Assembly (NCBI RefSeq): GCF_001571005.1
Contig: NZ_BCST01000002.1
Span: forward strand, 186,001-250,000
Length of the DNA: 64,000 nt
Direction of reading: 5' to 3'
Source of the DNA: Herbiconiux solani NBRC 106740
GTDB taxonomy: Bacteria; Actinomycetota; Actinomycetes; Actinomycetales; Microbacteriaceae
Part shown: positions 1-64,000 of the stretch, piece after piece
Layout: every line of letters starts with the position of its first letter
Position numbering within the stretch: position 1 is the stretch's first letter
The notes under the pieces: model-generated
Seen by the model: the letters and a program-made list of their open reading frames with translations, nothing else
What the model was told of the DNA's origin: nothing
Databases searched by the model: none
Translations under genes and position numbers: made by a program

Positions 1-392
1 CGTAGCGGATCGACACCGCCACCCGCCCCTCCTCGACCTGGAGGCTCCCGGCGCCGTCCTCGGCGATCCCGAGCTCGTCGGCGCTGTCGTCCGGGTCGGA
101 TCCCGCGGGCAGCTCGGCCACGGCCTCAAGCCGATCCGACAGCCCCACCACGTCGGCGAACACCTCGTCCCCGCCCGCTCCGTCCCCGCCAGCAGCACCC
201 GGCCCGCCAGGAGCGCTCGACCCGCCCGGCGAACTCGGCCCGCCCGGCCCCCCAGCAGCACCCGGCCCGCCCGGCGCATCCGTCGCAGCGACCGCCGCCA
301 TCGGCGGGGCCACCACCCCCGGGGCCAGCAGTCCGATGGTCACGAGGCTCGCGCCGGCCAGCAGCCGCGACACCCTCCCGGTCGTCGTCATG
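1..392 (-). CDS. Secreted low-complexity protein, N-terminal part only
   Basis: The gene runs off the left edge, so about 130 N-terminal residues are visible. They begin with a short basic segment and the hydrophobic run LLAGASLVTIGLLAPGVVA, which reads as a signal peptide. A Gly/Pro/Ala-rich spacer of about 40 residues follows, in which PGGPGAAGG occurs twice, and then an acidic Asp/Glu-rich stretch. The ATG at 390-392 has GGGGGAA just upstream, the same strong Shine-Dalgarno style as the divergent gene at 689. The two genes share a 296-nt divergent region. I do not recognise the family; an exported or wall-associated protein is the safest reading. Confidence 0.7.
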
Positions 393-688
393 TTCCCCCA
401 CAGCACAGCCACACGCTAGCGCACCGGTCCGGCCCCTCCGCAACCTCCCCCACCGCGGCAACGACGGAGAATCCGCCCCGGCGCGGCCACCGACGGATCG
501 TCAGCCCCAACGAGCGCACACCCTCCGTCGTTACCGCCGGGGCGCTGCCGTTCGCACGCCGGAGCAAGCCGCGTCAAGGCACCCGCGCACGATTGGGGCC
601 GACCGCCCGCCCGTTGTTATCGTGAGACGTCCCCGCCGCGCGCGGGGCAGGCGCCGGGGGTCGGCGCCATCGACGATGGGGGAAGACC
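393..688. other. Divergent intergenic region with a 10-bp inverted repeat
   Basis: This 296-nt gap separates two genes for secreted proteins transcribed away from each other. I see no convincing gene. AACGACGGAG at 460-469 and its exact inverse CTCCGTCGTT at 523-532 form an inverted repeat with 53 nt between the arms, long enough to be two operator half-sites or a looped regulatory element. TTGGGG around 594 and TTATCGT around 617 could be a promoter for the rightward gene, but the spacing is not ideal. Confidence 0.35.
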
Positions 689-2530
689 ATGGGCGCGACC
701 CGACGCACCGCACGAGCCACCGCACCCCGCACGACGAGTGCGGGCACGAGGGCAGCACGCCTGGCCGCAACAGGATGCGCGGCCCTCACCCTGGGCGTTC
801 TCACCTTGGGCCTCGCAGCCCCGGCCACCGCATCCCCCCTTCCCGCCGCGCCCACCGCATCCACCATCGCCAGCGCGCCCGTCGCCTCCACCGCTACCGG
901 CACCGCATCCACCGTCGCCGCCGCGTCCACCGCCGTCGCTACCACCACGACCGCACCCGCACCCGCACCCACCCCCACCGAAACCACCCCCGTCTCCATC
1001 CCCGTCGACTTCGCCACGATCGCCGACAGCAACGGCCGGTTCTACCCCACCGTCGACATCCTCCTCGGCACCAACCCCGAGCCGTACACCGTCATCCTCG
1101 ACACCGGCTCGACCGCGCTCGTCATGTTCCACGACGAGATCCCGGGCGCGACAACGACGGATGCGCCCGCCAAGGTGCAGTACGTCGGCTCCGGCACGAG
1201 CGGAACCATCGCCACCGCCGACTTCTCTATCGGCGGCCAGACCGCGAGCGACGTGAACTTCCTCGCCGGGGACTGCACCGCGACCAGCTGCCTGTTCGGC
1301 GGCATGGCCTTCGACGGCATCATGGGCATCGGCCAGACGCTGCAGGAGCAGGAGAGCTCCTCCTCGCCCACGACCTACCCTTGGTACAGCCCGCTCCGCC
1401 AGTTCGACGACTCCGCGCTGAGCGCCGGCTACAGCCTCGGCTTCACCGAGCAGGACAACGTCATGACCTCCGGCACCCTGACCCTCGGCGCCCCGTCCGT
1501 CACGGCGAGCACTCCCGGCGTGACGGCGATCCAGGCCGCCCTCGACTCCGGCAGCTACCCGAACGCCCTCGGCAGCCCGGTCTACCAGAAGGCCGTCCCC
1601 CTCTGCTGGAGCGTCGAGGAGGTCGCTCCGCTCTGCCAGGCGACCACGATCGACAGCGGCGCACCGGTCGCGATGCTCACCGGCTCGCAGTTCTCGTCCC
1701 TCTCGACCGACCTCGTCTCCGACCAGACCGGCCTCGACCCCGAGACCGTGATCGGCACGATCGCCGACGGCAAGAGCCTCTCCTTCTCGGCCACCGCCGG
1801 CGGCTCCTCGATCGCGAGCTGGGTCGCGACCCGCGGCATCCACCGCGTGGAGCTCTACGACTCCATCCCCGATGGGCACCTCAACACCGGCAACGCCTTC
1901 TTCATCGGCCGCACCCTCTCCTACGACGCCGCGACCGGCCAGATCCTCGTGCAGGCGGGCGCCCCCGCCCCTGTCTCCCCCGCCGTCACGGCCACGGCCA
2001 CCGGCTCGGGAACGGTCACGGCCCTCTGGTCCGACCCCGAGCCCGAGCCCGCCGCCGACCCCGCTGCCGGCGCCGGCGCCACCGAGCCCGCTGCCGCCGC
2101 CACCACCGCATCCACCCTCGCAGCCGCCGCCCCGCGCCCCGCCGAAGCCCTCACCGACCGTCTGGTGCGGGTGAAGGATGCGGCCGGCCACACGGTCCGC
2201 CGCTTCAACCTCCCGGGCGAGGCCACCACGACCACCATCACGGGCCTCGTCGACGGGCAGACCTACTCGGTCGAGATCGCCTCGGCCAACCACCGCGGAG
2301 TCAGCGACTACGCCGCCGCGACCGTCACCCTCGATGCCGGGAACACCACAGCACCCGCCGCTTCGGCCGGGCCCACCGGAACGCGCCTCGCCGACACGGG
2401 CGTCACGGCCTCGTCACCGATCCTCGCGGCCCTGTCCTCGCCGCTCGCGCTCGGCCTCGTCGCCGCGAGCATCCTGGCCGGCGCCCTGCTCGCGACCGCC
2501 ACCCGAGGTCGCCGCCGCGACACCCTCTGA
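689..2530 (+). CDS. Pepsin-like (A1) aspartic protease with LADTG cell-wall anchor
   Basis: The 613-residue protein has a signal peptide ending near APATASP, a Thr/Ala/Pro-rich spacer, then a domain with the two hallmarks of a pepsin-type aspartic protease: Asp138 in VILDTGSTAL and Asp322 in TIDSGAPVAML. The spacing of 184 residues matches the two lobes of pepsin. Four Cys in pairs could form disulfides. A fibronectin-III-like segment (about 425-560), interrupted by an Ala/Pro-rich insert, precedes the sorting signal LADTG (567-571), a membrane span and RGRRRDTL. LAxTG is the motif expected for class E sortases of high-GC Gram-positives, so the enzyme is probably wall-anchored and faces outward. 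The start has GGGGGAAG at good spacing. Substrate is unknown; bacterial A1 proteases are uncommon. Confidence 0.8.
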   Translation: MGATRRTARATAPRTTSAGTRAARLAATGCAALTLGVLTLGLAAPATASPLPAAPTASTIASAPVASTATGTASTVAAASTAVATTTTAPAPAPTPTETTPVSIPVDFATIADSNGRFYPTVDILLGTNPEPYTVILDTGSTALVMFHDEIPGATTTDAPAKVQYVGSGTSGTIATADFSIGGQTASDVNFLAGDCTATSCLFGGMAFDGIMGIGQTLQEQESSSSPTTYPWYSPLRQFDDSALSAGYSLGFTEQDNVMTSGTLTLGAPSVTASTPGVTAIQAALDSGSYPNALGSPVYQKAVPLCWSVEEVAPLCQATTIDSGAPVAMLTGSQFSSLSTDLVSDQTGLDPETVIGTIADGKSLSFSATAGGSSIASWVATRGIHRVELYDSIPDGHLNTGNAFFIGRTLSYDAATGQILVQAGAPAPVSPAVTATATGSGTVTALWSDPEPEPAADPAAGAGATEPAAAATTASTLAAAAPRPAEALTDRLVRVKDAAGHTVRRFNLPGEATTTTITGLVDGQTYSVEIASANHRGVSDYAAATVTLDAGNTTAPAASAGPTGTRLADTGVTASSPILAALSSPLALGLVAASILAGALLATATRGRRRDTL

Positions 2531-2672
2531 CCCCCGAGCAGCGCCCCCGAGCGCGAGCCGTCGGACGGCCACGCGGGCGCACGCGACCACGAGCCCAGAC
2601 CGCCAGGCGAGCCGGCCCGACCCCGAACTCAGACCGCCACGCGAGCCCGAGCCTGAGCCCGGCCCCCACCCC

Positions 2673-3038
2673 TCAGCCCGCAGCCCCCGCCGCGCTCCCG
2701 GCCAGATCGGCGGCGATCCGCGTCCGCGACCGCTCCTCGAGAAACACGCAGAGGGCCGACGCCCGCGCGAGCTGATCCGACAGCGTCTGCACGCCGGTCG
2801 CGTCGAGCACGAGGTACTCGTCCCGCGGCGCGAAGTGCACCTCCCAGGAGGCCTCGCCCGGCGCGGTCGGATGCAGATACACCTCGGTCGACGCGTTCGA
2901 CAGCCGCACGACGATCAGTCCCGTGTCCGAGTCCGGCCCGTCGTCGTGCCGCAGCACGTCGAGCCCGCGATCCGGGATCTCACCGGGCTCGAACTCCTGC
3001 ACCCACTGTTCGAGCATCTCCTTGGTGCGGAATGGCAT
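2673..3038 (-). CDS. Small acidic conserved hypothetical protein
   Basis: A 121-residue soluble protein without signal peptide or membrane span. It is rich in Asp/Glu and predicted beta strands, and ends in an Ala/Gly tail. The ATG at 3036-3038 is preceded by GGGGGGAGTC, a strong ribosome binding site. Codon use (high GC3) agrees with a real gene, whereas overlapping frames give low-complexity Arg/Pro/Ser protein. No catalytic motif is visible and I do not recognise the family. Confidence 0.65.
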   Translation of the reverse strand: MPFRTKEMLEQWVQEFEPGEIPDRGLDVLRHDDGPDSDTGLIVVRLSNASTEVYLHPTAPGEASWEVHFAPRDEYLVLDATGVQTLSDQLARASALCVFLEERSRTRIAADLAGSAAGAAG

Positions 3039-3224
3039 GACCGACTCCCCCCGTGCTCGCCGCCGAGCCCGTCCCGGCGTGTCCCTCTATTACTAGCAGA
3101 GCGCCGGCCCCAGCCCGTGCGCTCTCCGTAGCAGAGCGTCCGACGACGGATGCGTGGCGACCTCCCCACCCGACGATCGGATGCGCCACCTGGCGCCCAC
3201 GCGCCCGTCACGGTTGAATCGACC

Positions 3225-3410
3225 ATGGACCCCATCTACTGGATACCCATCGGCCTCATCCTCGTGATCGCGATCGTCATGGTCGGCTACTCCTACTGGC
3301 GTGGCGAGAAGGGCAAGCTCGACGTCGAGAGGCGCGCCGAACTCGACGGCCGGGAGGCCGATGCCACCCGCGACACCCGCCCCGCCCGCGGCGACGAACA
3401 GACGCCCTGA
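3225..3410 (+). CDS. Small single-span membrane protein
   Basis: Sixty-one residues: MDPIYW, then the hydrophobic span IPIGLILVIAIVMVGYSYW, then a charged cytoplasmic tail rich in Arg, Glu and Asp. The orientation is probably N-out/C-in, with the basic residues after the span on the inside. There is no clear Shine-Dalgarno sequence; the start was chosen because the hydrophobic segment begins directly after it. Longer in-frame upstream extensions are Arg/Pro-rich and look non-coding. Function unknown. Confidence 0.55.
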   Translation: MDPIYWIPIGLILVIAIVMVGYSYWRGEKGKLDVERRAELDGREADATRDTRPARGDEQTP

Positions 3411-3659
3411 TCGCGCCCGGCAATCAGGATCCCGATCGCCCCGAGTCGCGCACCCCAGAACTGGGGGTTCGTCGGGGCCCGGGGCGTGGGCGCGCGAACG
3501 ATACGCTCGCACTGACTCGGCGCGCCCCGTCACCCACCCGGCGCGCCGAGTCATCGACCCCCGTGCGGGATCGACGCCCGCGGCGTAGGTTGACGACAGA
3601 TCGATGCGATAGATCGATGTGACGCGGCCGGGATTTCAGCTGCGTCGGTCAGGAAGACG

Positions 3660-3920
3660 GTGAGCGTGACGGTGTGGGTGGTCCTCGACATCACCGAGTG
3701 GTCGCGCGACATCGTCGGGGTCTTCGCCACCCGGGATGCCGCGATCAGCGCAATGGACCGCACGAGCTCGTGGGGCTTCAGCCTCGAGGAGTGGGTCGTC
3801 GAGGGCGGCGATCACGCAGTGGGAAGCGCGAGCGGCGCAGGGAGCGCTAACAGCGCGACGAGCGCGAGAAGCGCCGGCGGCAGGGCTGGAAGCGCCGGCG
3901 GGTCACCAGCGTCCGCGTGA
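3660..3920 (+). CDS. Small hypothetical protein with Ser/Ala/Gly tail
   Basis: Eighty-six residues from a GTG start with AGGA six nt upstream. The first 50 residues (MSVTVWVVLDITEWSRDIVG onward) look like a small alpha/beta fold; the last 30 are a Ser/Ala/Gly low-complexity tail. The gene overlaps the end of the convergent gene at 3903 by 18 nt. The leader carries TTGACG at 3590-3595 and a direct repeat AGATCGATG (3599-3607 and 3611-3619), a possible promoter/operator. Function not recognised. Confidence 0.5.
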   Translation: MSVTVWVVLDITEWSRDIVGVFATRDAAISAMDRTSSWGFSLEEWVVEGGDHAVGSASGAGSANSATSARSAGGRAGSAGGSPASA

Positions 3921-4247
3921 GGACGCCTCGGTCGCGGCGGCGGGATCCTCGACCGGCTCCTCGATCAGGCGCAGGTCGCCGTCGTTCGCCGAGGAGATCA
4001 GCTGCTTGAGCCAGGTGCGGTTCAGCACCGGCGGGCGGGTGCCGTAGAAGTAGAAGTGGATCATCGACGCCGGGCTCACCCAGATCGAGTGCCGGCCGCC
4101 CTCGTCGTCCGAGCCGGACTCCCACGAGAACGAGAACGACTCGTTGCGGCGCAGCTTCGCGAACACCGCCACCTTCAGGTGGGCGAGGGCGCGGTCGTCG
4201 ATCTCCACCTCGTAGCCGTCGCGGCCACCGTAGATCAGCTTTCCCAC
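3903..4247 (-). CDS. MGKLIYGG-type conserved Microbacteriaceae protein (DUF7882-like)
   Basis: The 114-residue protein starts MGKLIYGGRDGYEVEIDDRA and contains the AHLKVAVFAKLRRNESF and SFSWES blocks that I know from a small protein family common in Microbacteriaceae, sometimes mislabelled ATP-dependent DNA ligase. Family members begin at this MGKLIYG/MGTLIYG position, so the GTG at 4245-4247 is preferred over several upstream in-frame starts; GGAAGAG lies upstream. The fold is small and soluble, with a conserved SxWxSP segment (SIWVSPASM) and LNRTWLKQL. Biochemical role is unknown. The family assignment rests on memory of its motifs. Confidence 0.65.
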   Translation of the reverse strand: MGKLIYGGRDGYEVEIDDRALAHLKVAVFAKLRRNESFSFSWESGSDDEGGRHSIWVSPASMIHFYFYGTRPPVLNRTWLKQLISSANDGDLRLIEEPVEDPAAATEASSRGRW

Positions 4248-4458
4248 CAGGCCCGCTCTTCCGTCGTCGTGCTCCCAATCTAGCAAGCCGAACCGTCCGC
4301 CTTCCGGGCTTGACAACGATCCGCGCATCCACGACGAGTCGCGCACCGCGCCACGCTCCCGGGCGTCACCGGGCGTGCGGTTCTCCCCGGCAGGTTTGCG
4401 GTCGCGGCCCCCGGATTGCGGTTCCCGGCCCGGCCCCGTGCGCTTCACTGAAAACACG

Positions 4459-5241
4459 ATGAACAGTGCCCTCGCCGACACCGCTGCCCGCGACCTGACC
4501 CGGGCGTTGCGACGCCTGGCCCTGGTCGCACCGCACGGGTCCTTCTCCGAGTCCTCCCCGGGCCTCGCCGTCCTCCGTTCCGGCAGTGCTGTGCCGACCC
4601 TCAACGGCGTCGTCAGCTGGGTGCCCGCCCCCGACCCCTCCACCGTGGGGATGCTCGCCGGGGAGGCGGCCGCGGCCGGACCGCCCTGGAGCATCCAGTT
4701 GCGCCGCGCCCCGTCCCCCCTCGTGCTGGGGGTGGCGAGCGGGCACGGCCTCGCCCGAGACCGCACTCTCGACCTTCTCGGTCTGCCCGATCTCGACGCG
4801 CACGGCGCCGAACCCGCCGCGCGGGCCGGGTTCCGGGTGCGCCCCGTTCAGGCCAGGCACGGCCGGAGCCGGCGCGCCTGGGCCGGTGCCCTCTCCCGCG
4901 GTTTCGGGATGCCGCCGGCCGCATTCGGCGACCTCTGCTCGCGGGCCGTGCTCGACGACGAGCACTTCACCGCCTACCTCGGCGAGGAGGGCGAGCTGCC
5001 GGTCGCGACCGGGTTCAGCGCCCTCGAAGACGGGGCGCTCGGCATCTTCGGGGTCTCGACCCACCCCGCTCACCGCGGCCGGGGTGCCGGGCGCGCGGTG
5101 CTCGCGCGCATCCTCTTCGACGGCTACGCCCGCGGAGCCAGTCGCGCCTACCTGCAGGCGCCGGCCGAATCCGCCCGGCGCTACTCCGACTTCGGCTTCG
5201 AACGCCTCGAGAGCTGGAGCTACCTCGTCGCGGCCCGATAG
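4459..5241 (+). CDS. GNAT-family N-acetyltransferase
   Basis: The 260-residue protein has a C-terminal GNAT domain: GIFGVSTHPAHRGRGAGRAV holds the acetyl-CoA pyrophosphate loop (HRGRGAGRA), followed by an amphipathic helix and the terminal RRYSDFGFERLESWSY segment. The N-terminal half has no recognised domain and may be a degenerate second GNAT copy. The ATG at 4459 was chosen because the preceding in-frame stretch is Arg/Pro-rich; there is no clear Shine-Dalgarno site. Substrate unknown. Confidence 0.7.
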   Translation: MNSALADTAARDLTRALRRLALVAPHGSFSESSPGLAVLRSGSAVPTLNGVVSWVPAPDPSTVGMLAGEAAAAGPPWSIQLRRAPSPLVLGVASGHGLARDRTLDLLGLPDLDAHGAEPAARAGFRVRPVQARHGRSRRAWAGALSRGFGMPPAAFGDLCSRAVLDDEHFTAYLGEEGELPVATGFSALEDGALGIFGVSTHPAHRGRGAGRAVLARILFDGYARGASRAYLQAPAESARRYSDFGFERLESWSYLVAAR

Positions 5242-5320
5242 GCCCGCAAACGACCCCGCCGCCCGTCAGACCGGGCGCGACCCTGCCGCCCGCTAAGCCG
5301 CGCCCGCGTCCGAACCGCCG

Positions 5321-5713
5321 CTAGGCCGGGTCGACGTTCGGGTCGCCGAGATCGAGATCGAGCTCCTCGAACGGCAGGTCGAGGTCGAGCCGCGCCGCCG
5401 GCACGGCCACCGAGCGGGCCGGGCTCACCGTGCCCAGCCGCCGGGTGAGCTCGTCGACCGATCGCGAGAAGTCCGGCTCGGCCCCGTGTCCTCCCTCCGG
5501 CACCGCCAGCATCGGCGTGCCCCGGCCGACGACGAAGGCGGCCGAGCTGAACCCGTCCTCCGCGGCGGAGTCGGCGGGCGGCTCGGCGAGGATCGGGATC
5601 TCGATCACCTCGGCGACGCCTTTCGTCGTGAGCGCGGCGGTGAGCTCGATGAGGGCGCGTGCCACGTCATCCGAGGTCAGCACCGATTCGCCGGCGTACG
5701 AGATCCGCTTCAT
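5321..5713 (-). CDS. Conserved hypothetical protein
   Basis: A 130-residue soluble protein beginning MKRISYAGESVLTSDDVARA, with a helical N-terminal half and a beta-rich middle, ending in the acidic tail LDLDLGDPNVDPA. The start ATG has GGGGAGGG eight nt upstream. It lacks signal peptide, membrane span or catalytic motif. Its N-terminal pattern resembles other short proteins of Microbacteriaceae, but I cannot name a function. Confidence 0.6.
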   Translation of the reverse strand: MKRISYAGESVLTSDDVARALIELTAALTTKGVAEVIEIPILAEPPADSAAEDGFSSAAFVVGRGTPMLAVPEGGHGAEPDFSRSVDELTRRLGTVSPARSVAVPAARLDLDLPFEELDLDLGDPNVDPA

Positions 5714-5846
5714 CTCCTCACCCTCCCCCCGACGCGGAGTTCCCGCATCCGATGCCCGGCAAGTCCCCGGCCACCGGCACCCTGGAGACCGCGCCGGAGC
5801 GACCCCGCCGCCGCGATCGCCCGGCCACCGGCACCGCCGGGCCGGT

Positions 5847-7907
<2,061 letters not shown>

Positions 7908-8024
7908 GATCTCCATCAAGGCATGAGAAGACCCGATCGGCACGGGGGTGCTGCGACCTGTATCGTGTGCAATGCCGCGTGTCCGATGGAGGCTGCGCGA
8001 AGCAGATCCTATGGGGGGACCACA

Positions 8025-9221
8025 GTGAACACGCGTGTCAAGAACAGAGTCATCGCCGGGCTCGTCGCAGCCGGGCTCGTCGGAGGCTCGAGCCTCCTCG
8101 TCGCGGGTCCCGCGAACGCCGACCCGGGGGATGCATCCGCCATCGGTGCCGCCGGGGTCTTCACCTTCCACTTCGGCAAGGTCTTCAACTACGAGCAGTC
8201 CAACGCCCTCGGCGTGCTGGGGGTCTCGAACCCGGGCCAGGATGAGACCTCGCTGAACAACCAGACGCTGCTGCAGATCCCCTTCGCCTCGCTCACCCTG
8301 GCGAACGTGACCTCTGCCGTGCAGAGCGACGACACCGCCGCGCGGGCGTTCTCCTCGGTCGCGACCACCTCGGCGAACCTGTTCGGCCTCAGCCTGGTCA
8401 GCCTGGACTCGGCCACGGCCGCAGCTCAGTGCGAGGTGGGCGGAGACCCGGCCGCCGCGGTCGACGTCGCGGGGCTCCGCATCCTCGGCATCCCGGTCAC
8501 GCTCGACGAGAACACCCCGGCCGTGTCGCAGTCCGCGAACTTCCCGGCAGCCGTCGGCACCGGCAACGGCGCCGAGACGGTCGACCTCAGCGGGGTCAAG
8601 GTCACGGTCAACGTCGCGCAGATCCAGGAAGCCACGGATGACCTCGCGGTCGGCATCTCGCTGGCCGTGCAGGTGGTCGTCGAGGGCAGCTTCACCGACA
8701 CCGACGCCACCGTCGTCACGCTGCCGCCCGCGACCGTCGCCACCAACCTCATCCTGGCCAGCGCCAGCTGCGAGACGCCCGCCGTCGCGCCGGTGACCCC
8801 GCTCACCGCGACCGGCATCACCCCCGCGCACGGCACCTCGGCCGGCGGCCAGACGGTCACCGTCACCGGAACCGGCTTCGTGCCCGGCACCACGGTCTCC
8901 TTCGCGGGCGTCCCCGCGACGAACGTCGTGGTCGCCGAGGACGGCACCTCGCTGACCGCCGTCACCCCGGCCGGCACCGCGGGCTCGACCGCCGCCGTGC
9001 TGCTGACCAACCCGAACGGCACGACCGCGACGCTCGGCTACGCCTACGACGCGATCGTCCCCGTCACCCCGGTGACGCCGATCATCCCGGCCGGCACGGG
9101 CGGAACGACGCTGGCCGCGACCGGAACCGACCCGGCTCCGCTCGCCGCGGGTGCCGCCGGAGTGCTCGGCCTCGGCCTCCTCCTGGCTGCCGCCGCGCGC
9201 CTGCGCCGCCGCGCCCTCTAA
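8025..9221 (+). CDS. LAATG-anchored surface protein with IPT/TIG domain
   Basis: The 398-residue exported protein has a signal peptide (VIAGLVAAGLVGGSSLLVAG then ANA), a beta-rich N-terminal domain of about 230 residues, an IPT/TIG immunoglobulin-like domain (about 268-345, GITPAHGTSAGGQTVTVTG and the TNPNGTT strand), a Pro/Val/Thr linker, then the sorting signal LAATG, a membrane span and RLRRRAL. The N-terminal domain resembles sortase-anchored proteins annotated as choice-of-anchor type. The GTG start is preceded by GGGGGGA at ideal spacing. Role in adhesion or wall structure is inferred only from domain type. Confidence 0.8.
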   Translation: MNTRVKNRVIAGLVAAGLVGGSSLLVAGPANADPGDASAIGAAGVFTFHFGKVFNYEQSNALGVLGVSNPGQDETSLNNQTLLQIPFASLTLANVTSAVQSDDTAARAFSSVATTSANLFGLSLVSLDSATAAAQCEVGGDPAAAVDVAGLRILGIPVTLDENTPAVSQSANFPAAVGTGNGAETVDLSGVKVTVNVAQIQEATDDLAVGISLAVQVVVEGSFTDTDATVVTLPPATVATNLILASASCETPAVAPVTPLTATGITPAHGTSAGGQTVTVTGTGFVPGTTVSFAGVPATNVVVAEDGTSLTAVTPAGTAGSTAAVLLTNPNGTTATLGYAYDAIVPVTPVTPIIPAGTGGTTLAATGTDPAPLAAGAAGVLGLGLLLAAAARLRRRAL

Positions 9222-9281
9222 CCCCGGGCGGCGCCCCACCACCACGCACCACGCACCACCCGGGGCGCCCAGCACCCCTCC

Positions 9282-9355
9282 CCACTTCGCCGAGAAGTCA
9301 CCTTCACGTCCAAATCCCCGGGTTTAGACGTAGAAGTGACTTCTCGGTGAGGTGG
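9282..9355. terminator. Long imperfect palindrome between convergent genes
   Basis: A 74-nt imperfect inverted repeat: the arm CCGAGAAGTCACCTTCACG (from 9289) faces TAGAAGTGACTTCTCGG (to 9346), with an inner near-palindrome around CCCCGGG at 9316-9322 and outer arms CCACTTC/GAGGTGG. It lies between two convergent genes and could end transcription from both sides. It is much longer than a usual terminator and may be a copy of a dispersed palindromic element. Confidence 0.55.
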
Positions 9356-9361
9356 TTAAGG

Positions 9362-9407
9362 GGTCACGGGCCACGAGGTCACGGGCCCAGGGCCACGAGG
9401 TCACGGG
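9362..9407. repeat. 17-bp direct repeat duplicating the end of the creatininase-like gene
   Basis: GGCCACGAGGTCACGGG occurs at 9369-9385 and 9391-9407, with a partial copy (GTCACGGG) at 9362-9369. The copy at 9391-9407 contains the stop codon of the leftward gene (TGA, complement of 9401-9403). The unit including the stop is therefore repeated downstream of the gene. Confidence 0.7.
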
Positions 9408-10192
9408 GCGAGGGGCGGGAACGCGAAGGCGCGGATCTCGAGGAGCACCGCTGCGAGCCCCGCGACCTGGTGCTCCACGATCGCCTGCCCGAGCTCGAGC
9501 GACGCCGCCGTCGGGTCGCCCAGCACCCCCGAGACCGAGAGGTCGTCGGTCACCCACGCCGTCGGCACCGCCCCCTCGAGGCTCAGGTGCCGGAAGCCCT
9601 CGAACACCGACCCCGCCCCGGCGCCGTCCCGCACCGCGCGGTCGATGTGCACGAGTGCCGGCTCGAGCGCCCAGACGATGCTCGTCTCGATCTGACCACC
9701 GTGGATGCCCCAGTCGGCATCCACGGGCTCGATCCCGTCCGGCAGGCCCAGCCGCCCCGGCATCATCGGGAAGACCTCGAGGCCGGCCTCGACCCGGATG
9801 TCCCGCGCGACCACGTCCAGCAACCCCGGCTGCCCGCCGTGGCCGTTCACGAACACCAGCTTGCGGAATCCCGAGGCCGCGAGCGACCGCCCGAGGTCCA
9901 GGCACACCGCCATCAGGGTCGCCGCGCTCAGGGCGACCGTGCCGGCGCGGCCGAGGTGCTCGGTCGACTTGCCGTAGCTCAGCGTCGGCAGCTGCCAGAC
10001 GTTGGAGCCCTCGGGGAGCCGTGCGATCGCGAGCTCGCTCATCCGCTCGGCGACGAGAGCATCGGTCACGACGGGCAGGTGCGGCCCGTGCTGCTCGATC
10101 GCGCCGATCGGCTGCACCACGACCGCATCCGACTTGTCGATCGCGGCGATCTCGTCGGTGGTGAGCCGGGCGAGCAGGGGGCTGGTGGTCAT
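9401..10192 (-). CDS. Creatininase-family amidohydrolase
   Basis: The 263-residue protein shows the metal-binding pattern of the creatininase family: PIGAIEQHGPHLPVVTD near the N terminus (Glu and His ligands), FVNGHGGQPG in the middle, and DWGIHGGQIETS downstream. The family cleaves amide bonds in cyclic or N-linked amides (creatinine, formamides in coenzyme synthesis). Its neighbours (cysteine hydrolase, cupin, binding protein, GntR) suggest a catabolic role here rather than mycofactocin maturation. The ATG at 10190-10192 follows AAAGG. A hairpin lies between it and the binding-protein gene, so its expression may be lower than that of the upstream genes. Substrate is unknown. Confidence 0.85.
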   Translation of the reverse strand: MTTSPLLARLTTDEIAAIDKSDAVVVQPIGAIEQHGPHLPVVTDALVAERMSELAIARLPEGSNVWQLPTLSYGKSTEHLGRAGTVALSAATLMAVCLDLGRSLAASGFRKLVFVNGHGGQPGLLDVVARDIRVEAGLEVFPMMPGRLGLPDGIEPVDADWGIHGGQIETSIVWALEPALVHIDRAVRDGAGAGSVFEGFRHLSLEGAVPTAWVTDDLSVSGVLGDPTAASLELGQAIVEHQVAGLAAVLLEIRAFAFPPLAP

Positions 10193-10216
10193 GGGGCGGC
10201 CTTTCGTACAAAAGAA

Positions 10217-10256
10217 GAGGCCCCGCCGCGCGCCGGACGGCGGACGACGGGGCCTC
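10217..10256 (-). terminator. Hairpin between binding-protein and creatininase-like genes
   Basis: GAGGCCCCG (10217-10225) and CGGGGCCTC (10248-10256) are exact inverse copies. On the minus strand the hairpin is followed by a T-rich run (TTCTTTTGT). It can act as a partial terminator or as a mRNA-stabilising hairpin after the highly expressed binding-protein gene. Confidence 0.75.
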
Positions 10257-10272
10257 ACGGGTGGGGCGGGAG

Positions 10273-11451
10273 TTACTTGCTGAGCCCGATCGAGGTGTCG
10301 ATGAACTCGTTGGTGTAGATGTCGGTGGCCTTCAGCCCGTCCGCCGGCGGGGTGCCGAGCTTCTCGAACACCGGCACGATCTTGTCGAAGACGTCCGAGA
10401 CCCGGGAGTCCTCGAAGTCGCCGATGGTGTCGTTCGGGCCGTTGCTCACGAGGCCGATCGCCAGCGAGGTGTCGATCGAGTAGTCGGCGACGCCCTGGGT
10501 GTAGACCCAGCCCGTGTCGTACTCGTCGACGAGCTTCAGGATGAGGTCGACCGTCTGCTGCGGGTCGGTGTAGAAGTCGACCTCGGCCTGCTGCATGACG
10601 GGCACGAGCGCCTTGAGGCAGTCGGCCTTCGCCGTGACGTCCTCGCTGCGCACCGAGACCGCGCCGTAGTAGATCGGGTAGCCGAGGTCGTTGATCAGCT
10701 GGTACTTGACCGGCTTCATCCAGTCTGCGACCTCGTTCTGGTAGATGTAGGGCTCGGCCGAGGCGAAGCCCTGCTGGGCGTCCTTGCCGCCGGCGGCGAC
10801 GAAGGATGCGGGGGTGCCGTCGTAGGAGCCGTCGGTCTGCGACTCGGGGATGATCCCGGCCGCCATCAGGTACTCCATGTAGGCCGAGCCACCGAAGTAG
10901 CGCACGGTCGCGCCGTCGGCCAGCACGTCCTTGACGCCCTTCGCGTCGGGATAGGTCTCCGGATCCCACATGATCATGGTCGGCGCGATGTCCAGCGGCG
11001 TGTAGACGGCCGTCGTGGGCATGTCGGCCGAGAGCTGCACGGCCTCGTCGGTCGAGACGTAGCCGAGCAGGATGTCGGGGTCGGTGTACATCTGGCTGGT
11101 CACGGTCTGGAAGCCGATCGCAGGCCCTCCGGCCCGGATCTCGACGTTGACGCCGGTGTACTCGCCCTTGGACATCAGGGGGCCGGAGACGGTCTTGTTC
11201 TGCGCATCGATCGTGTAGTCCGTGCCGAGCATGTCGTAGAGGTGGCCGTGCTCGGCCTCCGGGTTCCAGTCGGTCTGGATGACGACGTTCGCCGGGCAGA
11301 CGCCCGAGAGGTCGGTGGAGCCGATCGCGAGGTCGGCGGCCGGGCTGCTGTCGCCGCCCGACGACGATCCGCTGGAGCAGGCGGTGAGGGCGACGGCCGC
11401 GGTGACCACGAGGCCGGTGGCCAGGATCACTCGGGATGTTCTGCGGGACAT
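10273..11451 (-). CDS. ABC transporter substrate-binding lipoprotein
   Basis: The 392-residue protein has a lipoprotein signal peptide ending at the lipobox LTAC (Cys about 25), then a Ser/Gly-rich tether and a periplasmic-binding fold of the NMT1/nitrate-taurine-like type (ADMPTTAVYTPLDIAPTMIM, GGSAYMEYL, FASAEPYIY). It should capture a small solute outside the membrane. AAGGAGACCC precedes the ATG. It lies in the same direction as the cupin and cysteine hydrolase genes. No permease or ATPase gene is present anywhere in the window, so the rest of the transporter must be encoded elsewhere. Ligand unknown; the neighbours suggest an amide or ureido compound. Confidence 0.85.
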   Translation of the reverse strand: MSRRTSRVILATGLVVTAAVALTACSSGSSSGGDSSPAADLAIGSTDLSGVCPANVVIQTDWNPEAEHGHLYDMLGTDYTIDAQNKTVSGPLMSKGEYTGVNVEIRAGGPAIGFQTVTSQMYTDPDILLGYVSTDEAVQLSADMPTTAVYTPLDIAPTMIMWDPETYPDAKGVKDVLADGATVRYFGGSAYMEYLMAAGIIPESQTDGSYDGTPASFVAAGGKDAQQGFASAEPYIYQNEVADWMKPVKYQLINDLGYPIYYGAVSVRSEDVTAKADCLKALVPVMQQAEVDFYTDPQQTVDLILKLVDEYDTGWVYTQGVADYSIDTSLAIGLVSNGPNDTIGDFEDSRVSDVFDKIVPVFEKLGTPPADGLKATDIYTNEFIDTSIGLSK

Positions 11452-11487
11452 GGGTCTCCTTGTGGGTGCGGGTTGGGGATGCCGGGG

Positions 11488-11523
11488 TGATCGGGAGGTG
11501 CTGTGTGATCGGGAGGTGCTGTG
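11488..11523. repeat. 18-bp perfect tandem repeat upstream of the binding-protein gene
   Basis: TGATCGGGAGGTGCTGTG occurs twice in a row (11488-11505, 11506-11523) in the 90-nt gap between the cupin gene and the binding-protein gene. It could be a recent slippage duplication or a pair of protein-binding sites in the leader of the binding-protein gene. Confidence 0.7.
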
Positions 11524-11541
11524 GTGCGGGGTGGGGCTGGT

Positions 11542-12018
11542 TCAGCCGAGCGCGAGCGCGCGGCGGCCCGCGAAGACGACCGCGAGGTCGTCGTCGTCGA
11601 GCGGTTCGGGGGTGCCGGCGACCACGAGGTCGTAGAAGCCGGGGAGGGTCGACTCCTCGGGCTGCGAGCCGAGGTCGTTGGTCATGATCGTGACCGAGTA
11701 GAGCTTCTCGGTGGTGGAGGTGTTGACGATGTGATGCACCGACCCGATCGGCAGCGTGAGCACGTCGCCCGCGGTGACCGGCACCTCGTTCTCGTCGCTG
11801 TAGGCGACGCCGGATCCCTTGAGGAAGAGGAAGACCTCCACCGAGTCGGGGTGCGAGTTGTCGGGCTGGGCGCCCTCCGGGTCCCAGATCTCCAGGAACA
11901 CGCTCGACGGCGACCCGTCGACCGGCCCGGTGAGCGGCACCAGCCGCACGGTGTCCTCGGGCGAGATGCGGTAGGCGGTGTAGCTGTCGAGCGCGGTGAG
12001 CACGGGGGCGTCGGCCAT
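11542..12018 (-). CDS. Cupin-domain protein
   Basis: A 158-residue single-domain cupin. The two cupin blocks are visible: HPDSVEVFLFLKGSGVAY (motif 1, with His and Glu) and GDVLTLPIGSVHHIVNTS (motif 2, with His). Such proteins bind a metal or small ligand; some are isomerases or dioxygenases, others sensors. The start ATG shares its A with the TGA stop of the upstream cysteine hydrolase gene (TGATG), and AAGGAA lies upstream, so the two are translationally coupled. It probably acts on the same substrate or product as the hydrolase; the reaction cannot be told from sequence. Confidence 0.8.
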   Translation of the reverse strand: MADAPVLTALDSYTAYRISPEDTVRLVPLTGPVDGSPSSVFLEIWDPEGAQPDNSHPDSVEVFLFLKGSGVAYSDENEVPVTAGDVLTLPIGSVHHIVNTSTTEKLYSVTIMTNDLGSQPEESTLPGFYDLVVAGTPEPLDDDDLAVVFAGRRALALG

Positions 12019-12869
12019 CAGCGGGTTCCTTCCAGGGAGGTGAGCGGGGCGGTGGTCGGGGTACCGGCGGAGAGCGGCGCAGCGGTCGAGAGCAGCGACG
12101 CCGTGAGGTCGGCCGCCGTCACGCAGAAACCGAAGCACTGGTCGACGTTGTAGATCGTGGCGTCGAGGCAGAACGCCGGCGACGTGGTGGCGCTGGCCTG
12201 CTCGACGAAGACGCAGTCGTAGCCGAGGCAGGCGGCGTCGATCAGCGTGGCGTACACGCACTGGTCGGCGTTGACGCCGGCGAACAGGATCGTGTCGACC
12301 CCGAGCATCCGGAGCGTCGAGTCGAGCGGGGTGTCCCAGAAACCGCTCATCCGGTACTTCGCGATACGGATGTCGGCGGGCAGGATCTCGAGCTCGTCGA
12401 CGACGGCCGCTCCCCACGATCCCTCGGTCAGCACGCTCGGGCTGTCGGCGTGGCTCGCGCCGATGCCCTCCCCCGTGCCGGTGGGGTCGTACACGTGGAT
12501 GACGTTGGGCGGCAGGTTGACCCGGTCGGCCCGGTTGCCCCAGCCGAGCCAGATCACCGGCACGTCGAGCGCGCGCAGCACCGGCAGCAGTTCGGCGATC
12601 GGCTCGATCGCCGAGCGGGCGGGGGTCACGTCGACGCCGATCGAGTCGAGCCAGCCGCCGGGGGTGCAGAAGTCGTTCTGCATGTCGACGACCACGAAGG
12701 CGGTACGGGCGGGGTCGAAGCGGATGGCGCCGGCCCGCGTGGGCACCCGCACGGTCGGCGCGGTCCCGGCTGCAGCGGCACCGGCAGCAGCACCCAAAGC
12801 GCCGGCACCCGCCGCAGCGGTCAGGTCGACCTCGGTGCCGGTCACGGTCCAGCGGCGTGGTCCTCGCAT
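12018..12869 (-). CDS. Isochorismatase-like cysteine hydrolase
   Basis: The 283-residue enzyme carries the catalytic triad of the cysteine-hydrolase (isochorismatase-like) superfamily: Asp62 in VVVDMQNDF, Lys171 in RIAKYRMSGF and Cys204 in GVNADQCVYATL. Members hydrolyse amides such as N-carbamoylsarcosine, biuret, nicotinamide or ureidoacrylate. An Ala-rich stretch of about 30 residues precedes the domain. The ATG is preceded by the excellent site GGAGGTGCGGAG. It is the first gene of the leftward cluster (hydrolase, cupin, binding protein, creatininase-like) and faces the GntR gene across 150 nt. Pairing with a creatininase-like enzyme suggests degradation of a cyclic amide or ureido compound. 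Confidence 0.85.
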   Translation of the reverse strand: MRGPRRWTVTGTEVDLTAAAGAGALGAAAGAAAAGTAPTVRVPTRAGAIRFDPARTAFVVVDMQNDFCTPGGWLDSIGVDVTPARSAIEPIAELLPVLRALDVPVIWLGWGNRADRVNLPPNVIHVYDPTGTGEGIGASHADSPSVLTEGSWGAAVVDELEILPADIRIAKYRMSGFWDTPLDSTLRMLGVDTILFAGVNADQCVYATLIDAACLGYDCVFVEQASATTSPAFCLDATIYNVDQCFGFCVTAADLTASLLSTAAPLSAGTPTTAPLTSLEGTR

Positions 12870-12933
12870 CTCCGCACCTCCGGGGTGTCCTGCATAATGG
12901 CGGTGGGCCTCTCCCGGCCGCCGGTAATCCCGA

Positions 12934-12953
12934 TGGTAAGACCGGTTTATAAC
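12934..12953. promoter_or_regulatory. Candidate GntR operator in the divergent region
   Basis: Between the cysteine hydrolase gene and gntR-type gene, TGGTAAGACC (12934-12943, with GGT/ACC dyad) is followed at once by the near-palindrome GTTTATAAC (12945-12953). These are the only AT-rich dyads in the gap, and GT...AC dyads of this kind are typical of GntR/HutC regulators. Assignment is by position and shape only. Confidence 0.35.
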
Positions 12954-13019
12954 GGCGACATTTCGGCAGCGTCACGCGGACGTTTCACTTCCGAACGGCC
13001 CCCGACGAGCGAGGAATCG

Positions 13020-13727
13020 ATGTCCGGCACCCGAGATCGACTGCTCGAGCTCTGGCGCGCCGCCGCCGAATCCGGCACCCCGCTGCCCTCCGAGGCGGCG
13101 CTCGCGGCCGAGCTCGGGGTGAGCCGCCCGACCGTGCGCGAAGAGCTCATCCGGCTCGAATCGGCGGGTCTGCTCACCCGGCTGCCCAACAGCGGCACCT
13201 TCCCCAACCGCTCGGCGCTCGAGATGGGGCTGCGGCTCGACCAGAGCTACGAGTTCTCGGACATGCTCCGGGAGGCCGGCTTCGAACCCGGCATGGAGGT
13301 GCTCTCCTCCTCCTGGTGCGAGCTCGACGCCTTCCGCGCCGACCGGCTCGGCGTGCGACCGGGCTCCCCCGCCTTCACGACCACCAAGCGCTGGACCGCG
13401 AACGGAATCCCCACCATGGTCGCGACCGACGTCATCCCGGCGCCCGCGCCGAAGCCCGGCGACCCGCTGCCCGACGCCTCCCTGACGGTCTTCGCCCTGG
13501 TGCAGGAGCTGCGCGGCTCGACCATCGAGTGGGAGCTGACCTGGCTCGAATCGAAGGTCGCCGACGCCGACGAACAGCGGATGCTGGGGCTGGCCGGCGC
13601 CGAGAGCGTGCTCGGAATCACCATGGCCGGCATCTCGGTGCTCGGCGCGAAGCTCTACCTCGCCGAGGAGACCCACCGGCAGGGCGTCGTGCCCTACGGC
13701 CTCATCCGCACGGTTCCGCACCGCTGA
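13020..13727 (+). CDS. GntR/HutC-family transcriptional regulator
   Basis: The 235-residue protein has an N-terminal winged helix (about 1-75: LPSEAALAAELGVSRPTVRE then LIRLESAGLLTRLPNSGTF) and a C-terminal UTRA-type effector domain of the HutC subfamily (about 95-235). The ATG at 13020 follows GAGGAA. The gene faces the hydrolase-cupin-binding protein-creatininase cluster, so it most likely represses that cluster and is released by a pathway intermediate. The frame is open further upstream, but this is antisense to the hydrolase gene. Confidence 0.88.
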   Translation: MSGTRDRLLELWRAAAESGTPLPSEAALAAELGVSRPTVREELIRLESAGLLTRLPNSGTFPNRSALEMGLRLDQSYEFSDMLREAGFEPGMEVLSSSWCELDAFRADRLGVRPGSPAFTTTKRWTANGIPTMVATDVIPAPAPKPGDPLPDASLTVFALVQELRGSTIEWELTWLESKVADADEQRMLGLAGAESVLGITMAGISVLGAKLYLAEETHRQGVVPYGLIRTVPHR

Positions 13728-13770
13728 CCGGCGACCCCAGCGCGCAGCCGGGAGACCCGGTGCACGAAAG

Positions 13771-13817
13771 GCTCAGGGCGCCGACGCTCAGCACCCCTCA
13801 GCTCAGTGCGCCGACGC
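13771..13817. repeat. 17-bp direct repeat duplicating the end of the tyrosine phosphatase gene
   Basis: GCTCAGGGCGCCGACGC (13771-13787) and GCTCAGTGCGCCGACGC (13801-13817) differ at one position. The second contains the stop codon of the leftward phosphatase gene (complement of 13803-13805) and its last codons; the first is a downstream duplicate 30 nt away. Confidence 0.75.
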
Positions 13818-14399
13818 CGCCAGCCGCAGCACCCGCGCGACCTCCTCGGCCGCCGGCACGAGCTGGGCGGCCGAGCGCTCGTAGGTCTCGTCGCTCCGGC
13901 GGTAGGGGTCGATCACGTCGTCGTCCTCGCTCGCGATGGGCGGCCCGACCTGGCCCTTCCGGGAGGCGACGAGCGCCACGACCTCGGCGAGGCCCGCACG
14001 GAGGTTCGGCGCCACGGCCGACGCGTCCACGATCGCCGCGTCGTCCAGCCCCTCGGAGAGCCGGGCGAACTCGCGGAGGGTGAAGGTCACCCCGACCTTC
14101 CGGGGCACGAGCTCGACGATCTCGCGCCGATGGCTCCGCGACATGGCGAGCACGAGATCGGCGCCGCCGACGATCGGCTCGGTGAAGTAGCGGGCGCGAT
14201 GCGTGCTCGGGTCGCCGCCGAACCGCACCGAGAGGGCGGCGGCCTGGTCGGGCATCCGGTCGCCCTCGCCGGCGTAGGTGCCGGCGCTGGAGAAGTCGAT
14301 GCCAGGGAGGTCCGCGAGCCGCGCCCGGAGCACCTGCTCGGCGAGCGGCGAGCGGCAGATGTTGCCGGAGCACACGGTGAGAACGGAGAAGTCGGCCAC
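13803..14399 (-). CDS. Low-molecular-weight protein-tyrosine phosphatase
   Basis: The 198-residue enzyme has the P-loop CSGNICRSP at residues 10-18 (Cys10 nucleophile, Arg16) and the general-acid Asp in VIDPYRRSDETY near residue 165. This is the low-molecular-weight PTP/arsenate-reductase fold, slightly longer than usual, with an expanded loop around 95-130. Such enzymes often dephosphorylate bacterial tyrosine kinases controlling polysaccharide export, which would fit the exopolysaccharide genes 11 kb away, but no tyrosine kinase is in the window. The GTG start is preceded by TAGCGT six nt upstream and no Shine-Dalgarno site, pointing to a leaderless mRNA. Confidence 0.88.
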   Translation of the reverse strand: MADFSVLTVCSGNICRSPLAEQVLRARLADLPGIDFSSAGTYAGEGDRMPDQAAALSVRFGGDPSTHRARYFTEPIVGGADLVLAMSRSHRREIVELVPRKVGVTFTLREFARLSEGLDDAAIVDASAVAPNLRAGLAEVVALVASRKGQVGPPIASEDDDVIDPYRRSDETYERSAAQLVPAAEEVARVLRLAASAH

Positions 14400-14405
14400 C
14401 CGTCT

Positions 14406-14411
14406 ACGCTA
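14406..14411 (-). promoter_or_regulatory. -10 box for leaderless phosphatase mRNA
   Basis: TAGCGT on the minus strand ends six nt before the GTG start at 14399. On the plus strand the overlapping TACGCT (14405-14410) could serve the divergent lipoprotein gene, so the two promoters may share one box. Confidence 0.5.
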
Positions 14412-14448
14412 CTGTGTGACCACCTTCACGGCGCACAGGGGGATGACA

Positions 14449-15243
14449 GTGCAAGCGATGCGAGGCGGCCGGCGGGCCCCCACCCGATCGGCGCGGCCGG
14501 CCCTCCTGGGCCTGATCGGGATCGCTCTCGGTTCCCTGCTGCTGACCGGGTGCGTCCCCGCAGGCTCCGGACCCTCGACGTCCGCCGGCGCCTCGTCCAC
14601 GGCCGCTCCGGATGCTGCGCCCGCGCCGGCCACCCCCGCACCGTCTGGCGACCCGGGCCTGGGCGCCACGGTGCCTCCCGGCGGCACGGCCGCCCCTCCG
14701 ACCGAGGCGGCCGCGGCCGGCCCCGCCGGAGCCTCGGTCCCCTACCTCGTGATCGACGCCGGCGCCCTCACGGTCGTCACCGACGCCGGAGCCGTCGACT
14801 ACGGCTACTCCGAGCCTGCGGCGCCCGCGATCGCCGCCCTGACCGCCCTCCTCGGAGCACCGGTCACGACCTACGCCGCACCGGGCAAATGCGAGGCCGG
14901 CTCGACGACGGCCACCTGGTCCTCGCTGAGCATCGACTACCCCGGGCAGGACCCCTCCGCGACGGGCGCCGACTTCACGGTCGTCACCCGCTCCGTGCCC
15001 GCGGCCGGGACGGGCGGGACGCTCGTCGACGTCGTCTCCCCGCACGGGGCCCGCGTGGGCGACCCCTTCGAGACCTACGCGCCCGCGGTCGCCGGAAACG
15101 AGCGGCTCACCGGCTCGACCTTCGACGTGGTCGTCGACACGGTGCGCGACGACACCCGCTCCACCTACGGCGTCGTCGTCACCGCCCAGGACGGCACGAT
15201 CGCCGTCATCGCCGCGCCCGCCGATCTCGCCGCGGACTGCTGA
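14449..15243 (+). CDS. Lipoprotein of unknown function
   Basis: The protein (264 residues from GTG 14449) starts with a basic n-region (MRGGRRAPTR), a hydrophobic core and the lipobox LLTGC, so it is lipidated and held outside the membrane. An Ala/Pro/Thr/Gly spacer of about 60 residues leads to a compact C-terminal domain with two Cys. GTG 14449 is preferred because AGGGGGA lies at proper distance; ATG 14443 would sit directly on that site. The gene is followed after two nt by a membrane GGDEF-like gene, indicating co-transcription. Function unknown. Confidence 0.7.
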   Translation: MQAMRGGRRAPTRSARPALLGLIGIALGSLLLTGCVPAGSGPSTSAGASSTAAPDAAPAPATPAPSGDPGLGATVPPGGTAAPPTEAAAAGPAGASVPYLVIDAGALTVVTDAGAVDYGYSEPAAPAIAALTALLGAPVTTYAAPGKCEAGSTTATWSSLSIDYPGQDPSATGADFTVVTRSVPAAGTGGTLVDVVSPHGARVGDPFETYAPAVAGNERLTGSTFDVVVDTVRDDTRSTYGVVVTAQDGTIAVIAAPADLAADC

Positions 15244-15245
15244 GC

Positions 15246-16421
15246 GTGCTCGATCTCACGATCCTCCTGCCGGCGATGGTGCTCACCGTCGCCGTGCTCG
15301 GCGTGCTCTTCTTCGTCGAGCGGTTCCGCAGCCCGAGCGAGTCGGCGGCGCGGTTCTGGGCCGTCGTCTTCATCGCCGCGAGCCTCAGCACGGTCGCGTA
15401 CTTCGTCGCCGCACGCGCCGACGACATCTGGTGGGCGGTCGCCGTCGGCAACTCGATGATGGTGCTGACACTCGGCGCGCTGTGGATGGGCTGCCGCGCC
15501 TTCAACCGCCGGAAGAGCCCCCTCTGGCTCGTGCTCGGGGTGTGTCTGGTCGTCGCGGTCACGGCGTCCCTGCCCACGGACGCCGGTCCGCGGTGGGCCG
15601 GCGCAGGAGAGAAGATGCTGGCGCTGGCGCTCTTCTCGGTGCTGATCGTCGTCGAGTCGTTGAGACCGCGGCTCCGCACCTTCGTGGGGGCGCGCATCCT
15701 CACCGTCGTGCTCGGGGTGCACAGCGTGTACATCCTCGGGCGTTCGGCCGCGTTCCTGGTGGCCGGCCCCGACAGCGCGGTCTATCAGCGCTTCTTCGGC
15801 ACCGAGTTCGTCTCGGCGATGAATCTCGTGCTCGTCGTCTGCGGCGGCGCCGGCATCATCGTCATCCGGCTGCAGGAGGCGCGTGCCGTCTACACCCGCC
15901 TCGGCGCCGACGGGCACCGGCAGCGTTTCGAGGAGCGGGCCGTGTTCATCCGGCAGGCCGCCTCCCGGCTGGAGGCCCGGGACGACAGTCGCCGTCCCGT
16001 CGTCCTCGTCGCGGACGTCGACCTGCTCGAGCACCTCCGCGGCGCATACGGGGTCGCCCATGCGAACGCGCTGCTCGCCGCCCTCGCCCGCGCGATCATC
16101 GCGAACGTGCCGGACGACGCGCTCCTGGGCCGGCTGCCGGGCGACCGCTTCGCGATCCTGCTCCCGGGCACCGACCTCGACGGGGCCGCGGAGCTGGCCG
16201 AGCGGATGCAGGCCGAGTACCGCGCCGCGACCGCCGACGTCGAGGAGGGCTCGGACGTGAGCTTCGGGCTCAGCCGCTCCCGGCCGCGGAGCGGCACGGC
16301 GCTCGACGACCCGCTGCCCTCAGCGGTGCTGCTCGCCCGCCTGATCGAGTCCGCCGCGGGCGCCCTCGGCCGGGACGCCCGGGACAGGGTCGGCCGGATC
16401 GTGCTCGCCGACCAGCTCTGA
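15246..16421 (+). CDS. Membrane protein with degenerate GGDEF domain
   Basis: The 391-residue protein has about six or seven membrane spans (1-215) and a cytoplasmic GGDEF-like domain (about 245-391). At the signature position it reads GRLPGDRFAILL: the metal-binding GGDEF core is replaced by PGDRF, so diguanylate cyclase activity is unlikely. It may bind c-di-GMP or GTP or act as a scaffold. It is a paralogue of the protein at 23242-24411, with the same topology and a shared segment around GPDS...Q..FG. The GTG start lies two nt after the stop of the lipoprotein gene, so translation is probably coupled. Its 3' end overlaps the convergent TetR gene by 102 nt. Confidence 0.75.
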   Translation: MLDLTILLPAMVLTVAVLGVLFFVERFRSPSESAARFWAVVFIAASLSTVAYFVAARADDIWWAVAVGNSMMVLTLGALWMGCRAFNRRKSPLWLVLGVCLVVAVTASLPTDAGPRWAGAGEKMLALALFSVLIVVESLRPRLRTFVGARILTVVLGVHSVYILGRSAAFLVAGPDSAVYQRFFGTEFVSAMNLVLVVCGGAGIIVIRLQEARAVYTRLGADGHRQRFEERAVFIRQAASRLEARDDSRRPVVLVADVDLLEHLRGAYGVAHANALLAALARAIIANVPDDALLGRLPGDRFAILLPGTDLDGAAELAERMQAEYRAATADVEEGSDVSFGLSRSRPRSGTALDDPLPSAVLLARLIESAAGALGRDARDRVGRIVLADQL

Positions 16422-17294
16422 CGGAGCGGCGTCCGCAGCCGCAGCCGCAACCGCAACCTCGGCCTCCGCCGCCCGCGCCCGCAACGCCGCGACGGTCGCC
16501 GCCGCGTCGTAGTCCGGGTCGGGTTCGAGGAACCGCTCCAGGATGGCGACCAGCGCGATCGCGGGCAGCGACCACTCCGGGTCGTCCGAGCTGATCGTCG
16601 CCGGACCGGCGTACGCCGCATCCACCAGGCCTGGGTTGCCGAGGTGGCGGAGCCCCAGCCCCTCGACCACGGCCGAGATGACGACCGTGTAGGGCCGGTA
16701 GTCACCCTTCCACTCCGCCCGGAGCCGGTAGCCCAGGATCGAGGAGAACCAGTGGTGGAACTCGGCCATCCGCTCGATGAACGAGTCGCTGCCCTCGCGG
16801 AGCGCCCGCTCGATCTCATCGCGGGCCGACCACTCCAGATGGCTGAGGAGGGTGGCCGACAGGCCGACGTAGGACTGCCAGGCGACCGAGGCGATCACGG
16901 CACGGTAGTTGTGCTCGAGCGCGACGCGGATCACCTCGTACATCACCCGGCGCCGGTCGTCCGCGTTCTCGAGCCGGTCGAGGTTGGCGTACAGGATGCT
17001 CTCGCTGAGCTCGAGAGTCTCGTCGTCGGCGAGCTTGTTGGAGGTCTCGGCCGCGATCTCCTTGAGGAGGTCGGTGATGAAGGCGTCCTTGGAATCCCAG
17101 AGCCGGTACGTCGAGCTCCGCGGGACCCCGGCCTCCCGGATCAGGTCGTCCATCACGATGTGCTCGAACCCGATGGTCAAGCCGATGCTCTCGACCCTCT
17201 CGAGAGCGGCGTCGAGAACCCGTCGCCTGACCTCGGATGCGCGGATGCGCGACCGCGGCGTGTGCCGGTCCTCGGCGTCTGGAGAAAAGCTCAC
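16320..17294 (-). CDS. TetR-family transcriptional regulator
   Basis: The N-terminal region carries a TetR helix-turn-helix (VLDAALERV, then MDDLIREAGVPRSSTYRLWD and the Lys/Asp-rich SKDAFITDLL), followed by an all-helical ligand domain. Total length is 324 residues. The GTG at 17292-17294 is chosen because GGAGGT sits six nt upstream; ATG 17307-17309 would make the site part of the coding region. The last 50 residues are Ala-rich low complexity and are encoded antisense to the end of the GGDEF-like gene, which suggests that an original stop codon was lost. It is divergent from the two MarR genes; regulation of these is possible. Confidence 0.75.
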   Translation of the reverse strand: MSFSPDAEDRHTPRSRIRASEVRRRVLDAALERVESIGLTIGFEHIVMDDLIREAGVPRSSTYRLWDSKDAFITDLLKEIAAETSNKLADDETLELSESILYANLDRLENADDRRRVMYEVIRVALEHNYRAVIASVAWQSYVGLSATLLSHLEWSARDEIERALREGSDSFIERMAEFHHWFSSILGYRLRAEWKGDYRPYTVVISAVVEGLGLRHLGNPGLVDAAYAGPATISSDDPEWSLPAIALVAILERFLEPDPDYDAAATVAALRARAAEAEVAVAAAAADAAPSELVGEHDPADPVPGVPAEGARGGLDQAGEQHR

Positions 17295-17411
17295 CAGTGC
17301 ACCTCCCATAGCCCCACGTGTCGTTCGAATGTACCAGCGCGCGCGGTACGGTGATCGTAGGCCGCGACACATCCGGACACGACCGCTAGCCACTCTAGTA
17401 AGCAGTTGGTC

Positions 17412-17417
17412 TACGCT
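17412..17417 (+). promoter_or_regulatory. -10 box for leaderless MarR mRNA
   Basis: TACGCT lies seven nt before the ATG at 17425, and there is no good Shine-Dalgarno sequence, as expected for a leaderless transcript. Confidence 0.5.
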
Positions 17418-17424
17418 TAGTGGG

Positions 17425-17964
17425 ATGAGCACCCAGCGACCCGAGGCCTCACCGCACTATTGGTACGGTGACGAAGCCGACCGCGCGCGCAGCGTCGCCG
17501 TGCTCGAGGCCCTCCGTTCCTACCGTGCCGCCGAGACCGCCATGCGCCGCCGCTCCCAGGAGTCGATGGGAATGGGCGAGAACGACCTGATCGCGATGCG
17601 CTATCTGCTGCGTGCCCAGGAGCAGGGCCGGGCCGTCGGCCCGAAGGAGCTCGCCCAGTACCTCGGCATCACCAGCGCCTCGATCACCGTGCTGCTCGAC
17701 CGGCTCGAACGCAACGGCCACATCCACCGCGAACCCAGCCCGTTCGACCGCCGTGCCCTGATCATCGTCCCGACCGTCCCGACCGACGAGCTCGCCGCAG
17801 CGACCCTCGGCGAGGTGCGCCCCGAACTGGTCGAGGTCGTCGAGCACCTCAGCCCCGAGGATGCGCGGACGATCATCGACTTCTTCGACTCGATGCGGGA
17901 TGCGGTCGACGAGATCGACAACCACGTCGCCCCGCACACCGCCCGGCGCGATGAGCGCGGCTGA
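17425..17964 (+). CDS. MarR-family regulator, first of a tandem pair
   Basis: The 179-residue protein has a winged helix-turn-helix of the MarR type (GPKELAQYLGITSASITVLL, then DRLERNGHIHREPSPFDRRA with the wing). N- and C-terminal helices for dimerisation flank it. It is clearly paralogous to the next gene: both share RSYRAAETAMRRR/RAYRTAEAAMRRR and MGENDLIAMRYLL/MGENDLTALRYLL. The gene overlaps the next by 14 nt. The target genes and ligand are unknown; the divergent TetR gene is the nearest candidate. Confidence 0.85.
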   Translation: MSTQRPEASPHYWYGDEADRARSVAVLEALRSYRAAETAMRRRSQESMGMGENDLIAMRYLLRAQEQGRAVGPKELAQYLGITSASITVLLDRLERNGHIHREPSPFDRRALIIVPTVPTDELAAATLGEVRPELVEVVEHLSPEDARTIIDFFDSMRDAVDEIDNHVAPHTARRDERG

Positions 17965-18433
17965 CCGCGTGGCCTCCCCGCTCGCGGCCGAGGTCCTCAG
18001 TGCGATGCGCGCCTACCGCACCGCCGAGGCTGCCATGCGCCGGCGCACCCGCGAATCGATGCAGATGGGCGAGAACGACCTGACCGCCCTCCGCTACCTG
18101 CTCAAGGCGCAGGGCGAGGGCCGCGTCGTCACGCCCGGAATGCTCGCCGACCACCTGGGCATGAAGTCGGCGTCGGTCACGGTCATGCTCGACCGGCTCA
18201 CCACCTCGGGTCACCTCGACCGTCGGCCGCATCCCTCCGACCGCCGCAGCCTCGCCGTCGTGGCGACCCCGGGGTCCGACGACGAGGTGAGGGCCACGCT
18301 CGGCCGGCTCCACCGCCGCATGATCACCGTGACCTCCCGGCTCGACGAGCAGCAGGCCGAGGCCGTGCGCACGTTCCTGCTCGCGATGACCGAGGCCGCC
18401 TCACAGGTCGACACGACCGACACCGCCGCCTGA
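17951..18433 (+). CDS. MarR-family regulator, second of a tandem pair
   Basis: The 160-residue protein has the MarR winged helix (TPGMLADHLGMKSASVTVML, DRLTTSGHLDRRPHPSDRRS). It aligns along its whole length with the preceding protein, so the two arose by tandem duplication. The ATG at 17951 lies 14 nt inside the end of the first gene, hence translation is coupled. Two paralogues made together could form heterodimers. A 17-bp tandem duplication including the stop codon marks the 3' end. Confidence 0.85.
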   Translation: MSAADRVASPLAAEVLSAMRAYRTAEAAMRRRTRESMQMGENDLTALRYLLKAQGEGRVVTPGMLADHLGMKSASVTVMLDRLTTSGHLDRRPHPSDRRSLAVVATPGSDDEVRATLGRLHRRMITVTSRLDEQQAEAVRTFLLAMTEAASQVDTTDTAA

Positions 18434-18455
18434 CGACCACCACCGCCTGACCACC
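18422..18455. repeat. 17-bp tandem repeat at the end of the second MarR gene
   Basis: ACCGCCGCCTGACGACC (18422-18438) is followed directly by ACCACCGCCTGACCACC (18439-18455), 15 of 17 positions identical. The first unit holds the TGA stop codon (18431-18433); the second duplicates it downstream. Confidence 0.65.
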
Positions 18456-18489
18456 TCTGCCTCCCTCGGGCTCGGGCAGGTCTGACGTC

Positions 18490-19623
18490 TCAGGCCAGGC
18501 GCGGCACGTCGAAGTGCACCAGCAGCTCCTCGCCGGCGATCTGCTCGCTGGCGGTGGGGAACATCAGTCTGATCATCCGGATGAACGGCAGCACGTCGGC
18601 CCGGAGCCCGCGCACGTCGTCGCTCGAGCACCGCACCATGGCGAACCGGTCCTCCTCGCCCTCGATCAGCTCGAGCACGATCGAGCCCGGACGGGTGAGT
18701 GGTGAGGCCTCCAGCGCCGCCAGCAGCGCCCGGATCGTGGCCCGGTCGTCCTCGTGCAGGCGCAGCGAGAGTGCGCTCTCGTCGACGAGCACGCCGACGT
18801 GGTCGCCCAGCGAGTCGGCTTCCCCGGCGCGCACGAGCGCGGTGTGCAGTGCGGTCGCGAGCGCGCCGGCGGTCACGCGGTCCTCCACCGTCAGGGTACC
18901 CGCCATCCGCAGCCGGGCCAGGAACGGCACGACGTCGCTGCGCAGACCGCCCACCTCGCCGATCACGTCGTCGTCGACGAACTCCTGCCGAAGGCGGTCG
19001 AGCTGATCGTCGCGCTGCTCGGCCTGGTCGATGCGCTCGGCGTAGATGTCGAGCACCAGCGACCGCGCGTACGCGACCGCCCCGAGACCCATCGCGAGAG
19101 CCGGGGCGATCGCCACCAGCAGGATGACCGGGGCCGGCACGACCTCGCCGAAGCCGGTGAACAGGTGCAGCACGGTCAGGAGCGCCGAGAGACCGACGGC
19201 CACGCCCGTGTAGGTGCCGAGCTCGACGTGGGTGCGGAACGGCGCCGCCGCCATCAGCACCAGACCGATCGTCAGCAGTCCCCAGTCGTCCCGCACCGCG
19301 GAGTTGGTGCCGACGCAGCTGAGCGAGTTCAGCACCGCGGCGATCGCGACGAGGGCGAACGAGGTCGCGAACCGGTCGCTCGTGACGCCGGAGTCGAAGC
19401 GGAAGGCGCTCCGGATGAACCAGGCGAATCCCCCGGCCAGCGCTACGATCGCAGCGATCGCCAGCGGCCAGGAGGAGACCTGGCCGGCGGTCGCGATCGT
19501 CAGGCCGATGCTGCACGTGATCGAGACGACGGCCACGACGACCAGGAAGCCCCGGGCGCTGATCGAGGCCAGCGGGTCCAGTTGCAGCGCCGTCGTCCCC
19601 CGCGGCGGCCTGAGGGGCCTCAC
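18490..19623 (-). CDS. Membrane protein with degenerate kinase-like cytoplasmic part
   Basis: The 377-residue protein has about seven membrane spans (25-210), a coiled-coil-like stretch (ERIDQAEQRDDQLDRLRQEF) and a soluble C-terminal part of about 145 residues. In that part, AGTLTVEDRVTAGALATALH resembles the segment preceding the ATPase domain in actinobacterial sensor kinases, but neither a phosphorylatable His nor the ATP-binding boxes are visible. The GTG start overlaps the stop of the kinase-like gene (GTGA) with GGGAGG upstream. It is thus the third gene of a tightly coupled operon (response regulator, kinase-like protein, this protein) and probably a partner of that membrane complex. 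Confidence 0.75.
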   Translation of the reverse strand: MRPLRPPRGTTALQLDPLASISARGFLVVVAVVSITCSIGLTIATAGQVSSWPLAIAAIVALAGGFAWFIRSAFRFDSGVTSDRFATSFALVAIAAVLNSLSCVGTNSAVRDDWGLLTIGLVLMAAAPFRTHVELGTYTGVAVGLSALLTVLHLFTGFGEVVPAPVILLVAIAPALAMGLGAVAYARSLVLDIYAERIDQAEQRDDQLDRLRQEFVDDDVIGEVGGLRSDVVPFLARLRMAGTLTVEDRVTAGALATALHTALVRAGEADSLGDHVGVLVDESALSLRLHEDDRATIRALLAALEASPLTRPGSIVLELIEGEEDRFAMVRCSSDDVRGLRADVLPFIRMIRLMFPTASEQIAGEELLVHFDVPRLA

Positions 19624-20822
19624 CGGTCGCCTCCCGGCACCGTCATGAAGACCGCCGTCCCGGCGCCCGGCCGGGTCCAGATCTGCACCGAGCCGCCCAC
19701 CTCGACGATGCTGTCGACCACGATCATGCGAAGGCCCACCGTGTCGTCGCCGGTCGCGTCGACGTCGAAGCCGGTGCCCGCATCCGAGACCATCACGCTG
19801 AGCTCGGGCGGGCTGGACATCACCGCGATGTCGGCCTCGCGCACACCGGAGTGCCGCAGCACGTTCTCGAGGCACTCGGTCATCGCCCGTTCGAGGCTGC
19901 GGGCCACCGAGGCGGAGACGCCGTTGACCGCCTCGACGTCACCGGTGACGCGCAGCTGCAACCCCTTCTGCTCGGCGTCGCGCACGACCGTCATGAGCAG
20001 CGGCGCCTTCGACAGCGAGCGCGCCGCGGCGCCCGCGGAACCCGGGCCGGACAGCACCGGGCCGATGTCGGCGAGGTTCGCGAGGTCACGGTCGATCGCC
20101 TGCAGCTGGTCGTCGCGGAGCGGGCCGGGAGCGCTCTGCGCGAGGGCCCGGAGGTCGGCGAGCACGTTCTCCTGCACCCAAGCCGAGGCGGTGTCCGCGA
20201 ACCGGGCGATCGCCACGTCCCGCTCCTCGGCGAGCGCCGCGGTCGACATCACGGCCGTGCCGCGGGCGGCGTCACGGCGCCCGAGCCAGAGGGCGGAGAC
20301 GAACAGGCCCAGCGCCACGAACGAGGTCACGACCGGCACGTCGATCGCGAGCGGCATGCCGGACTGCCAGGCGGCCACCTGCACGAGCCCGGGCCCGGCC
20401 ACGAAGGCGAGCGACCCGAGCGTGATGGCCTTGCCGAGCGAGCGGGCCGGGATGCCCACCACCAGCACCGCGAACTCGGGCATCGAGAGCAGCACGTAGT
20501 CACTGGAGGGCGTGCTCCCCGGGACCGTCACGGAGACGGCGGTCGTCACCGCGGCGTAGAGGTAGAGACCAGCGCAGGCCACGAGCGTGGCCCCGACCGC
20601 CCAGACGAACGATCGCGCCCGGAGGGCCGCGATCACGCCGGCGGCCACCACGACGAGCCCGGCGAGGGAGAGGAGGATCTCCAGGTGCCCGGTGACCGGG
20701 ATGAACAGAGCCGCGATCAGGAAGGTCGCGCCGAGGAAGACGGAGGCGAACCAGGTCCCTCCCCGGGCGAGGGCACGGCTGGTGGCGACGCCGTCGACGT
20801 CGGCGGCGATCTGCAGGGTCAT
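19620..20822 (-). CDS. Sensor kinase-like membrane protein lacking the phospho-accepting His
   Basis: The 400-residue protein has about seven membrane spans (15-190) and a C-terminal HATPase_c domain. N box (ALERAMTECLENVLRHSG), G1 box (VSDAGTGFD) and a G2-like VGLRMIV are present, so ATP binding is plausible. In NarL/LiaS-type kinases the dimerisation helix reads ER.RIARELHD; here it reads EERDVAIARFADTASAW, with no His anywhere in the linker helices. Classical autophosphorylation therefore seems impossible. The ATG overlaps the stop of the response regulator gene (ATGA). It may control the regulator by other means, or a His from another protein may be used. Confidence 0.8.
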   Translation of the reverse strand: MTLQIAADVDGVATSRALARGGTWFASVFLGATFLIAALFIPVTGHLEILLSLAGLVVVAAGVIAALRARSFVWAVGATLVACAGLYLYAAVTTAVSVTVPGSTPSSDYVLLSMPEFAVLVVGIPARSLGKAITLGSLAFVAGPGLVQVAAWQSGMPLAIDVPVVTSFVALGLFVSALWLGRRDAARGTAVMSTAALAEERDVAIARFADTASAWVQENVLADLRALAQSAPGPLRDDQLQAIDRDLANLADIGPVLSGPGSAGAAARSLSKAPLLMTVVRDAEQKGLQLRVTGDVEAVNGVSASVARSLERAMTECLENVLRHSGVREADIAVMSSPPELSVMVSDAGTGFDVDATGDDTVGLRMIVVDSIVEVGGSVQIWTRPGAGTAVFMTVPGGDR

Positions 20823-21475
20823 GCCAGGTAGCCGTCCTCGGCCGCCCGGAGCGCGAGATCCTGCTTGCGCTCGGCGACCCGGCCCTCCGACGCGTACTGC
20901 TCGCGCACGCGCTCGAGCGCGTTCTTCACGGCCTGGATGTTGGTGCCGAGGATCATGGCCACCTCGACCGGTGTGTGGCCCGAGACGTAGAGGCGGAGCG
21001 TCTCCTCCTCCTCCTCGCTGAACCGGATGCTCGAGGTCATCACCCGCGGCCCGCCCCGGTCGGGCTCGTCCCACGCCACGACGGATCCCGTCTGCCCGCC
21101 GAGCACCGCGCGCACGGCGTCGAGCAGGTCGGTCGCCGGCTGGGCCTTGGAGACGAACGAGGCGGCGCCGGCGTCGAGCACCCGGCGGATCGTCTCCGGC
21201 GCATCCAGGGCGCTCATCACGACGACGGCCGCGCCCACCGAGCGGCAGATGCGGATGCGCGCCTCGACCGAGATCGGCTCCTTCAACTGCAGGTCCATCA
21301 GCACGACCTCCGGCGGGAAGGCCGGGTGGCGCACCGCCTCGACCCACGAGGTGGCGCGGATCGTGACGTCGAGGTCGGGCGCGTTGCCGCTGATCCAGTT
21401 CGAGACGCCGTCGAGGATGAGCGCGTGGTCGTCGACGATCGCCACGGTGTGCGGCACCGGGTTGCGCGCGTTCAC
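20819..21475 (-). CDS. NarL/LuxR-like response regulator
   Basis: The 218-residue protein has a complete receiver: acidic pair in VAIVDDHALI, phosphorylation site Asp in VVLMDLQL, Ser in VVVMSAL and Lys in FVSKAQP. A LuxR-type helix-turn-helix variant follows (SEEEEETLRLYVSGHTPVEV, ILGTNIQAVKNALERV). The receiver looks functional although its partner kinase lacks the His. It is the first gene of the operon RR / kinase-like / membrane protein. GTG start at 21473-21475, with GGAG 11 nt upstream. It is divergent from a complete sensor kinase gene at 21567, which could be its true phosphodonor. Confidence 0.85.
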   Translation of the reverse strand: MNARNPVPHTVAIVDDHALILDGVSNWISGNAPDLDVTIRATSWVEAVRHPAFPPEVVLMDLQLKEPISVEARIRICRSVGAAVVVMSALDAPETIRRVLDAGAASFVSKAQPATDLLDAVRAVLGGQTGSVVAWDEPDRGGPRVMTSSIRFSEEEEETLRLYVSGHTPVEVAMILGTNIQAVKNALERVREQYASEGRVAERKQDLALRAAEDGYLA

Positions 21476-21554
21476 GACGACTTCACTCCAGACCCCCTGA
21501 TCGAGGATATCCGGGACACGATTGCCCCGTCCAATCGGCTGTACGCCGGGGCTG

Positions 21555-21560
21555 TACCCT
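21555..21560 (+). promoter_or_regulatory. -10 box for leaderless sensor kinase mRNA
   Basis: TACCCT ends six nt before the ATG at 21567; no Shine-Dalgarno sequence is present. Confidence 0.5.
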
Positions 21561-21566
21561 CAGTTC

Positions 21567-23201
21567 ATGAGCAGGGGGAGCGACTTCACCGAGGCGGAGC
21601 GGCGCTCCCGCTTCGACCGGGCCGTCTTCCAGTCGCAGCTGCTGCTCGCGGCCGCCCTTCTCCTGATGGTCTGCGCGGCCTACATCTTCCAGCCCACCGC
21701 GGTGCTCGACCCCCGGTTCTTCGGCGGGGTCGCCGTCGTCTTCGTGCTCACGGCCGCCTCGGCGCTCGTGCCCTGGTCGAACTTCCCGCGGCAGTGGGCG
21801 GGGATCCTCCCGCTGATCGACATCTTCGCGATCATCGCCGTCCGCGAGGGCAACTCGCAGCTCGGTGCCGGACTCCTGCTGGTCTTCCCGGTAATCTGGC
21901 TCTCCAGCTACTTCGGGCTGCTCGGCGCGATCGTGAGCGTCGTGACCAGCTCGGTGCTGCTCTGGATCACCGCGGGGCTGGCCGGCGCACCGCTCGTGAT
22001 CAACAGCATCCCGTCCCTGCTGGTGCTGCCCATCACCCTCTCGTTCATCGCCACCACCACCCTCGCGACCTCCAGCCGCACGGCCGCCCAGCGCGGTCTC
22101 CTGCGCCAGCAGGCCGACCTGCTCGAGGTGGCCCTCCGCCGGGCCCGCCGGCAAGAGCAGACGCTCGACGAGGTGCTCAACGCCGTCACCTTCGGCGTGG
22201 TGGCCTTCGACAAGAACGGCGTGCAGACCATCGTCAACCGCGCCAACCGCGCCTACCAGACCGAGTTCGGGCTCCCCGAGTCGACGATCGAGCATCCCGT
22301 GCTCTACAGGCCCGACCGCGTGACCCCGTACGCCGATGACGAACGACCGTTCGCCCGAGCAGTTGGGGGCGAGCGGTTCGACGACACGGTGACCTGGCTC
22401 GGCGAGCCCGGTCAGCACCGCATCGCTCTCTCGGTCAGCTCGCGGCCCCTCACCTCCCCCGACGGCGAACTCGACGGCGGCGTGATGGTCTCCCGCGACG
22501 TGACGGCCGAGATCAACGCCATCCAGGCCCGCGACGATCTGGTCGCCTCCGTGTCGCACGAGCTCCGCACCCCGCTGACCTCGATCCTCGGCTACCTCGA
22601 GCTCGCGCTCGACGACGAGCAGCTCGACGCGACGACGCGCTCGATGCTCGAGGTCGCGTCCTCGAACGCCGACCGCCTCCTCGCCTTGGTCGCCGACCTC
22701 CTCACCGCGGCGAGCGAGAAGGACCAGCAGATCGTGATGTCGTTCTCGCAGTGCGACCTCTCCGAGATCGTGGCGCAGTCGATCCAGGCCCAGACGCCGG
22801 CGGCGGCCGAGCGGGGCATCACGATCGAGAACGCCTCCCTCGAGCCGGTGCTGATCGAGGCCGACGGCTTCCGCCTGCGCCAGGTCGTCGACAACCTGCT
22901 GACCAACGCCATCAAGTACAACGTCGAGAACGGGTCGGTGACCGTGGCGGTCGCCGCCGCGGACGAGCGCGTCGACCTGGTCGTCAGCGACACCGGCATC
23001 GGCCTCAGCGACCTCGAGCAGTCCAAGCTGTTCGACCGGTACTTCCGCGCCGAAGGGGTGCGGCAGTCGACCATCCACGGCTCGGGACTCGGCCTCACGA
23101 TCAGCCGCGACATCGTGCGCCGGCACGGCGGCGACCTCACGGTGACCAGCAGTCTCGGCGTCGGAACGCGATTCACCGCATCCATCCCCCGCTCGCGCTA
23201 A
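21567..23201 (+). CDS. Membrane sensor histidine kinase with PAS domain
   Basis: The 544-residue kinase has about six membrane spans (20-185), a coiled coil (RQQADLLEVALRRARRQEQT), a PAS-like domain (about 205-320) and a complete catalytic core: His331 in SVSHELRTPLTSILGY, N box DNLLTNAIKYN, G1 DTGIGLS, F box LFDRYFRA and G2 GSGLGLTIS. Unlike the neighbouring kinase-like protein it should autophosphorylate. No response regulator gene follows it; the divergent regulator at 20819 or the OmpR-type regulator at 27056 are candidate partners. The start looks leaderless (TACCCT six nt upstream). Confidence 0.9.
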   Translation: MSRGSDFTEAERRSRFDRAVFQSQLLLAAALLLMVCAAYIFQPTAVLDPRFFGGVAVVFVLTAASALVPWSNFPRQWAGILPLIDIFAIIAVREGNSQLGAGLLLVFPVIWLSSYFGLLGAIVSVVTSSVLLWITAGLAGAPLVINSIPSLLVLPITLSFIATTTLATSSRTAAQRGLLRQQADLLEVALRRARRQEQTLDEVLNAVTFGVVAFDKNGVQTIVNRANRAYQTEFGLPESTIEHPVLYRPDRVTPYADDERPFARAVGGERFDDTVTWLGEPGQHRIALSVSSRPLTSPDGELDGGVMVSRDVTAEINAIQARDDLVASVSHELRTPLTSILGYLELALDDEQLDATTRSMLEVASSNADRLLALVADLLTAASEKDQQIVMSFSQCDLSEIVAQSIQAQTPAAAERGITIENASLEPVLIEADGFRLRQVVDNLLTNAIKYNVENGSVTVAVAAADERVDLVVSDTGIGLSDLEQSKLFDRYFRAEGVRQSTIHGSGLGLTISRDIVRRHGGDLTVTSSLGVGTRFTASIPRSR

Positions 23202-23241
23202 ACTCCGCTTAGACCGGGCGAGTGCGGGAGAAGGAGTCGGC

Positions 23242-24411
23242 GTGACGCTGGACATGACCACGCTGCTGCTCATCTCGGGGCTCATCGTCATCCTGTGCGG
23301 CATCTCGTTCATCCTGAACACCGCCATGCGGCGGAACGACGCCTCGGGGCGGCTCTGGAGCATCTCGTTCATCGCGGGCATGCTGACCGCCCTGTCGTTC
23401 GCGGTCTGGGGCTTCTCGCCGCACCTGTGGTGGATCCTGGTCACCGGCAACGCCGCCTACGTCGTCTCGGTCGGCGCGATCTGGTCGGGCGCACGCGTGT
23501 TCAACGGCCGCTCGTCGTACATCTGGATCCCCCTCGCCGCCGGCGTCGCCACGGCCGCCCTGACCCTCCTCGAAGGCCAGTCCGCGGGCATCTGGACGGG
23601 GTCGACCCCGCTGTTCATCGGTGTCGCCGCCTTCTCCGGGCTCGGTGCGGCCGAGACCATGCGATCCCGGATGCGGCGCAACCTGAACGCGCGCATCCTC
23701 AGCTTCTGCCTCTGGATCGTCTGCGCCTACTACGTGCTGCGCAGCTCGGTCTTCGTCACGATGGGGCCCGACTCCCCGATCTTCCAGCAGTACTTCGGGT
23801 CGGCGATCACCACGATCATCACGATCCTCCTCGTGCTGCTCGGCACGATCTCGATGTCGATCCTGCAGGCCGAGCGCTCCGGCGCCCGCGCGCTCGGGGA
23901 TGTGACGGTCGGCGTGCACTCCGTGGTCGGCGTGCTGTCGGCGACCTCGTTCATGCAGCAGTGGGCCGACTGGGTCGAGCGCGCCTCGTTCCACGGCGAC
24001 CGTCTGGCGATGATCGCGATGGATGTCGACAACCTGCCCCAGATGAACACCGCGTTCGGCCGCACCTTCGGCGACACCGCGATCCGTTCGGTCGCGCAGA
24101 TCATCCGCCACCACGCGCCCACCGACTCGCTGCTCGGCCACACGGGCGCGGGGCGCTTCGTGATCGTCGTGGTCACCGCCTCCACCAACGACGCCGAGCA
24201 CCTCGCCATCCGGCTGCAGACCGCGCTGGTCGACGAGCCGATCGACCCGCAGCAGTCGCTCCGCGCCACCGCGAGCTTCGGCGTGGTCGACACCGACACC
24301 TTCGGCTACGGCCTGCCGGTGCTCCGTCGCGCGCTCGACGACACGACCGCGACGGCCCGCGACGAGGGCGGCAACCGCATCGTCGTCGGTAAGGCCCCCA
24401 CCCCGGCCTAG
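23242..24411 (+). CDS. Membrane protein with degenerate GGDEF domain (paralogue)
   Basis: The 389-residue protein repeats the architecture of the product of 15246-16421: about six or seven spans (5-215) and a GGDEF-like domain (about 235-389). Asp of the substrate region is kept (AMDVDNLPQMNTAFG), but the signature reads GHTGAGRFVIVV instead of a GGDEF core, so cyclase activity is doubtful. GPDSPIFQQYFG matches GPDSAVYQRFFG of the paralogue. GTG start with GAAGGAG at ideal spacing. It lies 40 nt after the sensor kinase gene and may be co-transcribed with it. A c-di-GMP-binding or inactive regulatory role is an inference. Confidence 0.78.
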   Translation: MTLDMTTLLLISGLIVILCGISFILNTAMRRNDASGRLWSISFIAGMLTALSFAVWGFSPHLWWILVTGNAAYVVSVGAIWSGARVFNGRSSYIWIPLAAGVATAALTLLEGQSAGIWTGSTPLFIGVAAFSGLGAAETMRSRMRRNLNARILSFCLWIVCAYYVLRSSVFVTMGPDSPIFQQYFGSAITTIITILLVLLGTISMSILQAERSGARALGDVTVGVHSVVGVLSATSFMQQWADWVERASFHGDRLAMIAMDVDNLPQMNTAFGRTFGDTAIRSVAQIIRHHAPTDSLLGHTGAGRFVIVVVTASTNDAEHLAIRLQTALVDEPIDPQQSLRATASFGVVDTDTFGYGLPVLRRALDDTTATARDEGGNRIVVGKAPTPA

Positions 24412-24412
24412 G

Positions 24413-24464
24413 GCTGGGCGATCAGAGCTGGGCGATCAGGGCTGGGCGATCAGGGCTGGGCGAT
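24413..24464. repeat. 14-bp tandem repeat containing the stop codon of a lipoprotein gene
   Basis: GCTGGGCGATCAGG is repeated nearly four times: 24413-24426 (last base A), 24427-24440, 24441-24454 and a partial copy from 24455. The third unit carries the TGA of the leftward lipoprotein gene (complement of 24450-24452); the fourth encodes its last codons. The unit is out of frame (14 nt), so only the first stop matters for the protein. Confidence 0.8.
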
Positions 24465-25094
24465 GGCGATCGTCAGCTGGTCGGCCGCGGTCTGCTTGGC
24501 GTAGTCGTTGGAGTCGGGCGCCGACTGCAGCAGGATCTCGTAGGTGAACGACAGCGTCATCGAGGTGGCTGCCGGGTCGACCGCGGGCAGGATGAAGGTC
24601 TGGCTGTAGCTGTACGGCGCCTTGATCAGGTAGCCGGGTGCGACCGACGCCTGGTCCATCAGTGCCGCGGGGGCCGGCAGAGCGCCGGTGGCGCCGTCGA
24701 TCGCGGGAGTGACAGAGACACGGGAGAGGTAGATCTTCTGCCCCTGGTCGCTGCCCAAGGTGCCGACCATCGAGAAGCTGATCGGCTTGTTGGCGTCCGC
24801 CGTCCACTGATCCATGCTCAGCGTCGAGTAGTAGGTCACGGTGAGCGAGATGTCGCCGGCCTGCAGCTCGTGCTGCGTGGAGCCGGTGGCCAGCTCGTTC
24901 ACGATGGGGGTGATGGTGGCCGTGGGGCTGGGCAGGGCCGCCGTCGGGGACGCGGTCGGCGAGACCGGAGCATCCGAGTTGAAGCGCGACTGATCCCACG
25001 GAGCCGTCCCGCAGGCACTCAACCCGACCACGGTCGCGATCGCCAACCCCGCGGTGAGCGCTGCTCTGCCCGCTGCACGCCCACTGAATCGCAT
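24450..25094 (-). CDS. Lipoprotein near exopolysaccharide synthase
   Basis: The 214-residue protein has a lipoprotein signal peptide with lipobox LSAC, a Pro/Ser/Thr linker and a beta-rich C-terminal domain (about 70-214; TVTYYSTLSMDQW, SFSMVGTLG, TSMTLSFTYEILL). The start has GAGAGGAA upstream. It is divergent from the glycosyltransferase gene at 25199 and may help export or anchor its product, but no homology is recognised. The 3' end is marked by a 14-bp tandem repeat. Confidence 0.7.
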   Translation of the reverse strand: MRFSGRAAGRAALTAGLAIATVVGLSACGTAPWDQSRFNSDAPVSPTASPTAALPSPTATITPIVNELATGSTQHELQAGDISLTVTYYSTLSMDQWTADANKPISFSMVGTLGSDQGQKIYLSRVSVTPAIDGATGALPAPAALMDQASVAPGYLIKAPYSYSQTFILPAVDPAATSMTLSFTYEILLQSAPDSNDYAKQTAADQLTIAIAQP

Positions 25095-25198
25095 GAATTT
25101 CCTCTCGCTTCTGACCCTGATCCAATCTTAAGCTGATCCTGACGCGACCCTGGCGTATTCGCAATCGAACCCTTGGCCCGGTAACGGAGACTTATCGC

Positions 25199-26647
25199 AT
25201 GGCAGAGAGCATCAACCCGTACGTCACGGATCGCACCGATCTCGGAGACGAGCGCGACGACTTCCAGAACGACTTCATCGAGTCGGTCGAGTCGCTTCCG
25301 TCGTACCGGCCCACCATCGGCTGCATCATCCCCGCGTACAACGAGGCCGAGTCGATCGGCGAGGTCCTCGAGTCGCTGCTCACGCAGACCCGGCTCCCCG
25401 ACGTGATCCACGTCGTCGTCAACAACACCACCGACGACACCGTGAAGATCGCGGCCCAGTACGCCGGCCCCCACCTCAAGGAGGTCGACGGCGTCGAGCA
25501 GTTCACCGAGGTCTACGTCCACGACATCGGCAAGAACAAGGACAAGAAGGTCGGCGCCCTCAACTACGGCTACCAGCTGGTCGAGGGCTGCGACTTCCTG
25601 CTCGGTGTCGACGGCGACACCACGGCGGCCCCCGACGCGGTCGAGCGCCTCGCCGAGGAGATCACCTCCGACTCCCGCATCGGCGGCATCTCGGCGATCT
25701 TCTCGATCGACGACCAGCCGATCAAGGGCTTCATCGCGAAGTTCCTGATCACCGGTCAGCGCTTCCAGTTCGCCGCCTTCAACATGCAGAACATGCTGAA
25801 GGGCCGCAACATGGCGGTGCTGGGCGGCCAGTTCTCGATCTTCTCGACCAAGGCGCTCCGCCAGATCATGGTCGAGAACCACCAGAACACCCCGTGGGTG
25901 AAAGACTCCGAGGTCGAGGACTCGCTGCTGTCGCTGCAGATCAAGAGCGCCGGCTACCTGACCAAGATCTCGGCCCAGGCCCGCGCCGACGTCGGTGGCA
26001 TGACCACCCTCCGCGGCCTCGACGCCCAGCAGGTGAAGTGGAACTTCGGTGCCATCGAACTGATGTGGCCCGGGCAGCGCGGCGACACCAAGGGCCAGCC
26101 CTTCCACCCGAACCTCCGGCTGCGCTGGCTCGAGAACCTCTCGATGCTCACCAACCTCGCCACCCGCGTGCTCTTCGTGCTGCTCTTGATGGGCTCGCTG
26201 TCGATCAGCGCGTTCGTCTTCTCGCCGGTCTGGCTCATCCCGCCGGTCGTCGCGATCCTGCTGAACCTCCGCACCGCGTTGTCGATGAAGAACCGCAACG
26301 GCCGGGACGTGGTCTTCGCCCTGTTCCTGTTCCCCGCCGAGATCTACATGTGGGTCAGACTCGGGCACTTCATCCGGGCGTGGACCAAGTTCCTGAGCCG
26401 TAAGCAGACCGACAACTGGGCCGCCCAGGCCAAGGCCGAGCGAGGCCGCGGCAACGGCTACCTCGTTCCGCTGGTCGTCCTCATCCTGGTCGTCGCCGTG
26501 ATGGTGCTGGTCTGGTTCCAGCTCGACCCGTTCATCCAGTCGACCATCCTGTGGATCGGCTGGCCCGTGCTCGGGATCATCACGATCATGCAGACCCTGA
26601 GCATGGTGGTCAAGGTCCTCCGCCGCTACCGGGGGTACAAGGTTTGA
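25199..26647 (+). CDS. Processive family-2 glycosyltransferase (beta-glucan/poly-hexosamine synthase type)
   Basis: The 482-residue protein has a GT2 catalytic domain: CIIPAYNEAESIGEVLESLL, the DxD motif Asp138-Gly-Asp140 (LLGVDGDTT), a catalytic VED (DSEVEDSLLS) and QQVKW at 277-281, the counterpart of the QxxRW motif of processive synthases such as cellulose and PNAG synthases. About five to six C-terminal spans (320-475) form the export channel. I see no PilZ domain. The GH6 gene 2 kb downstream argues for a cellulose-like glucan, but PNAG-like product cannot be excluded. GGAG lies 11 nt upstream. The next gene overlaps by four nt. Confidence 0.85.
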   Translation: MAESINPYVTDRTDLGDERDDFQNDFIESVESLPSYRPTIGCIIPAYNEAESIGEVLESLLTQTRLPDVIHVVVNNTTDDTVKIAAQYAGPHLKEVDGVEQFTEVYVHDIGKNKDKKVGALNYGYQLVEGCDFLLGVDGDTTAAPDAVERLAEEITSDSRIGGISAIFSIDDQPIKGFIAKFLITGQRFQFAAFNMQNMLKGRNMAVLGGQFSIFSTKALRQIMVENHQNTPWVKDSEVEDSLLSLQIKSAGYLTKISAQARADVGGMTTLRGLDAQQVKWNFGAIELMWPGQRGDTKGQPFHPNLRLRWLENLSMLTNLATRVLFVLLLMGSLSISAFVFSPVWLIPPVVAILLNLRTALSMKNRNGRDVVFALFLFPAEIYMWVRLGHFIRAWTKFLSRKQTDNWAAQAKAERGRGNGYLVPLVVLILVVAVMVLVWFQLDPFIQSTILWIGWPVLGIITIMQTLSMVVKVLRRYRGYKV

Positions 26648-27018
26648 CGGCTTACGTCGAACCCGGCGTGATGACCTCGCTCCTCAGCACCATCGGAGAC
26701 GACGAGGGGCGCGGCCGGTTCGTGCACGACTTCATCAACCTCTGGGAGACCCGATCCCAGAGGTTGATGAAAGCGCTCGGCAACCACGACTTCGAGGATG
26801 CCGATGTCGTTCTGCTCAGCATCCGCAGCAGCAGCACCATGCTCGGCGCCTGGCCGCTCGAGGCCATCGCCGGCATGGTGCATTCGGCGGTGAAGGCCTT
26901 CGACCTGCAGGGCAGCCTGGTGCATCTGGCCCGCCTGCAGGAGGTGGGCACGAACACCTGCCGCGAACTGCTCGTGCGGCTGGAGTCGCTGCGTCAGCTC
27001 ACCGACGAGCGGGCCTAG
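26644..27018 (+). CDS. HPt-like protein without the phospho-accepting His
   Basis: The 124-residue all-helical protein fits a histidine phosphotransfer (HPt) domain. The signature HxxKGxSxxxGA is here LSIRSSSTMLGA: His is Leu, Lys is Arg, Gly is Ser, with the flanking helices conserved. Phosphorelay is therefore impossible, but binding to a receiver or kinase is likely. The TTG start overlaps the stop of the synthase gene (TTGA) with AAGG just upstream; GTG 26668 or ATG 26671 are alternatives. Coupling to the synthase suggests that it regulates polysaccharide synthesis by protein-protein contact. Confidence 0.7.
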   Translation: MTAYVEPGVMTSLLSTIGDDEGRGRFVHDFINLWETRSQRLMKALGNHDFEDADVVLLSIRSSSTMLGAWPLEAIAGMVHSAVKAFDLQGSLVHLARLQEVGTNTCRELLVRLESLRQLTDERA

Positions 27019-27055
27019 GCGGATGCCGGCGGCGGCCCCGCGGACAGCGGAGAGG

Positions 27056-27985
27056 TCAGTCGTCCTCGGAGGCGGCCAGGCGGTAGCCGACGCCCCGGAC
27101 CGTCTCGATCCAGCGCGGGGTCGTGATCGAGTCGGCGAGCTTGCGACGCAGGTTGGCCATGTGCACCTCGATGGCGCGCTTGTCGGCCTCGCTCACGAAG
27201 TGAGCGGTGACGTAGCTCTCGCCCCGCAGCAGGAGCGCGAGGTCGGCCTTGCTGCGCACGCGGCGCTGGCTCTCCATCAGGGCGTTGAGCAGGTCGAACT
27301 CGCTGCGGGTGAGGTCGATGGCCTTCCCGTCCTTCTCGGCCAGCCGCATCTCGGAGTTGACGTGCAGGCCGTTGTGCTCGAGCCAGCCGTCCTCCCGGTC
27401 GTAGTTCTTGGGGCCGGCATCCGCGACGGGCGGAGCGGCGGCAGCCGGAGCCTGGGCCACGGGCGCAGCAGCCACGGGCGCGGCCGCGACCGGAGCAGCA
27501 GCGACGGGCGCCTGAGCGGCCGGAGCGGCGTAGACCGGAGCCTGGGCGGCCGCGGGCTGCACGGCGACGGGAGCGACGGGCCCCGAGCCATCGCTCGCCA
27601 GCACCTGGCGGGGGCGGCGCATCATGGCCTCGACACGGGCACGCAGCTCGCGCGGGCGGAACGGCTTGGTCAGGTAGTCGTCGGCGCCGGCCTCCAGGCC
27701 CTGCAGCGTGTCGATCTCCTCGTCGCGAGCGGTGAGCATCACGAGGTAGGTGTTGCTGAAGGTGCGGATGCGCTTCGCGGCCTCGAAGCCGTCGATGCCG
27801 GGCATGCTCACGTCGAGCGTGGTGACCGTGGGGTCGTAGGCGCGCACCGCCTGCACCCCGTCCAGGCCGTTGCCGGTCGCGATGACCTCGAACCCGGCCT
27901 GCGTCAGAACCGTCTCCAGAAGGTGGCGGATGTCGGCGTCATCTTCGATGATCACCGCGACTCGTCGTTCCCCATTTGCGTCCAT
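27056..27985 (-). CDS. OmpR-family response regulator with (A)PVAAAP linker
   Basis: The 309-residue protein has a complete receiver (EDDADIRHLL, Asp site in TTLDVSMPGIDG, Thr in MLTARDEE, Lys in YLTKPFRPRELR), a linker of about 75 residues made of PV-A-A-A-P units (APVAAAPVAAAPVAAAP), and a C-terminal winged helix (AIDLTRSEFDLLNALMESQ ... RWIETVRGVGYRL). OmpR-type linkers are usually 5-20 residues, so this one is exceptional and should let the domains move independently. TACGAT lies seven nt upstream of the ATG, so the mRNA is probably leaderless. It is divergent from the receiver-like gene at 28006. Targets probably include the polysaccharide genes (inferred). Confidence 0.88.
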   Translation of the reverse strand: MDANGERRVAVIIEDDADIRHLLETVLTQAGFEVIATGNGLDGVQAVRAYDPTVTTLDVSMPGIDGFEAAKRIRTFSNTYLVMLTARDEEIDTLQGLEAGADDYLTKPFRPRELRARVEAMMRRPRQVLASDGSGPVAPVAVQPAAAQAPVYAAPAAQAPVAAAPVAAAPVAAAPVAQAPAAAAPPVADAGPKNYDREDGWLEHNGLHVNSEMRLAEKDGKAIDLTRSEFDLLNALMESQRRVRSKADLALLLRGESYVTAHFVSEADKRAIEVHMANLRRKLADSITTPRWIETVRGVGYRLAASEDD

Positions 27986-27992
27986 CGCCCTG

Positions 27993-27998
27993 ATCGTA
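27993..27998 (-). promoter_or_regulatory. -10 box for leaderless response regulator mRNA
   Basis: TACGAT on the minus strand ends seven nt before the ATG at 27985. The divergent gene starts only 20 nt away, so its promoter must overlap this one. Confidence 0.5.
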
Positions 27999-28005
27999 TC
28001 AACGG

Positions 28006-28404
28006 ATGGGCGAACTGATGGCTGAATCTCGGTACCGAATCCCGACGCTCGCCATTGTGAGCAAAGACACCGCCTTCGCTATCCGTCTGACCGACTGGCT
28101 GACCGAGGACGGCCGCCTCCGGGTGGTGCTCGTGGTGGCGGCCTGGGGCGACCTCCTCCACGACGCCGCGTTCCCGACCGACCTCGTCGTGCTGGATGCC
28201 GCCTCGAGCACCCGCAACCCCGTCGAGTCGCGCGTGCGCACGATCCGGTCCTCCGGCACGGCCGTGATCGTCATCACCCCGCCGGACGACCCGGGCAGCG
28301 CCCTCCGTGCCGTCACGGCCGGCGCCTTCTGCGCGCTCGAGCGCACGGTCCCCGCCGCCCTGATCGCCGAGATGGGCCGCGGAGCGGTCGGGCTGCCGGT
28401 CTAG
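28006..28404 (+). CDS. Stand-alone degenerate receiver-like protein
   Basis: The 132-residue protein follows the beta-alpha pattern of a receiver domain: TLAIVSKDTAFAIRLTDWL, DLVVLDAASS (Asp at the usual phosphorylation site), TAVIVITPP and AFCALERTVP. The acidic metal-binding pair is reduced to SKD and the conserved Lys is Arg, so phosphorylation is doubtful. The start may be ATG 28006 or 28018 (MAESRYRIP). It converges on the GH6 gene, and its TAG stop lies inside a duplicate of that gene's end. Confidence 0.65.
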   Translation: MGELMAESRYRIPTLAIVSKDTAFAIRLTDWLTEDGRLRVVLVVAAWGDLLHDAAFPTDLVVLDAASSTRNPVESRVRTIRSSGTAVIVITPPDDPGSALRAVTAGAFCALERTVPAALIAEMGRGAVGLPV

Positions 28405-28446
28405 AAGCCGGCGTCGTCCCGGACCGGTGCGCTAGAAGCCGGCGTC
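28401..28446. repeat. 15-bp direct repeat duplicating the end of the GH6 gene
   Basis: CTAGAAGCCGGCGTC occurs exactly at 28401-28415 and 28432-28446. The second copy is the C-terminal codons and TAG stop of the leftward GH6 gene (complement of 28432-28434). The first copy provides the TAG stop (28402-28404) of the convergent receiver-like gene, possible because CTAG is palindromic. Confidence 0.8.
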
Positions 28447-29421
28447 CGCCGCGAGCTCGCGCGCGTTCGCATCCCACCACTGTCCGGCCACCGGGCCGCC
28501 GTTGCAGGTGCCGTCGCTCTCGCCGGGCGGCTTGATCCAGAGGTTCGCGTCCTGAGCCGAGCCCGACTTGGTCGGCGAGGGGGTCGCCCCGAGGGCCCGC
28601 CCGGGCGGGTTGCACCACTCGCCGGTCGACCCGTTGCCGTTGCGGCCGGTGTCGATCACGTAGTGGGCGCCCCCGGTCAGCGCCGAGATCGCGTTCGCGT
28701 AGTACTGCTCGCGGTCGGTGGAGTTGTAGTTCGAGACATTGGTCGAGAAGCCGCGCGCCCGGCTGACGCCGGCCTTGTTCAGCAGGTCGGCCATCTCGGC
28801 GGCCGGGCCCCAGTTGGAGTGCCCCGCGTCGATGTAGACGACGAGGCCGGCGCCGACGAGCGCGTCGACCGACCCGCTCACCTCGCTCAGCCGCTCGTCG
28901 ACGTTCTTGCACTCGCTCGCGAGCGCGAGAGCATCCGGCTCCAGGATGACGACGGCCTCGCTGCCCGAGAGCGCGGTCGCGATCTCCTGCACCCAGACCG
29001 GGTACTCCTCGGCCGAGAGGCCGCCGGTGGACTGACCGCCGCAGTCGCGGTTCGGGATGCCGTAGACGGTGAACACGGGCGCCTGGCCGAGCTTCTCGGC
29101 CTGGCCGACCAGCCCCTGCACGTAGCCCCCGACCTCACCCGCGGGGTGCTCCTCCGGAACCAGCCAGACCGCGGTCGGCACGGCGGCGATGCGGCCGAAG
29201 GTGGCGGCGTCGGCCGAGTCGCCGGACTGCTCGGCAGCGGTGGAGGCCTGCGCGGCCTTCGACCCGGGATCCGAGAACAGGTTGCGGCTCGCAAAGGGGT
29301 TGTCCGAAGCGACGCCGCCGGCCGAGAAGATCGAACCGACCCCGATCACGAGGGCCGCCAGCACGCCGACGATGGCGACGATCGCGACCCAGAGACCCAC
29401 GCGTGGCAGCACATTGGACAA
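28432..29421 (-). CDS. Membrane-anchored GH6 beta-glucanase
   Basis: The 329-residue protein has one N-terminal membrane anchor (VGLWVAIVAIVGVLAALVIG), a Ser/Ala linker and a GH6 catalytic domain outside the cell: VYGIPNRDCGG, the catalytic-acid Asp163 in VVILEPDALALAS, VVYIDAGHSNWG, VIDTGRNGNG, EWCNPPGRALG and WIKPPGESDG. GH6 enzymes cleave beta-1,4-glucan. In streptomycetes a GH6 enzyme accompanies the cellulose-like synthase CslA, and here the synthase gene is 2 kb away. The TTG at 29419-29421 has GGGGAGGG seven nt upstream; GTG 29452-29454 is the alternative. The gene follows the GGDEF-EAL gene, probably in one transcript. Confidence 0.88.
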   Translation of the reverse strand: MSNVLPRVGLWVAIVAIVGVLAALVIGVGSIFSAGGVASDNPFASRNLFSDPGSKAAQASTAAEQSGDSADAATFGRIAAVPTAVWLVPEEHPAGEVGGYVQGLVGQAEKLGQAPVFTVYGIPNRDCGGQSTGGLSAEEYPVWVQEIATALSGSEAVVILEPDALALASECKNVDERLSEVSGSVDALVGAGLVVYIDAGHSNWGPAAEMADLLNKAGVSRARGFSTNVSNYNSTDREQYYANAISALTGGAHYVIDTGRNGNGSTGEWCNPPGRALGATPSPTKSGSAQDANLWIKPPGESDGTCNGGPVAGQWWDANARELAADAGF

Positions 29422-29455
29422 CGGATGGCCCTCCCCGATCGGACGTCGTCTCACC

Positions 29456-31954
29456 TTATCCCGTGGCCGACGCCGGCGCCGATTCGCTCGCCGAGCTCGG
29501 TGCAACGGGAGCCGGCGCAGGCGAGGCGGCGGCCGGGCGGCCCACCGTCCCGGCGGCGCCGTAGGCCTTCAGCCGCGACATGGTCTGCGCGAACGGCACG
29601 GGCCGGCCGTAGAAGAAGCCCTGCGCGTGGCGCACGCCGATCCCGACGAGCACGTCCACCGCATCCTGGGTCTCGATGCCCTCGACCACGGTGGAGTAGT
29701 CGAAGGCGTCGCCGAAGCCCTGCAGCGCCCGCACGACCTCGCGCTGACGGGTGTCGTCGAGGTTGTCGACGAGCGAGCGGTCGATCTTCAGGATGTCCAT
29801 CGGGATGCGCACGAGAGCGCCCACGCTCGACGCCTCGGAGCCGTAGTCGTCGAGGGCGATCAGCATCCCGAGCTCGCGGAAGTGCTCGGCCTGCGCGCGA
29901 AGGTCGTCGTCGATGTCCTTCGTCGAGCGCTCGTTGAGCTCGAGGCAGAGCGACACGTCGGGGTACTGCGGCACGATCTCCTTGAGGAACGCCCCGACGT
30001 GCTCGTCGCGGATCTGCTCGACCTCGAGGTTGATCGTCATCACGGTGATGCCGGGGACGATCTTGCGGAACTCGCGGGCCGACTTGAGCGAGGCGGCGAT
30101 GACCTGCTTGGTGAGCAGGTCCATCCGGCCCAGCCCCTTCGCCTTCTCGATCAGGGACGAGGTCGAGATGCGGCCGAGCTCCGGATGCGTGTAGCGCACG
30201 AGCGATTCGAAGGCCCAGATCTTGTCCTCGAGCGTGTTGACGATCGGCTGGTAGACGACGTTCAGCACCCCGTCGTCGATCGCCTTCGCGACGATCTCAT
30301 TGATGCGGCTCGAGCGGTGCGGCGAGATTCCGATGCTCGATTCGAACGACGGGCCGCCCTGGCGCCGGGACTTCTTGATCGCGAGCATGCTGTGATCGGC
30401 GTCGACCACGATCGACTGCGGATCGGTCTCCTGGTGCCCCGAGTAGGCCAGCCCCACGCTCACCAGCGGGCGGTACTCGCGCCCGGCGATGGTGGCGGCG
30501 ACGCCGACGTTCGCGATGATGTGGTCGGCGACCGCCTTCGACTCGGCGAGCGACTGCAGCTTGGTGAGGATGATCACGAACTCGTCGCCGCCGACGCGAG
30601 CGACGAAATCGTGCGGCCGCACCGAGGCGCGCAGCCGGCCGGCCACGATCGAGAGCACCTCGTCGCCGATGTGGTGGCCCTCGGAGTCGTTCAGCCGCTT
30701 GAACTGGTCGAGGTCGATGAACAGCACGGCGATCCCGGAGGCGTAGCTGCGGTCTTCGTTCAGCCGCGCGAGGGAGCGCTGGAAGGCGTTGTAGTTCGGC
30801 AGCCCGGTGAGCGAGTCGCGGTCGACGCGATCCAGGAGCGTGTCGTAGGCGCCCCGGACGCGGGCGTTCTCGGAGGCGATGTGCCCGATCGCGTCGAGGG
30901 CGAGCTCGTCGTCGGCGGTGAACGGGGCTCCCCCGTTCTTGCGGCTGGCCACCAGGTATTCGGGCGGCTCCACCGCATCCTGCTGGTGCTCGCTGGAGAC
31001 CCCGTCCTCCTCGGCCTCCATCGGACCCGCGACGAGCTGCGGATCCGTCCCGTCGATCGCGGCGAAGCGGGTGCCGATCTCGTTGCGGCCCGGCGGCGTG
31101 CGCCGCACCTCGAAGTCGGTGGCGTCGACGGCACGCCGGGCGAACTCGACCATGATCTGCTTGGGGTCGTCGGCCGCGTCCCACGGCAACGCCCGCGCGG
31201 CCTCCACGACCCCGCTCAGCCGCCGCTCGCTGCTGCGGGTCTGCCCACGCTTGGCCGCGCCGTAGAACACGAGCGCCACGACCAGCAGCGGAACCGTCGA
31301 GCGTGCGAGCACCAGCTGCTCCTCGGGCCCGTCGACGATGCGCAGGAGGCCCGAGGTCGCGGCGTACAGCGCGATCGCGACGACTGAGCCGAGCGCGAAG
31401 ATGAAGAGCATCCGCCAGGGGCTCAGGCCGTTCATGCCGACCGAGTGGTCGACGTTCCAGCGACCGCGGTCGAGCACGAAGTCGAGGGCGAGTGCCACGA
31501 GCAGGTAGAAGGCCACGCCGACAGGCACCGCGGCCAAGGGGTACCAGCCGAGGTCGATCAGCGCGCGGGAGACGCCGACGAACCCGAAGGCGCCGACCGT
31601 GGCGACACCGGTCCACTGGAGGGAGCGCCAGAGCGACCTGGTGGTCATGGCTTTGGAGACGAGGAACGCCATCGTCCACAATCCGACGTCGAAGACCGGG
31701 TTCTCGCCCAGCGTGCCGACGACGAGCAGCGTGTTCGCGACCCCCACGGCAGGCAGCCCCGCGGCGCGGCCGGTGGGCAGCTCGTAGACCGCGGTGACCG
31801 CGACGCTGACGAGGAAGACCGCGCAGCTGAGCCAGCTCGGCGGCGGGTCGGAGATCGCTGCGACGACTCCGGCGGCCACGGTTCCCAGCACGACTGCAAC
31901 CAGGGCCCAGGACAGCAGGACCGGGGGGTCGCGTCTCACCGGCAGCTCGTCCAT
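29456..31954 (-). CDS. Membrane GGDEF-EAL protein (c-di-GMP turnover)
   Basis: The 832-residue protein has about seven or eight spans (15-250), a GAF-like segment (about 260-385), an intact GGDEF domain (VARVGGDEFVIIL with the inhibitory RxxD as RPHD five residues before it) and an EAL domain (about 560-810: FESLVRY for EAL, TINLEVEQIRD, CLELNERS, ALDDYGSEAS, LKIDRSLVDN, VVEGIETQDA, QGFFYGRPV). It can make and probably also degrade c-di-GMP at the membrane. It is the only protein here with an intact GGDEF; co-directional with the GH6 gene and close to the synthase. TAAACT six nt before the ATG indicates a leaderless mRNA. Confidence 0.92.
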   Translation of the reverse strand: MDELPVRRDPPVLLSWALVAVVLGTVAAGVVAAISDPPPSWLSCAVFLVSVAVTAVYELPTGRAAGLPAVGVANTLLVVGTLGENPVFDVGLWTMAFLVSKAMTTRSLWRSLQWTGVATVGAFGFVGVSRALIDLGWYPLAAVPVGVAFYLLVALALDFVLDRGRWNVDHSVGMNGLSPWRMLFIFALGSVVAIALYAATSGLLRIVDGPEEQLVLARSTVPLLVVALVFYGAAKRGQTRSSERRLSGVVEAARALPWDAADDPKQIMVEFARRAVDATDFEVRRTPPGRNEIGTRFAAIDGTDPQLVAGPMEAEEDGVSSEHQQDAVEPPEYLVASRKNGGAPFTADDELALDAIGHIASENARVRGAYDTLLDRVDRDSLTGLPNYNAFQRSLARLNEDRSYASGIAVLFIDLDQFKRLNDSEGHHIGDEVLSIVAGRLRASVRPHDFVARVGGDEFVIILTKLQSLAESKAVADHIIANVGVAATIAGREYRPLVSVGLAYSGHQETDPQSIVVDADHSMLAIKKSRRQGGPSFESSIGISPHRSSRINEIVAKAIDDGVLNVVYQPIVNTLEDKIWAFESLVRYTHPELGRISTSSLIEKAKGLGRMDLLTKQVIAASLKSAREFRKIVPGITVMTINLEVEQIRDEHVGAFLKEIVPQYPDVSLCLELNERSTKDIDDDLRAQAEHFRELGMLIALDDYGSEASSVGALVRIPMDILKIDRSLVDNLDDTRQREVVRALQGFGDAFDYSTVVEGIETQDAVDVLVGIGVRHAQGFFYGRPVPFAQTMSRLKAYGAAGTVGRPAAASPAPAPVAPSSASESAPASATG

Positions 31955-31960
31955 GCCTGG

Positions 31961-31966
31961 AGTTTA
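31961..31966 (-). promoter_or_regulatory. -10 box for leaderless GGDEF-EAL mRNA
   Basis: TAAACT on the minus strand ends six nt before the ATG at 31954. Confidence 0.5.
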
Positions 31967-31985
31967 GCTCTCCGGCGGGCTCGGG

Positions 31986-32729
31986 TCAGAGACCGAGTCG
32001 GCCGAGCTCGGCGTCCATCCTCGTCGCCATCTCGGCGTAGCCGTCGTCGTTCGGATGCAGGCCGTCCGAGGCCATCCACTCGGGGTGGCCTTCGATCCAG
32101 TGCGAGGCGTCCGGCACCCAGTCGGCCCCGATGTCGTCCGCGGCCGAGCGCACCCAGCCGATGATCGTCTCGACCGACTCGGGTCGGTCGTCGGTGTACC
32201 AGAACGGCTCGACGACGATGATGCGGGTCGCCGGGAGCGAGTCGTGCAGGAAGCGGAGATCGGTGCTGATCGCATCCTGGATCTCGTCGGCGCGCTCGGG
32301 CATCGAGAAGTTGTCGTTCAACCCCATCGTGACGAAGAGGATGTCGGGGTTGTCGGCGATGACCTGCGGCACCTCGTCGTCCGCGTCGTAGTCGGGCGGC
32401 GTGCTGCTGCGGTTGTTGACGAAGCCCAGACCGTTGACGCTCGGGTTGAACTCGTTCCAGCCGCGCTCGACCGAGACGATGCTCGACCAGCGCCGAGCCG
32501 GGTCGGAGGCGCCGGTGCCGAGCGTGTAGGAGTCGCCGTAGAAGGCGACGCGAGGGCCCGTGGCGGCGGTGCCCGCGGTGCGGTCGGTGTCGCCGCTCGT
32601 GCTGCTGCCGCCGGCACGCTCGGCGCTGCCGGTGTTGCGGCCCGCGACCGCGGAGACGGTGAAGAGCGCGAGTGTGACGACCGCCACGAATCCGGCGGCG
32701 AGGATCACGAGCTTCCGGGTTTCACGCAC
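31986..32729 (-). CDS. Membrane-anchored SGNH-family hydrolase
   Basis: The 247-residue protein has an N-terminal membrane anchor or signal (LVILAAGFVAVVTLALFTVS), a Ser/Thr/Gly linker and an SGNH hydrolase domain: block I GDSYTLGTGA (catalytic Ser), GLGF (Gly), block III GLNDNF (Asn) and block V DGLHPN (Asp and His). Such enzymes are esterases, often removing or adding acyl groups on polysaccharides or the wall, which would fit the adjoining glucan genes. The GTG at 32727-32729 has no strong ribosome binding site. A hairpin at 32751-32785 separates it from asd. Confidence 0.8.
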   Translation of the reverse strand: MRETRKLVILAAGFVAVVTLALFTVSAVAGRNTGSAERAGGSSTSGDTDRTAGTAATGPRVAFYGDSYTLGTGASDPARRWSSIVSVERGWNEFNPSVNGLGFVNNRSSTPPDYDADDEVPQVIADNPDILFVTMGLNDNFSMPERADEIQDAISTDLRFLHDSLPATRIIVVEPFWYTDDRPESVETIIGWVRSAADDIGADWVPDASHWIEGHPEWMASDGLHPNDDGYAEMATRMDAELGRLGL

Positions 32730-32750
32730 ATCCGGTGTTCGTCGCCCTCG

Positions 32751-32785
32751 CCGGATCGGATTGGATCGGATTGAAACGGATCCGG
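32751..32785 (-). terminator. Hairpin between asd and the SGNH hydrolase gene
   Basis: CCGGATC (32751-32757) and GATCCGG (32779-32785) are exact inverse copies; the loop holds the direct repeat GATCGGATTG twice. It may end asd transcription, though no T run follows on the minus strand. Confidence 0.4.
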
Positions 32786-32792
32786 GCCGCGA

Positions 32793-33902
<1,110 letters not shown>

Positions 33903-33911
33903 TCAGTCAGT

Positions 33912-35180
<1,269 letters not shown>

Positions 35181-35248
35181 GTGGACTCCTGGAGGGACGG
35201 CGCCTGCGGGAAAGGCGCTGGGGACGGGGTCTCTCGACCCGACTGCCC

Positions 35249-35254
35249 ACTATA
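35249..35254 (-). promoter_or_regulatory. Probable lysC promoter -10 box
   Basis: TATAGT on the minus strand lies in the only AT-rich spot of the 132-nt gap upstream of lysC, predicting a leader of about 60 nt. That leader contains a hairpin (GCGCCT at 35200-35205 with AGGCGC at 35213-35218) just before the ribosome binding site. Confidence 0.4.
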
Positions 35255-35312
35255 TCGCGGGCGGATGCGGGTCCCCGGGCCATCCGGAGACGGCCACCTC
35301 GGACTGATCGGC

Positions 35313-37304
35313 CTATTTGGCCTTGTCGTAGCTGTCCACCGTCGCCACCGTGATGGGGAACTCGACCGGGGCGTCGCCGAAGATCAGGCGGCCGGCCTCG
35401 GCGGCGGAGTGGCGGAGGGCTTCGGCGACGGCCTCGGCGTGCTCTCGGGGGGTGTGGACGACCACCTCGTCGTGGAGGAAGAAGGCGAGGTGGGGGCGGC
35501 GTTCGAGGGGCGCTGCCTCGGCCGTCGCGGTCGGCGCGCCCAGCTCCCAGAGGCGGGTGCGGAGCGAGGCGAGCCAGCACAGCGCCCACTCGGCCGCGGT
35601 GCCCTGCACCACGAAGTTGCGGGTGAACCGGCCCCAGGATCGCGCGGCCGAGCGCGCGCGGCTGCGCTGCGCATCCGTGGCCCCGTCGGCGCGCGCGGCG
35701 TCCTGCACGTCGAGCCAGTCGTCGCCCGGGCGCGGAGACGTGCGGCCGAGTCGCGTGCTCACGCGGTTGCCCGCCTCGCCCGCGCGGGCGGCGGCCTCGA
35801 CGAAGGCGATCGCGGCCGGGTAGGCGCGGGCCAGGCGCGGGAGCATGCGCCCGCTCTCGCCGGAGGTGCCGCCGTACATGGCCCCGAGCATCCCGAGCTT
35901 GGCGTGGGCGCGGGTGTCGACGGCGCCGGAGGCGACGATGCCGTCGTAGAGGTCGAGGCCGCGGCCCGCGGCGGCCATCGCCCGATCACCGGCGAGGGCG
36001 GCGAGCACGCGCGGTTCGAGCTGGGCGGCGTCGGCGACGACGAAGGTCCAGCCCGGGTCGGCCCGCACGGCGCCGCGCACCTGCTTCGGAAGCTGCAGGG
36101 CACCGCCGCCCTCGGAGGCCCAGCGGCCCGTGACGACCCCGCCCGGGATGTAGTGCGGGTGGAATCGGCCGTCGCGCACCCAGGTGTCGAGCCAGTTCCA
36201 GCCGTTGGCCGAGAGAAGGCGGCTGAGCTTCTTGTACTCCAGGAGCGGGGGGATGGCGGGGTGGTCGAGCGATTTGAGCTCCCAGGAGCGGGTGCTGCGG
36301 GCGTCGATGCCGGCGCGGCGCAGCGCCTTCAGCAGCTCGACCGGGGAGTCGGGATTGGCGGTGGGGTCGCCGAGCTCGGCCCGGATGCGGTCGAGGAGTT
36401 CGGCCATTCGGGCGGGGCGGGTGGGGGTGGCGGTGGTGGCGGCGGTGCCTGCGGCGGGGGTTCCTGCTGCGGCGCGAGGTGCGGCGGGAGGGGATGCGGT
36501 GCCGGGTGCGGTGGTGGGGTGGGATGCGGCGGGTGCAGCGGCGGCCTGGGAACCGGGGCGGGGGCCGAGCAGGTCGGTGAGGATGCGGTCGTGCTCGGCG
36601 GCGCTCCACGGGAGGCCGACGTGCTGCATCTCGGCCGCGGCGAGGCTTCCGGCCGACTCGGCGGCGACGAGGAGGGCGATGCGGCTCGGGTCGGTGGCTC
36701 CGGCGATGGCGGCGCGCTGTCGCCGGAACTCTTCGGCCTCGGTGATCCTCGGCCGGCCGGATGACGGGCCGGCCGCGGTGTGCGACACGGGGGCGGCCTC
36801 GACGAGGTCGTCGTCGAACAGCGCGGTGTCGTGGGTGCGGCGGTGGGTGACCACGTCGAGGATGCCGTCGGGGGCTACCGCGCCCCCTGGATAGCCCGGG
36901 TTGCCGGATCCGCCTGAGCCGCCGGGTCCGCCGGCACCGCCCGGGTTGCCCGGTGTGCCGGGGTTGCCGAGGGCGGGCATCGAGTCCCACTCGGATGCGG
37001 GGGCGGTCGCGAGTTCGGACGCGGCGGTCAGCTCGGAGGCGCGAAGGATCGTGTGCGCGAGCCGGAGGTCGACGCAGCGCTCGATCCGCACGCTGGCGGC
37101 GAGCAGCCCGGGGTACCAGCGCGCCGAGTCGCTCCACACCCAGCGCGGACGCTCAACGCGTTCGAGCCGGGCGACGGCATCCGGCAGCTCGTCGAGGCTG
37201 CAGGTCAGCGGGCCGTCGATGTTGCTCGCGGTCGCGCCCCGTTCATCCACTCGCTGGAGGGTCACCCCGTGCGGGGTCGCCGAGACGACGATGAACGGAC
37301 TCAC
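35313..37304 (-). CDS. PolA-like 3'-5' exonuclease/DNA polymerase with collagen-like insert
   Basis: The 663-residue protein belongs to the actinobacterial family annotated as bifunctional 3'-5' exonuclease/DNA polymerase. The C-terminal half has family A polymerase motifs: VVADAAQLEPRVLAAL (motif A), AKLGMLGAMYGGTSG (finger/motif B) and FLHDEVVV (motif C). The N-terminal exonuclease-like part is divergent and interrupted by a Gly-rich segment of Gly-X-Pro/Gly-Pro-X type (GNPGTPGNPGGAGGPGG, about residues 112-141) and by an Ala/Pro/Thr-rich linker (about 250-300). It probably acts in repair or damage tolerance. GTG start with weak ribosome binding site, 27 nt after recR. Confidence 0.82.
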   Translation of the reverse strand: MSPFIVVSATPHGVTLQRVDERGATASNIDGPLTCSLDELPDAVARLERVERPRWVWSDSARWYPGLLAASVRIERCVDLRLAHTILRASELTAASELATAPASEWDSMPALGNPGTPGNPGGAGGPGGSGGSGNPGYPGGAVAPDGILDVVTHRRTHDTALFDDDLVEAAPVSHTAAGPSSGRPRITEAEEFRRQRAAIAGATDPSRIALLVAAESAGSLAAAEMQHVGLPWSAAEHDRILTDLLGPRPGSQAAAAPAASHPTTAPGTASPPAAPRAAAGTPAAGTAATTATPTRPARMAELLDRIRAELGDPTANPDSPVELLKALRRAGIDARSTRSWELKSLDHPAIPPLLEYKKLSRLLSANGWNWLDTWVRDGRFHPHYIPGGVVTGRWASEGGGALQLPKQVRGAVRADPGWTFVVADAAQLEPRVLAALAGDRAMAAAGRGLDLYDGIVASGAVDTRAHAKLGMLGAMYGGTSGESGRMLPRLARAYPAAIAFVEAAARAGEAGNRVSTRLGRTSPRPGDDWLDVQDAARADGATDAQRSRARSAARSWGRFTRNFVVQGTAAEWALCWLASLRTRLWELGAPTATAEAAPLERRPHLAFFLHDEVVVHTPREHAEAVAEALRHSAAEAGRLIFGDAPVEFPITVATVDSYDKAK

Positions 37305-37331
37305 GAGCGCGAGGTGCGGGGGCGGGGCACG

Positions 37332-37931
37332 TCAGCTCTCGACGAGACGGCGGCCTTCGAAGGCGCGGCCGAGGGTGACCTCGTCGGCGTACTCGAGGTC
37401 GCCGCCGACCGGCAGGCCGGAGGCGAGGCGGGTGACGCGGATCTCGAGCGTGGTCAGCAGGCGCGAGAGGTAGGTCGCGGTGGCCTCGCCCTCGAGGTTC
37501 GGGTCGGTGGCGATGATGACCTCGGTGACCGTGCCGTCGGCCAGGCGCTGCATCAGCTCGCGGATGCGCAGGTTGTCGGGCCCGATGCCGTCGATCGGGC
37601 TGATCGCGCCGCCGAGCACGTGGTAGAGACCGCGGAACTCGCGGGTGCGCTCGATCGCGACGACGTCTTTGGCTTCCTCGACCACGCAGATCGAGATCTG
37701 GGAGCGGCGGGGGTCGCGGCAGATGCCGCAGGTCTCCTGCTCGGAGACGTTGCCGCAGATCTGGCAGAAGTGCACCTTGTCGCGCACGTCGGTCAGGATC
37801 TCGGCCAGGCGTGACACGTCGAACGACTCGGTCTGAACGATGTGGAACGCGATGCGCTGGGCCGACTTCGGCCCGATTCCGGGCAGGCGGCCGAGCTCGT
37901 CGATCAGCTCTTGGACGATTCCTTCGTACAT
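37332..37931 (-). CDS. recR: Recombination mediator RecR
   Basis: The 199-residue protein has the RecR order: helix-hairpin-helix ([20 protein letters not shown]), a four-Cys zinc finger ([16 protein letters not shown]) and a Toprim domain ([27 protein letters not shown]). It works with RecF/RecO to load RecA on gaps. GGAGAGAC precedes the ATG. It lies downstream of dnaX, as in most bacteria, with an 86-nt gap filled with degenerate repeats. Confidence 0.97.
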
Positions 37932-37952
37932 GTCTCTCCGCTCCTGCTCCCG

Positions 37953-38029
37953 CTAGCCGTGGTGCGTGCTGGCCGTTGTGGCGTTCTGGCCGATGTGGCG
38001 TCTAGCCTTTGTGCCGTCTAGCCTTCGCG
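37953..38029. repeat. Degenerate 16-17-bp tandem repeats at the end of dnaX
   Basis: Five units of the type CTAGCC(T/G)TTGTGCCGT run from 37953 to 38029 (for example CTGGCCGTTGTGGCGTT and CTGGCCGATGTGGCGT). The unit at the right end contains the dnaX stop TAG (complement of 38018-38020) and its last codons. The repeat fills the dnaX-recR gap. Confidence 0.65.
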
Positions 38030-40834
38030 GCCGGGGAGCGGTTGCTCCTCGATGAAGTTCGCGCCGAGGATCTCGCGCACGACCGCCTCGCCGTACCGAA
38101 GCCGGCCGCCGACCGTGGGGGCCGGGGTGGCGGGGGTTCGGGGTGCCGACTGCGCGGCGGGCGCGCCCGCGGCCTCCGGCTGGGCCTCGAAACGGAGCGC
38201 GCCAGGCCGGGCGGCAGGGTCGCCGCCGGGCGTGCGGCCGGCGGCGGAACCTGCGGCCGACGGGCGGCCCGCGGCCGAGCCGGCCCGAGGACCGTCGCCG
38301 GTCTGCGCACCATCGCCGGCGGTCTCGGGAGCCCGCGTGGGGTCGGCAGCGATCGTGGAGTCGTTTCGACTCGAGCCGGCCGACGGGATGGACTCGGCGC
38401 GGTCGGCGGGCAGCTCGGGCTCGTCGCTCGGCATCGGCTCGTCGGCCAGCGGCACGTCGTCGTCATCGCCCGAGGAGGTGGGGATCGCGACGACGTCCCA
38501 CGACGTCGTCGGTGCGGCGGCCTTGGCTCCCGCAGACCCGGACGACTTGGTGGGCGCAGCGTTCCGCCGCTCCTGCCTCACCGGAGGAGCCTGAACCTGA
38601 GCCGCGGACGACCCCGAACTCTTCGCCTCCGTTCCGCCCTGCGATGCGTGTCCACCCTGTGCGGGCGTGCTTTCGACGACGGCGGGGGTCTCTGGCTCGG
38701 TCGCCAGGCCGGGGACGGCCCAGCCGGACGCATCCACCGGCGGGCGCCGCGGCGCAGCCGGTGCCGGCTCGGGCGCAGCAGTGGCCGGGGCAGCGGGAGC
38801 ACTCGCTCCAGCCGTTGCCGCAGCGGGCGCGTTCGCACCTGCAGCCGGCCCAGCCGGCGCACTCGTACCTGCGGCCGGGGCAGCGGGAGCACTCGCATCA
38901 GCGGCCGGCGCAGCGGACGCGTTCGCACCCGAGGTCGGCGCTACGGTGTCGGGCGCGCTGGCCGCGGGACGCGCATCCGGAGCGTCGGAATCGTGGGGGC
39001 GGAGGGTCGTGTCGACGCGGGCGATGTACTTCACCCGGAGGCCCAGCACATCGAGGATCGCCTGACGCAGGAACTCGCTCACGCCCTGCCCGGGAGCCGA
39101 CCGCTCCTTGAAGCTGGCCACGTCGTTCTCGCTGGGGAACGCCAGGGTCAGCACGTCTCCGTCGAGCGACCGCACCTGTGCGGTGAACACGACGAGCCAC
39201 GCCGTCATCTTCGCCTTCTGCACGGCCTCGAGGATCTCGGGCCACGCATCCTTCAACTGCTGCAGCGTGACCTCGCCGGCAGCCTCGGCCGCGGCGGCAG
39301 GAGGCGTTGCCACGGGCACTGCGGATGCGGGCACAGCCACGACGTCGGGCGTCGCGATCCCCGCTCCGCCGCTGCTGTCGGCCCCGCTGGTCGCCGACTC
39401 GGCCGGGCCCGAGTCGACCTTCTCCGGCGAACCACTCGTCGCCTCAGCCTGAGAGCCTGTCACCGAGCCCGCGGCCGCGCCCGGCGCAGCGGAACCGACA
39501 GACCGGTCCGTCGCGCCAGCGCCACCAGTCGCGATCGCACCAGCACCAGCACCAGCACCAGCAAGCGCCCCGCTGGTCGCACCCGCAGCCGGCGCGGTCT
39601 GCCGGGGCGGCGCATCCTGAGTCGCAGCGGAGTGGTGAGCCGCGAACGAGGCGACCCCCGCATCCGGTGAGTCGACGCCGATGCGCCGCTCGAGGCGCTC
39701 GACGCGGGCGAGCGCACCGCGCTGCGTGTCGTCCGACGCGGGCACGAGGGCCCGCGCCACCATCAGCTCGAGGTGCAGCCGGGGCGAGGTCGCCCCCGTC
39801 ATCTCGGAGAGCGCCGAGTTCACGATGTCGGCCACCCGCGACAGCTCGGCGTGACCGAACAGCGCGGCCTGGCGGCGCATGACCTCGATCTCGTCGGCGG
39901 GCACTCCGCGCAGCACCGAGGAGGCCTGCTCGCGGGTTGCCGCGACGACGATGATGTCGCGAAGTCGTTCGAGGAGGTCTTCGACGAAGCGCCTCGGATC
40001 CTGCCCCGTCTGGATGACGCGGTCGACGGCGTCGAACACCGCGGCTCCGTCGTGGGCGCCGAGCGCGTCGATGGCCTCGGAGAGGAGGGCGCCGTGCGTG
40101 TAGCCGAGCAGCGCGACGGCGCGCTCGTACTCGACGCGGTTGTTCTCAGAACCCGCGATCAGCTGGTCGAGCAGCGACAGCGTGTCACGCGCCGACCCGC
40201 CGCCCGCGCGCACGACGAGCGGGAGCACACCGGGCGCGACCTCGACGCCCTCGGTCTCGCAGAGGTGCTGCACGTACTCGAGCAGCTGCGCCGGCGGGAT
40301 CAGACGGAAGGGGTAGTGGTGGGTGCGCGACCGGATCGTGCCGATCACCTTGTCGGGCTCCGTCGTCGCGAAGATGAACTTGATGTGCTCCGGCGGCTCT
40401 TCGACGATCTTGAGCAGCGCGTTGAAGCCCTGCGGCGTGACCATGTGGGCCTCGTCGAGGATGAAGATCTTGAAGCGGTCGCGCGCCGGAGCGAAGACCG
40501 CGCGCTCGCGCAGGTCACGGGCGTCGTCGACGCCGTTGTGGCTCGCCGCGTCGATCTCGACCACGTCGAGCGACCCGGGGCCGTCGCGACCCAGCTCGAC
40601 ACAGCTCGGGCAGACGCCGCACGGGGTGTCGGTCGGACCCTCCGCGCAGTTGAGGCACCGGGCCAGGATGCGCGCCGACGTCGTCTTGCCACACCCTCGA
40701 GGACCGCTGAACAGATAGGCGTGATTCACGCGGTTCGTGCGCAGTGCCGTCATCAACGGATCGGTCACCTGCGACTGCCCGATCATCTCGGCGAACGTCT
40801 CAGGCCGATAGCGGCGATACAGGGCGGTGACCAC
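38018..40834 (-). CDS. dnaX: DNA polymerase III subunits gamma/tau
   Basis: The 938-residue protein is the clamp-loader ATPase. The AAA+ core has Walker A GPRGCGKTT (44-52), a four-Cys zinc module (CLNCAEGPTDTPCGVCPSC), Walker B IFILDEAHM and sensor 1 FIFATTEPDK. Domain III and a long tau-type extension follow, including Ala/Pro/Thr-rich stretches built of APAAPA-like units (about 395-480 and 640-700) and DnaE-binding-like segments. The GTG start is directly preceded by TGATCC and TAGTCT, so the mRNA is probably leaderless. No frameshift site for a short gamma form is obvious. Confidence 0.96.
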   Translation of the reverse strand: MVTALYRRYRPETFAEMIGQSQVTDPLMTALRTNRVNHAYLFSGPRGCGKTTSARILARCLNCAEGPTDTPCGVCPSCVELGRDGPGSLDVVEIDAASHNGVDDARDLRERAVFAPARDRFKIFILDEAHMVTPQGFNALLKIVEEPPEHIKFIFATTEPDKVIGTIRSRTHHYPFRLIPPAQLLEYVQHLCETEGVEVAPGVLPLVVRAGGGSARDTLSLLDQLIAGSENNRVEYERAVALLGYTHGALLSEAIDALGAHDGAAVFDAVDRVIQTGQDPRRFVEDLLERLRDIIVVAATREQASSVLRGVPADEIEVMRRQAALFGHAELSRVADIVNSALSEMTGATSPRLHLELMVARALVPASDDTQRGALARVERLERRIGVDSPDAGVASFAAHHSAATQDAPPRQTAPAAGATSGALAGAGAGAGAIATGGAGATDRSVGSAAPGAAAGSVTGSQAEATSGSPEKVDSGPAESATSGADSSGGAGIATPDVVAVPASAVPVATPPAAAAEAAGEVTLQQLKDAWPEILEAVQKAKMTAWLVVFTAQVRSLDGDVLTLAFPSENDVASFKERSAPGQGVSEFLRQAILDVLGLRVKYIARVDTTLRPHDSDAPDARPAASAPDTVAPTSGANASAAPAADASAPAAPAAGTSAPAGPAAGANAPAAATAGASAPAAPATAAPEPAPAAPRRPPVDASGWAVPGLATEPETPAVVESTPAQGGHASQGGTEAKSSGSSAAQVQAPPVRQERRNAAPTKSSGSAGAKAAAPTTSWDVVAIPTSSGDDDDVPLADEPMPSDEPELPADRAESIPSAGSSRNDSTIAADPTRAPETAGDGAQTGDGPRAGSAAGRPSAAGSAAGRTPGGDPAARPGALRFEAQPEAAGAPAAQSAPRTPATPAPTVGGRLRYGEAVVREILGANFIEEQPLPGREG

Positions 40835-40840
40835 GGATCA

Positions 40841-40846
40841 AGACTA
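40841..40846 (-). promoter_or_regulatory. -10 box for leaderless dnaX mRNA
   Basis: TAGTCT on the minus strand ends six nt before the GTG at 40834. Confidence 0.5.
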
Positions 40847-40858
40847 CCCGCGCCCACC

Positions 40859-40876
40859 GACACCGGGGCCGGTGTC
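40859..40876 (-). terminator. Hairpin after the GNAT gene
   Basis: GACACCGG (40859-40866) and CCGGTGTC (40869-40876) form a perfect 8-bp stem with a 2-nt spacer, starting two nt after the GNAT stop codon and just upstream of the dnaX promoter. It probably insulates dnaX from read-through. Confidence 0.55.
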
Positions 40877-40877
40877 C

Positions 40878-41351
40878 CTAGACGAGCGTCCGGGCGTAGC
40901 AGACCGAGATGTCGGAGCCGGCATACGGTCCGAAATTGGGGATGAGCTCATAACCCTCCCGCTCGTAGAACCGCATGGCGTCCGGTTGCTCGGTTCCTGT
41001 CTCCAGCAGCAGCCGCTCGACCCCGATCGCGCGCGCCTCCTCCTCGATCGCGCGCAGCACCGCGATCGAGACTCCCTGACCTCGGGCGTCGGGCACGACG
41101 TACATCCGCTTGATCTCGGCGCCGCCGCCGGCCAGCGGGCGCAGCCCACCGCATCCGACCGCCTCGCCCTCGGCCGTGCGCGCCACCAGGAACACCGGCA
41201 CCGACGCCGCCGTCGGCTTCTCGCCCGGCTCGTGGTCGCCGGTGCCGTAGCGGACGTCGAGCTCGGCCTGCTGCGCGGCACGAAGAGCGGATGCATCGGG
41301 CGAGTCGAACGACTCCCTCGCGACGACGACGGGCAGAACGGATCGGGTCAC
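40878..41351 (-). CDS. GNAT-family N-acetyltransferase
   Basis: The 157-residue single-domain GNAT protein shows VFLVARTAEGEAVGCGGLRP (strands 2-4), KRMYVVPDARGQGVSIAVLR with the acetyl-CoA loop, LLLETGTEQPDAMRFYEREGYE and a C-terminal FGPYAGSD segment typical of small GNATs related to YjdJ/PA4794-like enzymes. GTG 41349-41351 with GAGGAGAG upstream. It is divergent from a TetR-acetyltransferase fusion gene with 87 nt between, so the fusion protein may control this gene. Substrate unknown. Confidence 0.85.
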   Translation of the reverse strand: MTRSVLPVVVARESFDSPDASALRAAQQAELDVRYGTGDHEPGEKPTAASVPVFLVARTAEGEAVGCGGLRPLAGGGAEIKRMYVVPDARGQGVSIAVLRAIEEEARAIGVERLLLETGTEQPDAMRFYEREGYELIPNFGPYAGSDISVCYARTLV

Positions 41352-41386
41352 GGCGCGACTCTCCTCAGGGACTCTTTCGGGAACAG

Positions 41387-41401
41387 TTGTTACGATATCA
41401 A
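41387..41401. promoter_or_regulatory. Candidate operator for the TetR-acetyltransferase fusion
   Basis: TTGTTACGATATCAA is an interrupted dyad (TTG-TA...TA-CAA) in the centre of the 87-nt divergent region. It overlaps TACGAT (41391-41396), a -10-like box for the rightward gene, and TATCGT on the other strand. Position and symmetry fit an autoregulatory TetR site controlling both genes. Confidence 0.45.
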
Positions 41402-41438
41402 ATTCCGCCACCGGACGACGACAGCAGAGGATCCGCCC

Positions 41439-42578
41439 ATGCCCCGCACCCGCGACCTGCCCGAGCAGCAGCGCCTCCTCTCCGAGGCGACCTGGTCGGT
41501 ACTCACCGAGCGCGGACTGCCCGGCCTGACCATCCGCGCCGTCGCCGAACGCGCCGGCTGCACGACCGGCCTGGTCATGCACGCCTTCCCCACGAAGGAG
41601 GCGCTCCTCCTCCACGCCCGCGACCTGCTCCACTCCCGCACGGGTCGACGAGCGGATGCCGCCGAAGAATCGGCGCCCGACCCCGAGGCGGCCCTCGAGG
41701 CCGTGCTGCTGAACGCGATGTCGCTCGACGCTGCCAGCGCCGACGAGGCCCGGGTCTGGGTGAGCTTCCTGGCGGCGTCGCTCGTGGATCCCGCCCTCGC
41801 CGAGCGCCACACCACCGGCAACCGCAGCTTCGTCGCCCGGATCACCCGCCTGCTCACCGCCGCCCGCCCCGGGTGGCCGGAGGGCCGCGCCCGCGACGAG
41901 GCCCTCGCACTCATCGCGCTGGCCGAGGGCATGAACTCCCTCAGCGCGGCCGACCCCGAGACGTACTCCCCCGAGGCCCAGCGCCGCGCCATGACGGATG
42001 CCCTCCGTCGCGCCCTCGACGCCGTCCCCGCACCCGAGGCCGTCACGACGGTGGCCGGCGCGGCGGAGTCCGCCGCCGCGGTGGCCGGTACGACGGAGGG
42101 TGCGGCTTCGGGCGGATCGAGGATCCGTCGTTACCTGCCCGGGGACGAGGACTCCGTCGTCGCCCTCTGGGCCGAGGTCGGCCTCACCCGACCGTGGAAC
42201 GACCCCCGGAAGGACATCGCCCGTAAGCTCACCGTGCAGCCCGAGCTCTTCCTCGTCATCGAAGCGGCCGCCGAAGCCGATGAGCTCGTCGAAGAGCCCG
42301 CCAAGGACGCGAACCGCGTGATCGCCACCGTCATGGCCGGCTTCGATGGCCACCGCGGTTGGGTCAACTACCTCGCCGTCGACCCCGCCCACCGCGGAGC
42401 CGGCCACGCCCGCACCCTGATGTCCGCCGTCGAGGACGAACTCACCCGGCGCGGCTGCCCCAAGATCAACCTGCAGATCCGCGAGGGCAACGAAGGCGTC
42501 ATGGCGTTCTACCGAGCCCTCGGCTACGAGCGCGACGCCGCCGTCAGCTTCGGCAAGCGCCTCATTCCCGACGCCTGA
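41439..42578 (+). CDS. TetR regulator fused to a YpeA-like GNAT acetyltransferase
   Basis: The 379-residue protein has an N-terminal TetR domain (about 1-190; LTIRAVAERAGCTTGLVMHA is the helix-turn-helix, then FPTKEALLLHARDLL) and, after an Ala/Thr-rich linker (about 195-225), a complete GNAT domain (about 228-379): RIRRYLPGDEDSVVALW, LTRPWNDPRKDI, VMAGFDGHRGWVNYLAVDP, HRGAGHARTLM, RGCPKINLQIREGNEGVMAF and GKRLIPDA. The latter blocks are those of YpeA-type acetyltransferases. One open frame with AGAGGA before the ATG covers both parts and codon use is uniform, so it is a true fusion. It may sense acetyl-CoA or acetylate its inducer. Confidence 0.88.
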   Translation: MPRTRDLPEQQRLLSEATWSVLTERGLPGLTIRAVAERAGCTTGLVMHAFPTKEALLLHARDLLHSRTGRRADAAEESAPDPEAALEAVLLNAMSLDAASADEARVWVSFLAASLVDPALAERHTTGNRSFVARITRLLTAARPGWPEGRARDEALALIALAEGMNSLSAADPETYSPEAQRRAMTDALRRALDAVPAPEAVTTVAGAAESAAAVAGTTEGAASGGSRIRRYLPGDEDSVVALWAEVGLTRPWNDPRKDIARKLTVQPELFLVIEAAAEADELVEEPAKDANRVIATVMAGFDGHRGWVNYLAVDPAHRGAGHARTLMSAVEDELTRRGCPKINLQIREGNEGVMAFYRALGYERDAAVSFGKRLIPDA

Positions 42579-42579
42579 G

Positions 42580-43773
42580 CTACTCCCCGTTCACCGCTGC
42601 GAGCGACTGCCGCGCGATCTCCAGCTCCTCGTTCGTCGGCACCACGAGCACCTTCACCCGCGACGACTCGGGCGAGATCACCCGTGCGCCCGACCCGGGA
42701 GCCTCGTTGAGTTCCGGCGACACCGCGACCCCCATCTCCGACAACCCGGCCACCGAGCCCGCCCGCACGAGCGGGTTGTTCTCCCCCACTCCCGCGGTGA
42801 ACACGACGGCGTCGAGGTGCCCGAGCTGAGCCCAGTACTCGCCGATGTACCCGCGGATCCGGTGCAGGTACACCTCCAGCGCCAGCTGCGCCGCCTCGTC
42901 ACCGGATGCCGCCGCCGTCTGCACATCCCGCATGTCGCCGTGCCCCGAGAGCCCGAGCAGCCCGCTCCGCCGGTTCAGCAGCTCGTCGAGCTCGCCGAAC
43001 GACATGTCGGTCTTGCGGTGCAGGTGGAACAGAACGGCCGGGTCGAGATCGCCCGACCGCGTGCCCATCACGAGCCCCTCGAGCGGGGTCATGCCCATCG
43101 AGGTCTCGACCGAGCGACCGCCGTCGACCGCGCACATCGAGGCGCCGTTGCCGAGGTGCAGGATGATCATCTTCAGCGACGACAGCGGCTTGCCCAAGAA
43201 CTCTGCAGTCGCTCCCGCCACGTACTTGTGCGAGGTTCCGTGGAACCCGTACCGCCGCACCCGCTGCTTCTCGGCCAGCGCCTTGTCGATCGCGTAGGCG
43301 TAGGCCGCGGGCGCCAGCGTCTGGTGGAACGCCGTGTCGAACACCGCCACCTGCGGCACCGACGGGAAGGCCTTCTCGGCCGCGTCGATCCCGGCGAGGT
43401 TCGCGGGGTTGTGCAGCGGCGCGAGCTCGCTCAGATCCTCGATGTTGATCTTCACCAGCGGCGTCACGATCGTCGCCTCGTGGAACCGCTTGCCGCCGTG
43501 CACGACCCGGTGCCCCACCGCGACCAGCGGATGCTCGTCGAACGACGGCCCGTGCTCCGCGAACGCGTCGAGCATCGCCCCGAATCCCGCGGTGTGGTCG
43601 GCGATCGGCCGCGTGCTCTCCCAGGTTCCGGATGGCGTGGTGTGGCGGGTGTGCCCCGACTCCTCGCCGATCCGCTCGACGAGACCGGAGGCGAGCACCT
43701 CCTCGCCCTCCATCTCGATCACCTGGTACTTGAACGACGACGAGCCGCTGTTGACGACGAGGATGGCGCTCAC
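42580..43773 (-). CDS. ackA: Acetate kinase
   Basis: The 397-residue enzyme interconverts acetyl phosphate and ADP with acetate and ATP. Signatures ILVVNSGSSSFKYQVIEME, VGHRVVHGGKRF, the catalytic Asp in AVFDTAFHQT, GFHGTSHKYV and LHLGNGASMCAVDGGRSVET are complete. The GTG start overlaps the stop of pta (GTGA), so the two are coupled as in most actinobacteria. Its stop codon is one nt from that of the convergent TetR-GNAT gene. With pta and the phosphoketolase at 51397 it can make ATP from acetyl phosphate. Confidence 0.97.
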   Translation of the reverse strand: MSAILVVNSGSSSFKYQVIEMEGEEVLASGLVERIGEESGHTRHTTPSGTWESTRPIADHTAGFGAMLDAFAEHGPSFDEHPLVAVGHRVVHGGKRFHEATIVTPLVKINIEDLSELAPLHNPANLAGIDAAEKAFPSVPQVAVFDTAFHQTLAPAAYAYAIDKALAEKQRVRRYGFHGTSHKYVAGATAEFLGKPLSSLKMIILHLGNGASMCAVDGGRSVETSMGMTPLEGLVMGTRSGDLDPAVLFHLHRKTDMSFGELDELLNRRSGLLGLSGHGDMRDVQTAAASGDEAAQLALEVYLHRIRGYIGEYWAQLGHLDAVVFTAGVGENNPLVRAGSVAGLSEMGVAVSPELNEAPGSGARVISPESSRVKVLVVPTNEELEIARQSLAAVNGE

Positions 43774-46037
43774 GCGGACAGCCCCTCCGCCTGGATGGCC
43801 GTGATGGCGATGGTGTTCACGATGTCGGGCACGAGCGCTCCTCGGGACAGGTCGTTGATCGGCTTCCGCAGCCCCTGCAGCACGGGCCCGATGGCCACGG
43901 CTCCGGCGCTGCGCTGCACGGCCTTGTAGGTGTTGTTACCGGTGTTCAGGTCGGGGAAGATGAACACCGTCGCGCGGCCGGCCACCTTCGAACCGGGCAT
44001 CTTGGCCGCGGCGACCACCGCATCCGTCGCCGCGTCGTACTGGATCGGCCCCTCGACCGGCAGGTCGGGGCGGGCCGCCCGCACGAGGGCGGTGGCCTCG
44101 CGCACCTTCTCGACGTCGGCGCCCGAACCGGAGGACCCGGTCGAGTACGACAGCATCGCGACCCGCGGGTCGATTCCGAACTGCACTGCCGTCTCGGAGG
44201 ACGAGACCGCGATGTCGGCGAGCTGGTCGCTCGTGGGGTCGGGCACGACGGCGCAGTCGCCGTAGACCAGCACCCGGTCGGCGAGCGCCATCAGGAACAC
44301 GCTCGACACGACCGAGACCTCGGGGCGCGTTTTGATGATCTCGAACGCGGGCCGGATGGTGTGGGCTGTCGTGTGGGCCGCACCCGACACCATCCCGTCG
44401 GCCAGTCCCAGCTGCACCATCATCGTGCCGAAGTACGAGACGTCGGCGACGGTGTCGAAGGCCATGTCGTAGGTGATGCCCTTGTGGGCGCGGAGCTTCT
44501 GGTACTCCTCGGCGAAGCGTGCGCGCAGCACGGCGTCGAAGGGGCTGACGACCGCGGCGCCGTCGATGTCGAGGCCGAGCTCGGCGGCCCGGCCGCGCAC
44601 CTCCTCCTCCTCGCCGAGGATCGTGAGCCGGGCGACCTGGCGCTTGAGCACCGTGCTCGCGGCCCGGAGGATGCGGTCGTCGCCGCCCTCGGGCAGCACG
44701 ATGTGCCGGCCCGCCAGCCGCGCGCGATCCAGCAGGCCGTACTCGAACATCAGCGGCGTGACGACATCGGCCTTCGAGACGTCGAGCAGCTCGAGCAACT
44801 GCTTTCCGTCGACGTACTGCTCGAACAGGCCGAGCGCGTTGTCGTACTTCACCTGCGAGTCGGCGGCGAGCCGGCCGCGGGTCGAGGTGATGCGCACGGC
44901 GGTCTCGTAGGTGCCGAGCTCAGTCGAGATGATCGGGATCTTCGGGTCGAGGCCCTCGATCAGCCGCATCACCGGCTCGGGCACCTCGAACCCGCCGTTC
45001 AGCACGATGCCGGCCAGCGACGGGAAGGTTCCCGAGGCGTTGGCCATCAGCACGGCCAGCAGCAGTTCGGCCCGGTCGCCGGGCACGACGACGACGGCGC
45101 CCTCGGTGAGCCGGGGCAGCACGTTGCGCATCGACATCGCGGCGACGACGACGCCGAGCGCCTCGCGGGCGAGCAGGCGCGGGTCGCCGAGCACGAGGGT
45201 TCCGTCGATCGACTCGACGATGCCGCCCACGCTCGGGGCGACCAGCACGCGGTCCTCCGGGATGGCCCAGACCGGGATGCGGCGGGGCTGTACGGGGATG
45301 GCGCCGGTCGCGGTGTCGGCGGACGAGCCGCCCGAGCCGGACCCAGCGCCCGATGCGGCGGCGGATGCGGCCAGGCTGTCCGCGGCGTCGCGCGAGGCCA
45401 GCCCGATCGCGTCGCGGATCTTCTCCAGGTGCCCCGGATCCGACCGGTTCGAGATGATGCCGACCAGCGTCGCGTGCGCGTTCCGCAACTCGACCAGGGC
45501 GAGCTCGGTGATCTGGCGCATCTCGTCGGCCGAGCGCGCCTCGGTGTGGCCGAGCAGTTCATCCGAGCCCTGCCCGCGACGGCCGCCGAGCACGAGCAGC
45601 ACGGGGGCGCCGAGGTTCGCGGCGATGCGGGCGTTGAAGCCGAGCTCGGTGGGGCTGCCGACGTCGGTGTAGTCCGAGCCGAGGATGACGACGGCGTCGC
45701 ACTCGCGCTCGACCGCCTTGTACCGCTCGACGATCCGCGAGAGCGCGCGCTCCGGATCCTCGTGCACGTCGTCGTAGGTCACGCCGATCGCCTGCTCGTA
45801 CGCGAGGTCGCTGCCGTCGTGGTCGAGCAGCAGTTCGAGCACGTAGTCGCGCGAGCTGACCGAGCGCGCCACCGGGCGGAAGACGCCCACCCGCCGCACC
45901 GAGCGGCGGAGCATCTCGAGCACCCCGAGGGCGATCGTGGATTTGCCGGAATGGCCCTCAGCGCTCGTGATGTAGATGCTCTTCACGCCGGTGGGCTGCG
46001 CGGGAGCGGGGGCAGGGATGTTGTCGACTGGTGTCAC
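43770..46037 (-). CDS. pta: Phosphate acetyltransferase, long form
   Basis: The 755-residue long-form enzyme has an N-terminal dethiobiotin-synthetase-like P-loop domain (YITSAEGHSGKSTIALGVLE, about 20-250), a DRTGG domain (about 265-390) and the C-terminal catalytic domain (about 425-750: HIVLPEGGDDRILRAA, GMVSGAAHTTAHTIRPAF, DCAVVPDPTSDQLADIA, KVAGRATVFIFPDLNTGNN). It interconverts acetyl-CoA and acetyl phosphate. A Ser/Gly/Ala-rich insert (about 215-240) lies between the first two domains. The GTG start follows GAGGA. It is first gene of the pta-ackA operon. Confidence 0.96.
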   Translation of the reverse strand: MTPVDNIPAPAPAQPTGVKSIYITSAEGHSGKSTIALGVLEMLRRSVRRVGVFRPVARSVSSRDYVLELLLDHDGSDLAYEQAIGVTYDDVHEDPERALSRIVERYKAVERECDAVVILGSDYTDVGSPTELGFNARIAANLGAPVLLVLGGRRGQGSDELLGHTEARSADEMRQITELALVELRNAHATLVGIISNRSDPGHLEKIRDAIGLASRDAADSLAASAAASGAGSGSGGSSADTATGAIPVQPRRIPVWAIPEDRVLVAPSVGGIVESIDGTLVLGDPRLLAREALGVVVAAMSMRNVLPRLTEGAVVVVPGDRAELLLAVLMANASGTFPSLAGIVLNGGFEVPEPVMRLIEGLDPKIPIISTELGTYETAVRITSTRGRLAADSQVKYDNALGLFEQYVDGKQLLELLDVSKADVVTPLMFEYGLLDRARLAGRHIVLPEGGDDRILRAASTVLKRQVARLTILGEEEEVRGRAAELGLDIDGAAVVSPFDAVLRARFAEEYQKLRAHKGITYDMAFDTVADVSYFGTMMVQLGLADGMVSGAAHTTAHTIRPAFEIIKTRPEVSVVSSVFLMALADRVLVYGDCAVVPDPTSDQLADIAVSSSETAVQFGIDPRVAMLSYSTGSSGSGADVEKVREATALVRAARPDLPVEGPIQYDAATDAVVAAAKMPGSKVAGRATVFIFPDLNTGNNTYKAVQRSAGAVAIGPVLQGLRKPINDLSRGALVPDIVNTIAITAIQAEGLSA

Positions 46038-46099
46038 GGAATCCTCTTCGGTCGTCCGCTTCCAATCCTAGGCCGGGGCCTCTGGGAAACGCCCTGCCG

Positions 46100-46762
46100 T
46101 CAGCCGCAGTACTCCTTGAGGTCGACGCTGTCGCGGCTGACCTCGATGATGTTGACGGTGGCGGCGTCGACGCTGGTGAAGTGGATGAAGCTCGACCCCT
46201 CCTGCACCAGATAGCCCGGGCGTCCTTGTGAGTCGGTATAGGACTGCGCGTCGGGGTAGGCGGCGAGCAGCTGATCGAACGTCGATCCCGCGGAGATGCC
46301 GCTCGCGGTGTGCGGGCGGCCCGAGATGTCGACGGTCTGGGAGGGCCCCGTGATCGCGACCGCCACGACGGGCGATTCCGAGCCGTCCCCCACGGCGACC
46401 ACGCCGGAGTTGAAGAACATCGCGACCCCGGGCCGGCAGCTCTCCCCAGGCGGCACCACCTCGTCGACCACCTCGGCGAGGGGCCGGTCGAGCTGCACGG
46501 GGCCGATGCCCCCGGCGGAGATGATCCAGGTCGCCATGTCGGCGGGGTCGTAGGCGTCGGCCGACGGGGTCGGCGGCTCGGTCGGGGTGGGTGTCACCGG
46601 GGGTGCCGGCGTGGGGGCGGCCGTCGGCGTGCGGGTCGGGGTGGGGGTCACGGTGACCGTGGGGGTGGGGCTCGGCGCCGCAGCCGGCCCCGTGCATCCG
46701 GATGCCGTCAGCGCGAGGGCCGCGGCCAGAACCGCCGTGACGATGCGGTGTCGTGCTCTCAT
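46100..46762 (-). CDS. Lipoprotein with Pro/Thr-rich stalk
   Basis: The 220-residue protein starts at ATG 46760-46762 with GGGGGAG upstream. The signal peptide ends at lipobox LTASGC, followed by a stalk of about 55 residues made almost only of Pro, Thr and Val (PTPTVTVTPTPTRTPTAAPT) and a compact domain with two Cys (CRPGVAMFFNSG, EYCG). The fold resembles small lipoproteins of unknown function frequent in Microbacteriaceae. TACCGT at 46790-46795 gives a promoter with a short leader; the region upstream carries two copies of a 20-bp repeat. Confidence 0.72.
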   Translation of the reverse strand: MRARHRIVTAVLAAALALTASGCTGPAAAPSPTPTVTVTPTPTRTPTAAPTPAPPVTPTPTEPPTPSADAYDPADMATWIISAGGIGPVQLDRPLAEVVDEVVPPGESCRPGVAMFFNSGVVAVGDGSESPVVAVAITGPSQTVDISGRPHTASGISAGSTFDQLLAAYPDAQSYTDSQGRPGYLVQEGSSFIHFTSVDAATVNIIEVSRDSVDLKEYCG

Positions 46763-46789
46763 CGATGCTCCCCCTGATCGGTGAAGCTC

Positions 46790-46795
46790 ACGGTA
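46790..46795 (-). promoter_or_regulatory. Probable -10 box of the lipoprotein gene
   Basis: TACCGT on the minus strand, 27 nt before the ATG, overlapping the 8-bp palindrome ACACGTGT at 46795-46802, a possible operator. Confidence 0.4.
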
Positions 46796-46810
46796 CACGT
46801 GTCGAGCAGA

Positions 46811-46850
46811 ATCGACCGCGGGTTAAAAGAGTCGACCGCGGGTTAAAAGA
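46811..46850. repeat. 20-bp tandem repeat in a divergent promoter region
   Basis: TCGACCGCGGGTTAAAAGA occurs at 46812-46830 and 46832-46850, preceded by A and G respectively, giving two 20-bp units. Each contains the palindrome CCGCGG followed by an AT-rich TTAAAA, unusual for this GC-rich DNA. It sits about 50 nt upstream of the lipoprotein gene start. Confidence 0.7.
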
Positions 46851-47015
46851 GAAGGACTCCCCGCGCACCCGCCAGAGCCCGGTTACCCTTGCTACGTTTC
46901 CGTCCTGGGGGAGTTGGCCTGGATGGCGCCACACGGGGAGCCGTCGACCAGTGTAGCAAGTCCCGCCGAGCACTCGCGCCTTGAGGATGCCCCGCCCGAG
47001 GCGTTGACTGGGGAG

Positions 47016-47669
47016 ATGAAGATCGCCATCGCGGGTGGGCACGGGCAGATCGCCCTGCTCACCACCAAGCTGCTCAGTGCATCCGGCCACGAGGTCTGGG
47101 GCATCACCCGCAATCCCGACCACGGGGCCGACATCGAGGAGGCCGGAGGTCAGCCGCTCGTGCTCGACCTCGAGAAATCCGACTCCGAGCAGCTCGCCTC
47201 CGAGCTGTCGTCACGCTCGATCGAGGCCGTGGTGTTCGCCGCCGGCTCCGGCCCGGGCAGCACGGCCGAGCGCAAGCTCACGGTCGACCGCGACGGCGCC
47301 GTGCTGCTCGCCGACGCGGCCTGGCGAGCGGGGGCCTCGCGCTACGTGCTCATCTCGTCGATGGGTGCCGACTCGTTCGACCCCGACAGCGACGACGTCT
47401 TCCAGGTCTACCTGCGCGCGAAGAGCGAAGCGGATGCGGCGGTGCGCGCCTCGGAGCTCGACTGGACGATCGTGCGCCCCGGCGGCCTGACCGACGATGC
47501 GGCGACCGGCTCGGTCACGCTCGCCGAGGAGACCGGGCGCGGCAGCATCCCGCGCGCCGACGTCGCCTGGATCGTGACCCAGCTGCTCACCACGGGCGAT
47601 GCCGTGCACCGGCAGTTCGAGGCAATCTCGGGGCCGACGCCGATCGCCGAGGCGCTCCGCGCGCTCTGA
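47016..47669 (+). CDS. NAD(P)-binding Rossmann-fold protein (atypical SDR)
   Basis: The 217-residue protein begins directly with a dinucleotide-binding motif (MKIAIAGGHGQIALLTTKLL, GGxGxxA), followed by VVFAAGSGPGS, the YVLISSMGAD strand and a KSEADAAVRASELDWTIVRPG segment typical of atypical short-chain dehydrogenases such as NmrA/YwnB-like proteins. ATG 47016 is chosen since family members start here; ATG 46923 has a better ribosome binding site (GGGGGAG, nine nt) and would add 31 residues of no evident fold. TACGTT at 46893 is a candidate promoter. Likely a reductase or sensor of NADPH; substrate unknown. Confidence 0.82.
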   Translation: MKIAIAGGHGQIALLTTKLLSASGHEVWGITRNPDHGADIEEAGGQPLVLDLEKSDSEQLASELSSRSIEAVVFAAGSGPGSTAERKLTVDRDGAVLLADAAWRAGASRYVLISSMGADSFDPDSDDVFQVYLRAKSEADAAVRASELDWTIVRPGGLTDDAATGSVTLAEETGRGSIPRADVAWIVTQLLTTGDAVHRQFEAISGPTPIAEALRAL

Positions 47670-47699
47670 GCGGGCCCAGCGCGGGCCCGAATCGTGATC

Positions 47700-47739
47700 G
47701 GGCGCGATGACCAGGTAGGATGCTTCTTGGTCATCGCCC
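47700..47739. other. Inverted repeat upstream of the tRNA gene
   Basis: GATGACCA (47706-47713) and TGGTCATC (47728-47735), with outer GGGC/GCCC, form a hairpin lying between the Rossmann gene and tRNA-Ser. The loop holds TAGGAT, a possible -10 box for the tRNA. It could end the preceding mRNA. Confidence 0.45.
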
Positions 47740-47760
47740 GTTCGCGGGAATGATGCTCCA

Positions 47761-47848
47761 GGAGAATTCGCCTAGTGGCCTATGGCGCACGCTTGGAAAG
47801 CGTGTTGGGTGCAAGCCCTCGGGGGTTCGAATCCCCCATTCTCCGCCA
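47761..47848 (+). tRNA. tRNA-Ser (anticodon GGA)
   Basis: The 88-nt cloverleaf has acceptor arms GGAGAAT (47761-47767) and ATTCTCC (47838-47844), discriminator G and encoded CCA (47846-47848). The anticodon arm is CACGC-TTGGAAA-GCGTG with anticodon GGA at 47795-47797. The long variable arm (TTGGGTGCAAGCCC) is typical of class II tRNA-Ser, and the T arm contains GGTTCGAATCC. It reads UCC and UCU codons. Confidence 0.97.
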
Positions 47849-47873
47849 GTCGTTTCACGGTCCGCGACGGACC

Positions 47874-47930
47874 GAATGAAAAACGGGGCCCTCGAGTGCA
47901 TAGTGCACGCGAGGGCCCCGTTTCTCATTC
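47874..47930. terminator. Strong bidirectional terminator between tRNA-Ser and a convergent gene
   Basis: AAAACGGGGCCCTCG (47880-47894) faces CGAGGGCCCCGTTT (47910-47923), with an inner GTGCA-TAG-TGCAC stem and outer GAATGA/TCATTC arms. The A run on the left and T run on the right allow termination in both directions: for the tRNA transcript and for the metallophosphoesterase gene. Confidence 0.85.
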
Positions 47931-47963
47931 CGTTCGGGAGCGAGTAGCGCCGTCCGCGGTGGG

Positions 47964-50582
47964 TCAGCCCTCGGAGCGGGCGCGGCGGGTGCGCAGCACC
48001 AGCAGCAGCACGCCACCGGCGAGCAGCACGAGCACCCCGGCCGCGAGCCCGAGCTGAGGCGCGAAGCCGGTGGCTGCGAGGCTGCCCGTTCCGGTCGTCG
48101 ACGTCGCCGAACCGGCCGGCGCGGTCGTCGACCCCGGGGTCGGCTGACCAGCGGTCGGCGCGGGCGTCGGCGTGGCCGTCGGCGTCGGCGTCGGCCCGGC
48201 ACCCGGTGCCGCCGCGATCGAGAACGCGACCGTCACCGGCTCCGAGCTGCGGGCGCCGAGCGCCTGCGCCGCCGAGTATGAGTACGACCCCGCCGCGGTC
48301 AGCGTCGAGGGGAACGAGTACGACCAGGTGCCGTCCGCACCCACGATCGTCGCGACCTCCAGGGCGGTGAGGTGCGCGTTCGACTCGGTGCGGGCCGACT
48401 CGGCGGCCAGCGCCACGGCACCGCCCTCGATCTGCACCGACGCCCCGGGGAGCCCGGTGCCGGAGAGCGTCGTGACCTTCGAGCCCGCCGGCAGCGAGCC
48501 CGACGGGGCATCCGTCACCGAGAACCCGGTGAGGTCGGCGCGCGAGGTGAGCCACTCGGCCGGGCCGGTCGGGTGGTCGATGATGCGGGTCTCGCCGACG
48601 CAGCCGTTCCAGCCGTTGCGGGCGGCGTCATCCACCCAGTCCGAGCCGATGATCCAGGGCATGTCGGGGTTGGCCGCGAGCCCGGCGGCATCGATCGCGT
48701 TGCGGAGCACGGGAGCCCCGTCGACGTACATCGTGATGGTGCCGGCGATCGCGTCTCCGACCACGGCCACGTGCGCCCAGGAGTCGACCATGATCTCGCC
48801 CGACCAGTTGGTCTTGTCGCCCTTGGTGGGGTCGCCGGGAACGGCGGTCCACTGGAACTCGCGCAGGTTCGAGATGCCGAGCGCCGTAGGCGATGCGGTC
48901 CAGTCCCACTGGGTCTTCGCGAAGCCGTCGATCTTCGAGCGGTTGCCGGTGTGCACGAGGAACTTCGACCAGCCGTTCACGGACGAGTCCCATTCAGGAG
49001 CCATCTTCACGAAGGTCTCGATGGTGTACCCCTTCGAGAAGTCGGCGTTGTTGACGGGCGCATCCGCATCCGTCGTCAGGTAGCTGTAGCGCGAGCCGCT
49101 CGAGTCGGCGAAGCAGACGCCGGCCTGGTCGGCCGAGTAGCCGTGCACGTCGTCCGACTCCACGGTGACGTCGGCGATCTCGGTGCCCACCGAGTTCGTC
49201 TTCGCCGGGTCGGCGCGGTGCAGGTCGTTGGCACCCGGGGCCGCGCCCGAGACGGAGGTCGCGACATCCGGGATCGTGACGTCGGTGCCCACCACCCCGT
49301 CGAGGCCGTTGAACTGCCAGTGTGCGAGCGTGCCGTCGACCTCGGGGTAGTCGGCGGGTGAACCCGGGAACTGCGTCGTGATCGGGTCGGGGCCCTCGAA
49401 GCCGTCGAGCAGGATGTCGCGGGCCTTCTGCGAGAGCGACGCCGAGTCGGCCGGCCCGGCGGCGAAGGTGGGGTTGAAGCCCTTGAAGCGCTCGGAGAAG
49501 TCGATCGGCAGGGTGAACTGCTGCTGCGACCCCTCGAGGAAGGGCTGGTCGTAGCTGGTGAGCGTGTCCTGCGGCTTCCAGGTGACCCACGGCGACGCGG
49601 TCTGCACGTTGATCACGTCGTGCGTGAGGTCGAACTCGTACAGCCCGAGGTAGCCGTCGCCGCCCTCGTAGGCCATCTGGTAGTCGATGACGACCTCGGT
49701 GACCGCGTGCCCGAAGTCGTTGGTCTTCTGCAGACGCGACGACCCGTGGAAGTGCCCGTTCAGGGTGAGGAAGATCTGGTCGTGGCCCTTGATCAGCTTG
49801 TCCCAGAGGCGCAGTCCGTAGTCGGTCTCGCGCGGCGACTCGCCATCGGGGTCGATGTCGATCACCTGGTGGGTGGTGAGGATGACGGGCACGGTGGGAT
49901 GCGCGGCCATCACGTCGCTCGCCCACTTCAGAGTGGCGTCCGAGGCCCGCCAGGAGAGCGCGAGCACCATGTACTGCTGCCCGTCGGCCTCGAAGATGTG
50001 GAACTGGTTGAACCCGGTGGGGTCGCTGCCCTGGAAGGTGCTGACGTTCGCCGCGCGCTTCGGGCCGAACCACTGCAGGAACGGCTCGTTGGGCAGGTTG
50101 TACTGGTCGTCGTAGAGGTTGTCGTTGCTGTCGCGCACGTCGTGGTTGCCGGCCAGGATCGAGTAGGGCAGCTTCGCCTCGTCGAGGTTCTTCATCGCGT
50201 TGTCGGCGGCGACCCACTCGTTGTTGACGCCGACCCGGTCGACGATGTCGCCCAGGTGCGTGACGAAGGGGATCTGCAGGTCGTCGGCGTTGGCCGCCAG
50301 CCACTCGGTCTGCACCGAGAACGGGTCGTCGCCGTAGCGCGGCATGAACTGGTCGGCCGAGTACCGCGAGTAGAACTGCGTGTCGGGCAGCACCACCAGG
50401 GTGAAGCGCGAGGCGTCGCCCTGGTCGGCGGCGACCTCGGTGGTCGGCGCCGCGGGTGCGGCGAGGGGAACGGATGCGGGAACCGCCGGCGCAGCGGAGG
50501 CCGGGGCCGCGGCGACGAGCGCCCCGGCCGCCAGGCACCCCGCCAGCGCTGCGGCTGGGATGGTGGAGAGAAGTCTTTTCAC
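47964..50582 (-). CDS. LAATG-anchored metallophosphoesterase with LamG-like domain
   Basis: The 872-residue protein has a signal peptide (AAALAGCLAAGALVAAAPAS), a calcineurin-like phosphoesterase domain (about 60-340) with the metal ligands in LVVLPDTQFY, THLGDIVD, LAGNHDVRD, LTTHQVIDI and TLNGHFHGS, a LamG-type jelly-roll (about 430-680, IETFVKMAPEWD, DSWAHVAVVGD, ITMYVDGAPVLR), an Ig-like domain (about 690-790), a Pro/Thr stalk, the sorting signal LAATG, a membrane span and RTRRARSEG. It should sit on the cell wall and cleave phosphoesters outside the cell. GTG 50580-50582 (MKRLLS) is chosen with GGGG upstream; GTG three codons earlier is possible. Confidence 0.85.
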   Translation of the reverse strand: MKRLLSTIPAAALAGCLAAGALVAAAPASAAPAVPASVPLAAPAAPTTEVAADQGDASRFTLVVLPDTQFYSRYSADQFMPRYGDDPFSVQTEWLAANADDLQIPFVTHLGDIVDRVGVNNEWVAADNAMKNLDEAKLPYSILAGNHDVRDSNDNLYDDQYNLPNEPFLQWFGPKRAANVSTFQGSDPTGFNQFHIFEADGQQYMVLALSWRASDATLKWASDVMAAHPTVPVILTTHQVIDIDPDGESPRETDYGLRLWDKLIKGHDQIFLTLNGHFHGSSRLQKTNDFGHAVTEVVIDYQMAYEGGDGYLGLYEFDLTHDVINVQTASPWVTWKPQDTLTSYDQPFLEGSQQQFTLPIDFSERFKGFNPTFAAGPADSASLSQKARDILLDGFEGPDPITTQFPGSPADYPEVDGTLAHWQFNGLDGVVGTDVTIPDVATSVSGAAPGANDLHRADPAKTNSVGTEIADVTVESDDVHGYSADQAGVCFADSSGSRYSYLTTDADAPVNNADFSKGYTIETFVKMAPEWDSSVNGWSKFLVHTGNRSKIDGFAKTQWDWTASPTALGISNLREFQWTAVPGDPTKGDKTNWSGEIMVDSWAHVAVVGDAIAGTITMYVDGAPVLRNAIDAAGLAANPDMPWIIGSDWVDDAARNGWNGCVGETRIIDHPTGPAEWLTSRADLTGFSVTDAPSGSLPAGSKVTTLSGTGLPGASVQIEGGAVALAAESARTESNAHLTALEVATIVGADGTWSYSFPSTLTAAGSYSYSAAQALGARSSEPVTVAFSIAAAPGAGPTPTPTATPTPAPTAGQPTPGSTTAPAGSATSTTGTGSLAATGFAPQLGLAAGVLVLLAGGVLLLVLRTRRARSEG

Positions 50583-50685
50583 GCACCCCACGCTCGGCGA
50601 GAGCGCCGACCGGCTTCTGGACGCTGGTTGAACTGACCCCTATCCGAGGGTGAACGATCCCGGCGGGAGGTTAACGGATAGGTGT

Positions 50686-51123
50686 CTACCGCTCGCCGGC
50701 CTCGATCGCCTCGACCGCGCGGGGGTCGGCACCGTCGAGGAACTCCGTCAGGCGCTCGACCTCGCCCGTCTCGCCGATGCTCTCGGCCGCGCGACGCAGC
50801 ATGTAGAGCGAGAGCAGCACGCCCCGGTTCGGCTCGTGCGACCACGGCACCGGACCCTGGCCCTTCCAGCCCGCACGGCGCAGGGCGTCGAGCCCGCGGT
50901 GGTAGCCGACGCGCGCGAAGGCGTACGACTGCACGGGCTCGCCGCGGTACCAGGCGCGGTCGGCCAGGGTGGCCCAGGCCAGCGACGAGGTCGGGAACGA
51001 CTTCACGGTCTGCTCCAGCACCTCGTCGACGTCGTAGCCGATGGCGCGCGACAGCGAGTCGGCGACGCCGGGCTCTTCGGGCAGGAGGGTCTCGGGCAGG
51101 CCGAGGAGGTTCGCGTTGCTCAT
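50686..51123 (-). CDS. DUF3151 family protein
   Basis: The 145-residue helical protein (MSNANLLGLPETLLPEEPGV, FPTSSLAWATLADRAW, SYAFARVGYHRGLDALRRAGW, VPWSHEPNRGVLLSLYMLRRAA) matches the DUF3151 family of actinobacteria as I know it. It resembles TPR-like helical pairs. Function is unknown in the family. TAAGAT lies six nt before the ATG with no proper Shine-Dalgarno spacing, so the mRNA is probably leaderless. Confidence 0.85.
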   Translation of the reverse strand: MSNANLLGLPETLLPEEPGVADSLSRAIGYDVDEVLEQTVKSFPTSSLAWATLADRAWYRGEPVQSYAFARVGYHRGLDALRRAGWKGQGPVPWSHEPNRGVLLSLYMLRRAAESIGETGEVERLTEFLDGADPRAVEAIEAGER

Positions 51124-51129
51124 GCTCCG

Positions 51130-51135
51130 ATCTTA
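51130..51135 (-). promoter_or_regulatory. -10 box for leaderless DUF3151 mRNA
   Basis: TAAGAT on the minus strand ends six nt before the ATG at 51123 and follows directly after the terminator hairpin at 51143-51170. Confidence 0.5.
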
Positions 51136-51142
51136 AACGGGA

Positions 51143-51170
51143 AACGCCCCCGCCGATCGGCGGGGGCGTT
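51143..51170 (-). terminator. Perfect GC-rich hairpin terminator after a tiny ORF
   Basis: AACGCCCCCGCC and GGCGGGGGCGTT are exact inverse copies around GATC. On the minus strand the stem is followed by TCCC, then the DUF3151 promoter. It ends the transcript that contains the 15-codon ORF at 51206-51253. Confidence 0.85.
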
Positions 51171-51174
51171 CTCG

Positions 51175-51332
51175 AATTCGAGCTGGAAATGCTTGCGCCT
51201 GAGCGTCAGGCCAGCACCTTCTGAATCGAGCCCAATGAAATAAGCACCTTCATATCGACTCCCTTCGTTGTTCCGTGCACCCATTCTGAACCCGTCCGTC
51301 GCCGGACGCCAGTGGCTGTCGAGAATTCGAGC
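51175..51332. repeat. AATTCGAGC direct repeats flanking the tiny ORF
   Basis: AATTCGAGC occurs at 51175-51183 (within the palindrome CTCGAATTCGAG, 51171-51182) and at 51324-51332 (as CGAGAATTCGAGC). The 140 nt between them hold the tiny ORF and its ribosome binding site and are visibly poorer in GC than the neighbourhood. Confidence 0.45.
51206..51253 (-). CDS. Possible 15-residue peptide MKVLISLGSIQKVLA
   Basis: A 15-codon ORF with the excellent ribosome binding site AAGGGAG seven nt before its ATG, followed 36 nt after the stop by a perfect terminator hairpin. The peptide is amphipathic and basic. The region lies between phosphoketolase (stop at 51397) and the DUF3151 gene, both on the same strand, so it could be the last gene of the phosphoketolase transcript or a separate short RNA. 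No known leader or toxin peptide is recognised. It is either a real microprotein or a fortuitous ORF in an untranslated RNA. Confidence 0.4.
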   Translation of the reverse strand: MKVLISLGSIQKVLA

Positions 51333-51396
51333 GAAGATCCAGCGCGCTCAGGGCGAACACCGAGCAGCGAGTACCGAGCCCGAGCACGCCCGCAGC

Positions 51397-53817
51397 TCAC
51401 CGCCCGTTGTCGTCCCCGGTGTCCGCCGCCACAGCCCGCCCGTTCTCGCCGAACGGCAAGCCCGCGCTCCCCTGCACGTCCGGCGCGTCCTCCCCGTGCT
51501 CCCGCGTGTAGGCGCGGTGCGCGGCCCGCTCGTCGTCCATCCGCTGCGACAATCCCGCGTACGCGGTGCTGAGCCGCGGCACCCGCCGGATCACGTCCAT
51601 CACCAGCCGGAACCGGTCGAGGTCGTTCAGCATCAGCATGTCGAACGGGGTCGTCGTCGTGCCCATCTCCTTGAACCCGCGCACGTGGATGTTGCTGTGG
51701 TTGCTGCGCCGGTAGGTGAGACGGTGGATGAGCGAGGGGTAGCCGTGGAACGCGAACACGACGGGCTTGTCGTCCGTGAACACGGCGTCGAACGCGTCGC
51801 TGTCGAGGCCGTGCGGATGCTCGGTGCTGTCCTGCAGGCGCATCAGGTCGACGACGTTGACGAACCGCACCGCGAGATCCGGGATCTCGGTGCGGAGGAT
51901 CTGCACCGCCGCCATGGCCTCGACGGTCGGGATGTCGCCGGCCGCCGCCACGACGACCTCGGGCTCCTCGCCCTCCCGCTCGGTGCCGGCCCACTCCCAG
52001 ACGCTCAGCCCGCGGGCGCCGTGCGTCCGGGCCTCCTCGAGCGAGAGGAGCGTGGCGGTCGGCTGCTTGCCCGCGACGATCACGTTCACGTGGTCGCGCG
52101 TCGCCAGGCAGTGCTCGGCCGTGACCAGGAGGGTGTTCGCGTCCGGCGGCAGGTACACCCGCACGACGCTCGCCTTCTTGTTGACGACGTGGTCGAGGAA
52201 GCCCGGATCCTGGTGCGAGAACCCGTTGTGGTCCTGCCGCCAGACGTGCGACGACAGGAGGTAGGTGAACGACGAGATCGGCCGCCGCCAGTCGACCTCC
52301 GCGGCCGACTCGAGCCACTTCGCGAACTGGTTGAACATCGAGTCGACGATGTGGATGAAGGCCTCGTACGAGGTGAAGAGCCCGTGCCGGCCGGTCAGCA
52401 GGTAGCCCTCGAGCAGCCCCTGTGCGAGGTTCTCGCTGAGGATCTCGATCACCCGGCCGTTGTGCGAGAGGTGCTCGTCGGTCTCCAGCACCTCGGCCTG
52501 CCATTCTTTGGCCGTCACCTCGTAGACGTCGTCGAGCCGGTTGGAGGCCACCTCGTCCGGCCCGAAGATGCGGAAGCTGTCCGGGTTCACCCGGATCAGG
52601 TCACGGAGCCAGCGGCCGAGGATGCGGGTCGGCTCGACCACGGTCCCCCGCCCGCCCGAGATGTCCACGGCCTGCGGCTCGAGCGGCGGCATCGTGAGGG
52701 CGCGGCGGAGCAGGCCGCCGTTGCCGTTCGGGTTGTCGCTCATCCGCAGTTCGCCCTCGGGGCGGTCGCCGTCGAGCAGCGCCACCGGCCGGCCCTGCTG
52801 GTCGAAGAGCTCCTCGGGGCGGTAGCCCGTCATCCACTCCTCGAGCTGGGCGAGGTGCTCGGGGTTGTCGCGCACCGACGACAGCGGCACCTGGTGCGCG
52901 CGCCAGGTGTTCTCGACCGGCAGGCCGTCGACGAACTTGGGCCCCGTCCAGCCCTTCGGGGTCTTCAGGATGATCATCGGCCAGGCCGGGCGCTCGGTGC
53001 GGCCCTCGGTACGCGCCGCGTCCTGGATGGCGGTGATCTCGTCGAAGGCCTCGGCGAGCGCCGTCGCGAACCGCTCGTGCACGAGCGCCGGGTCTTCGTC
53101 GTCGAAGCCGCCGGAGACGATCCGGGGGCGGTAGCCGTAGCCGACGAACAGGGCTTCGAGCTCGTGCTCCGGGATGCGGGCGAGCACGGTCGGGTTGGCG
53201 ATCTTGTAGCCGTTGAGGTTGAGGATCGGCAGCACCGCCCCGTCCGTCGCCGGGCTGATGAACTTGTTCAGGTGCCAGCTCGTGGCGAGGGTCGCCGTCT
53301 CGGCCTCGCCGTCGCCGACGACGCAGGCGGTGATCAGGGACGGGTTGTCGAGCACGGCCCCGTAGGCGTGCACGAGCGAGTAGCCGAGCTCGCCGCCCTC
53401 GTTGATCGAGCCGGGGGTCTCGGGGGCCGCGTGCGAGGGGATGCCGCCGGGGAAGGAGAACTGGCGGAAGAGCTTGCGCATGCCCTCGCCGTTCCGGGTG
53501 ATGGGCGGGAAGAGCTCGGAGTAGGTGCCGTCGAGCCAGGCGTTCGCCACCACCCCGGGGCCGCCGTGCCCGGGTCCGGCGATGTAGAGCACGTTCGAGG
53601 AGCGCTCGACGATGACCTTGTTGAGGTGCGCCCAGATGAAGTTGAGCGCGGGCGTCGTTCCCCAGTGGCCGAGCAGCCGGGGCTTGATGTCGGAGGAACG
53701 AAGGGGCCGCTTCAGGAGCGGGTTGTCGAGCAGGTAGATCTGCCCGACCGAGAGATAGTTCGCCGCCCGCCACCAGGCGTCGACGACGGGCAGTGGGACC
53801 GTTCCGGGGGAGGTCAT
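51397..53817 (-). CDS. xfp: Phosphoketolase (Xfp)
   Basis: The 806-residue thiamine-diphosphate enzyme splits xylulose 5-phosphate or fructose 6-phosphate with phosphate into acetyl phosphate and an aldose phosphate. Phosphoketolase blocks are complete: [104 protein letters not shown] and [20 protein letters not shown]. Product acetyl phosphate is the substrate of ackA/pta 6-8 kb away. TAGGCT six nt before the ATG points to a leaderless mRNA. Confidence 0.96.
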
Positions 53818-53823
53818 GGCATC

Positions 53824-53829
53824 AGCCTA
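53824..53829 (-). promoter_or_regulatory. -10 box for leaderless phosphoketolase mRNA
   Basis: TAGGCT on the minus strand ends six nt before the ATG at 53817. Confidence 0.5.
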
Positions 53830-53885
53830 GGCGGGAGTAGCGTGAAAAACACGGGTTCGATCCCACAGGGAGAAGGAGTTCACGG

Positions 53886-54701
53886 ATGCCTTACGTCACC
53901 ACCGACGACGGGGTGCGGTTGCACTATCTGGAGCACGGCGACCCGATGGGCGACGTGGTGGTGCTGGTCGCCGGATTCACGTCCCCGGCCACGAGCTGGA
54001 GCGCCCAGCAGGCGACGCTCGCCGAGGCCGGCTACCGGGTGCTCTCGCTCGATCGCCGGGGTCACGGCGGATCCGACGAGCCTCCGGGAGGCGGCGACTC
54101 CATGAAGCGGCACGGCGACGACCTGGCCGCGTTCCTGATCGAGCTCGCGATCCCCGACACCGTGCTCATCGGCGCCTCGATGGGCGGCGACGCGATCTGG
54201 GCCTACCTCGACGCGCACGACGAGGACAACATCCGCGGCGTCGTGATCGTCGACCAGACCCCCAGGATGCTGAACGACGACGACTGGCCCTACGGCTTCT
54301 ACGGCTACGACGAGTCGAACCGCGACACCTACTTCGCCGACTCCTTCCCCGACCCCGGGCGGGTGAGCCTGCTGTCCAAGGGCCCGGTGCGGATCGCCCG
54401 GCTCGTGAAGGCGTTCGGCCGCGGCGACACCAAGCGCCTCTCCGACACCGAGAAGGCGCTCTTGAACGATTACGCGAAATCGGATTGGCGCGCGGTGATC
54501 GGCCGCAGCCGGATGCCCGTGCTCTTCGTCGCAGGTCGGGAGAGCGAGTACTGGCCGAGCGAGCACGCCGCCGCGGCTGCCGCCCTGGCGAAGAAGGGCA
54601 GGTCGGTCGTGATCGACAAGGCCGGCCACGCTGCGAACATCGAGCAGCCGGCGCTGTTCGACGAGCAGCTGCTGCAGTTCCTCGGCGAGCTGCGCGACTG
54701 A
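53886..54701 (+). CDS. Alpha/beta-hydrolase-fold enzyme
   Basis: The 271-residue protein has the alpha/beta hydrolase layout: oxyanion segment VAGFTSPATSW, LDRRGHGGSDEP, nucleophile elbow GASMGG (Ser at about 98), acid in VAGRESEYWP region and catalytic His in AGHAANIEQP. Its pattern (RGHGxSD, GASMGG) is close to esterases and haloperoxidase-like enzymes. The ATG follows AAGGAG at ideal spacing. It is divergent from phosphoketolase and ends before a hairpin. Substrate unknown. Confidence 0.88.
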   Translation: MPYVTTDDGVRLHYLEHGDPMGDVVVLVAGFTSPATSWSAQQATLAEAGYRVLSLDRRGHGGSDEPPGGGDSMKRHGDDLAAFLIELAIPDTVLIGASMGGDAIWAYLDAHDEDNIRGVVIVDQTPRMLNDDDWPYGFYGYDESNRDTYFADSFPDPGRVSLLSKGPVRIARLVKAFGRGDTKRLSDTEKALLNDYAKSDWRAVIGRSRMPVLFVAGRESEYWPSEHAAAAAALAKKGRSVVIDKAGHAANIEQPALFDEQLLQFLGELRD

Positions 54702-54723
54702 GCAACCCTGCCGTCTGACCCCC

Positions 54724-54752
54724 GGTGCGGGAAACCGCGCGGAACCCGCACC
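54724..54752 (+). terminator. Hairpin after the alpha/beta hydrolase gene
   Basis: GGTGCGGG (54724-54731) and CCCGCACC (54745-54752) are exact inverse copies. CGGTGCGGGAAAC is repeated directly at 54723-54735 and 54757-54769, so the region could form alternative stems. Confidence 0.55.
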
Positions 54753-54895
54753 CGAACGGTGCGGGAAACATCCTGGGCCCGGTGCGGAACCCGCTGCTAG
54801 CTTGCCCCCTCAAGCACGCTCTTCGTGTTCTGCAACGACGCGACACGAGAACCCGCGTCACCAGCATCCGCGTCACACAATCCAGGGGGTCTCCA

Positions 54896-57472
54896 ATGCA
54901 CATCGTCCATGAGTCCGTTCCGCCGGCAGCTCGCCGGCGACGGCTCGCCTCTGTGGCCACGGCCACCGTCTTCGCCGTCGCGGCGACCCTCGGCGTCGTC
55001 GCCGGCGCCGCGCTCCCCGGCACCGCCGCTCCCGCCCAGGCCGCCGGCAACACCGTCGTCTCGCTCACCTTCGACGACGGCAACGCCGACCAGCTGGCCG
55101 CCGCTGCGACCCTCACGCAGAAGGGCCTGAAGGGCACCTTCTACATCATCTCCGGCGCGGTCGGCCAGCCCGACTACCTCACCCAGGCGAACCTGCAGAC
55201 GATCCACTCGGAGGGCCACGAGATCGGCGGTCACACCGTCCACCACCAGGATCTGACGACCCTCGCGACCGACGACGTGAAGCGCGAGATCTGCAACGAC
55301 CGCGTGAACCTCACCAACTGGGGCTTCCCCGTCACGAGCTTCGCCTACCCCTACGCCTCGGTGAACGACTCGGTCGAGGCCGTGGCCGGCGAGTGCGGCT
55401 ACAACAGCGCTCGCGGGCTCGGCGACCTGAAGACGCCCCCCGGCACCGGATGCCCCGACTGCGACGTCTCCGAGACGATCCCGCCGACCGATCCGCTGCT
55501 GACCCGCGCCGCCGACCAGGTCGACAGCACCTGGGACCTCGCCACCCTGCAGTCCCGCGTGACCCAGGCCGATGCGACGGGCGGATGGGTGCAGTTCACC
55601 TTCCACCACATCTGCGCGACCACCTGCGACACCGCCCCGGTGAACGCCACGATCTCGTCCGACCTGTTCGACCAGTTCACGACCTGGCTGCAGCAGTGGC
55701 AGGCCAACGGCAACGGCACCGTCAAGACGGTCAACGACGTGATCGGCGGCGCCGTGAAGCCCGTCATCGCCGGCCCGCCGCTCGCCCCCGCGCCCGGCCC
55801 CGGCCAGAACGGCACGCAGAACCCGAGCCTGGAGACCCCCGGCACGGTCGTCAACATGCCGCAGTGCTGGTGGGGTTCGAGCTTCGGCACGAACACGCCC
55901 GTCTTCACCACCGTGACCCCCGGCCACACCGGCGCCACCGCGGCGAAGGTCACCGTCACGAACTACGTGAGCGGTGATGCGAAGCTGCTGGCCCTGTTCG
56001 ACGAATCCGGATGCTCGCCCAGCGTGACACCGGGCCACACGTACTCGTTGCGGGCCTTCTACACCTCGACCGCGCCCACCCAGTTCGCGATCTACACCCG
56101 CAACACGCTCGGCACCTGGACCTACTGGACCTCGAGCCCGCTCTACAGCCCGGCGACCGCCTACACCCAGGCCTCGTTCACGACCCCGGCCATCCCGGCC
56201 GACATCACCGGCATCAGCTTCGGCCTGAACCTCACCTCGAACGGCGAGCTGGTCACGGATGACTACGGGATGTACGACAGTGACGGTGCGCCGCTGCTCG
56301 CCCTCAGCCCGGTCGCCCCGACCGTGGCAGGGACCGCCCAGGTCGGTTCCGTGCTCACCGCGACCGTGGCCCCGTGGGCACCGGACCCGGTGGCGCTCAC
56401 CTACCAGTGGAACGCGAACGGCACGGCCATCGCCGGAGCGACAGGCCTGACCTACACGCCGGTCTCCGGTGACGTGGGCAAGGCGATCACCTTCACCGTC
56501 TCGGGCACGAAGACCGGTTACGAGCCGCTCTCCACGGTCTCGGCTCCGACCGCCGCGGTGACCGCCGCTGCTGCCACCGTCGTCCGGCTGGGTGGCGCAG
56601 ACCGTTACGCGGTCTCGGCCGCCGTCTCGGCCAGCACGTTCGCGGCGGGTGTCCCGGTGGCCTACGTGGCCTCCGGCGAGACCTTCCCCGACGCGCTCTC
56701 CGGATCGGCCGCGGCCGGCAAGCAGGGCGGCCCGGTGCTGCTGGTCATGAAGGACAGCATCCCGAACTCGATCGGCGCCGAACTCGCCCGTCTGGCTCCC
56801 AAGAAGATCGTCGTGCTCGGCGGCCCGAACACGATCTCGGATGCGGTAGTGCAGTCCCTCCAGGGAACCGCACCCACCACCCGGGTCGCCGGGGCCGATC
56901 GGTACTCGGGTTCCGCCGCCGTCTCGGCGTCGGTGTTCTCGCCGAACGTCCCGGTCGCCTACGTGGCCTCCGGCGAGGTGTTCCCGGATGCGCTCTCGGC
57001 CTCGGCCGTGGCGGGCAAGCTCGGCGGCCCGGTGCTGCTGGTCACCAAGACCGGCGTCCCGAGCAGCGTGAGCGACGAGCTCAAGCGCCTCAAGCCGGCG
57101 AAGATCGTCGTGCTCGGCGGAGCGAACACGGTCGCCGACTCGGTGATCAACTCGCTCGGAACGATCGCACCGACCACGAGGGTGACCGGAGCAGACCGCT
57201 TCGCCACCTCCGCGGCCGTGTCGGCCTCGGCCTTCACCCCCGGTGTCCCGGTCGTCTACATCGCCTCCGGAGCCGTGTTCCCCGACGCACTGTCGGGATC
57301 GGCCGCCGCGATCGTCAAGGGAGGCCCGGTGCTGCTCGTCAACTCCGACAGCATCCCGGCGGCCGTCGCGACCGAACTGAACCGGCTGAACCCGGCGAAA
57401 ATCGTGGTGCTCGGTGGCCCCAACACCGTGTCGGACTCACTCGTCGGCACGCTGCAGGGCTACATCGGTTGA
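54896..57472 (+). CDS. Secreted polysaccharide deacetylase with three cell-wall-binding repeats
   Basis: The 858-residue exported protein has a signal peptide (ATVFAVAATLGVVAGAALPG ... AQA), a NodB-type deacetylase domain (about 50-270: VVSLTFDDGNAD, EIGGHTVHHQDL, TSFAYPYASV), a carbohydrate-binding-like beta domain (about 305-460), an Ig-like domain (about 465-555, TYQWNANGTAIAGATG) and three cell-wall-binding type 2 repeats (about 565-858), each starting with RLGGADR/RVAGADR/RVTGADR and carrying VAYVASG...FPDALS and KIVVLGG.NT. The start has GGGGGT upstream. It probably deacetylates peptidoglycan or an exopolysaccharide while bound non-covalently to wall polymer. Confidence 0.93.
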   Translation: MHIVHESVPPAARRRRLASVATATVFAVAATLGVVAGAALPGTAAPAQAAGNTVVSLTFDDGNADQLAAAATLTQKGLKGTFYIISGAVGQPDYLTQANLQTIHSEGHEIGGHTVHHQDLTTLATDDVKREICNDRVNLTNWGFPVTSFAYPYASVNDSVEAVAGECGYNSARGLGDLKTPPGTGCPDCDVSETIPPTDPLLTRAADQVDSTWDLATLQSRVTQADATGGWVQFTFHHICATTCDTAPVNATISSDLFDQFTTWLQQWQANGNGTVKTVNDVIGGAVKPVIAGPPLAPAPGPGQNGTQNPSLETPGTVVNMPQCWWGSSFGTNTPVFTTVTPGHTGATAAKVTVTNYVSGDAKLLALFDESGCSPSVTPGHTYSLRAFYTSTAPTQFAIYTRNTLGTWTYWTSSPLYSPATAYTQASFTTPAIPADITGISFGLNLTSNGELVTDDYGMYDSDGAPLLALSPVAPTVAGTAQVGSVLTATVAPWAPDPVALTYQWNANGTAIAGATGLTYTPVSGDVGKAITFTVSGTKTGYEPLSTVSAPTAAVTAAAATVVRLGGADRYAVSAAVSASTFAAGVPVAYVASGETFPDALSGSAAAGKQGGPVLLVMKDSIPNSIGAELARLAPKKIVVLGGPNTISDAVVQSLQGTAPTTRVAGADRYSGSAAVSASVFSPNVPVAYVASGEVFPDALSASAVAGKLGGPVLLVTKTGVPSSVSDELKRLKPAKIVVLGGANTVADSVINSLGTIAPTTRVTGADRFATSAAVSASAFTPGVPVVYIASGAVFPDALSGSAAAIVKGGPVLLVNSDSIPAAVATELNRLNPAKIVVLGGPNTVSDSLVGTLQGYIG

Positions 57473-57579
57473 TCGGCCTGCGCAGTCCCCACCGCGCACC
57501 CCGAACCCGATAACCGGCACCACCCCAGATGGCCGATCGCGTGTCCCCCCGCACGCGGTCGGCCATCGTCCTATTCCCG

Positions 57580-57641
57580 GGGCATCCTTCTCGATCGACC
57601 TTTTTCGGGCATCCTTCTCCGGGCATCCGCTGGACGGATGC
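57580..57641. repeat. GGGCATCC direct repeats and hairpin upstream of the PH-like gene
   Basis: GGGCATCCTTCTC occurs at 57580-57592 and 57607-57619, and GGGCATCC again at 57621-57628, where GCATCCG (57623-57629) pairs with CGGATGC (57635-57641). The 268-nt gap between the deacetylase and the PH-like gene otherwise shows no gene. A terminator for the deacetylase gene is one reading. Confidence 0.5.
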
Positions 57642-57740
57642 TGGGGGCCGGATCGTGGTTGTCCCCCGTTCGGCCTCTACAGCGGCTTCCCCCCACGCTC
57701 TAGCGTGGAGGGGACCATCGAACAGTAGAGGTGACCGCGG

Positions 57741-58367
57741 ATGAGCACTCGGCCCCGCACCACGGCCACGATCGTACGGCCGAGGGCGCAGCTCGTCGCC
57801 CAGACCCGCCTCGTCGCCGCCGCCCTCATCCTGCCGATCATGGCGGCCATGCTCTGGTTCGCGATCCCGCGCGGCACCTGGCCGCGGGTGATCATCGCCT
57901 TCGCGTTCGTGCTCGCCATCTACGCGACCGGGGCGGCGCTGCTGCGGGCGGTGAGCATCCGGCTCGATCACGACGCCATCGTGGAGCGCGGCTTCTTCCT
58001 CCGCGAGAACCGGATCCCCGCGAAGCGGGTGGCGTCGGCCGTGATCCTCGACGTCTACCGCGGTGCGTCGTCCGAGACCAGCCGGCAACTGTTCTTGCTC
58101 GACTCGGCGGGCGTTCTGCTGCTCAGGATGCGCGGGGAGTTCTGGTCGAACGACGACATCGAGACCGTGGCCACGGCCGTGGACGTGCCGGTGCGACGCC
58201 GGCCGGATCCCGTCACCTCGGCGCAGCTGCGTGCCGAGCTGCCCGAGCTGCTCTACTGGTTCGAGCGCTGGCCGTGGGCCGGCCGGCTCGCGGCCGCCGG
58301 GGTGATCGCGCTGCTCGCGCTCGTGCTGATCGCGCTGATGTCGCCGGCGAGCCTCGTCGTCAGCTGA
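57741..58367 (+). CDS. Membrane protein with PH-like domain
   Basis: The 208-residue protein has two N-terminal spans (LVAAALILPIMAAMLWFAIP and VIIAFAFVLAIYATGAALLR), a PH-like beta domain (about 70-150: IRLDHDAIVERGFFLRENRI, FLLDSAGVLLLRM) and a final span near the C terminus (AAGVIALLALVLIALM). This layout recalls the small actinobacterial membrane proteins with bacterial PH domains. AGAGGTGACC precedes the ATG. Role unknown; membrane-stress functions are typical guesses for this group. Confidence 0.75.
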   Translation: MSTRPRTTATIVRPRAQLVAQTRLVAAALILPIMAAMLWFAIPRGTWPRVIIAFAFVLAIYATGAALLRAVSIRLDHDAIVERGFFLRENRIPAKRVASAVILDVYRGASSETSRQLFLLDSAGVLLLRMRGEFWSNDDIETVATAVDVPVRRRPDPVTSAQLRAELPELLYWFERWPWAGRLAAAGVIALLALVLIALMSPASLVVS

Positions 58368-58382
58368 CGCGGCTGTCAGAGG

Positions 58383-58889
58383 TCAGTCGAGCGGGTCGTC
58401 CCAGCCCGGCACCCTCACGGTCGGGATGCCGAGGGAGCGCCAGACCGCGACCACCGCGGGGTTGTCGTCGATCGCGAGCACCGGCTCGTGGCCGAGCGAT
58501 CGCATCCGGTCGTGGAGGGCGCGCTTCACGACGGCATCGGGGCGCTGGTCGGCATGGGCGCGCATCCCGAGCGCGACGAACGGGACCTCCCACTTCGTGA
58601 GCCAGCTGCGCGTGCGATGGCGCCAGCGCTCGGTGCGCGAGGTCAGCGCGACGATGTCGAAGCCGGCCCGGTCGAGAGCGCGGGTGAGCGCCGCGACCTC
58701 GGCGACCGGGGGCACCCAGCTCGCCGCGCGGTGGAACTTCTCGAAGTTGCGCCGGCGGGGGTCGTCGAGCACGTAGTGGCGGATTCCGGACACGTCGGCG
58801 AGCGTGCCGTCGACGTCGACGATCACCGCGGGGCGCCGGGGCTCGCCGGGCCGCTGCTCGTCGGCCCGGGGCTCGCCGGGCGCGGTCAC
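58383..58889 (-). CDS. HAD phosphatase similar to polynucleotide kinase 3'-phosphatase domain
   Basis: The 168-residue protein is a HAD-superfamily phosphatase: motif I VIVDVDGTLADV, motif II IVALTSRTERW, a Lys in the VVKRALHDRM segment and motif IV VLAIDDNPAVVAVW. The spacing and the FEKFHRAASW/RTRSWL pattern are like the phosphatase part of T4 polynucleotide kinase, which removes 3'-phosphates from nucleic acids; stand-alone proteins of this type occur in actinobacteria and phages. The GTG start overlaps the stop of the nucleotidyltransferase gene (GTGA), so both are made together and may act on the same nucleic acid end. Confidence 0.78.
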   Translation of the reverse strand: MTAPGEPRADEQRPGEPRRPAVIVDVDGTLADVSGIRHYVLDDPRRRNFEKFHRAASWVPPVAEVAALTRALDRAGFDIVALTSRTERWRHRTRSWLTKWEVPFVALGMRAHADQRPDAVVKRALHDRMRSLGHEPVLAIDDNPAVVAVWRSLGIPTVRVPGWDDPLD

Positions 58890-59599
58890 GATCTCGCCCA
58901 GCAGGAGAGGTGCACGGCGTGCAGCGCCTCGTCGATGCGCGCGCGGTCGGCCTCGTCCGGAAGCGAGGAGGCGGCGATCGCCTCGGCCAGCCGGACGTCG
59001 AGCTCGTCCGCGAGCGCGAGCACCTCCTCCAGTGGCACGGCCCCGCGCCGGATCGCGCCCAGCAGCTCGGCGGTGCGGGGCACCAGCGGCAGCTGGAGCG
59101 CTCCGGTCTCCATCAGCTCGATCCCCTGCAGGGCGACGCGCACGAGGTGGTAGCCGTACTTGGTGTCGAAACCGTGTTCGCGCACCAGCTCGGGCCGCGC
59201 CGGGTGCCCGCTGCGCCCGCCCGTCATCGCCTCCCGCTGGCTCCGCGCGTAGCCGCGGAACCGTTCACCCGCCTCGCGGGAGACGAAGGCGTCGCGGATG
59301 CCGAGCACCCGCTGCCACTCCGCCGAGTCGTCGAGCAGCGCGGGCGCCCAGAGCAGCAGCAGGGTCGTCGGGTTGCCGGCCGCGGCGAGCGCCGCCCACT
59401 TGCGGAGCGGGTACAGCACCCGGTCGATGCCCTCAGCGTCCGCGTGGGCGCTGACCGCGCGGGCGGGCGGCTCGATGCCGGTGACCTGGCGGGGTTCCTC
59501 GACGAAGACGCTCATCACGTCCCGGTCCGAGCCGGCGGTCGCGACCCCGAGGGCCGTCGAGCCGTACTCGGCGCTCACGATCACCTGTCGGGCGTCCAT
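58886..59599 (-). CDS. Nucleotidyltransferase (Pol beta superfamily, YcgL-like)
   Basis: The 237-residue protein begins with the minimal nucleotidyltransferase motif: VSAEYGSTALGVATAGSDRD, where GS and SDRD supply the nucleotide- and metal-binding residues. The rest is helical, with HGFDTKYGYHLVRVALQGIE and EALHAVHLSC resembling predicted nucleotidyltransferases of the YcgL type found in phages and bacteria. The ATG follows AGGAGCTG. It is coupled with the HAD phosphatase gene. The pair suggests nucleic-acid end processing (for instance tRNA or break repair), but the substrate is unknown. Confidence 0.78.
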   Translation of the reverse strand: MDARQVIVSAEYGSTALGVATAGSDRDVMSVFVEEPRQVTGIEPPARAVSAHADAEGIDRVLYPLRKWAALAAAGNPTTLLLLWAPALLDDSAEWQRVLGIRDAFVSREAGERFRGYARSQREAMTGGRSGHPARPELVREHGFDTKYGYHLVRVALQGIELMETGALQLPLVPRTAELLGAIRRGAVPLEEVLALADELDVRLAEAIAASSLPDEADRARIDEALHAVHLSCWARS

Positions 59600-59693
59600 C
59601 GCAGCTCCTGTCGTCGGGCGGACCGCGCCCGTCGCGCTCTGCGGCCGGCGTCCCCGGATCCGGTGTCCCGGACGATCGAAGTCCGCCAGGCTA

Positions 59694-60359
59694 TCAGGCG
59701 CGCACGAAGAGCACACCCTGCTCGTCGCGCCGCAGTTCGCGGAAGCCCACCCGCGGGTAGAACGCGAGAGCCCCGGTGTTGCGGGGGTCGACCACGAGGT
59801 GGATCCCGGATGCGCCCGCCGCCTTAAGTCGCGCGACCACGCCCTCGACGAGTCGCCGGCCGACACCGCGACCCTGGGCCTCGGGGAGCAGGTCGACGTG
59901 CAGGTGGGCCGGGTACTCGTCGACCTCGGGAATGACCAGGCCGAGCGCGTGCTGCCGCCGCTCCTCGGGCGTGAGGGTGGTGGGGCGGTCGCGGAACTGC
60001 TCGGCGAACCGCCGGGTGTCCGGCGCGCCGAGCGCATAGCCGACCACCCGTCCGGCCGCCTGGGCGAGCAGGGCGAAGCGCGGCTCGAGATCGAGGTAGG
60101 GCGCTGCCCAGCGTTCGGTGAGCGGGTCGGGATCGTCGCCGACCAGGGTGCGGGTGGCATCCGCTCCCGCGTCACCGGTCAGCACGCAGATCTGCAGCAC
60201 CGCCTCCCGCTCGGCGGCATTCCGCTCGTCGAACCCACGGAGCACGATGGGCTCCGGCCGCCCCTCGGCAGGCGCGCCCCGGCGGTCGGCCGAACCGGCC
60301 GAAGCGGCCGAAGCGGCCGAACCGGCCAGGGGATGCTCGTCGCCCGGAGTCTCAGACAC
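59694..60359 (-). CDS. GNAT-family acyltransferase in a racemase operon
   Basis: The 221-residue protein has an Ala/Ser-rich N-terminal tail (about 1-35) and a GNAT domain: YALGAPDTRRF, LPEAQGRGVGRRLVEGVVAR (acyl-CoA loop) and LVVDPRNTGALAFYPRVGF. The PAHLHVDLLPEAQGRG block is typical of a subgroup of GNATs. The GTG start overlaps the enolase-superfamily gene by eight nt. In Geobacillus a GNAT succinyltransferase works with an N-succinylamino acid racemase on D-amino acids; the same pairing here suggests that this protein acylates an amino acid. Confidence 0.82.
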   Translation of the reverse strand: MSETPGDEHPLAGSAASAASAGSADRRGAPAEGRPEPIVLRGFDERNAAEREAVLQICVLTGDAGADATRTLVGDDPDPLTERWAAPYLDLEPRFALLAQAAGRVVGYALGAPDTRRFAEQFRDRPTTLTPEERRQHALGLVIPEVDEYPAHLHVDLLPEAQGRGVGRRLVEGVVARLKAAGASGIHLVVDPRNTGALAFYPRVGFRELRRDEQGVLFVRA

Positions 60360-61533
60360 GGGCGAGCAGCTCGGGCGCCGTGGTCCGCCAGGCCGCGACC
60401 AGCTCGGGGCGAACCGTCACTCCGGTTCCCGGCCCGGTCGGCACCGCGAGGCGGCCGTCGACCAGCACGAACGACTCGGTGAGGTCGTCGGCGAAGTAGC
60501 GACTCGAGGCCGAGGTGTCGCCCGGCAGCGTGAATCCGGGGAGCGCCGCGAGCGCGACGTTCGCCGCCCTGCCGAGCCCGGTCTCGAGCATCCCGCCGCA
60601 CCAGACCGGCACGTCGCGCTCGAGGCACACGTCGTGGATGCGCACCGCCTCGAGGTAGCCGCCGACGCGGCCCGCCTTGATGTTGATGATCGAGGTGGCA
60701 TCGCGGTCGATGGCGTCGATCGCGACCGCGGCCGAGACGATCGACTCGTCCAGGCAGACGGGGGTGTCGATCGCGTGGGCGAGTCGCACGTGCGCCGCGA
60801 TGTCCTCCTCCACGAAGGGCTGCTCGATCAGCAGCAGCCCGAACGCGTCGAGCTCGCGGAGGTGGTCGATGTCGGCGGTCGTGTACGCGGTGTTCGCGTC
60901 GACCTGGAGCAGGGCATCCGGGCCGATCATCGAGCGCACGGCCGCCACCGGCTCCAGATCCCACCCCGGCTTGATCTTCAGCTTGATGCGCCGGTAGCCC
61001 TCGTCGACGTAGCCCGACACCTCGTCGAGCAGCGCGTCGAGAGAGGAGGAGATGCCCACCGAGACCCCGCAGTCGACCTCGGGACGGACGGCGCCGAAGT
61101 ACTCCCCGAAGCTGATCCCGGCGGCGCGGGTCTGCGCGTCGAGCACGGCGGACTCCAGGGCAGCCTTCGCCATCCGGTGCCCGATCACGAAGCCGAGGAT
61201 GCTCGCCACGTCGACGGCGCGCACCGTGCGGGCGGCCAGCAGCGCCGGCGCGAGGTGATCGCGGATGACGTCGACGCAGCCGGCCAGGTACTCGCTGGAG
61301 TAGACCGGCGCCGACATGGCGACGCACTCCCCCCAGCCCTCTCCCTCTTCGGCGAGCACCCGGACGAGCAGCACCTCACGGGCGGTCTGCCGCCCGAAGC
61401 TGGTCTCGAACGGGCGCACCAGGGGCATCGCGATGCGATGCAGCTCGATCGCCTCGATCTCGATCGGCAGCGACGCGGCCCCGGCCCGGAAGCCGTCGTC
61501 CGCGCCACGGTGCACGAGGGGTGGGGTGCTCAT
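60352..61533 (-). CDS. Enolase-superfamily enzyme of the o-succinylbenzoate synthase / N-succinylamino acid racemase group
   Basis: The 393-residue protein has the capping domain (IELHRIAMPLVRPFETSFGR) and a barrel with the catalytic Lys pair RRIKLKIKPGWD, metal ligands in LLQVDANTAY, IEQPFVEED and CLDESI, and the second catalytic Lys in INIKAGRVGG, then CGGMLETGLGRAAN. These are the marks of the MenC/NSAR group. The context (acyltransferase, dehydrogenase-like gene, no other men gene) favours N-acylamino acid racemase over menaquinone synthesis. The ATG at 61531-61533 lies four nt after the upstream stop codon. Confidence 0.88.
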   Translation of the reverse strand: MSTPPLVHRGADDGFRAGAASLPIEIEAIELHRIAMPLVRPFETSFGRQTAREVLLVRVLAEEGEGWGECVAMSAPVYSSEYLAGCVDVIRDHLAPALLAARTVRAVDVASILGFVIGHRMAKAALESAVLDAQTRAAGISFGEYFGAVRPEVDCGVSVGISSSLDALLDEVSGYVDEGYRRIKLKIKPGWDLEPVAAVRSMIGPDALLQVDANTAYTTADIDHLRELDAFGLLLIEQPFVEEDIAAHVRLAHAIDTPVCLDESIVSAAVAIDAIDRDATSIINIKAGRVGGYLEAVRIHDVCLERDVPVWCGGMLETGLGRAANVALAALPGFTLPGDTSASSRYFADDLTESFVLVDGRLAVPTGPGTGVTVRPELVAAWRTTAPELLARV

Positions 61534-61537
61534 GGCG

Positions 61538-62812
61538 TCAGGCGAGCCGGTCTTCGAGGCCCCAGGCCTGCCCGTAACCACCCTCGTCGATCGGGGCGGC
61601 CATCAGGTCGAGGAAGGGCTGGGCGTCGAAGGCCTCCGGACCCCGCACGCCGACCCCCGACCAGACGCCCTTCGAGAGCAGCTCGAGTGCGATCACCGGG
61701 TTGAGCGCGGTCTGCCAGACCACGCACTGGGCCTCGTACTCCTGCATCGTCCACTCGTTGTCGGCGACGTGGTAGAGGTAGACCTCCCGCGGCTCGCCGT
61801 CGGTGCCGGTGCCCGTGACCCACAGCCCGGCGCAGGTCTTGCCGGTCATGAAGGGGCCGAGGGTCGCCGGGTCGGGGAGCCCCGCGGCGACGACGTCGCG
61901 CGGCGCGACCTCGACCGGCCCGGCCGCCGAGCGCACGGTGACCGGGGTGGTCTTGTCGAGGCCGAGCTGGTGCAGGGTCTTCAAGATGCCGATGAACTCC
62001 TCGCCCAGCCCGTACTTGAAGGTCACCCGCTTCGCGTCGACCCAGCGCGGCATCAGCAGCACCTCCTCGTGCTCGACGTTGACGCACTCGACGTCGCCGA
62101 TGCCCTCGGGGAAGGTGAAGACCTCCGGCTCGGAGAACGGCGGGGTGGTGAACCAGCCCTTGTCCTTCTCCCAGATGACCGGTGGGTTCAGGCACTCCTC
62201 GATCGTCGTCCAGATCGAGAACGAGGGGGCGAAGATCTCGTTGCCCTCCGAGTCGCGCACCACGAGATTCGCCCCGTCGCGGGTGCCGAGCTCGTCGATC
62301 TCGGAGAAGAGGTGGTCGGCGGCGTACCGCGCGAAGACGTCCGAGAGCCCGGGCTCGACGCCCATGCCCACGAGTGCCAGCCGGCCCGCCTTCTCCCAGT
62401 CGGGCGCCTGAGCGAACTGGTCGTCGCCGAGTTTGACGCCGGTCTCGGCGTAGGGGTCGACCGGGTTCGGTTCGGACAGGCTCATCGCCATGTCGAGGTA
62501 GTCGGCGCCGGCTGCGAGCGCGCCCGCGAAGATCGTGGGTACGAACTTCGGCTCGACCGCGTTCATGACATGGGTGGCGCCGTGCTCGCGCGCGACGCGG
62601 GCCACGTCGTCGGGATCGGACGCGTCGATGCGGTCGGCCCTGAAGCGGGCCGCGATCTCGTCACCGTGCCGCGACCCGACCCAGGCCACCGTGCGCTCCG
62701 CACGCGCCAGGTCGTAGTCGGTCACGACGATCTGCTCGTAGAAGTCACGCCGCGCTGCGATCTTCGCGATAGCGTCACCCACGCCACCGGCACCCACCAG
62801 GAGAATTCTCAT
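61538..62812 (-). CDS. Saccharopine-dehydrogenase-like oxidoreductase
   Basis: The 424-residue protein starts with a Rossmann motif (MRILLVGAGGVGDAIAKIAA) and has the saccharopine dehydrogenase layout (VMNAVEPKFVPTIFAGALAA, ALVGMGVEPGLSDVFARYAA, DGANLVVRDSEGN). Related enzymes reduce imines of amino acids, e.g. in lysine, carboxynorspermidine or opine metabolism. It is first in the operon with the racemase-like and GNAT genes, so amino-acid conversion is likely. TAGCGT six nt before the ATG indicates a leaderless mRNA. Precise substrate unknown. Confidence 0.85.
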   Translation of the reverse strand: MRILLVGAGGVGDAIAKIAARRDFYEQIVVTDYDLARAERTVAWVGSRHGDEIAARFRADRIDASDPDDVARVAREHGATHVMNAVEPKFVPTIFAGALAAGADYLDMAMSLSEPNPVDPYAETGVKLGDDQFAQAPDWEKAGRLALVGMGVEPGLSDVFARYAADHLFSEIDELGTRDGANLVVRDSEGNEIFAPSFSIWTTIEECLNPPVIWEKDKGWFTTPPFSEPEVFTFPEGIGDVECVNVEHEEVLLMPRWVDAKRVTFKYGLGEEFIGILKTLHQLGLDKTTPVTVRSAAGPVEVAPRDVVAAGLPDPATLGPFMTGKTCAGLWVTGTGTDGEPREVYLYHVADNEWTMQEYEAQCVVWQTALNPVIALELLSKGVWSGVGVRGPEAFDAQPFLDLMAAPIDEGGYGQAWGLEDRLA

Positions 62813-62818
62813 GGGTCG

Positions 62819-62824
62819 ACGCTA
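62819..62824 (-). promoter_or_regulatory. -10 box for leaderless saccharopine-dehydrogenase-like mRNA
   Basis: TAGCGT on the minus strand ends six nt before the ATG at 62812. Confidence 0.5.
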
Positions 62825-62940
62825 TCGGTAAGCCCCCGCGAGCGGAACGGATCCCGCGCGCCTCTGGATAACGCATCCCGGCCTGTCGACAGCCGGCTCA
62901 GACGCCCACAGAGCGGCCTGGGCCGTCCGAACCAGATTGG

Positions 62941-63741
62941 TCAGGACAGACCCGGCGCGACCGCCGGCGCCACGAGGATGTCGAGCACCGCGACCGAGAC
63001 GTTGAACACCGCGTGCGCGGCGATCGAGGGCCCGAGCCTCCGGGTCAGCAGCGCGAGGCTGCCGAGCACGAGGCCCACGACGAAGAGCGTGATGAGCCGG
63101 GAGACGGCGGCCGCCGACTCCGGCACCCCGTCGATGTGGAAGACGACGAACAGCAACGACGACGCCACGACGGCGACGACGCCGGCGGTGATCTCCCGGC
63201 CGCCACGGGCACCCGGCAGCCGGGGCCCGTCGTGCGAGCCGAGCACCGCGTTCTCGACCGAGCGCAGCACGAGCCCGCGGAAGAACAGTTCTTCGATCAC
63301 CGGGGTGACGACGGATGCCGCCACCACCGCGGTCAGCACGAACCAGACGGGGTCGCCCCCCACCCCACCCGTGAACGGCGTGGCCGGAGTGCCGGTCGCG
63401 AGCCGCACGGCCTCGGCGATCCCGATCGCGGTGAACCGCAGCAGGATGCCGGCGAGCAACCCGATGGCCAGGTCGAGCGGGCGGAAACGCAGCCCGAAAT
63501 CCGCCGCCAGGCTGCCACGGCCGCGCATCCGCGAGGCGATCAGCACGACTATCAGGAGGGGAAGCCAACCTCCGACGACCTGCTCGACGCCGTAGGCCAG
63601 GCGGGGCTGCGCCGCCATCGCCGGCAGCTCTGCGAGCAACCGGGCGGCGGAGGAGAGGAAGACGAACAGCACGATCCCGGCCGCCACGTCGAGGAGCCCC
63701 CAGCGCGGTCTGGTCCTGGTCGCGCCCCGCTCGTCCGTCAC
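62941..63741 (-). CDS. CPBP-family intramembrane metalloprotease
   Basis: The 266-residue protein has about seven or eight spans and the CPBP (CAAX protease/bacteriocin-processing) motifs: TPVIEELFFRGLVLR (EExxxR), LLFVVFHIDG (FxxxH) and SIAAHAVFN (HxxxN). These form a membrane-embedded zinc site. Bacterial members process peptides, anchor immunity to bacteriocins or have unknown targets. The GTG at 63739-63741 (MTDERG) is chosen because TACCGT ends six nt before it; a GTG two codons earlier touches that box directly. Confidence 0.88.
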   Translation of the reverse strand: MTDERGATRTRPRWGLLDVAAGIVLFVFLSSAARLLAELPAMAAQPRLAYGVEQVVGGWLPLLIVVLIASRMRGRGSLAADFGLRFRPLDLAIGLLAGILLRFTAIGIAEAVRLATGTPATPFTGGVGGDPVWFVLTAVVAASVVTPVIEELFFRGLVLRSVENAVLGSHDGPRLPGARGGREITAGVVAVVASSLLFVVFHIDGVPESAAAVSRLITLFVVGLVLGSLALLTRRLGPSIAAHAVFNVSVAVLDILVAPAVAPGLS

Positions 63742-63747
63742 CCCCAC

Positions 63748-63753
63748 ACGGTA
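63748..63753 (-). promoter_or_regulatory. -10 box for leaderless CPBP protease mRNA
   Basis: TACCGT on the minus strand ends six nt before the GTG at 63741 and so helps to choose that start. Confidence 0.45.
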
Positions 63754-63895
63754 TCGCGAACGGTACCGCGGGAGGGCGACGGACGAGCCGTGGAGGCGGC
63801 GGATGGGCCGGCCGAGGCAGCCGAAGCCGCGGCGAACGGCCCCGCGGCAGCTGGCTGCGTGGCAGCCCGGCCGCGCGCCGAACCCGTCCGCAGCC

Positions 63896-64000
63896 TCACC
63901 GGCGACTGCCGGCGAGCTGCGGACGCGCCGCGGTGAGCGGACGGGCCGTGAACGAGACCCGCGTCACCTCGTCGCCGGCCGTCTCGGTGACGACCGGCAT
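63896..64000 (-). CDS. C-terminal end of an unidentified gene
   Basis: The last 105 nt read on the minus strand as an open frame of 34 codons ending at TGA (complement of 63896-63898), with a strand-like segment DEVTRVSFTARPLTAARPQL. High GC3 fits coding DNA. The opposite strand is also open here (GTG at about 63934), so the strand assignment is uncertain. The protein cannot be identified. Confidence 0.35.
   Translation of the reverse strand: MPVVTETAGDEVTRVSFTARPLTAARPQLAGSRR

Follow-up and report, generated by a model that had tools for sequence, protein, structure and literature searches.

Histidine kinases that lack the phosphoacceptor His are rare, amounting to 0.3% (56/16,025) of HisKA_3 sequences in a review (PMC12632262), and little is known of their origin and remaining roles. 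The FasBCA operon of Streptococcus pyogenes encodes two six-span kinase-like proteins together with one regulator; two-hybrid data are reported for a FasB/FasC heterodimer, one member of which has been proposed as a pseudokinase (PMC12675982). RocA is described as a six-span pseudokinase that binds and modulates the membrane kinase CovS, its own His being dispensable (PMC7028121). For the ChrS pseudokinase of Corynebacterium glutamicum, which is reported alongside HrrS, the regulator is phosphorylated by the paralogous kinase, and the native kinases heterodimerise (PMC9491836). DivL of Caulobacter, in which Tyr replaces the His, is reported to have neither kinase nor phosphatase activity and to bind a regulator, binding being apparently promoted by ATP (PMC4211667).

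A comparable locus is present in Herbiconiux solani NBRC 106740, in the window analysed here (64,000 nucleotides of contig NZ_BCST01000002.1). The operon runs from a response regulator (RR) through a kinase-like protein (K) to a third membrane protein (P3), all on the minus strand. Its features, in window positions, are as follows.

20819..21475, minus strand: RR (P0001, 218 aa), receiver and C-terminal sigma70-r4/LuxR-like DNA-binding domain (residues 151-218)
21293..21295, minus strand: RR D61, the expected phosphorylation site (Q instead in G093)
19620..20822, minus strand: K (P0002, 400 aa), membrane helices, His-less dimerisation helices and Bergerat ATPase domain (N, G1 and G2 boxes)
20172..20174, minus strand: K codon 217, CAG (Gln), phosphoacceptor position, His in 9/16 orthologues
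19863..19865, minus strand: K N320, N-box, 16/16 orthologues
19782..19784, minus strand: K D347, G1 box, 16/16 orthologues
19734..19736, minus strand: K G363, G2 box, 16/16 orthologues
18490..19623, minus strand: P3 (P0003, 377 aa), K partner with membrane helices; cytoplasmic part predicted to be kinase-like but degenerate
18940..18942, minus strand: P3 R228, opposite the K phosphoacceptor site in the whole-length profile alignment (LRSDVVPF versus LHDTVL)
18493..18813, minus strand: P3 residues 271-377, predicted alpha/beta sandwich resembling a kinase CA domain, with no N, G1 or G2 boxes and no ATP lid
21567..23201, plus strand: P0004, divergent neighbour adjoining the module, an intact PAS-HisKA-HATPase kinase

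The window coordinates bear out the earlier observation that neighbouring genes share 4 nt each (ATGA, GTGA). The RR-K overlap is not general within the genus, being found, given the starts chosen, in 3 of the 14 RR-holding Herbiconiux loci (window, L087 and L089). P0004 adjoins the module in 16/16 Herbiconiux, although in L081 it is cut by the contig end.

The preliminary description held that K keeps its ATPase boxes and has no His in its dimerisation helices. K matches Pfam HATPase_c (E 1.9e-7) and all N, G1 and G2 residues are present (N320, D347, G349, G351, G363), as they are in 16/16 Herbiconiux orthologues. The dimerisation helices are indeed without His, since the only His residues of K are H46 and H324 of the N-box, but the alignment quoted at the time (residues 199-215, with A209 as the motif His) was shifted by eight residues. 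Alignment to relatives places the true phosphoacceptor site at Q217 (WVQENVL versus WLHDTVL, that is V-Q217-E-N-V-L versus L-H-D-T-V-L). As no further His exists in the window K, relocation within the protein was ruled out there. Supply of the His by P3 was also rejected: P3 H290 is conserved in 16/16 Herbiconiux regardless of the K His and, being common to His-bearing and His-less species, provides no specific compensation. The predicted model of K (mean pLDDT 62) has about six membrane helices by eye; its best Foldseek match was DesK (3gig, E 6.6e-7), followed by DivL, and it matched the VraS CA domain with a TMt of 0.75. K has a predicted DesK-like fold and a Bergerat ATPase domain, and the H-box His is absent (Gln217 in the window). 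K has the features of a pseudo-histidine kinase, namely kinase descent, loss of the catalytic residue and retention of the protein under selection.

The His of K is missing from 7/16 Herbiconiux orthologues, in which it is replaced by Q, T, N, N, A, G and G, specified by five different codons; the two residues that directly follow the site are also changed in the window and G208. It is kept in 96/100 other surveyed loci and in 26/26 readable paralogues from the same genomes (four of which are also among the 100 loci). Grouping of the His-less species as one clade gave a p-AU of 0.017 on one tree and 3.8e-8 on a second, so that one loss in the genus, assuming that no His was regained, was rejected on both. 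Because the tree backbone is weak, the claim is limited to at least two losses in Herbiconiux, besides a further loss each in G026 and genus g78. Seven species and five codons also rule out a recent single-strain mutation or a sequencing error. The preliminary description had regarded homologues in which both the His and the HD motif are intact as a sign of such a mutation or of a misread alignment, and this was half borne out. These homologues do exist, in 9/16 of the genus and in the 96 loci elsewhere, and show that the system derives from an ordinary kinase, and the quoted alignment was indeed displaced; the one-strain mutation does not follow, since seven of the 16 species lack the His, both trees reject a single clade of them, and the ATP site and purifying selection persist.

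K and P3 are held by purifying selection. The dN/dS of K was 0.21-0.26 in the His-less clade G201/G207/G011, 0.27 in the His-less pair G208/G205 and 0.13-0.31 in five His-bearing pairs. In genus g78, where the His has become Asn and no RR adjoins, values were 0.18-0.24 for K and 0.17-0.24 for P3, and in the RR-less G206/G210 they were 0.127 and 0.118, respectively. The pair L101/L104, from outside the genus, RR-less and with the His kept, gave values of 0.67 (K) and 0.61 (P3), which are perhaps unreliable at 44% identity. Both reading frames are open in 16/16 Herbiconiux. Mild extra change in the dimerisation region of several His-less or RR-less species could mark slow decay. Retention of K and P3 despite the lost phosphate-passing parts suggests another mode of signalling.

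K adjoins P3 in 116/116 surveyed loci (16 Herbiconiux and 100 others), a pairing that is only suggestive of a putative heterodimer. An RR adjoins in 82/116 and none is adjacent in 34/116 (a few near contig ends). P3 represents a newly described partner family, present in 101/199 Microbacteriaceae genomes. The 18 members scanned have no Pfam family in common, and 18/18 gave no match to the Pfam kinase families, only scattered weak matches being seen. When the P3 sequence was searched against solved structures, nothing was found. Homology of K and P3, at first indicated by whole-length profiles (probability 88-93), was dropped after a C-terminal shuffle test (score 17.4 versus a shuffle maximum of 16.8) and a separate protein comparison (probability 3.3); with the C-terminal profiles at shuffle level, it is not shown by sequence. 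P3 has about six membrane helices by eye, in a low-confidence part of the model, and there is no His at the R228 position in 16/16 Herbiconiux. Residues 271-377 form a predicted block with pLDDT 74-92. Its best Foldseek matches were mostly kinases, DesK foremost; the top match was a designed protein (E 2.7e-3), kinases began at E 3.8e-3 and no match fell below 0.001. On the predicted structure, P3 probably has a DesK-like fold without catalytic motifs. The eroded cytoplasmic part proposed for P3 is thus backed by the predicted fold and not by sequence profiles.

All the receiver residues said to be kept by the RR were seen in the window (D15, D16, D61, S88, K110). Pfam gave Response_reg (E 1.3e-10) and only a Sigma70_r4_2 match under its cut-off (E 0.0067); P0001 has both the DD-D-S/T-K pocket and the output domain of a response regulator. 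The receivers of G208 and G093 are eroded (mean dN 0.44 and 0.47 versus 0.17-0.24 in the other 12), and their DNA-binding domains are conserved (dN 0.10 and 0.12 versus 0.06-0.10). The RR gene is absent genome-wide from G206 and G210; relocation was ruled out, as the best genome-wide match (33%) is a paralogue found in other genomes too. For the RR-less g78 pairs, an eroded RR hidden just 3' of P3 was likewise ruled out, the next gene being thymidine kinase-like by eye.

Judged from sequence, the parts for normal phosphotransfer are absent from both K and P3 of the window and the six other His-less species, the His of K being gone and its ATP site kept. The best reading, to which we give slightly better than even chances, is that a kinase/pseudokinase pair had its phosphotransfer dismantled repeatedly in one genus and is now an ATP-binding pseudokinase pair. 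The ancestor would have been a three-part Microbacteriaceae module in which a NarL-type regulator accompanied a six-span DesK-like histidine kinase (K) and the pseudokinase-like P3. Seven Herbiconiux species, that of the window among them, have lost the phosphoacceptor His of K and retained its ATP site. K and P3 may form a membrane hetero-complex, the ATP-bound state and contacts of which would control the RR or another kinase. Any phosphate on the RR would have another source, for instance a paralogous kinase pair or the adjoining kinase P0004, a possible alternative phosphodonor. Regulation without normal phosphotransfer, as originally proposed, is well supported for K and P3 by repeated His loss together with the retained ATP site and purifying selection; ATP sensing by the pair, proposed with it, is possible. 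More tentatively, and with chances short of even, the genus may hold a two-component system that is turning phosphotransfer-free. The pair would first have lost the need for a phosphate link; then different species would have lost different parts (His, receiver pocket or entire RR), while the ATP-binding pair would still signal through ATP-gated protein contacts.

It is somewhat unlikely that the system has been rewired, so that a paralogous pair would now be phosphodonor of the window RR and the window K a heterodimer partner or scaffold (compare ChrS/HrrS). The putative donor is an orphan K-P3 pair (type 2; G000:C10) with a His-bearing K and no adjacent RR, found in 11/16 Herbiconiux genomes with the His in 11/11; no RR adjoins these loci (3/11 have short flanks) and no RR relatives lie nearby. 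The RR pocket is kept in all four His-less species that hold type 2. The RR is intact in 11/11 species with type 2 and in 1/5 without (Fisher p 0.0027, uncorrected for kinship); among these five, the receiver is eroded in two and the RR is gone from two. However, the locus tree shows one change in type 2 presence, which makes the association a single contrast and not independent evidence. Furthermore, the type 2 K is only 32% identical to the window K, G205 has neither the His nor type 2 and yet its RR pocket is intact, and the donor could also be a type 3 kinase or P0004.

Unlikely, too, is a main role of K and P3 unrelated to the RR, for example relaying membrane state to another partner, with the RR as an always dispensable branch. 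The 34 loci without an adjacent RR are consistent with it, as is purifying selection in the absence of the RR (G206/G210) or of both RR and His (g78). Against this, an RR is adjacent in the other 82 loci, and the His is kept in 28/32 RR-less pairs outside the 16 orthologues, which therefore probably still phosphorylate something; no candidate alternative partner was found.

K could also be a dedicated phosphatase, stripping from the RR phosphate placed there by another kinase or by acetyl phosphate, but this is distinctly unlikely. The HisKA_3 phosphatase motif is DxxxQ. In the His-less orthologues the acidic residue after the His site is D in 5/7 and E in 2/7, and the RR pocket is intact in 5/7; the Gln is absent, by eye, even from His-bearing relatives. 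The eroded receivers of G208 and G093, and g78 and G026, where no RR adjoins K, would be left unexplained. The review cited above favours such a role in that the His is apparently not involved in HisKA_3 phosphatase activity, yet it speaks against the idea that pseudo-kinases act generally as phosphatases (PMC12632262).

Decay, with the locus heading for loss and the missing His meaningless, was already disfavoured and is very improbable: species differ in what is missing (His, receiver pocket, whole RR gene), but no K or P3 frame is interrupted in any of the 16 species, dN/dS remains well below 1 after the losses and the ATP-site residues are intact throughout.

Among the papers searched, none was found on this system, nor any joining Herbiconiux, two-component and histidine kinase. 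Nevertheless, to call it an undescribed class of signalling system goes too far, because kinase/pseudokinase pairs are already known (FasBC, RocA-CovS, ChrS, DivL). Among close species, the same orthologous module occurs intact, without the His, with an eroded receiver or without the regulator, which makes the question accessible to ordinary genetics in environmental bacteria.

As in FasBCA, one operon of the window encodes a regulator along with two membrane proteins that are kinase-like, P3 by predicted fold. FasC is described as having a working His (H246) and FasB a kinase domain (PMC12675982), whereas here K has both in relatives and P3 has neither; in the window the His is missing from both K and P3. 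RocA is reported as an accessory of a complete system and its action requires CovS activities (PMC7028121), whereas the P3 gene adjoins that of K and the window K has no His. DesK and the HisKA_3 kinases resemble K in predicted fold, and P3 less surely, and K relatives have HD at the H-box; however, Pfam HisKA_3 matched 0/12 and 0/15 members scanned, His-bearing relatives included. DivL contains PAS domains and influences CtrA control by way of DivK (PMC4211667), whereas the residue at the site in K varies within Herbiconiux and the gene alongside codes for a second kinase-like protein. The ChrS pseudokinase came from laboratory evolution, in which a frameshift hit its catalytic domain but left the unneeded His in place (PMC9491836); in Herbiconiux K the His has gone and the ATP site has stayed, in nature and more than once.

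The operon consists of three genes:

21475..20819, minus strand, response regulator gene (RR)
20822..19620, minus strand, kinase-like membrane protein gene (K)
19623..18490, minus strand, third membrane protein gene (P3)

As claimed in the preliminary description, the genes overlap, by 4 nt at each junction (RR/K and K/P3), and the receiver residues of RR are intact, giving a complete pocket (D15, D16, D61, S88 and K110). HATPase_c was the sole Pfam model above cut-off for K, and none was above cut-off for P3. An intact PAS-HisKA-HATPase kinase (P0004) is encoded divergently to the operon. Adjoining P3, positions 16320-18433 encode two tandem MarR-type regulators and, on the minus strand, a TetR-type regulator (weak match, E 0.0071); a TetR-like gene, judged by eye, also follows P3 in genome G026 (locus L094). 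GGDEF domains are found in two frames on either side of the signalling cluster, 13806-16421 (+), with its true start located within the frame, and 23242-24411 (+).

K was found in all 16 Herbiconiux genomes. The H-box of its relatives is of the HD type (L-H-D-T-V-L), and in the window K this position reads V-Q-E-N-V-L, with Q217 replacing His. The proposed absence of His is thus correct at the true site, though not where it was first placed, as the motif then used implies A209, eight residues too early. His is present in nine species (G199, G200, G202, G203, G204, G206, G209, G210 and G155) and absent from seven (Q in the window, T in G208, N in G093 and G205, A in G207, G in G201 and G011). 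The ATP-site residues of the N-box, G1 and G2 are unbroken in 16/16, bearing out the claim that the ATPase boxes were kept.

P3 occurs in at least 101 of 199 Microbacteriaceae genomes (search with one query) and was matched in 11 of 297 genomes drawn from the order, 10 of them in Microbacteriaceae (six candidates scored per genome). A same-strand K adjoins P3 in 116/116 loci examined, nearly all of which, with few exceptions, were picked through their P3 match. The three-gene order, for which a search had been proposed, recurs in part: RR adjoins the pair, upstream or downstream, in 82 of the 116 loci, and the rest are without an adjoining RR. Five RR-less pairs in genera g78 and g79 (L126, L131, L133, L134 and L160) lie directly upstream of a thymidine kinase-like gene (by eye), which begins at the P3 stop codon in L126, L131 and L133. 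In the predicted P3 model, block pLDDT values of the cytoplasmic part are 74-92 from residue 271 onward. The nearest solved structures were mostly histidine kinases, DesK foremost, although the first was a designed protein, and no match to solved structures had E < 0.001. Because profile comparison of K and P3 without their membrane helices did not find homology, P3 is a probable rather than a firm pseudokinase, on the basis of fold, layout and operon partnership. H290 of the window P3 (codon 18756..18754) is a His followed by EDDRA in 16/16 Herbiconiux P3 proteins and in 0/7 other-genus rows of the alignment.

Outside this locus, His was kept in 96 of 100 control K-P3 loci, comprising 98 from the P3 genome search (about 20 of its roughly 123 rows, counted by eye, were left out) and two window-genome paralogues. 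It was lost in G026 (Arg) and three g78 species (Asn), none of which has RR adjoining K. The G2 Gly and the N-box Asn were each lost in 2/100. L099 and L100 (genus g8), with no adjoining RR, show the reverse erosion, His being kept and the G2 box lost (in L100 the N-box Asn too). In L096 (G090) a frameshift splits K on a short contig, either an assembly error or a broken gene. A review gives His as missing from 56 of 16,025 HisKA_3 domains (PMC12632262). Two paralogous modules occur in the same Herbiconiux genomes. Type 3 has K and RR with a gene between, a weak match to the P3 profile and, in G200, no match; its K has His in 15/15 readable copies (the G204 copy is cut short). Type 2 is a K-P3 pair with His in 11/11 copies and no RR found adjoining; it lies at G000:C10:62378-63580 (L092), with orthologues in 10 other Herbiconiux. 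Retention in 26/26 paralogues (four also counted among the controls) compares with 9/16 at the window locus (Fisher p 4e-4, kinship ignored).

K and P3 are still held by selection. For K, dN/dS was 0.21-0.26 among the His-less clade G201/G207/G011, 0.27 for the His-less pair G208/G205 and 0.13-0.31 in five His-bearing pairs. Values were 0.18-0.24 (K) and 0.17-0.24 (P3) in g78, 0.127 and 0.118 in G206/G210, from which RR is gone, and 0.08-0.34 in four other pairs of K-P3 loci; 0.67 and 0.61 came from L101/L104, a distant pair with 44% identity in which His is present and RR is lacking. Scored against three intact reference species, change was somewhat raised in the dimerisation region of several His-less or RR-less species, and less so in the membrane and ATPase parts, which is only suggestive.

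On the unrooted K+P3+P0004 tree, a branch (84/89) separates seven His-less and two RR-less Herbiconiux species from seven fully intact ones. The nine-species side is absent from the best rpoB/rpoC DNA tree, yet unrejected (p 0.076); there G093 groups with G206 and G210, and G011 with G207 and G201 (both 100/100). A single His-less clade was rejected on the locus tree (p-AU 0.017) and on rpoB/rpoC DNA (p 3.8e-8), an alignment in which G208 covers just 12% of columns. If His was never regained, the trees would need at least two losses within Herbiconiux, plus those in G026 and g78; deep branching is poorly supported, and the claim therefore stops at two in the genus. Regain by a single base change (AAC to CAC) is possible in the G206/G210 line.

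RR was absent genome-wide from G206 and G210, the best match being a 33% paralogue. The receiver has lost Ser and the acid pair is broken in G208; in G093 the acid pair, phospho-Asp and Ser are lost. Mean receiver dN is 0.44 (G208) and 0.47 (G093) versus 0.17-0.24 in the other 12, with 0.10 and 0.12 for the DNA-binding domain versus 0.06-0.10. With receivers eroded and DNA-binding domains kept, the G208 and G093 regulators resemble DNA-binding proteins that act independently of phosphorylation. Since its pocket is intact, the window RR could still receive phosphate from some donor. L155 (G101), in K-P3-RR order, has an intact-looking K and a partly eroded receiver pocket (Lys and acid pair unrecognisable).

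The sequences show that the window K lacks His at the usual site with its ATP-site residues whole, K and P3 are maintained, and the phosphate link has been severed at different points in different species. K and P3 would assemble into a complex acting by contact, perhaps ATP-gated. FasB-FasC (PMC12675982) and RocA-CovS (PMC7028121) are reported to form complexes, and DivL-DivK binding is apparently promoted by ATP (PMC4211667). One version of the mechanism would be rewiring: the type 2 pair carries a K with His and lacks RR, and the window locus carries RR and lacks the His; a laboratory ChrS pseudokinase/HrrS case shows that such rewiring is workable (PMC9491836). RR is intact in 11/11 species having type 2. 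Of the five without it (absence confirmed by dedicated search), two have eroded receivers and two lack RR; in the fifth (G205) the pocket is intact, and its receiver dN (0.24) exceeds that of every other intact pocket. The association gives p 0.0027, yet is a single contrast on the locus tree.

K is a DesK-like kinase by descent; the window K lacks the His that defines a histidine kinase, and P3 falls outside on sequence. In the literature searched, as far as its text was available, no described case was found of repeated His loss with the ATP site retained within one genus. For experimental work, the Herbiconiux module offers a natural series of unusual quality, and in its working the window module would resemble known pseudokinase-containing two-component systems.
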